DNA from: a virus
IMG/VR virus record: IMGVR_UViG_3300044634_000089
Coordinates: 1 to 22,206 of that record
DNA: 22,206 nucleotides
Strand: one strand, 5' to 3'
Made by a program: the position numbers and the translations under genes. Positions 1-22,206 of this stretch are shown here, one piece after another. Within the stretch, counting starts at the first letter, position 1; every line of letters starts with the position of its first letter. The notes under the pieces were generated by a model that did no database searches, was not told where the DNA came from, and saw only the letters and a program-made list of their open reading frames with translations.

Positions 1-779
1 GAGTAGTTGTTATTGCGGACTTGCACTTAGGTGCTTATATTGACGGGCTGGTGAACACAAAAGATTACTCTATTCCAATCCTGATAGAATACTTAGGGGA
101 GATTGTAGATAAGGTCAATCGAATGAACTATAAAGAGGTTCACGTATTATTCTTGGGCGATATGATAGAGAGCTTTACGGGGCTAAACCACAAGAATTCC
201 TGGAAAGGACTTCAGAAAGGAATGATAGGAGCGGAGGTTATTAAATTCTCGGTTAATGTATTGCATGAGAAATTGCTATCCAAGATTAACAATCTAAAGA
301 ACGTAAAACTTGTCGCAGGTAATCACGACCGATTGACATCGGATAAGAACGAGGACACTGACGGAGGGGCTTGCGACTTGATAGCTTTTGGGTTAGAACT
401 AAGGGGATACAATGTGGAGTTTCACCCGACAGTTATTTCGGCTGAGATTGACGGTATAAATTACATTTTACTTCACGGACACAAGGGCATCTCAAAAAAA
501 GCAACGAAGGACTTGTGTTGGGACTTTGGTAAGAAAGGGATGTATAACGTTATATTGGAGGGGCACTTGCACTCTATTATTCAAAAACTGAGCGTTAATT
601 TGAAAGGCAAATTTAACATCATAAAGGACGACAGTGTGGACCACATTCGTATGAACGCAAGGAGTTTGTTTACGGGCAACGGGTTCAGTGAAGACTTGGG
701 CTACACATCGAACGCTGGGTTCTCCATTATAACTAACAATGGCAAAGGTCTGCCGAACATTAATAATATTTTGTTATGA
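1..779 (+). CDS. Calcineurin-like metallophosphoesterase (5' end outside window)
   Basis: The reading frame is open from the first base, and the frame before the first possible start (TTG at 21) reads VVVIADLHLG. That is the first metal-binding motif (DxH), so the true start lies upstream and the gene is cut by the window edge. Further motifs of the calcineurin-like phosphoesterase family follow in order: GDMIE near bases 156-170, GNHD at 318-329, HGH around 474, and GHLH about 80 bases later. These residues bind the two metal ions that hydrolyse phosphodiester or phosphomonoester bonds. Phage members of this family are usually nucleases (SbcD-like) or small phosphoesterases of DNA metabolism; the substrate cannot be told here. 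The stop overlaps the next ATG (ATGA), so the two genes are probably translationally coupled. Confidence 0.85.
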   Translation, partial: VVVIADLHLGAYIDGLVNTKDYSIPILIEYLGEIVDKVNRMNYKEVHVLFLGDMIESFTGLNHKNSWKGLQKGMIGAEVIKFSVNVLHEKLLSKINNLKNVKLVAGNHDRLTSDKNEDTDGGACDLIAFGLELRGYNVEFHPTVISAEIDGINYILLHGHKGISKKATKDLCWDFGKKGMYNVILEGHLHSIIQKLSVNLKGKFNIIKDDSVDHIRMNARSLFTGNGFSEDLGYTSNAGFSIITNNGKGLPNINNILL

Positions 780-1213
780 AAGCAAGTGAATTAAGGATTG
801 GGAATTGGTTAAACCATAAAGACGATTGGAGTTATAGACAATCGGAACAAGATTTCAAAGAATTTAATTTTCAATGGAATGAGTATGATTGGTACGCTTT
901 AGGAGAATGTAGAATTAGCCTGAATGTATTAGGGTTTATTCCCCTTACAGAAGAATGGCTTGTAAAATTCGGTTTTGAAAAAGTAATATATGAGTCTGAC
1001 GAAACTGGATATGGTACTGATTATGAGTTAGACATAAATGGAGTTGGGTGCATTAGTTACTCAGATGATTTCTCTTGTGCTTTATTTGGCTCAAAAGAAT
1101 CGAGCAAACATGAGTTAGGATTTTTGCCTAATTGGGACAATTGCAAGCACGTACATTCTCTTCAGAATTTATATTTTGCATTGACAGGTGAGGAATTAAA
1201 AATAAAAGAATAA
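776..1213 (+). CDS. Conserved Bacteroidota phage protein (RIGN type), function unknown
   Basis: This 145-residue protein begins with ELRIGNW, has PLTEEWLVKFGFEK in its middle and ends with LQNLYFALTGEEL. I recognise this arrangement as a small protein common in Bacteroidota phages and mobile elements, but I know of no established function. It is rich in Trp, Tyr and acidic residues and has no signal peptide or membrane segment, so it is probably a soluble cytoplasmic protein made early in infection. It overlaps the phosphoesterase gene by four bases at its start and shares one base (TAATG) with the next gene, which places it inside a coupled operon. The family recognition is from memory and not tested by search. 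Confidence 0.75.
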   Translation: MKASELRIGNWLNHKDDWSYRQSEQDFKEFNFQWNEYDWYALGECRISLNVLGFIPLTEEWLVKFGFEKVIYESDETGYGTDYELDINGVGCISYSDDFSCALFGSKESSKHELGFLPNWDNCKHVHSLQNLYFALTGEELKIKE

Positions 1214-1425
1214 TGAGCGAGTTATCAAAACATTACGACAATACACACGGCAGTCTGTATTTGTTTGCGGAGAGACATCAGTTAAACGCCTGGGAGTTCG
1301 ATATTTTGAAACGTGTGATAAGATGTCGAAAGAAAGGGGAGTGGTTCAAGGACTTAATAAAAACGAAAGAGGTGATTGATTTGTACTTGCAGGAGTACGA
1401 AGAAACTCAACAATCTGTAAAGTAA
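1213..1425 (+). CDS. DUF3310-like small phage protein
   Basis: This is a 70-residue protein. Its core, WEFDILKRVIRCRKKGE followed by a DLIKTKEVIDLYLQEY helix, resembles DUF3310, the domain also found at the C-terminal end of the T7 gp1.7 nucleotide kinase. In that family the pattern is a hydrophobic helix, an R..KKG turn and a DL.K...Y helix. I see no kinase motif, so this is at most the stand-alone small domain, whose role is not known. The start shares one base with the preceding stop (TAATG). The assignment is a recollection of a pattern in a short protein and may be wrong; the coding status itself is well supported by the overlap arrangement. Confidence 0.6.
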   Translation: MSELSKHYDNTHGSLYLFAERHQLNAWEFDILKRVIRCRKKGEWFKDLIKTKEVIDLYLQEYEETQQSVK

Positions 1426-1449
1426 AAACCATATAATCTGTAAAATAAA
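1412..1449 (+). repeat. Two direct repeats just upstream of groEL
   Basis: AATCTGTAAAGTAAA (1412-1426) and AATCTGTAAAATAAA (1435-1449) match at 14 of 15 bases and are offset by 23 bases, about two helical turns. The second copy ends eight bases before the GroEL ATG. No TAnnTTTG element is seen in the gap. The repeats could be a regulator site or an A-rich translation enhancer duplicated by chance. Confidence 0.45.
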
Positions 1450-1457
1450 CAAATAAA

Positions 1458-3050
1458 ATGATAGTAAAAGAAGTATTCTTAAAAGATGAAGGACAGGCGA
1501 AATTAAGGTCTGGCATTAAGAAGATTGCGGGAGCAGTCAAATCGACATTAGGTCCATCGGGACAGACGGTGTTATTGGAGTCTGAAAATCATACGAGAGG
1601 ACTGACGGTGACAAAGGACGGAGTGACAATTGCTCGTTCGATTAATCTGTTCGACCCGATTGAGAACTTGGCAGTTCAGTTGATGAAACAAGCGGCCGAC
1701 CAAACGGCAGTAGCAGCAGGAGACGGCACAACAACTGCGGTAGTCCTAACGGAAGCAATAATTGACGCTTTTCAGGAGCTTGATTTTGACAAGTACAACA
1801 AGACGGAAGTTATTCGTGGAGTAAATGCAATTACTGATGACATCGTTAAATTGCTCGATTCAATGTCTAGGAAGGTCTCTAAGCGTACTTTAGTCGATGT
1901 AGCTACAATTTCAGCCAACAACGATAAAGAGCTCGGTAAACTTATCGCTGACACGTTCAAGAAAGTTGACTTGGTTACGGTAGAGAACTCGTCAAATGCG
2001 TCAACCTACAATGAGATTATCTCAGGTATGCGAATTGACAGAGGATGGACAAGTAAGTATTTCGTTAATAACGAAAAGACTGAAGAGTGTGTGTTCGAAA
2101 ATCCGTACATCTTACTGACCGACATTGAGATTAACAACTTGACATTACTTGAGGAAACTCTAGCTCACGTTATCAGAGAACAAAAGCCATTATTGATTAT
2201 TGGTAATTTGTCACCTAATGCGTTGAATACATTAAATATGAATGTCGCAAGGAAAGTAATTAAAGCGTGTCATATTATCCCACCGTCATTTGGTTACAGA
2301 CAGAAAGATTTAATGTTTGATTTGTCGGTAGCTTTAGGTGCTAAATACATCTCTGAGTCTATTGGTGATAATTTATACACATTGACACCACTTGATTTAG
2401 GGCAGGCTGCAAAAGTAATTGTTAGCAAGGAGTCAACGATTATTATGCGTAATGATAATACAGATGAGGCAGTTGAGAAACACTTAGCTGATTTGAAATC
2501 AATGGAATCTGAAAGCATGGACGCAACAGATAAAAAATTCTTGAACGAGCGAATTGCTGGTATCAGTAAAGGAGTTGGTATCATTTATGTTGGTGGTAAC
2601 TCAGATATTGAGCAGAAAGAAAAATACGACCGAGTGGATGATGCGGTGAGAGCAGTAGCAGCAGCAGTTGAAGATGGTATTTTGCCTGGTGGTGGAATTG
2701 CATTGGCAAACTGTGCGGACGCTATCTCAGACAGATATTCTGACAACAAATCGCAAAACTTTATGGCAGCCGTTAGCATTTTAACGAATGCTTTGATTGT
2801 ACCATTTACGCAAATCATGTTGAACGCAGGGGAAGACCCAAAGGCAATCGGTAAGGAGATACTTGAGAAGCACGATTTGTTTTTCGGGTATGACGCTAAG
2901 AACAGAGTCTTTGGAGACTTGATGAAGTTAGGTGTAGTTGACCCAACAAAAGTAACTAAGAGTGCATTAATTAACGCTGTGTCTGTAGCTACAACAATTG
3001 TAAGCACTGAGGCAATAGTAACAAATATGAGAGATGAAAGCAGTAAATAA
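1458..3050 (+). CDS. groEL: Phage-encoded chaperonin GroEL (Cpn60)
   Basis: This 530-residue protein is collinear with bacterial GroEL over nearly its whole length. The ATP site is intact: TKDGV with D54, GDGTTTA with D89, and VDDA with D395, matching D52, D87 and D398 of E. coli GroEL. Apical-domain signatures are present but altered: the usual PGFGDRR reads PSFGYRQ (277-282 region), and the groove residues matching V263/V264 appear as N260 and M261, while W197, Y201 and F202 match Y199, Y203 and F204. The C-terminal GGM tail is absent; the protein ends at NMRDESSK. It should form a ring that folds proteins in the cytoplasm with its co-chaperonin, which is encoded directly after it. The ATG at 1458 follows an A-rich leader. 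A plausible client is a phage virion protein, which is inference. Confidence 0.95.
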   Translation: MIVKEVFLKDEGQAKLRSGIKKIAGAVKSTLGPSGQTVLLESENHTRGLTVTKDGVTIARSINLFDPIENLAVQLMKQAADQTAVAAGDGTTTAVVLTEAIIDAFQELDFDKYNKTEVIRGVNAITDDIVKLLDSMSRKVSKRTLVDVATISANNDKELGKLIADTFKKVDLVTVENSSNASTYNEIISGMRIDRGWTSKYFVNNEKTEECVFENPYILLTDIEINNLTLLEETLAHVIREQKPLLIIGNLSPNALNTLNMNVARKVIKACHIIPPSFGYRQKDLMFDLSVALGAKYISESIGDNLYTLTPLDLGQAAKVIVSKESTIIMRNDNTDEAVEKHLADLKSMESESMDATDKKFLNERIAGISKGVGIIYVGGNSDIEQKEKYDRVDDAVRAVAAAVEDGILPGGGIALANCADAISDRYSDNKSQNFMAAVSILTNALIVPFTQIMLNAGEDPKAIGKEILEKHDLFFGYDAKNRVFGDLMKLGVVDPTKVTKSALINAVSVATTIVSTEAIVTNMRDESSK

Positions 3051-3294
3051 ATTTTTGTTGGTTAATAAGATTGTCGAGGAGAAGAAAGGCTCCTCGGGTC
3101 TTATTTTAACGGGAGATGACGTTAATAAGAATAGATATCAGAACGGCATTGTTTGTGAGGCGGTTGGTAATTTGGTTGACTTTGTGAAAGAGGGCGACAA
3201 GATTATGTTCGACCAAGCGAACTCGCATGAGGTGATGATTGACGGAACGATGTACACGGTCATTCAGGAGCGTGATGTAGTGGCAGTATTGTAA
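3034..3294 (+). CDS. groES: Phage-encoded co-chaperonin GroES (Cpn10)
   Basis: This 86-residue protein has the GroES plan. A first beta strand (KFLLVNKI) is followed by a mobile loop with SGLILTG at 21-27, where LIL replaces the usual IVL tripeptide that docks on GroEL. Then come NGIVCEAVG, a KEGDKIMF strand (GroES: KVGDIVIF) and a C-terminal strand RDVVAVL. It is about ten residues shorter than E. coli GroES, mainly in the roof loop. It would cap the phage (or host) GroEL ring. The start lies inside the end of groEL, a 17-base overlap in another frame that suggests translational coupling. The order groEL-groES is the reverse of the standard bacterial operon. A strong hairpin terminator follows the stop. 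Confidence 0.93.
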   Translation: MKAVNKFLLVNKIVEEKKGSSGLILTGDDVNKNRYQNGIVCEAVGNLVDFVKEGDKIMFDQANSHEVMIDGTMYTVIQERDVVAVL

Positions 3295-3303
3295 AGTAAA
3301 AAG

Positions 3304-3329
3304 AAACCCAGATTATAAGTCTGGGTTTT
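3304..3329. terminator. Bidirectional hairpin terminator between convergent genes
   Basis: AAACCCAGA (3304-3312), a seven-base loop and TCTGGGTTT (3320-3328) form a perfect nine-pair stem with A and T runs on its two sides, so it can stop transcription from either strand. It ends the chaperonin operon on the + strand. On the - strand it overlaps the stop codon of the winged-helix-like gene, whose TAA (3313-3315) lies in the loop. Confidence 0.85.
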
Positions 3330-3819
3330 CTCGTTTTATCTTGTTCTCTCTAATTTTTTTGTTCATGTCCTTGATTGACATAGCGGTCACTTTATCGGTA
3401 TATCGCTCACGCTTAAAGATAGGATTGTTTCTCGGCATCTCCGCTAGTTCTTCCTCACCGTTAAGCACTTTATAGATTTTGGTAATCATAAGTCTAGCAT
3501 TCCTAGTCAACTCATATCTAGGATAGTCGCCATTTCTTGACCAACCTTTGTACCATGCGTGGATATAACCCTCTTTCTTCATTCTTGTAAAACGACCTGG
3601 TTCCCATCCGAATATATTACCGTACTTTTGAAAGTCAGTATAAAAGAAAAGCCCTTCGGAATAAAGAAAGAATAGCATATCTAAATCTTGCTGAGATATA
3701 CCGTATTTCATAGTTGCCCACCGCATAACAATCTTGTGATATTTCAGGTAGTCATATTTAGGTTCTCTCCGTATGTACGTCCTAATTAATTTTTTAACAA
3801 CTTTTTTTGGTTTGCCCAT
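3313..3819 (-). CDS. Winged-helix-like phage protein, possible regulator
   Basis: This is the only leftward gene in the window: 168 residues, strongly basic at both ends. The centre (about residues 35-120) reads as a winged-helix fold of the kind seen in MarR-like proteins: a helix (QQDLDMLFFLYSEG), a second helix, a GWEPGRFTRMKKEGYI recognition-type helix, a basic wing with WSRNGDYPRYELT, and a final helix RLMITKIYKVLNG. Similar proteins are common in Bacteroidota phages as far as I recall. A DNA-binding regulatory role is inferred from the fold, from its opposite orientation and from the palindrome in its promoter region. The ATG at 3819 is preceded by a good - strand promoter. An alternative is a structural DNA-binding protein. 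Confidence 0.75.
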   Translation of the reverse strand: MGKPKKVVKKLIRTYIRREPKYDYLKYHKIVMRWATMKYGISQQDLDMLFFLYSEGLFFYTDFQKYGNIFGWEPGRFTRMKKEGYIHAWYKGWSRNGDYPRYELTRNARLMITKIYKVLNGEEELAEMPRNNPIFKRERYTDKVTAMSIKDMNKKIRENKIKRENPDL

Positions 3820-3848
3820 TTGATTTTAATTATTTAATTCAAAATTAC

Positions 3849-3856
3849 TATATTTG
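3849..3856 (+). promoter_or_regulatory. Promoter -7 element, rightward from the divergent region
   Basis: TATATTTG fits TAnnTTTG exactly. It sits one base from the opposing - strand -7 element. The nearest TTG (3820-3822) is 26 bases upstream, further than usual, so the promoter may be weak or need an activator. Predicted initiation falls close to the ATG at 3865, which would make that transcript nearly leaderless. Confidence 0.5.
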
Positions 3857-3870
3857 CATGAGATATGCAA
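3854..3870. promoter_or_regulatory. Operator-like palindrome in the divergent promoter
   Basis: TTGCAT (3854-3859), five bases, then ATGCAA (3865-3870) is a perfect inverted repeat. Its left arm overlaps the rightward -7 element and its right arm overlaps the leftward -33 TTG. A dimer bound here would block both promoters. The adjacent winged-helix-like protein is the obvious candidate binder, by inference. Confidence 0.45.
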
Positions 3871-4071
3871 GTTCGGATATTAAAAGCTCATAAGGGCATC
3901 GGTGACAGTATCGAGGCAGCAATAAAAGTTGCTAAAATTGATAAAGTAGTTGGTGCAATTACAAGTGCAGTCGGAATACAAGACTGCGGATGTGATAAAC
4001 GAAAAGAGAAATTAAATAATCCTGACTTGTTGATAAATAAAATATTCTATGGGCAAGAGTCAATCGTCTAA
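3865..4071 (+). CDS. Small conserved phage protein with CGC-D-KRKEKLN motif
   Basis: This 68-residue protein has two parts. A helical stretch, GIGDSIEAAIKVAKIDKVVGAITSAVG, is followed by DCGCDKRKEKLN and a short hydrophobic tail. The G-GD-I ... CGC-KR-EKLN pattern is familiar from small proteins of Bacteroidota phages, often near packaging and virion genes; no function is established to my knowledge. The two cysteines could bind metal or form a disulphide, but two alone do not define a zinc site. The ATG at 3865 is chosen because another ATG seven bases upstream is in a frame that stops after 11 codons. It overlaps the next gene by 23 bases. Confidence 0.7.
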   Translation: MQVRILKAHKGIGDSIEAAIKVAKIDKVVGAITSAVGIQDCGCDKRKEKLNNPDLLINKIFYGQESIV

Positions 4072-4309
4072 GTATTACGCAGAAAATCCTGAAGCAGCGG
4101 CTAAAAAAAGGGCATATCAGCGTGATTACAATAAGAAGCCAGGACAGTCGGAATATCGTTCTGAATTAAATACTGAAAGACGTAAGAGAGGTATTTATGG
4201 CAAGGGTGGTCCTGATATGTCGCATACAAAGAAAGGAACGTTGGTCGCTGAGTCGCCATCAAAGAATAGAGCACGAAATGGTGCAAATGGAAAGAGTACT
4301 AAAAAATAG
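4049..4309 (+). CDS. Small basic phage protein, probably nucleic-acid binding
   Basis: This 86-residue protein is very rich in Lys, Arg, Asn and Gly. The pattern runs YYAENPEAAAKKRAYQRDY, then ELNTERRKRGIYG, then DMSHTKKG and NRARNGANGKSTKK. It is recognisable as a phage family that often lies near structural genes. Its architecture is reminiscent of degenerate small HNH-type proteins, but the histidine and asparagine pattern of an active HNH nuclease is not complete here, so no enzymatic activity is claimed. The high charge suggests it binds DNA, perhaps inside the capsid. The start overlaps the preceding gene by 23 bases, and the next gene begins six bases after its stop. Confidence 0.75.
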   Translation: MGKSQSSKYYAENPEAAAKKRAYQRDYNKKPGQSEYRSELNTERRKRGIYGKGGPDMSHTKKGTLVAESPSKNRARNGANGKSTKK

Positions 4310-4315
4310 AAAGAT

Positions 4316-4579
4316 ATGAGCAATTTAAAATTACAAGTAGGACGAGCATTGGCTGTTATACCAAATGATGATGAAGATATTTATTTCGTTGGTTCGGAAG
4401 CTGAGAAAGTTATACCTGCCGTTCTTTACGTTGGAGTAGGGGGCAACTTGAGAGTACTTACAGCTGGAGGAGATGACGTTGTTTTTTACAACTTAAATGA
4501 CGGTGTATTCTTGCCTGTCAATGTAATAAGAGTTTTTGCGGAAGACACTACTGCTGACAGTATTGTAGCACTTTGGTAA
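4316..4579 (+). CDS. Small conserved virion-type protein (spike/decoration-like)
   Basis: This 87-residue, beta-rich protein has the sequence landmarks LYVGVGGNLRVLTAGGDDVVFYNL, GVFLPVNVIRV and a closing TTADSIVALW. This pattern is shared by small phage proteins that commonly neighbour tail or capsid genes and are thought to be virion components. I do not know of an assigned function for the family. It has no signal sequence or membrane segment. The gene sits two bases upstream of the adhesin gene, which fits a part in the host-contact apparatus, but this is inferred from position. Confidence 0.75.
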   Translation: MSNLKLQVGRALAVIPNDDEDIYFVGSEAEKVIPAVLYVGVGGNLRVLTAGGDDVVFYNLNDGVFLPVNVIRVFAEDTTADSIVALW

Positions 4580-4580
4580 T

Positions 4581-5387
4581 ATGTCGTTACAGATATCCAT
4601 ATCAAATGTTATAGGTAATCCTGACCTTCGGGAGACACCTCCTGTAACAAATACTCCGTTCATATCTGAGTGGAAGACGACAGCTATTGACGAAACTATA
4701 ACCCTGCCATATCAAACAAATGGCGGTTATAACGGAACAATTGATTGGGGTGACGGAGAAACATCTGTAAATAAGTATGGAAATAGAACTCATACTTATA
4801 AGTTTCCTGGGACATATACGATTACAATAAGTGGTAAAGTTAGAATATTTAGATTTTCAAATGCTGGTGATAAAGATAAATTATACCGTATTTTTCAATG
4901 GGGTAGTCAATTTGATATTGGAGTAGGTGGAGCACATTTTCATGGTTGCTCAAATCTTGATTTATCAGAAGTAGTAGATGTACTTATATTATATAGACCA
5001 AATCAATTATCTAATACTAGGAATTTTAATAATATGTTTAGAGATTGTACTGCTCTAACAACAATCAATAGATTTGACGAATGGGACACATCTAGGATTA
5101 TTTTCATGGAGGGTTGTTTCAGAAGTGCTACCTTGTTCAATCAAGATATTGGAGATTTAAACATTAGCAACGTAACAAATTTCACAAACTTTATGTTGGG
5201 CAAAACAGATTCTGATTTCTCAACAGCAAATTATGACGCTTTGTTAATAGGTTGGGCATCAAGACCAGTTCAACCAAACTTATCAATTAACTTTGGTACA
5301 ATTAAAAGAACAGCTGCATCAACGGCAGCAAAATCAGTATTAACAAGTGCTCCAAATAATTGGACAATAGTAGATGGAGGGATATGA
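4581..5387 (+). CDS. PKD plus BspA-type repeat (DUF285) adhesin, probable receptor-binding protein
   Basis: This 268-residue protein has an N-terminal stretch of about 25 residues. It is followed by a PKD-like beta domain (about 28-95) with the typical WGDGE turn at 56-60 and HTYKFPGTYTITISG closing strands. From about 145 to 208 there are BspA-type leucine-rich units: NMFRDCTALTTIN, FDEWDTS, FRSATLFNQDIGDLNISNVTNF. The C-terminal part has a YDALLIGWA segment. The PKD and DUF285 pairing is common in secreted Bacteroidota surface proteins, where it mediates adhesion. In a phage it is best read as a fibre tip or receptor-binding protein, possibly acquired from a host surface protein. No secretion signal is seen, consistent with assembly into a virion. 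It is coupled to the next gene by an ATGA overlap. Confidence 0.8.
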   Translation: MSLQISISNVIGNPDLRETPPVTNTPFISEWKTTAIDETITLPYQTNGGYNGTIDWGDGETSVNKYGNRTHTYKFPGTYTITISGKVRIFRFSNAGDKDKLYRIFQWGSQFDIGVGGAHFHGCSNLDLSEVVDVLILYRPNQLSNTRNFNNMFRDCTALTTINRFDEWDTSRIIFMEGCFRSATLFNQDIGDLNISNVTNFTNFMLGKTDSDFSTANYDALLIGWASRPVQPNLSINFGTIKRTAASTAAKSVLTSAPNNWTIVDGGI

Positions 5388-5551
5388 GATATTTTTTAGC
5401 ACATAATGGGATTGACGTTTTTTGTTGCGGACAATTAGAGGAAGGTTCAGAGGTCGTAACAGGTCAACCACATTTAGAGTTCTTTGATGAATTAGAAGGA
5501 CTGACGGACAGATTAGCTGAGTATGGACAAGAAAAACCTGAAGAAATTTAA
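5384..5551 (+). CDS. Small protein coupled to the adhesin gene
   Basis: This is a 55-residue acidic protein starting MRYFLAHNGIDVFCCGQLEEG. The ATG at 5384 overlaps the adhesin stop as ATGA, a better start than the in-frame ATG at 5360 inside the adhesin gene. Small proteins of this look (aromatic start, G-LE-G, TGQPHLE) follow tail fibre genes in several Bacteroidota phages, as I recall. A fibre assembly factor or a short tail component is plausible, but there is no motif that proves it. The coding call rests on the overlap arrangement and on the familiar pattern. Confidence 0.6.
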   Translation: MRYFLAHNGIDVFCCGQLEEGSEVVTGQPHLEFFDELEGLTDRLAEYGQEKPEEI

Positions 5552-5567
5552 TTTAAAACTTTATAAT

Positions 5568-5996
5568 ATGAAATTCTTAATATTATCTACATTACTAATT
5601 CTATGCAGTTGTACTCCACAACGTAGGTTTGAACGTTTAATTACAAGACATCCTGAATTGTTGACTACTCAATATATTGTAGTACGTGATACAATTAGAA
5701 TTACGGTCCCTGAAGTACATATTGATACAATAGTTGATAAACAAACATTAGTTGATACTATTTACTTAGAAAAAGAACAATTAAAAGTTAAAGTTTGGAT
5801 GAAAGGTGAGAAAGTTTACATACAAGGAAAGTGTGATACTGTCTACATTGACAAGGTGATAACTACAAAAGTTCCTGTAAAAATTTATGAAAAAACTCCT
5901 GTATGGAAAAAAATAATTAACTTTATCGTTACATTGATATTTATAGTTGTAATACTATATATCTTATACCGTTTAATACGTAAATACTTATTCTGA
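5568..5996 (+). CDS. Candidate unimolecular spanin (lipoprotein with C-terminal membrane anchor)
   Basis: Using the ATG at 5568 gives 142 residues with a lipoprotein signal (MKFLILSTLLILCSC; predicted lipidated C15). About 95 hydrophilic residues with repeated DTI and Val-rich strands follow. A single membrane segment at about 114-134 is then followed by a basic tail. Outer-membrane lipid anchor plus inner-membrane anchor in one chain is the layout of a u-spanin such as T1 gp11, which joins and fuses the two membranes in the last step of lysis. An in-frame ATG at 5523 would put 15 mostly charged residues before the signal, which is unlikely. The holin starts at the last base of the stop and the endolysin lies 0.9 kb on, so the lysis context supports the call. 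Confidence 0.75.
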   Translation: MKFLILSTLLILCSCTPQRRFERLITRHPELLTTQYIVVRDTIRITVPEVHIDTIVDKQTLVDTIYLEKEQLKVKVWMKGEKVYIQGKCDTVYIDKVITTKVPVKIYEKTPVWKKIINFIVTLIFIVVILYILYRLIRKYLF

Positions 5997-6433
5997 TGAA
6001 AACTGTCGTGTCTCCTTATTTAATTGCTTTATTTAAAGTTATTATTGTATTTTTTGCTCCTATTAAAGGAATTATAGTATTAGTTGCACTGTCAACAATA
6101 TTAGACACAGGTTTTGGTTTTTGGAAAGCCAAGCACCAAAAACAAGCAATAACATCAAAAATATGGAGACACGGATTTGTTCCTAAAGTTTTAAGTTATG
6201 TAGCAGCAGTAATGCTAGTATATACCTCAGATTACTTTATTCTAAATGAATTAATGAAATTAGTACTTAGTATTGAATTTCTAAGTACAAAGCTAATTGC
6301 ATTAGCGTTAATATCCATAGAAGTTAAAAGTATGGATGAATCATTTGTAAAAGTTAAAGGTTGGTCGTTTTTAGAAAAAATCACTAGCTATATTATAAAA
6401 GCAAAAAATATCAAAAAGCAAATCAGCGAATAA
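5996..6433 (+). CDS. Phage holin
   Basis: This 145-residue membrane protein has hydrophobic segments at about 8-24, 25-41, 65-82 and 85-108 and a basic, soluble C-terminus. The motif STILDTGFGFWKAKHQ followed by SKIWRHGFVPKVLSYV is typical of the phage holin family seen in Bacteroidota phages and prophages. A holin accumulates in the inner membrane and, at the set time, opens lesions that let the endolysin reach the peptidoglycan. It directly follows the spanin candidate (TGATG overlap), and the M15 endolysin is two genes downstream. The holin assignment is based on motif and membrane pattern plus context. Confidence 0.8.
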   Translation: MKTVVSPYLIALFKVIIVFFAPIKGIIVLVALSTILDTGFGFWKAKHQKQAITSKIWRHGFVPKVLSYVAAVMLVYTSDYFILNELMKLVLSIEFLSTKLIALALISIEVKSMDESFVKVKGWSFLEKITSYIIKAKNIKKQISE

Positions 6434-6434
6434 T

Positions 6435-6466
6435 CAATTAACAAAAAACAGTATCTTTGTTAATTG
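6435..6466 (+). promoter_or_regulatory. Promoter element inside a perfect 11-bp inverted repeat
   Basis: CAATTAACAAA (6435-6445) and TTTGTTAATTG (6456-6466) are perfect inverted repeats separated by ten bases. The -7 element TATCTTTG (6452-6459) ends inside the right arm. There is no T tract, so this is more likely an operator-promoter than a terminator. A promoter here would drive the downstream small genes and endolysin separately from the holin. Confidence 0.55.
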
Positions 6467-6479
6467 AAAAAGCATACAA

Positions 6480-6579
6480 ATGAAAGAGCAAAAAAGCAAA
6501 AGCTAAAGGTAACTCAACTGGCAAACAATTTGTCAAGCAACCTAAGAGTATAGCTAAAAAAGTTTCAAAATTTAGATAG
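6480..6579 (+). pseudogene. Small basic ORF with a +1 frameshift at an A6 run
   Basis: From the ATG at 6480 the frame stops after eight codons (TAA 6504-6506). If one A is skipped or removed in the run of six at 6490-6495, the frame stays open to a TAG at 6577-6579, one base before the next ATG. The product would be 32 residues and basic, with GNSTGKQFVKQPKSIAKKVSKFR. The tight fit to the next gene suggests real coding. It could be a broken gene, a programmed frameshift or a sequencing error in a homopolymer. Confidence 0.4.
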
Positions 6580-6580
6580 T

Positions 6581-6853
6581 ATGGCAAAGACAGCAGCATG
6601 GACAAGAGCCGAGGGAAAGAGTAAAACGGGCGGGTTGAACGCAAAAGGTGTAGCATCCTATCGTAAAGAAAACCCTGGAAGCAAGTTAAAAATGGCAGTC
6701 ACGACACCTCCTTCAAAACTAGACCCTGACAGTAAGGATGCTAAGCGGAGACGGTCATTTTGTAGCAGAATGTCAGGGGTTAAAGGACCGATGAAAGACG
6801 AAAAAGGAAGACCGACAAGAAAGGCTCTCAGCTTGAAGAAATGGAATTGTTAA
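6581..6853 (+). CDS. DUF6321-like small basic phage protein
   Basis: This 90-residue basic protein has the landmarks [42 protein letters not shown] and a closing [11 protein letters not shown]. The same pattern occurs in a small phage protein family that I associate with DUF6321, found in several marine podoviruses. No activity is established. The high Lys/Arg content suggests nucleic-acid binding or packing within the virion. It lies between the holin and the endolysin, 13 bases before the latter, and is probably read from the promoter at 6452. The DUF name is from memory. Confidence 0.75.
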
Positions 6854-6866
6854 TAAAAGAAATAAG

Positions 6867-7331
6867 ATGTTAAACACAAAACAAATGATTGAAAAATACG
6901 GACAACCTAACGAATTAGGTTCGTTTTTAGTTACTATTAAAACACCTTACCCGATGCGTATTGCTTGGGACACAAAAGTAACTGTTTCTAAAATTAGATG
7001 TCATAAGTTAATATCTGAAAGATTAAGTGCTGTTTTTGCTGATTTGTTAGCACATTATGGGCTTTCAAAAATTCAAGAATTAGGAATTGATTTATTTGGA
7101 GGTTGTTTTAATTTTCGTAAAATGCGTGGTGGCTCTGACTGGTCAAAACATTCCTGGGGGACAGCGATTGACTTAGACCCTTCAAGAAACAAATTAAAAG
7201 AATCATCAAAAACAGCTAGATTTGCAAGACCTGAATATAAACCAATGATTGATATTTTTTACAAACATGGTTTTATAAGTTTGGGACGTGAGAAAAATTA
7301 CGATTGGATGCACTTTGAAATTGGTTCGTGA
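6867..7331 (+). CDS. M15-family peptidoglycan peptidase, endolysin
   Basis: This 154-residue protein carries the zinc-peptidase signature of the M15 (VanY / L-alanyl-D-glutamate peptidase) family. [13 protein letters not shown] at 93-105 gives H95 and D102, and DWMHFEI at 146-152 gives H149. These three residues hold the zinc ion that cuts peptide cross-bridges of the host cell wall. There is no signal peptide, so release depends on the holin, which is encoded upstream. Length and motif spacing fit phage endolysins such as the M15 enzymes of T5-like phages. A virion-associated role in entry is a less likely alternative. Confidence 0.88.
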
Positions 7332-7367
7332 AATGAATGAGTTAAATAAAAGAAAATACATAACGAT

Positions 7368-8600
7368 ATGAAAATTAAAGATTATACATTAGAGTCACCA
7401 GCTAACTCGGCAGACAAGGTTATTGGGACGGTTAATTCAACTGGAGCTACTAGGAATTTTACATTAGGAGAAATTGCTGCTATTGGAGGTGCTCAAGGAC
7501 CAGCGGGACCGCAGGGAGCAACAGGTTTAACTGGAGCTCAAGGACCAGCAGGACCACAAGGTATTCAAGGATTAACTGGAGCAACAGGTCCGACTGGAGC
7601 AGCTGGAACACAAGGAGTGCAAGGACTTCAAGGACCAGCAGGAGTTTTACCAGCAGGTCTTGTATGGCAAGGACCTTGGGTTCTTGGAGACCTTTACAGT
7701 ATTAATGATGTTGTTGGATATGAGGGAAGTTCTTACTTTTGTATAGCGCCTGTTACTGGAATGTCGCCACCACCTGACATAGATACCGCTAGATGGGCTT
7801 TATTAGCAATCGCAGGGCAAGCGGGACCTCAAGGTATCCAAGGTATTCAAGGACCAGCAGGACCACAAGGACCAATTGGTGTAACGGGAGCTACTGGAGT
7901 ACAAGGACCAATTGGACCACAAGGACTGCAAGGTAACGATGGAGCACAAGGTGTTCAAGGACCACAAGGGTTACAAGGACCTTCAGGACCACAAGGACCA
8001 GAAGGGGAAACTTTATATAACACATTACAAGAAGTACTGGATAATAACCATGACTTAGTAAACAATAATAATCATCAAGGTACTGAGGCAGGAAATTTAA
8101 GTGTTGGTGCAAGTACAATATTATTTGGTTTTCAAGCAGGTAAAAGTAATATAGCTGATAATGTTAATGCTTTTGGAGATAGTGCAGCAGCATTAAATGA
8201 AGGAAACAATGTAAATGCAATCGGTATAGGAGCATCATATGCAAATACAGGTAGTTTAGTAAATTCAATAGGAATATATGCCGCTCAAGAAAACACAGGA
8301 GCAAATGTTAATGCAATTGGGTCAAATGCCGCTCAAGAAAACACAGGAGCAAATGTTAATGCAATTGGTTTGGGTGCTGGTTATCAAAATAAAGGGAATA
8401 ATGTTAATGCTTTTGGAGAAGAAGCGGGTCTTGGAAACATATTAAACAATCAAACAATTTTCTCAAATACATCATTGCCAAGCTACACAAATGCATCAGC
8501 AGCAGCGACAGCGATTACTGTTTTGAATGGTGCATCTGCTAACTGTACGTACTTGTATTTTGACGATTCAACAGATACAATTAAAGCAATCAGATTGTAA
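7368..8600 (+). CDS. Collagen-like phage fibre with carbohydrate-binding-like and beta-roll domains
   Basis: This is a 410-residue mosaic protein. After an N-terminal virion-attachment-like segment (1-40) there are collagen-type Gly-X-Y triplets at 43-93. A small domain at about 98-148 ([17 protein letters not shown]...CIAP...W) resembles the carbohydrate-binding modules of the chitin-binding 5/12 type. A second collagen-like stretch follows at 150-213. From 265 to 360 six 16-residue repeats (NVNAIG..AA..NTGA) look like a left-handed beta-roll as in YadA-type adhesin heads. A short C-terminal domain closes the chain. Such proteins form trimeric fibres that contact the host surface. Glycine triplets are encoded by repeated GGACCA/CAAGGA codons, which makes the gene prone to slippage. 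Confidence 0.85.
8278..8368 (+). repeat. 43-bp perfect direct repeat in the fibre gene
   Basis: Bases 8278-8320 and 8326-8368 are identical over 43 bases and offset by 48 bases, exactly 16 codons and one unit of the beta-roll repeat. The neighbouring units are diverged at the DNA level, so this copy pair is a recent duplication. Loss or gain of a unit would keep the frame. Confidence 0.85.
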
Positions 8601-8641
8601 AAAATAAAGTTCATCCTACCATTCGGAGGAAAGAAATCGAG

Positions 8642-8672
8642 AAACGTATAGCTTAAATGCTGTGCGTTTTTT
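8642..8672 (+). terminator. Terminator after the fibre gene
   Basis: AAACGTATAGC (8642-8652), loop TTAAAT, and GCTGTGCGTTT (8659-8669) form an 11-pair stem with two G-U pairs, followed by a T tract. It closes the adhesin-lysis-fibre run. The bases between 8601 and 8641 hold no other recognisable element. Confidence 0.75.
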
Positions 8673-8701
8673 GCTTTTATAAGATATATTGATTACATTT
8701 G
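8670..8701 (+). promoter_or_regulatory. Promoter for the packaging gene run
   Basis: TTTG (8670-8673) at the end of the terminator T tract is followed after 20 bases by TACATTTG (8694-8701), an exact fit to the Bacteroidota consensus. Initiation near 8708 would leave a leader of about 12 bases before the ATG at 8720. Confidence 0.7.
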
Positions 8702-8719
8702 CGAATAAAATCTAATAAA

Positions 8720-8956
8720 ATGAATAAAATTACAGAAGAAGAATTATCTAAATTGTCATCTTTGAAGATGAGAAGTTTAGAAGTAAAGAGTCACGTTGCT
8801 GATATGGCTTTATTTTTAAAACGAGCGACAGAGGATATGGACGTTTGCATGATGCAGCTCCAAGAATATCAAGCTGAATTACAAGCCAAATATGGTGATG
8901 TAAAAATTAACCTTCAAACAGGAGAGTATGATACGAAAGATAACGATAGGTCCTGA
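8720..8956 (+). CDS. Small coiled-coil phage protein
   Basis: This protein has 78 residues from the ATG at 8720. A TTG start at 8699 would lie within the promoter and is rejected. Residues 5-60 form a long predicted helix with coiled-coil character (EEELSKLSSLKMRSLEVKSHVADMALFL and so on). It ends in KYGDVKINLQTGEY, a tail seen in similar small Bacteroidota phage proteins upstream of terminase genes. The function is unknown; a scaffold, clamp or regulatory adaptor role would fit the coil but is not shown. It is the first gene after a strong promoter, and the next gene starts inside its last ten codons. Confidence 0.7.
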   Translation: MNKITEEELSKLSSLKMRSLEVKSHVADMALFLKRATEDMDVCMMQLQEYQAELQAKYGDVKINLQTGEYDTKDNDRS

Positions 8957-9143
8957 CTATCTTAATTCAATGAAATATGTCTTAGGTCAAATCGTTCTTA
9001 ATAACTCAAATATTATTGACTTGATTAAAGAAACGACTGAAGCGTATGAGATTTGGATAAAGAATAGTAATAACGAAATTATTAAATGGAAACAGTTTAA
9101 TAAGACAATGCCAATATCAGTAGAATTTAATATCAACTTTTAA
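8928..9143 (+). CDS. Conserved Bacteroidota phage protein (ITIGPDY type)
   Basis: This is a 71-residue protein: MIRKITIGPDYLNSMKYVLGQ, a helical centre, then YEIWIKNSNNEIIKWKQFNKTMPISVEFNI. This block is familiar from small proteins encoded just upstream of terminase genes in Bacteroidota phages, with no known function. The alternating helix and strand pattern suggests a compact alpha/beta fold. It starts within the previous gene (29-base overlap) and shares a base with the next one (TAATG), so the three are probably coupled in translation. Confidence 0.7.
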   Translation: MIRKITIGPDYLNSMKYVLGQIVLNNSNIIDLIKETTEAYEIWIKNSNNEIIKWKQFNKTMPISVEFNINF

Positions 9144-9724
9144 TGCGTTCACCATATTCATTTATCATTACGCCAAAGAACGGTAATAGGTACGACAACA
9201 AGAAAATGATTGAAGGACAAGAGATTGTCATGTCATCTTCTATGGAGGACCATACCGTTACAAATAGATACGGTTTGGTAAAAGCCTTGCCTATGTATTA
9301 CACTGGGCATATTGAGGTTGGAGATACAGTTATTGTTCACCATAATGTTTTTAGGATTTATTATGACATGAAAGGTCGTGAGAAAAGTTCATGGAATCAC
9401 CTGGTTGATGATTTGTTTATTATTGAGGAAGACCAACTATATTTATATAGAAAGAATGATGATTGTGAATGGCAAGCACCGAACCCGTTTTGCTTTATTA
9501 AACCAATAGCGAACGACAATAAAGATGAGTTGATTCAAAAATTAGGACATGATAAAGAGTTGTGGGGTATTGTAAAATATACTGATAGCTTTATGCCTGA
9601 GTTTAAAATTGGAGATACTGTTTCTTTTACTCCTGATTCGGAGTATGAATTTAAAATAGACGATGAACGGTTATTTAGAATGAGATACAAGAACATATGC
9701 TTAGTAAAAGACAAGAAATCCTAG
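9143..9724 (+). CDS. Double GroES-like (Cpn10-like) phage protein
   Basis: This 193-residue protein reads as two consecutive GroES-like barrels. Domain 1 (about 6-102): YSFIITPK first strand, a polar loop GQEIVMSSSMEDHTVTNRYG, GLVKALP, then IEVGDTVIVHHNVFR and a closing LFIIEEDQLYLY. Domain 2 (about 115-189): FCFIKPI first strand, a loop, WGIVKYTD, FKIGDTVSFTPDSEYEFKIDDERLFRM and NICLVK. GroES has the same order of landmarks (VIVKRKE, mobile loop, GEVLAVG, KVGDIVIF, E.KIDNEEVL, DILAI). The canonical IVL tripeptide is present only as EIVM in domain 1. Similar proteins occur beside terminase genes in related phages, as I recall. A co-chaperonin or folding role is inference; a virion or terminase partner is possible. 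Confidence 0.65.
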   Translation: MRSPYSFIITPKNGNRYDNKKMIEGQEIVMSSSMEDHTVTNRYGLVKALPMYYTGHIEVGDTVIVHHNVFRIYYDMKGREKSSWNHLVDDLFIIEEDQLYLYRKNDDCEWQAPNPFCFIKPIANDNKDELIQKLGHDKELWGIVKYTDSFMPEFKIGDTVSFTPDSEYEFKIDDERLFRMRYKNICLVKDKKS

Positions 9725-9981
9725 AAGCAGGACTTGTCGCAGTAGATGAGTTGGTCAAAATTCTCAGAGAGCCTATTGTGACAAATACGGTAGATGACAT
9801 ATCTGCTGACAAATTAAAAAATGCGGCAGCATCGAAGCGACTTGCTTTTGATGATGCCCTAGCTATCTTATCGAAGATTGAATCTGAGAAAGAAGCATCT
9901 GAAGAACTAAAGAAAGAAAGTAAGGAAGTACCAATTACATTCGCAGAAAATCGTGCAAAAAGTAAAGAAAAACGAAACTGA
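9697..9981 (+). CDS. Helical protein in the small-terminase position
   Basis: This 94-residue protein is mostly helical: KRQEILEAGLVAVDELVKIL, then ADKLKNAAASKRLAFDDALAILSKIESEKEASEEL, then a charged tail. It sits directly upstream of the large terminase gene, where the small subunit (TerS) is normally encoded, and overlaps both neighbours (28 and 29 bases). The DKLKNAAA-KRLAFDDA-AIL motif is conserved in related phages, as I recall. It is shorter than most TerS proteins and has no clear helix-turn-helix, so TerS is only suggested by its position. Confidence 0.6.
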   Translation: MLSKRQEILEAGLVAVDELVKILREPIVTNTVDDISADKLKNAAASKRLAFDDALAILSKIESEKEASEELKKESKEVPITFAENRAKSKEKRN

Positions 9982-12202
9982 AGTTAGCAACTTATATCAA
10001 GTTGTGCATGGAGTCATACCAGACAGATTACTTACTAAATATAACAATAGTAAGTCATGGAAGTATGGGTATGATGAGAGGTACGATATTGTTATAATCT
10101 CTAAAGACGGAACTATCGGAGAAATTTACGAAATCAACAATTTAAAAATCGCACTCCCTAAAGCACCTAAAAGTATATCGAAAGGAATAAATAAATGGAA
10201 ACCTCAAGAATATCCTAAAGAATTATCTAAATTAAAAACTATTTTTGAATGGAATAACAAAGATGAAGCATTCAAACAAAAGTGGGTTGACTATATCAAT
10301 CAACAATTTGACCATCGTGAGGAAGGTTATTGGTTCACAAATAATGGCAGACCGACATACATAACAGGCTCTCATTGGATGTACCTTCAGTGGTCTAAGA
10401 TTGATATTGGTCTTCCCGACTTTCGTGAGTCGAACAGAGTATTTTACATATTTTGGGAGGCTTGCAAGGCGGACAATCGTTGTTTTGGAATGATATACCT
10501 AAAGAACAGACGTTCAGGGTTTTCGTTCATGGCATCGGGTGAAACATCAAACATTGGTAGTATTGCAAAAGATGCAAGACTTGGTATTTGTTCTAAAACA
10601 GGACCTGATGCTAAGAAGATGTTTACCGATAAGGTAGTGCCAATCATTAAAAATTACCCATTCTTTTTCAAACCCGTTCAAGACGGTATGGATAATCCAA
10701 AGACAGAGCTCGCTTTCCGTGTGCCTGCATCTAAGATTACCAAGAAGAATATGTACGAGAAAAGCAATATTGATATTGAAGGACTTGATACAACAATTGA
10801 CTGGAAGAATACGGACGACAACTCGTATGATGGGGAAAAACTATTACTACTCGTTGAGGATGAGTCAGGAAAACTTGAGAAGCCGAACAACATAAAGAAC
10901 GGTTGGAGGGTAAGAAAGACTTGTTTACGTTTGGGTAGTAGGATTATTGGTAAATGTATGATGGGCTCAACCGTCAACGCACTCGCCAAAGGTGGAGGCA
11001 ACTTCAAAGATTTGTACTACGACTCTAATCCTATCAAGCGTTCGTCCAATGGTCAGACCAAAAGTGGGCTTTATAGCTTGTTTATACCTATGGACTTTAA
11101 CTTTGAGGGATTTATTGATGAGTTTGGACACGCTGTAATCAAAGACCCTGAGCAACCTATTATGGGCTGCGATGGAGAGATGATTAAAATGGGCGTTGTA
11201 ACTTATTGGAATAACGAGGTCGCATCATTGAAGTCAGACCCTGACGCATTAAATGAATTCTATCGTCAGTTCCCTAGAACGGAGTCTCACGCATTTAGAG
11301 ATGAGTCTAAGCAGTCTTTGTTCAACTTAACAAAGATATATCAGCAAATCGACTATAACGACTCTCTAGTAAAAGACAGAGTATTAACTCAAGGTTCATT
11401 TCATTGGAAGAACGGCATTCAAGATTCAGAAGTTATTTGGACACCAGACCCTAGAGGTAGATTTTTAGTGTCATGGATTCCTCCCCAACACTTGCGAAAT
11501 AATGTGCGTACTTTTAACGGCAGAAAATCACCAGGCAATGCTGACCTTGGTGCGTTCGGTTGTGACTCCTATGACATCTCAGGAACAGTTGGAGGTGGTG
11601 GTTCAAATGGAGCACTACACGGATTGACATCATTCAATATGAATCCAGATGTACCGTCCAATATGTTTTTCTTAGAGTATGTCGCTCGTCCACAGACAGC
11701 AGAGATATTTTTTGAAGAGGTACTGATGGCGTTGGTGTTTTATGGTATGCCAATATTAGCAGAGAATAATAAGCCAAGATTACTTTATCACTTAAAGAAC
11801 AGAGGATATAGAGCATACTCGATGAACCGTCCTGACAAGGGAATGGCACAACTATCTAAGACAGAGATTGAATTGGGAGGAATACCTAACTCGTCAGTTG
11901 ATGTAATGCAGTCGCACGCATCATGTATCGAGTCATATATCGAGGAGTATGTTGGATATGACACTGAGGGGACTTATAGAGATAATGAGGAGATAGGTAA
12001 TATGTTCTTTACAAAAACATTAGAAGATTGGGCTAAATTTGATATTAGAAATAGAACGATGCACGATGCTTCGATTAGCTCAGGTTTAGCTGTTATGGCG
12101 AATAGAAAAAACCTATTTAGACCTGAAGTTCAAAAACCGAAAATAAGTGTTAAATTTGCAAGATACGATAACTCTGGAACAAACAGTCAAATAATAAAAT
12201 AA
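9953..12202 (+). CDS. terL: Terminase large subunit
   Basis: This 749-residue protein is the DNA-packaging motor: an ATPase and headful-type nuclease that pumps DNA through the portal. ATPase landmarks are LKNRRSGFSF at 183-192 in the Walker A position (without the usual Lys), LLLLVEDE at 297-304 as Walker B with catalytic E304, and CMMGSTVN at 335-342 as the coupling motif. The RNase H-like nuclease follows, with GCDSYD (D538), AEN around E604 and HDAS (D705) as probable metal ligands. The size and layout fit the terminases of crAss-like phages. The start is a GTG at 9953; there is no in-frame ATG between the upstream stop and residue 137. The portal gene begins at the last base of its stop. 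Confidence 0.92.
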   Translation: MQKVKKNETEVSNLYQVVHGVIPDRLLTKYNNSKSWKYGYDERYDIVIISKDGTIGEIYEINNLKIALPKAPKSISKGINKWKPQEYPKELSKLKTIFEWNNKDEAFKQKWVDYINQQFDHREEGYWFTNNGRPTYITGSHWMYLQWSKIDIGLPDFRESNRVFYIFWEACKADNRCFGMIYLKNRRSGFSFMASGETSNIGSIAKDARLGICSKTGPDAKKMFTDKVVPIIKNYPFFFKPVQDGMDNPKTELAFRVPASKITKKNMYEKSNIDIEGLDTTIDWKNTDDNSYDGEKLLLLVEDESGKLEKPNNIKNGWRVRKTCLRLGSRIIGKCMMGSTVNALAKGGGNFKDLYYDSNPIKRSSNGQTKSGLYSLFIPMDFNFEGFIDEFGHAVIKDPEQPIMGCDGEMIKMGVVTYWNNEVASLKSDPDALNEFYRQFPRTESHAFRDESKQSLFNLTKIYQQIDYNDSLVKDRVLTQGSFHWKNGIQDSEVIWTPDPRGRFLVSWIPPQHLRNNVRTFNGRKSPGNADLGAFGCDSYDISGTVGGGGSNGALHGLTSFNMNPDVPSNMFFLEYVARPQTAEIFFEEVLMALVFYGMPILAENNKPRLLYHLKNRGYRAYSMNRPDKGMAQLSKTEIELGGIPNSSVDVMQSHASCIESYIEEYVGYDTEGTYRDNEEIGNMFFTKTLEDWAKFDIRNRTMHDASISSGLAVMANRKNLFRPEVQKPKISVKFARYDNSGTNSQIIK

Positions 12203-14619
12203 TGGATAGTAAGCCATCTATAATAATTAACACAAACCCATTTCCTTCTGATGACATGAATAAAGCATCAAAAGAATTTGGTTTATTGACAGGTAAGGCT
12301 ATTGAGGGAGAATGGTTTAGACGTTCTGGAATCAGTTGTCGATTTTACGATAAATACGGTTACTTTAACAATTTGAGATTGTATGCTCGTGGAGAACAGT
12401 CTATTGCAAAATACAAGGCTGCGTTAGCTCACGAGGGAGATTTGTCATATCTTAATATCAATTGGGATAACGTTCCTATTGCTGCAAAATTTGTTGACAT
12501 TGTTGTTAACGGTATGCAGGACAGAATGTATGAAATAAAAGCTCAGGCTCAAGACATCATGTCTGCTGACGAAAAGAACATATTTCAAGAGATGGTCCAG
12601 GCGGACATGGTAGCTAAAGATGTTTTATTGGCAACTAAAAACGAATTGGGAATTGATATGTTCAACGTACAGCCTGATGACTTGCCTGATAATAATGAGG
12701 AGCTATCTTTATATATGCAGCTTAAATATAAGCCAAGCATTGAGATTGCTGAGGAGGTTGCTATCAATACTATCTTTGAGAACAATGACTACATAAATGT
12801 AAAGCGTCAAATTGACTATGACCAAACAGTTTTAGGTCTAGCTGTCGCTAAACATAGTTTTTATCCGAACGCAGGATTGAAAATTGAATACGTTGACCCT
12901 GCTAACTTTATCTTCAGTTATACAGAGATGCCTGACTTCTCAGACTGCTATTACTTTGGAGAGATAAAGCAAGTGCATTACAGTGAGCTTATTAAAATTA
13001 AGCCCGACTTAACGGACGAAGAAATAACAGAGATTAAAGATAGTGGTAGTGCGTGGTATAATTACTACCCTATTACTAGAACATATTACGACAATGCTTT
13101 TACAAAAGACCTTGTTACATTGCTTTATTTCAACTATAAAGCTACAAAGAAATACAAATACAAAAAGAAATATTTAAACAACGGTGGTGAGAGAATTATC
13201 AAAAAAGATGAGTCTTTCAACGTTGAGGCAAACGATATGTTTGAGGTTGTTGATATGCCTAAGACCGTTTGGTATGAAGGTGTATTAGTTGCAGGGACAA
13301 ACATTATGTTGAAATGGGAATTAGCTGAGAATATGGTTCGTCCAAAGTCAGCAGCTCAAGATGCTTTCCCAATGTATGTTTGTTATGCACCAAGAATGTA
13401 TAACGGTAGATTTGATTCTATTGTAAAAAGAATGATTCCTTTCATTGATAACATTCAGTTGGTCCATTTGAAATTACAACAGATTCAAGCTAGAGTTGTG
13501 CCTGATGGGGTATTCATTGATGCCGATGGTATTAACGAGGTCGATTTAGGTACAGGGCAAGCGTACAATCCAGAGGACGCATTGAAGTTATACTTTCAGA
13601 CGGGTTCTGTTATTGGTCGTTCGTACACTGGAGATGGCGAGTTCAATAACGCTAGAGTTCCTATCCAGGAGTTAACAAAATCATCAGGTCAAGATAAAAT
13701 CAGTTCGTTAGTGTATTCTTATAATCACTATTTGAATATGATTCGTGATGTGACGGGATTAAATGAGGCACGAGATGGTTCAACGCCAAGTCCTGACGCA
13801 TTAGTTGGAGTACAGAAACTAGCTGCACTTAATAGTAATACGGCTACACGCCACATTCTTGATGCAGGTCTGTCTATGACTAAGAAATTGGCAGAATGTG
13901 TATCTATTAGAATATCAGACATTTTAGAGTTTTCTCCTTATAGAGAGCAATTTGCTATGCAGATTGGTAAATACAACTTGGCTATCTTAGATGATATCAA
14001 AGAATTGTACTTGCGTGATTTCGGTATTTTTATTGACTTAATGCCTGATGAAGAAGAGAAACAAATGCTTGAGAATAATATAGCAATTGCTTTACAGACT
14101 CAACAGATATATTTAGATGATGCGATTGATATTCGTAACGTCAAGAATATTAAACTAGCGAACGAGCTATTGAAAGTTAAACGTAAAAAACGTGAGGTGT
14201 TAGTTCAAGAGCAGAAGCAACAAGAAATGCAGATGCAAGCTCAAATGAACCAACAGTCGGCTATGGCTGCATCTCAAGGTAGATTACAAGAGGCTGAGAT
14301 GGGAGCTCAATATAAAGCTCAGTTGAAAGAGATTGAGACTGCTATGGAGATTAAGAAAATGCAATTTGAAGTTAATGCTAAGAAAGAATTAATGGAGATT
14401 GAGTTTAATTACAATATGCAACTTAAAGGCATTGAGGTAGATGGGATGAAGAAAGTAAATGACGAGAAGGAGCAAGCTAAAGATAAGCGAGTGGACTTAC
14501 AAGCGTCAAGGCAGTCTGAATTAATCGAGCAACGTCAGAAAGAACTACCTGCGAAGAACTTTGAATCAACGAATGATTCATTGGGAGATTTTGATTTAGA
14601 ATCGTTTGCACCGAGGTAG
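12202..14619 (+). CDS. Portal protein
   Basis: This 805-residue protein follows the terminase gene directly (TAATG), the usual portal position. The first 620 or so residues are a mixed fold with many aromatic residues, as expected for the clip, stem and wing of a dodecameric portal ring. From about 650 to 790 a Gln-, Lys- and Glu-rich coiled coil (QQEMQMQAQMNQQSAM and onward) forms a long C-terminal barrel-like extension. Large portals with such a Q-rich coil are typical of crAss-like and related podoviruses. The portal sits at one capsid vertex, acts as the DNA channel and anchors the connector rings encoded downstream. The identification rests on position, size and tail composition more than on a single motif. 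Confidence 0.88.
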   Translation: MDSKPSIIINTNPFPSDDMNKASKEFGLLTGKAIEGEWFRRSGISCRFYDKYGYFNNLRLYARGEQSIAKYKAALAHEGDLSYLNINWDNVPIAAKFVDIVVNGMQDRMYEIKAQAQDIMSADEKNIFQEMVQADMVAKDVLLATKNELGIDMFNVQPDDLPDNNEELSLYMQLKYKPSIEIAEEVAINTIFENNDYINVKRQIDYDQTVLGLAVAKHSFYPNAGLKIEYVDPANFIFSYTEMPDFSDCYYFGEIKQVHYSELIKIKPDLTDEEITEIKDSGSAWYNYYPITRTYYDNAFTKDLVTLLYFNYKATKKYKYKKKYLNNGGERIIKKDESFNVEANDMFEVVDMPKTVWYEGVLVAGTNIMLKWELAENMVRPKSAAQDAFPMYVCYAPRMYNGRFDSIVKRMIPFIDNIQLVHLKLQQIQARVVPDGVFIDADGINEVDLGTGQAYNPEDALKLYFQTGSVIGRSYTGDGEFNNARVPIQELTKSSGQDKISSLVYSYNHYLNMIRDVTGLNEARDGSTPSPDALVGVQKLAALNSNTATRHILDAGLSMTKKLAECVSIRISDILEFSPYREQFAMQIGKYNLAILDDIKELYLRDFGIFIDLMPDEEEKQMLENNIAIALQTQQIYLDDAIDIRNVKNIKLANELLKVKRKKREVLVQEQKQQEMQMQAQMNQQSAMAASQGRLQEAEMGAQYKAQLKEIETAMEIKKMQFEVNAKKELMEIEFNYNMQLKGIEVDGMKKVNDEKEQAKDKRVDLQASRQSELIEQRQKELPAKNFESTNDSLGDFDLESFAPR

Positions 14620-14643
14620 AAAATTTAAGTGAAAAATAATGTA

Positions 14644-14651
14644 TAATTTTG
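14644..14651 (+). promoter_or_regulatory. Possible promoter -7 element before the scaffold gene
   Basis: TAATTTTG matches TAnnTTTG and lies 21 bases before the ATG at 14673. No TTG is present at the expected upstream distance, so this is a weak candidate that may boost scaffold and capsid expression. Confidence 0.4.
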
Positions 14652-14672
14652 TAACAAATTAAATAAAATATA

Positions 14673-15773
14673 ATGGCTGAATTTACTGTAAAATCGGTTG
14701 AGTTCGAGGAACAAAAATCGGTTGCTGAAATTGAGGAACAATTAATCAATGAGCACGAACAAAAATTAAACGGTGGAGCTCCTGCAATTGTTGAGGCGAA
14801 TTTCGTTGAAAATGAAATTGTAGAAGAACCTGAGTTAGACGATAATGTCGTTCTTTCACATATTAACAAAAAGTTCGGAAGAGATTACTCTTCTTTAGAT
14901 GAATATTCTAAAGAGCCTGAGAGAATTATTGAGAAAGAAGATTTGCCTGAAGATGTAAATGCTTTCTTACAGTTCAAAAAAGAAACAGGCAGAGGTCTTG
15001 AGGACTTTTTAAAGGTTAACAAAAACTTTGATGACGTTGATTCAAAGTCACTATTGAAGGATTACTTGAAAGAGCAAAATCCTGAACTAACAAAAGAAGA
15101 AATTGATTTCGAGTTTAGAAAGCGTTTCGACTTTGACGAGGACCTAGATGACGATGATGAGATTAATTCTAAAAAAATAGATTTCAAAAAAGAGCTTAGT
15201 AGAGCAAAAGGTTTTTTTGAGGAACAAAAGGAGAAGTACAAAATCCCTCTTGAGTCAAGAACGGAGAAAACTTTAACGGCTGAACAACAAAAACAATTGG
15301 ACGACCTACGAGCACAAATGGAATCTTCTGAGAAAGTAGCTCAGGAAAATGAAAAGCGTTCACAGTTTTTTGCTCAAAAAACAGAAGAACTTTTCTCTAA
15401 GGAGTTTGAAGGTTTCAAATTTAAAGCAGGAGAAAAGGAAATCGTTTATAAACCAGCAGAGGCTGAAAAACTAAAGGAGCAACAATCAGGTCTATCGACA
15501 TTCGTATCAAAATTCTTGAATGAAGATGGTTACTTGAAAGACGCTGCTGAATTTCATCGTTCTATCGCTATCGCATCAGACCCAAATGCTTTTGCCAAAT
15601 TCTTTTATGAGAAAGGGCAAGCTGACATGGCAACTGACCATTCAAGAGATTCAAAAAATATTAATATGAATCGAGGTTCAGTGATACCACAGCCAGCTTC
15701 AGGTTTTCAAGTAAAAGTTGTTGATGATAATCAAGGCAGAAGCTATGGAATCAAAAGCAAATTTAAAAACTAA
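14673..15773 (+). CDS. Putative scaffolding protein
   Basis: This 366-residue, strongly acidic and Lys/Glu-rich protein lies between the portal and major capsid genes, the typical place for the scaffold. The N-terminal half is low in hydrophobic residues with acidic runs such as DEDLDDDDE near 155. It includes DVNAFLQFKKETGRGLEDF, a pattern that recurs in phage scaffold-like proteins. A coiled coil spans about 220-255 (TAEQQKQLDDLRAQMESSEK). The C-terminal part after 320 is basic and Asn/Gln-rich, like the capsid-binding tail of scaffolds. It would fill the procapsid interior during assembly and leave before DNA entry. No protease motif is seen. Confidence 0.75.
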   Translation: MAEFTVKSVEFEEQKSVAEIEEQLINEHEQKLNGGAPAIVEANFVENEIVEEPELDDNVVLSHINKKFGRDYSSLDEYSKEPERIIEKEDLPEDVNAFLQFKKETGRGLEDFLKVNKNFDDVDSKSLLKDYLKEQNPELTKEEIDFEFRKRFDFDEDLDDDDEINSKKIDFKKELSRAKGFFEEQKEKYKIPLESRTEKTLTAEQQKQLDDLRAQMESSEKVAQENEKRSQFFAQKTEELFSKEFEGFKFKAGEKEIVYKPAEAEKLKEQQSGLSTFVSKFLNEDGYLKDAAEFHRSIAIASDPNAFAKFFYEKGQADMATDHSRDSKNINMNRGSVIPQPASGFQVKVVDDNQGRSYGIKSKFKN

Positions 15774-15786
15774 AAATTAAGAAAAA

Positions 15787-17181
15787 ATGGCAGGTTCATT
15801 ACAAAGCACACCAGGTTTCGACTTACAACCGAGTGCTAAAAAAGCAACATTACCTACTAACTACATCACTAACTTTGACTTCTTGAATCAGTATCTTCCT
15901 GATACTTACGAAGCTGAGTTTGAGCGTTACGGTAATCGTACAATTAACTCGTTCTTACGTCAAGTAGGAGCAGAGATTCCATCTAACTCAGATTTGATTA
16001 AATGGACAGAAACAGGACGTTTGCATACTAAATACGCTAGCGTATCAACAGCAGCTTCAACGAGTGCAGATACAGCGGTAATGACAGTTGCTGATTCAGG
16101 GATTACAGAGTGTAACTTCCGTGTTGGTCAAGTAGTGTTTTTATCAAACAACGCATCTAGCCAATCAGCTAAAGCGATTATCACAGCAGTATCAGGATTG
16201 ACTTTCACAGTTGCTTTCTATGCAGCAGGTGGTCAGCCTTCTTCTTTCTCAGGAGCAACATTAACGGCTTTCGTTTATGGTTCTGAGTTCAGAAAAGGTG
16301 CAAACGGATTGCAAGGTTCTTTGGAAGCACAACCGTTGATTTTTGAAGTATCTCCTGTTATCATCAAGAACAAGTATGCAGTTTCAGGTTCCGACATGGC
16401 TCAAATTGGTTGGGTTGAAGTTACTACTGAAAACGGAGCAACTGGTTACTTATGGTACTTGAAATCAGAGCACGAAGAAAGACTTCGTTTTGACGATTAC
16501 TTGGAAATGATGATGGTTGAGCACGTTCAAGCTGAGACTGGTTCAGGTGCAATCGCTACAACTGGTGATATCGGTAACAAAGGAACTGAAGGTTTATTTG
16601 ACGCTGTTGAAACAAGAGGTAACGTTTGGTCAGGTGGTGTTCCATCTACATTGAGTGATTTCGATACAATCGTTGGTCGTTTGGACAAACAAGGAGCTAT
16701 TGCTGAAAACGCATTGTTCTTGAATCGTGATTTCTCTTTCAGCATTGACGATATGTTAGCTGCTCAAAACTCTTACGGAGTTGGTGGTACGTCTTACGGA
16801 TTGTTCGACAATGATGAGAAAATGGCTATCAACTTAGGTTTCACAGGTTTCCGTAGAGGTTACGATTTCTACAAAACTGACTGGAAATACTTGAATGATG
16901 CAACTCTTCGTGGAGGTATCGTTGGTGGTGTTGTAAACGGTGTTTTAGTACCTGCGGGGACAATGAACGTTTATGACCAAGTAATGGGTAAAAACGCAAA
17001 ACGTCCATTCTTGCACGTACGTTACAGAGCTTCTGAAGCTGAAAACAGACGTTACAAAACTTGGATTACTGGTTCTGCTGGTGGTGCAATGACAAGTGAC
17101 TTAGATGCAATGGAGGTTAACTTCTTGTCTGAAAGAGCACTTTGTACGTTAGGAGCTAATAACTTCTTCATCTTCAAATAA
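15787..17181 (+). CDS. Major capsid protein
   Basis: This 464-residue protein is encoded after the scaffold candidate and ends FLSERALCTLGANNFFIFK, a C-terminus I associate with the HK97-fold capsid proteins of crAss-like phages. An N-terminal arm with NFDFLNQYLPDTYEAEFERYGNRTINSFLRQVGAE leads into the core. A central insert, rich in Ala, Ser and Thr (about 75-160), fits an insertion domain. Codon choice differs from neighbours: Phe, Asn and Tyr are very often TTC, AAC and TAC, as in highly expressed genes. It forms the icosahedral shell in many hundred copies. A strong terminator follows, so it ends a transcript. Confidence 0.9.
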   Translation: MAGSLQSTPGFDLQPSAKKATLPTNYITNFDFLNQYLPDTYEAEFERYGNRTINSFLRQVGAEIPSNSDLIKWTETGRLHTKYASVSTAASTSADTAVMTVADSGITECNFRVGQVVFLSNNASSQSAKAIITAVSGLTFTVAFYAAGGQPSSFSGATLTAFVYGSEFRKGANGLQGSLEAQPLIFEVSPVIIKNKYAVSGSDMAQIGWVEVTTENGATGYLWYLKSEHEERLRFDDYLEMMMVEHVQAETGSGAIATTGDIGNKGTEGLFDAVETRGNVWSGGVPSTLSDFDTIVGRLDKQGAIAENALFLNRDFSFSIDDMLAAQNSYGVGGTSYGLFDNDEKMAINLGFTGFRRGYDFYKTDWKYLNDATLRGGIVGGVVNGVLVPAGTMNVYDQVMGKNAKRPFLHVRYRASEAENRRYKTWITGSAGGAMTSDLDAMEVNFLSERALCTLGANNFFIFK

Positions 17182-17188
17182 GAATAAA

Positions 17189-17226
17189 AACAACAGAGCG
17201 TCATCAGTGATGCTCTGTTGTTATTT
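17189..17226 (+). terminator. Terminator after the capsid gene
   Basis: AACAACAGAGC (17189-17199) and GCTCTGTTGTT (17212-17222) pair perfectly over 11 bases with a 12-base loop, followed by ATTTT. It lies eight bases after the capsid stop codon. Confidence 0.85.
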
Positions 17227-17250
17227 TAATTAAAATCTAAATCAAATATA

Positions 17251-17997
17251 ATGGAAACAAAAGTTAAAGCAAAAGAGAAAAGGTACATCCTAGAGGGAAG
17301 AGCACCATTAAGTTTTTTATTACAGGCGAGAGATATGCCTACATCAAGATTGTTATATTTTGATGAAAAGAAAGGCAAAAATCGAAGTCTTAGATATTCA
17401 AAAAATCAACAGTCGCCATTTGTCGATGAGCAAGATGAGAATGTTGTTTTAGAGCCAATCGTTTTTGAAGACGGTGTATTAACAGTTCCTGCTAATAACC
17501 CTGTGTTACAACAATTCTTAGAGATACATCCATTGAATGGTGATGTATTTAAAGAATGGGACCCAGCAGCTGAAGCAGAGGCTTATGTTAAGCATGAGAA
17601 TTTAGTGCTTGACGCACAAATCAAAGCAAGAGAAATTTCTGTTGAGAAAAAGATTACAATTATCAATATCTTCCAGGGTAAAGATGCTTCTATGTGGGAG
17701 AAATCTGAGATTACTAGAGCTGTTATGAATATTGCAAAATCTCAGCCTGATGATTTCTTGGACGCATTAGACAATCCTGACACTGATATTGAGGACTTAG
17801 CTATTCGTTCTATGAAAGACGGTTATGTTTCTCAAAGAAACAACGGAAGAGATTTCCATTACAACTTGAAAGACAACAAGAAACGTATGTTCTCTGTACC
17901 TTTTGAAGATGACCCAGTGAAATGTTATGTTTCTTGGTTGAAATCTCCTGAAGGGTATGAGTTCTACCAATATCTTGACAAGAATATTGAGGAATAA
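17251..17997 (+). CDS. Conserved phage protein after the capsid gene, probable virion-associated
   Basis: This 248-residue acidic protein has a conserved N-terminal half: LLYFDEKKGKNRSLRYSKNQQSP, then VDEQDENVVLEPIVFEDGVLTVPANNPVLQQFLEIHP. The rest is helical and charged. I recognise the N-terminal block from proteins encoded next to the capsid gene in Bacteroidota phages, where it is probably a head-associated protein; its exact role is not known to me. It has no membrane segment or enzyme motif. It sits between two terminators and may be transcribed by read-through, since no TAnnTTTG element is visible in the 69 bases before it. Confidence 0.7.
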   Translation: METKVKAKEKRYILEGRAPLSFLLQARDMPTSRLLYFDEKKGKNRSLRYSKNQQSPFVDEQDENVVLEPIVFEDGVLTVPANNPVLQQFLEIHPLNGDVFKEWDPAAEAEAYVKHENLVLDAQIKAREISVEKKITIINIFQGKDASMWEKSEITRAVMNIAKSQPDDFLDALDNPDTDIEDLAIRSMKDGYVSQRNNGRDFHYNLKDNKKRMFSVPFEDDPVKCYVSWLKSPEGYEFYQYLDKNIEE

Positions 17998-18016
17998 TAT
18001 TCTAAATACTACTACT

Positions 18017-18052
18017 AAAAAAGGCATTTCTTAATTGAGATGCTTTTTTTTT
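18017..18052 (+). terminator. Terminator after the capsid-adjacent gene
   Basis: GCATTTC (18024-18030), loop TTAATT and GAGATGC (18037-18043) form a seven-pair stem with one G-U pair, extended by the A run before it and the T run of nine after it. It opens a 335-base stretch (17998-18332) with no protein gene that I accept. That stretch contains three terminators and three promoter elements. Confidence 0.75.
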
Positions 18053-18061
18053 GTTAAAATG

Positions 18062-18092
18062 TTTGTTTATTTAAAAATGATTTGTACATTTG
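18062..18092 (+). promoter_or_regulatory. Promoter of candidate small RNA A
   Basis: TTTG (18062-18065), 19 bases, then TACATTTG (18085-18092) is the best consensus match in the window. There is no protein-coding frame of useful size before the next terminator. Confidence 0.7.
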
Positions 18093-18097
18093 TGATG

Positions 18098-18181
18098 TAA
18101 TGTAATAAGGGGTCGAAATCTTAGTACATCAAAATACTAAATGAAATTTATTAAAGCACTCACGAAAATGGGTGCTTTTTT
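18098..18181 (+). ncRNA. Candidate small RNA A (about 85 nt)
   Basis: The unit runs from the predicted start after the promoter at 18062-18092 to the terminator T tract at 18176-18181. The 5' part can fold as nested helices: TGATGTA (18093-18099) with TACATCA (18125-18131), enclosing TAAGG (18106-18110) with TCTTA (18119-18123). Part of the outer helix may precede the start site. The only ATG frame is 21 codons long and runs through the terminator hairpin, so coding is unlikely. Function is unknown. Confidence 0.4.
18153..18181 (+). terminator. Terminator of candidate small RNA A
   Basis: AAAGCACTC (18153-18161) pairs with GGGTGCTTT (18170-18178), nine pairs with one G-U, with an eight-base loop and a run of six T. 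Confidence 0.8.
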
Positions 18182-18182
18182 G

Positions 18183-18190
18183 TATCTTTG
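18183..18190 (+). promoter_or_regulatory. Promoter -7 element of candidate small RNA B
   Basis: TATCTTTG is an exact TAnnTTTG match lying one base after the T tract of the preceding terminator. No -33 TTG is seen at the usual distance. Confidence 0.55.
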
Positions 18191-18196
18191 TAACAA

Positions 18197-18292
18197 CAGT
18201 ACTTAAAACGCTTTTGGATAGTGGTGTCCGCTGTCGGGCGTGTCAGATTAAGTCATTTAAATCAAAGCATCTCTAGAGGGTGCTTTTTTTTT
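18197..18292 (+). ncRNA. Candidate small RNA B (about 95 nt) with a GC-rich core
   Basis: The unit lies between the -7 element at 18183-18190 and the terminator ending at 18292. Its core, 18221-18246, is about 69% G+C inside very AT-rich intergenic DNA, a common mark of structured RNA. Two exclusive hairpins are possible: GGATA (18216-18220) with TGTCC (18225-18229), or GTCCG (18226-18230) with CGGGC (18235-18239). There is no ATG; a 20-codon TTG frame (18214-18276) exists but has no supporting feature. Function is unknown. Confidence 0.42.
18264..18292 (+). terminator. Terminator of candidate small RNA B
   Basis: AAAGCATCT (18264-18272) pairs with GGGTGCTTT (18278-18286), nine pairs including G-U pairs, loop CTAGA, and a run of nine T ending at 18292. 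The stem is closely related in sequence to the one at 18153-18178. Confidence 0.8.
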
Positions 18293-18294
18293 GT

Positions 18295-18302
18295 TATCTT
18301 TG
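18295..18302 (+). promoter_or_regulatory. Promoter -7 element for the small virion protein gene
   Basis: TATCTTTG lies three bases after the terminator T tract and 30 bases before the ATG at 18333, leaving a leader of about 24 bases. Confidence 0.55.
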
Positions 18303-18332
18303 TACTTTATTAATCCAAAAAACAAAATAACG

Positions 18333-18623
18333 ATGGAAAAGTTTTTAAGAATCCCCGTAACAAATGAACAATTTCAATTGGTATCTGCAACAGGTATTGT
18401 ATTGATTGAGCAAGAATCAGCAACAGTTGTTCATGTTCACTACAAAGCTAGTACAGGAACAGATGTTGTAGTAATTACACACGCATCAGCAGGCTCAGGA
18501 AATGAAGCTATGCGTGATGCAATCCAAGATGCTGTTATCGCTGCATTAGGAACACCATGGACAAAACCAGCGTTCACAGTAACAGGTTTACCATTCGCAG
18601 TTTCAGGTATCACTGTTTCTTAG
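18333..18623 (+). CDS. Small conserved phage protein, probable head or vertex component
   Basis: This protein has 96 residues from the ATG at 18333. An upstream TTG at 18291 would lie in the terminator and promoter and is rejected. Landmarks are FLRIPVTNEQFQLVSATGIVLIEQ, then DVVVITHA, EAMRDAIQDAVIAAL and a closing LPFAVSGITVS. I recall similar small proteins from Bacteroidota and marine podoviruses near capsid genes, without a proven role. A beta-rich first half and one amphipathic helix would suit a capsid decoration or vertex protein. It has its own promoter element and a terminator after it, so it is a single-gene transcript, as expected for a protein needed in many copies. Confidence 0.7.
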   Translation: MEKFLRIPVTNEQFQLVSATGIVLIEQESATVVHVHYKASTGTDVVVITHASAGSGNEAMRDAIQDAVIAALGTPWTKPAFTVTGLPFAVSGITVS

Positions 18624-18643
18624 TAGATTAAGAATTATTTTGG

Positions 18644-18671
18644 AAGGGCACTTTAATGAGTGCCCTTTTTT
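18644..18671 (+). terminator. Terminator before the connector genes
   Basis: AAGGGCACT (18644-18652) and AGTGCCCTT (18659-18667) pair perfectly over nine bases around loop TTAATG, followed by a T run to 18671. Confidence 0.85.
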
Positions 18672-18673
18672 AT

Positions 18674-18681
18674 TATCTTTG
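18674..18681 (+). promoter_or_regulatory. Promoter -7 element for the connector gene run
   Basis: TATCTTTG lies three bases after the terminator T tract, the same arrangement as at 18292-18302. The ATG at 18699 is 18 bases downstream. Confidence 0.55.
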
Positions 18682-18698
18682 TATTAAAATGTAAAGCA

Positions 18699-19424
18699 AT
18701 GATAAATACAGTTAGAAACGCAGTATTGACTATCTTATCTAAAGACAATAGAGGCTACGTAACTCCTGAAGAATTTAACTTAATGGCAAAGCAGGCTCAA
18801 GTTGACCTTTTTGAGCAAATGTTTTATAGTTATAGCTCAGCAATAGTTAAGCGTAACGCACGTATTTACAATACTGGTCATGCGAATATTCCTGAGACAA
18901 TGGAGATAGACATTGATGGATTTATAGTTAATGATACATTGCAATATAATTCAACAACTGATACTTTCTTTTTGCCAGGGACTAACCCCGCCAATCCAAC
19001 GCAACCAACATTGTATAAGATTACAGATATGTTGTACAATAATAATATTGAGGTTGAGAAAGTTAACTACACTAAGCTAAACAGTTTGTTGAACTCAAAC
19101 TTTATGGCTCCAAACGTAACAAGACCTGTTTACAGTCTAAAGAACGATGGGATTAAAGTTTACCCTGACATTATAGTGAGTGGTATGACTATCAATTATA
19201 TCAGAAATCCTAAAGACCCTAAATGGACTTACTCAGTTTTATCTAACGGTGAGCCGTTATTTAATCAGTCTGCTTCTGACTACCAAGATTTCGAGTTGCC
19301 TGAAAGTGATTTCCCTAAGATTGTAGCAAAGATTTTGCAGTACGCAGGATTGTCTATTAGAGAAAATGATGTTGTACAGTTGGTAAATCAGGAGGAAATG
19401 CAAAATAACCAACAAAAACAGTAA
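18699..19424 (+). CDS. Head-tail connector / ring-type protein (crAss-like)
   Basis: This protein has 241 residues from the ATG at 18699; a GTG at 18660 lies in the terminator and is rejected. The N-terminus, INTVRNAVLTILSKDNRGYVTPEEFNLMAKQAQVDLFEQMF, is a helical block that I associate with a conserved structural protein of crAss-like phages, encoded after the capsid gene. A beta-rich centre and an acidic end with Gln-rich tail follow. In such phages this position holds the proteins that form rings under the portal. The next gene starts three bases after its stop. The family link is from memory, so the precise ring number is not assigned. Confidence 0.75.
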   Translation: MINTVRNAVLTILSKDNRGYVTPEEFNLMAKQAQVDLFEQMFYSYSSAIVKRNARIYNTGHANIPETMEIDIDGFIVNDTLQYNSTTDTFFLPGTNPANPTQPTLYKITDMLYNNNIEVEKVNYTKLNSLLNSNFMAPNVTRPVYSLKNDGIKVYPDIIVSGMTINYIRNPKDPKWTYSVLSNGEPLFNQSASDYQDFELPESDFPKIVAKILQYAGLSIRENDVVQLVNQEEMQNNQQKQ

Positions 19425-19427
19425 CAA

Positions 19428-20315
19428 ATGGAATACATAAGTAACTATCAATATTACACAAATAATGGTAATATCCCTGAAGATACAAATTGGGGGAGCT
19501 ATCAATATCTTTCTTTGAAGGACATTGTTAATAATTTCATGCTGTTTGATGTTGGTGCTGACAAGTTGGTTGACAATGTACCAAGATATGAGGTCGTTTA
19601 CCACGCAAAGAGAGCCATACAAGAACTTAATTACGATGCACTAAAGAATATAAAGGTAGTCGATATGGAGGTCGGTGATAACCTTAAATTCATCTTACCT
19701 GCTGACTATATTAATTATGTCCGTATGTCCATTCTTACGGACGGTTGTTTGACCGTTATTAATGAAAACCGTCAGGCAAATTCATCGAACGCTTATTTGC
19801 AAGATAACAATAATGATTTTCTGTTCGACCTAGACGGTCAAGTGATTACTGGACAGTCCGCTTTGGATATCAAACGACTTGAGCAAAGTCAGTACTTCGG
19901 CCCAGGCGATTACTGTGGTAGTTATGGTTGGCTATATGACGATAGTTGGTACTTCAGATATCAATTGATTGGATTCCGTGATGACGACAAAGACGGACCG
20001 ACATTCCGAATTAATAACGGAGTGATTGACTTTACATCAGGTGCTAGAAACCGCACTATCGTACTAGAGTACATCTCTGACGGTATGGAGAACGGTGATG
20101 AGTCATTGATGACTGTTAATAAATTGGCAGAAGAATTTATCTACGCATATATTAGCTATTCTATCTTATCAAGAAAAGTCGGTATTCCTGAGTATCAGGT
20201 CAAACGATTAAGAGACAAAAAGACTGCTATGTGGCGTAATGCTAAAATCAGAATGTCTAATTTGCATCCTGCGAGAATTGCAATGAGAATGAATAATAGA
20301 TTCCAAAATAGATAA
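19428..20315 (+). CDS. Ring / tail-tube-type structural protein (crAss-like)
   Basis: This 295-residue protein has the conserved start NWGSYQYLSLKDIVNNFMLFDVGADKLVDNVPRYEVVYHAKRAIQELNYD. A beta-rich middle contains PADYINYVRMSIL and RNRTIVLEYISDG. A C-terminal helix bundle ends with ARIAMRMNNRFQNR. The W-G-YQY-SL-DIVNNF block recurs in the second connector protein of crAss-like phages and corresponds in position to the T7 gp11-type tail tubular protein. It would sit between the portal and the tail muzzle. It is separated from the preceding gene by three bases, and the next ATG follows its stop by three bases. Confidence 0.8.
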   Translation: MEYISNYQYYTNNGNIPEDTNWGSYQYLSLKDIVNNFMLFDVGADKLVDNVPRYEVVYHAKRAIQELNYDALKNIKVVDMEVGDNLKFILPADYINYVRMSILTDGCLTVINENRQANSSNAYLQDNNNDFLFDLDGQVITGQSALDIKRLEQSQYFGPGDYCGSYGWLYDDSWYFRYQLIGFRDDDKDGPTFRINNGVIDFTSGARNRTIVLEYISDGMENGDESLMTVNKLAEEFIYAYISYSILSRKVGIPEYQVKRLRDKKTAMWRNAKIRMSNLHPARIAMRMNNRFQNR

Positions 20316-20318
20316 GAT

Positions 20319-22206
20319 ATGATGAAAGACCAAACTAAAAATTTCTCTAGCGGAACAATGAACAAGGATTTTGACGAAAGGCTTGTGCCTAACGGTCAAT
20401 ATCGTGATGCGTTGAACTTTAGAGTTGGTACTTCAGACGGGTCTGACGTTGGAGCAGGTCAAAATATTAAAGGGAACTTGAATGTTGCTGATATTGAGGA
20501 GTTATCAGGTCGTGAGATTGACGGTGCAAGAACTATTGGTGCTATTGAATATGATGCTCGAAGTGTCATTTATTGGTTCGTTGCAGGAGATTTCTTTGAT
20601 GGAATTTATGAATACAGCGAATCAACTGGCATATCAACAAGAGTTTTACAATGCAATAAGCCTGACGCTGATACGCCTAGTTTGTTGAATTTCAGTAAAG
20701 ATTATATTATCACTGGGTTGAGCTATGTCGCTATAAATGCACAGAACGGATTTTTGTTTTGGACTGACAATCTAAATCAACCACGTAAGGTAAATATTGA
20801 GAGAGCAAAATCATACGATGTAGATGACGCTAGAATTGAGAAAGATATACCCGTTATACTTACTCCGCCTTTATACTCTCCACACGTTGAGTTATTTAAC
20901 GATTCGTCAGACCCTCAGTCAAATAATATGTCTGAGAAGTTTTTGTACTTTTCTTATAGATACAAATATATTGACGGTCAGTTCAGTAGTATGTCGCCAT
21001 TCTCCGCTGTGTCGTTCGGTGCAAAAGAATTTGCGTATGACTTTGGTGAGGGATTTAATAAAGCCATGGTCAATAAATTTAACGCTGTAAGAGTTTCTTT
21101 TGAGACTGGCGATGAGTTTGTTGAGGCTATTCAAGTATTAGTCAGAGATACAAGCAATATCAACGTAAGTATTGTTGATACATATTCTAAATCAGAGTTA
21201 GTTATTGGTGACAATACTAGCAGTACGATTGAGTTTAAGAACAACAAAATATACGCAGTACTGCCTGACGAGCAGGTGTTAAGACTATTTGATAATGTGC
21301 CTTTACTTGCGAAAGCACAAAGCACTGTCGGTAATAGATTGGCATACGGGAATTACGTTCAATTTAGAGATATTACAGATTGCAATAATCAGCCTATTAA
21401 GATAGATTATTTCTTGGACTTAAAGACTGAGGCTGTTGCTGTTAATTCTGCCGCACAAACTTTCAGAAGTGATAGAGATTATGAGGTTGTCATGTTCTAT
21501 ACTGATGGTAAAGGTCGAATGACTACTGCGTTAACTTCAGTACATACAGATGCGTCTCAATCTAAAACAGATACGCTTTACATTCCGCCTCAAAATTCTG
21601 TGACGGCAAATAGTATATTGGTCAATATTAGGCATAATCCGCCATGCTGGGCGACCAACTATCGTTTTGGTATTAAGCAGTCTAAGAATTTGTACTATAA
21701 CATCTTTCCTATATTGTTTTATGCGGACGGGCTATTTAGATATTTTTTGATTAACCAATCTGACATTGACAAATTTAAAGTTGGCGAGTATATTATATTT
21801 AAGTCTGACGGTTCAGGACCAACACTAACTAATAAGAAATATAAAGTTTTAGAGCTTGAGAACAAACCTGCTGGTTTTATTACAGGTAATGCTTCAACTG
21901 AGCTTGAGGGTCTTTATTTTAAGATTAAAGTAAACACTGTTTCAGAGTTTAATCCTAACTCGTTAGTTATATTTAATGAAGAAGAAGAGGGAGATTCTTA
22001 TAGCCTTCCTATGAATCAATCGGCTGCAACCTCCTTTTGTGAACAACCTATTTATTATGGTAATTCAAATCCAAACGGACTTCAATTATTTAATAATACT
22101 TTCACGGGAGACACAGATTTAAGAATAACTATTGAGGTTCAAACATCTACGACTTTTAGATATACGATTGACGTATCAGCAACTGGCGGCTGGATAGAAA
22201 ACATAC
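20319..22206 (+). CDS. Tail muzzle / stabilisation-type protein (3' end outside window)
   Basis: The frame is open from the ATG at 20319 (a second ATG follows at 20322) to the end of the window, about 629 codons, with no stop. The N-terminus, TKNFSSGTMNKDFDERLVPNGQYRDALNFRVGTSDGSDVGAGQN, is a pattern I recall from the large tail-stub proteins of crAss-like phages, related by description to phage stabilisation proteins such as P22 gp26-type and muzzle proteins. The rest is almost entirely beta-rich with many Asp, Asn and Tyr residues, as expected for beta-propeller or barrel folds at the end of a short tail. It would close the channel and contact fibres. Confidence 0.82.
   Translation, partial: MMKDQTKNFSSGTMNKDFDERLVPNGQYRDALNFRVGTSDGSDVGAGQNIKGNLNVADIEELSGREIDGARTIGAIEYDARSVIYWFVAGDFFDGIYEYSESTGISTRVLQCNKPDADTPSLLNFSKDYIITGLSYVAINAQNGFLFWTDNLNQPRKVNIERAKSYDVDDARIEKDIPVILTPPLYSPHVELFNDSSDPQSNNMSEKFLYFSYRYKYIDGQFSSMSPFSAVSFGAKEFAYDFGEGFNKAMVNKFNAVRVSFETGDEFVEAIQVLVRDTSNINVSIVDTYSKSELVIGDNTSSTIEFKNNKIYAVLPDEQVLRLFDNVPLLAKAQSTVGNRLAYGNYVQFRDITDCNNQPIKIDYFLDLKTEAVAVNSAAQTFRSDRDYEVVMFYTDGKGRMTTALTSVHTDASQSKTDTLYIPPQNSVTANSILVNIRHNPPCWATNYRFGIKQSKNLYYNIFPILFYADGLFRYFLINQSDIDKFKVGEYIIFKSDGSGPTLTNKKYKVLELENKPAGFITGNASTELEGLYFKIKVNTVSEFNPNSLVIFNEEEEGDSYSLPMNQSAATSFCEQPIYYGNSNPNGLQLFNNTFTGDTDLRITIEVQTSTTFRYTIDVSATGGWIENI

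Follow-up and report, generated by a model that had tools for sequence, protein, structure and literature searches.

The window, i.e. the whole 22,206 bp stretch analysed here, a genome fragment that makes up a complete IMG/VR record, carries an overlapping groEL-groES gene pair (Table 1) that is a maintained core module of its podovirus family. The pair probably serves as a GroE machine dedicated to the phage, with its own ring and a matching lid, both of old acquisition and co-evolved with the phage lineage. The window includes terminase, portal, capsid and tail-type genes and belongs to a podovirus family with genomes of ~60 kb, to which Flavobacterium Elemovirus, Maribacter phage Panino and ctfjg026 (MW202828) are related. 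Capsid protein identity is 63% to ctfjg026, 55% to Panino and 48-49% to Elemovirus. Since the cultured capsid relatives, Panino and Elemovirus, infect Flavobacteriaceae, the host of the window phage is likely to be a member of Bacteroidota.

Phage GroEL/GroES pairs have already been published and the present pair is a further example; a passage of PMC7185714, citing Marine et al. 2017, states that some phages have both GroEL and GroES homologues. Annotations of groEL, groES and a further GroES exist in Elemovirus records. Marine et al. 2017 reportedly described phage-encoded group I-type GroELs of the virioplankton that diverge from those of bacteria; a tandem Cpn10, L234E, ring-interface changes and an intein are not known to feature there. 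We did not find earlier descriptions of the residue-level remodelling, of a tandem Cpn10 identity for the second protein, of lids without a ring in phage phi13:2 or of the apparent GroEL intein presented below.

Table 1. Positions of the chaperonin genes and neighbouring features in the window
Feature	Position	Strand	Description
groEL	1458-3050	+	530 aa; group I-like chaperonin subunit that keeps the ATPase residues and has no GGM tail
groES	3034-3294	+	86-aa co-chaperonin; mobile loop present; roof segment of 9 residues instead of 18
Terminator-like hairpin, both directions	3303-3329		Between groES and the convergent gene
Conserved convergent gene, 168 aa	3313-3819	-	phrog_17028; syntenic with the pair in most relatives
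Second co-chaperonin relative, putative tandem (double-domain) Cpn10, 193 aa	9143-9724	+	phrog_13932 'co-chaperonin GroES'
Large terminase subunit	9953-12202	+	phrog_6681, E 4.6e-173; virion/packaging block begins here
Major capsid protein candidate, 464 aa	15787-17181	+	phrog_13704 'virion structural protein', E 9e-106; possible client

Sequence features of GroEL and GroES

The sequence-only reading had described a full-length GroEL with intact ATPase aspartates and a full GroES with a mobile loop, and both descriptions held. The groEL product is a full-length Cpn60 that matched PF00118 over profile positions 1-488 of 490 (E 1.6e-58) and phrog_5725, 'chaperonin groEL' (E 2.3e-121), and is 36% identical to E. 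coli GroEL by alignment. Equivalents of E. coli D52, D87 and D398 and of the GDGTTT motif were all found in a residue table, and the three aspartates are invariant, one gap aside, in 59 phage GroELs, 4 of which have S in place of T90.

The groove which receives lid and client is altered in the window protein, where, in E. coli numbering, L234 is E, V263 is N and V264 is M, with L237, L262 and also F204 being kept. Comparison with the 59 phage GroELs and with 80 broadly sampled bacterial GroEL loci among the matches listed revealed E at position 234 in 55 of the phage proteins, as against L, V or I in all 80 of the host proteins; V263 and V264 were likewise altered and L237 and L262 retained in the phage set. 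When introduced into E. coli GroEL, L234E reportedly weakens the binding of GroES as well as of polypeptide. At the ring-ring contact positions A109, R452, E461, S463 and V464, the window protein has D, T, D, K and A, respectively. A109, R452, S463 and V464 are conserved in the 80 listed host GroELs but scattered in the phage GroELs, 13 of which carry R452E, one of the changes made in SR1, the engineered single-ring GroEL. A GGM-type tail was present in 68 of the 80 listed host GroELs and in none of the 59 phage ones. Judged by these residues, the phage GroEL is devoid of the bacterial ring-ring contacts and of the GGM tail and has retained its ATPase residues. Such contacts are usual in bacteria but not essential, as mitochondrial Hsp60 can work as single rings.

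The groES product is a Cpn10 (PF00166, E 1.1e-11; phrog_3188, E 3.2e-13), and its AF2 model (pLDDT 78) matched Cpn10 structures, the best Foldseek match being 1p3h (E 5e-6). Its mobile loop, KKGSSGLILTGDD, contains the hydrophobic-tripeptide stretch GSSGLILTG, the family consensus being KTxSGLLLS. With the boundaries set in this analysis, the loop measures 20 residues in phage GroES, two more than the 18 of E. coli. All 67 phage GroES proteins compared have a 9-residue roof segment; its length is 18 in most hosts and 11 in T4 gp31. Nine of 77 host GroES proteins, three Bacteroidota ones among them, have a 13-residue roof, and in 5 of the 77 it is as short as in the phages; a short roof is therefore neither phage-specific nor diagnostic. 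By its sequence, the window GroES lacks the roof hairpin, as does T4 gp31. The hairpin is a usual but not a required part of GroES.

Conservation, gene order and ancestry of the pair

The sequence-only reading had placed groEL first, with groES starting 17 bases inside its end; the two genes do overlap by 17 nt (3034-3050) in that order. A scan with the window GroEL yielded 65 viral loci, in 64 of which the downstream side was present, and groES followed groEL in the same orientation in all 64, at a spacing of -17 to +807 nt, with the convergent gene usually next. To avoid selecting for GroEL, we examined a second sample of 12 long contigs found through the capsid protein. GroEL and short GroES were both present in 7 and both absent in 5 of these; groEL came first in 7 of 7. 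Both genes were present in 6 of 6 contigs of at least 56 kb, and the 5 contigs devoid of the pair are all shorter than 52 kb and may be incomplete. The groEL-groES order, which the sequence-only reading had suggested looking for in related phages, was found in both samples. dN/dS was ~0.05 for groEL as well as for groES in comparison with the closest relatives, i.e. both genes are under strong purifying selection; this, together with an order kept in every assessable relative, argues that the pairing is not a matter of chance. It had also been stated that phages carrying GroEL are uncommon. This stands for phages overall, only 223 of 50,697 phage records matching the window GroEL, but fails for this family, in which the gene is core. 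Two records filed as phage, CAKLQH020000021 and AGRM01000005, carry a host-like groEL and inflate phage GroEL counts: the former has a typical host groS-groL neighbourhood and the latter is labelled Salmonella enterica.

An assembly chimera of phage and host DNA at the pair, which the sequence-only reading had named as a finding that would refute it, was ruled out. The same neighbourhood, comprising exonuclease, small ORFs, groEL, groES and the convergent gene, recurs in many independent contigs, and in the circular 60,850-bp genome MW202828 this pair precedes the genes for terminase, portal and capsid. The pair sits on its own side of the hairpin and the convergent gene, outside the virion block. 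The hairpin has a 12-pair stem on the + strand and a 9-pair stem on the - strand with a T-rich tail after each, and is identified by consensus match only. The product of the convergent gene had no Pfam match; the gene at the same place in MW202828 is annotated 'repressor protein', and as a gene that stays beside the pair in most relatives it may encode a regulator. The Bacteroidota promoter pattern TAnnTTTG was also considered near the pair, but it occurs 42 times as against 27 expected and is uninformative for a single site.

The sequence-only reading had further noted that the gene order is opposite to that of bacteria and had argued against recent capture of a host operon; both points were borne out. 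In 77 of the 80 host loci among the matches listed, groES lies upstream of groEL; of the other three, one has groES between two groELs and in two groES was not detected. A Candidatus Brocadia locus (2980-6724) has groEL, groES and groEL in a row. If the pair were a recently captured host groE operon with its order rearranged, the phage GroEL would be a spare host chaperonin, and some phages do capture the gene: in our GroEL tree of 58 sequences, the GroEL of Bacteroides phage SJC03, with groES upstream, nested inside Bacteroidota and that of Vibrio phage TDDLMA inside Gammaproteobacteria. As these host-like phage GroELs nest in host groups, the tree is able to detect capture. The window family, in contrast, formed a 19-member clade outside bacteria (SH-aLRT 100), which argues against recent capture of a host operon, and forcing it together with Bacteroidota was rejected (AU p = 0.020, in a quick tree with long branches elsewhere). 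The best host identity to the window GroEL was 38.5% by alignment among the 80 host loci listed, as against 45-61% for phage relatives, near-identical copies left out. Recent capture is accordingly very improbable, and the pair was probably acquired long ago by this podovirus lineage and evolved with it.

Among phages, the gene order tracks lineage: groEL precedes groES in the window family, in Elemovirus and in Panino, and follows it in Callevirus, immuto and SJC03. This pattern fits the link between order and phylogeny in virioplankton, where Marine et al. 2017 are said to have tied the order of the two genes to GroEL lineage. A GroES beside the GroEL of crAss-like cr108_1 was sought and rejected, as the overlapping 92-aa ORF matches no family.

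A putative tandem Cpn10 upstream of the terminase

One small ORF upstream of the large terminase gene lies a gene (9143-9724) that the sequence-only reading did not mention. Its 193-aa product matched phrog_13932 over residues 1-186 (E 3e-23), with a sub-threshold Pfam Cpn10 signal (E 0.0057), and the dN/dS of the gene is 0.03-0.06. The best PDB match of the AF2 model (pLDDT 73) was 7ekq_R, chloroplast Cpn20 (Z 10.0 over 160 residues; Foldseek E 5e-5), and this match spans both halves, whereas single Cpn10 chains match the second half only. The model thus resembles Cpn20, in which two Cpn10 domains lie head to tail, at a sequence identity of about 14% and with a C-terminal phage domain that has no clear mobile loop. 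The C-terminal half is a Cpn10 by profile, with fair sequence evidence. Assignment of the N-terminal half, which is weak in the window and better in homologues, rests on the model and the homologues, since profile comparison of this half of the window protein to Cpn10 gave a probability of 2.6%; residues 1-100 of the model were barely tested beyond the Cpn20 match, which does not count against other folds there.

The gene, carried by 11 of the 12 capsid-found contigs, lies just upstream of the terminase gene in this family, and a tandem Cpn10 is also found at that place in Elemovirus, Panino, Callevirus and the Pachyviridae phage phi13:2. Such a constant terminase neighbourhood, together with the weak Cpn10 signal in the window, is what one would expect of a virion or packaging protein that reuses the Cpn10 fold and is not a co-chaperonin, and we give this explanation a substantial probability, somewhat short of an even chance. 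Against it, the homologues in phi38:1, phi13:2 and Elemovirus do give a Cpn10 signal, and a segment resembling a mobile loop is present in the N-terminal half ('ESGLELH' in phi13:2, 'SNGLILN' in Elemovirus). Further, Flavobacterium phage MaF61 (locus 1900-4165) has an unmistakable double Cpn10, with two Pfam stretches, directly before groEL; this protein is possibly a natural Cpn20-like lid with its own ring. Phage phi13:2 has two Cpn10-type genes (record positions 30087-30311 and 40708-41304), one short and one tandem, and no GroEL, which indicates that lids of this kind can work with host GroEL or else function in its absence.

In public records the tandem protein appears only as 'co-chaperonin GroES', 'chaperonin cpn10' or hypothetical, and its homologues occur in several Bacteroidota phage groups. 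If its role as a second lid holds, it would to our knowledge be the earliest recognised case of a double-domain Cpn10 beyond the plant lineage. In the sources available to our literature search on cpn20 and phage, nothing was found about a double Cpn10 in phages. A paper of 2013 regarded the double-domain Cpn10 as confined to plant lineages (PMC3542282), a view that the phage tandem Cpn10, including that of the GroEL-less phi13:2, would contradict if confirmed.

Proposed role and comparison with known systems

We propose that the overlapping genes would supply, during infection, a phage GroEL ring and its matching GroES lid, which would fold phage proteins through ATP-driven cycles of binding, encapsulation and release. 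L234E, the other changes in the apical groove and the roofless lid with its slightly longer mobile loop, as in T4 gp31, suggest that ring and lid are adapted to each other and to a small range of clients. Loss of the interface residues and of the GGM tail suggests that the ring would work singly or through a ring-ring contact of a non-bacterial kind. Other contacts could replace the lost ones, by analogy with the chaperonin of phage EL, whose double rings rely on different contacts (PMC7185714). Virion proteins, the ~50 kDa capsid protein for example, may be the clients, and the tandem Cpn10 encoded next to the terminase may represent an older, gp31-like co-chaperonin also usable by host GroEL; both suggestions are less certain. 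The self-sufficient folding machine and the demanding capsid or tail client of the sequence-only reading are accordingly no more than possibilities, and host GroES or GroEL may also be used. Capsid homologues do not appear to need GroEL strictly, since phi13:2 has a distant homologue of the capsid protein (23% identity) and no GroEL.

As L234E reportedly weakens the binding of both GroES and polypeptide in E. coli, the pair could instead act as a holdase that encapsulates weakly or not at all. A single-ring chaperonin of the EL/OBP/AR9 type would then prevent aggregation without encapsulating, and GroES would act mainly on host GroEL, as T4 gp31 does. The lost ring-ring residues, the missing tail and a substitution within the lid-binding groove are in line with this, as are the two Cpn10-type genes of phi13:2 in a genome devoid of GroEL, and EL, OBP and AR9 function without a co-chaperonin, OBP and AR9 being single rings (PMC9598537, PMC7185714). 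Yet GroEL and short GroES are strictly linked in the family, overlapping in the window and co-present or co-absent in 12 of 12 capsid-found contigs; L237, L262 and F204 as well as the mobile loop are retained; and the window GroEL is nearer to bacterial GroEL, with its 36% identity to the E. coli protein, than is that of EL (22%, PMC7185714). We therefore regard a holdase as unlikely and prefer the dedicated folding machine. A more elaborate arrangement, in which a probably single-ring GroEL is served by two lids, its own roofless GroES and, for capsid or packaging proteins, the tandem Cpn10, is conceivable though doubtful; if true, these phages would have a naturally occurring single-ring GroE with an encoded lid still in use.

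Among known systems, Elemovirus (NC_055853) resembles the window in having groEL followed by groES (1-nt overlap), a tandem 'co-chaperonin GroES' just before the terminase and a homologous structural block, but its GroEL is only 35-36% identical and its pair is encoded within the late region, on the opposite strand; the Elemovirus GroEL joins the window family in the tree (SH-aLRT 93). In Caudoviricetes sp. ctfjg026, from Manatee Spring, groEL, groES and the convergent gene are followed by M15 peptidase, tandem Cpn10 (annotated merely hypothetical), terminase, portal and capsid genes as in the window, whereas identity is 45% for GroEL and 43% for GroES and the two genes are separated by a 4-nt gap instead of overlapping. 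Maribacter phage Panino, published with GroEL and GroES homologues (PMC11590407), likewise has groEL then groES on one strand and a tandem Cpn10 before the terminase, but differs in its 77-kb genome, 20 tRNAs and diverged GroEL. Cellulophaga phage phi38:1 (Callevirus) has its own GroEL, a short Cpn10 and a tandem Cpn10 beside the terminase; in contrast to the window, the order is groES, one ORF and groEL, on the replication side, and its GroEL falls outside the window clade.

T4 gp31 is, like the window GroES, a phage co-chaperonin without roof loops and with a longer mobile loop, but its partner is host GroEL and it belongs to a separate family, phrog_931; the absence of roof loops is considered a help to gp31 in folding the larger capsid protein gp23 (PMC6318259). 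EL, OBP and AR9 share with the window a phage-encoded GroEL relative in which ring pairing is weakened or absent, but they need no co-chaperonin (PMC9598537), whereas the window groEL has an overlapping, co-conserved groES; EL is also far more divergent from GroEL than the window protein. While these characterised phage chaperonins lack a lid, the window family would represent compact, lid-bearing phage machines, and retention of GroES together with conserved loss of the bacterial ring-ring contacts bears on whether encapsulated folding needs two rings. Relatives are in culture, Elemovirus on Flavobacterium sp. BAL314 and Panino on Maribacter, so that direct experiments on the number of rings, the specificity of the lid and the client in the phage are feasible.

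One relative, IMGVR_UViG_3300044640_001715, with a GroEL that matches the window protein at 98% identity over the aligned part, has a 328-aa in-frame insertion in groEL (locus 6273-7256) that splits the ATP motif between GDG and T and carries a LAGLIDADG signal (PF14528, E 3.9e-6). An RNA intron was considered and rejected, as there was no Rfam match and the insert is an open frame; the open frame and the LAGLIDADG signal led us to read it as an apparent intein. Our literature search returned no GroEL intein and no report linking inteins with chaperonins in phages. Similar inteins do occur in phage helicases and terminases.
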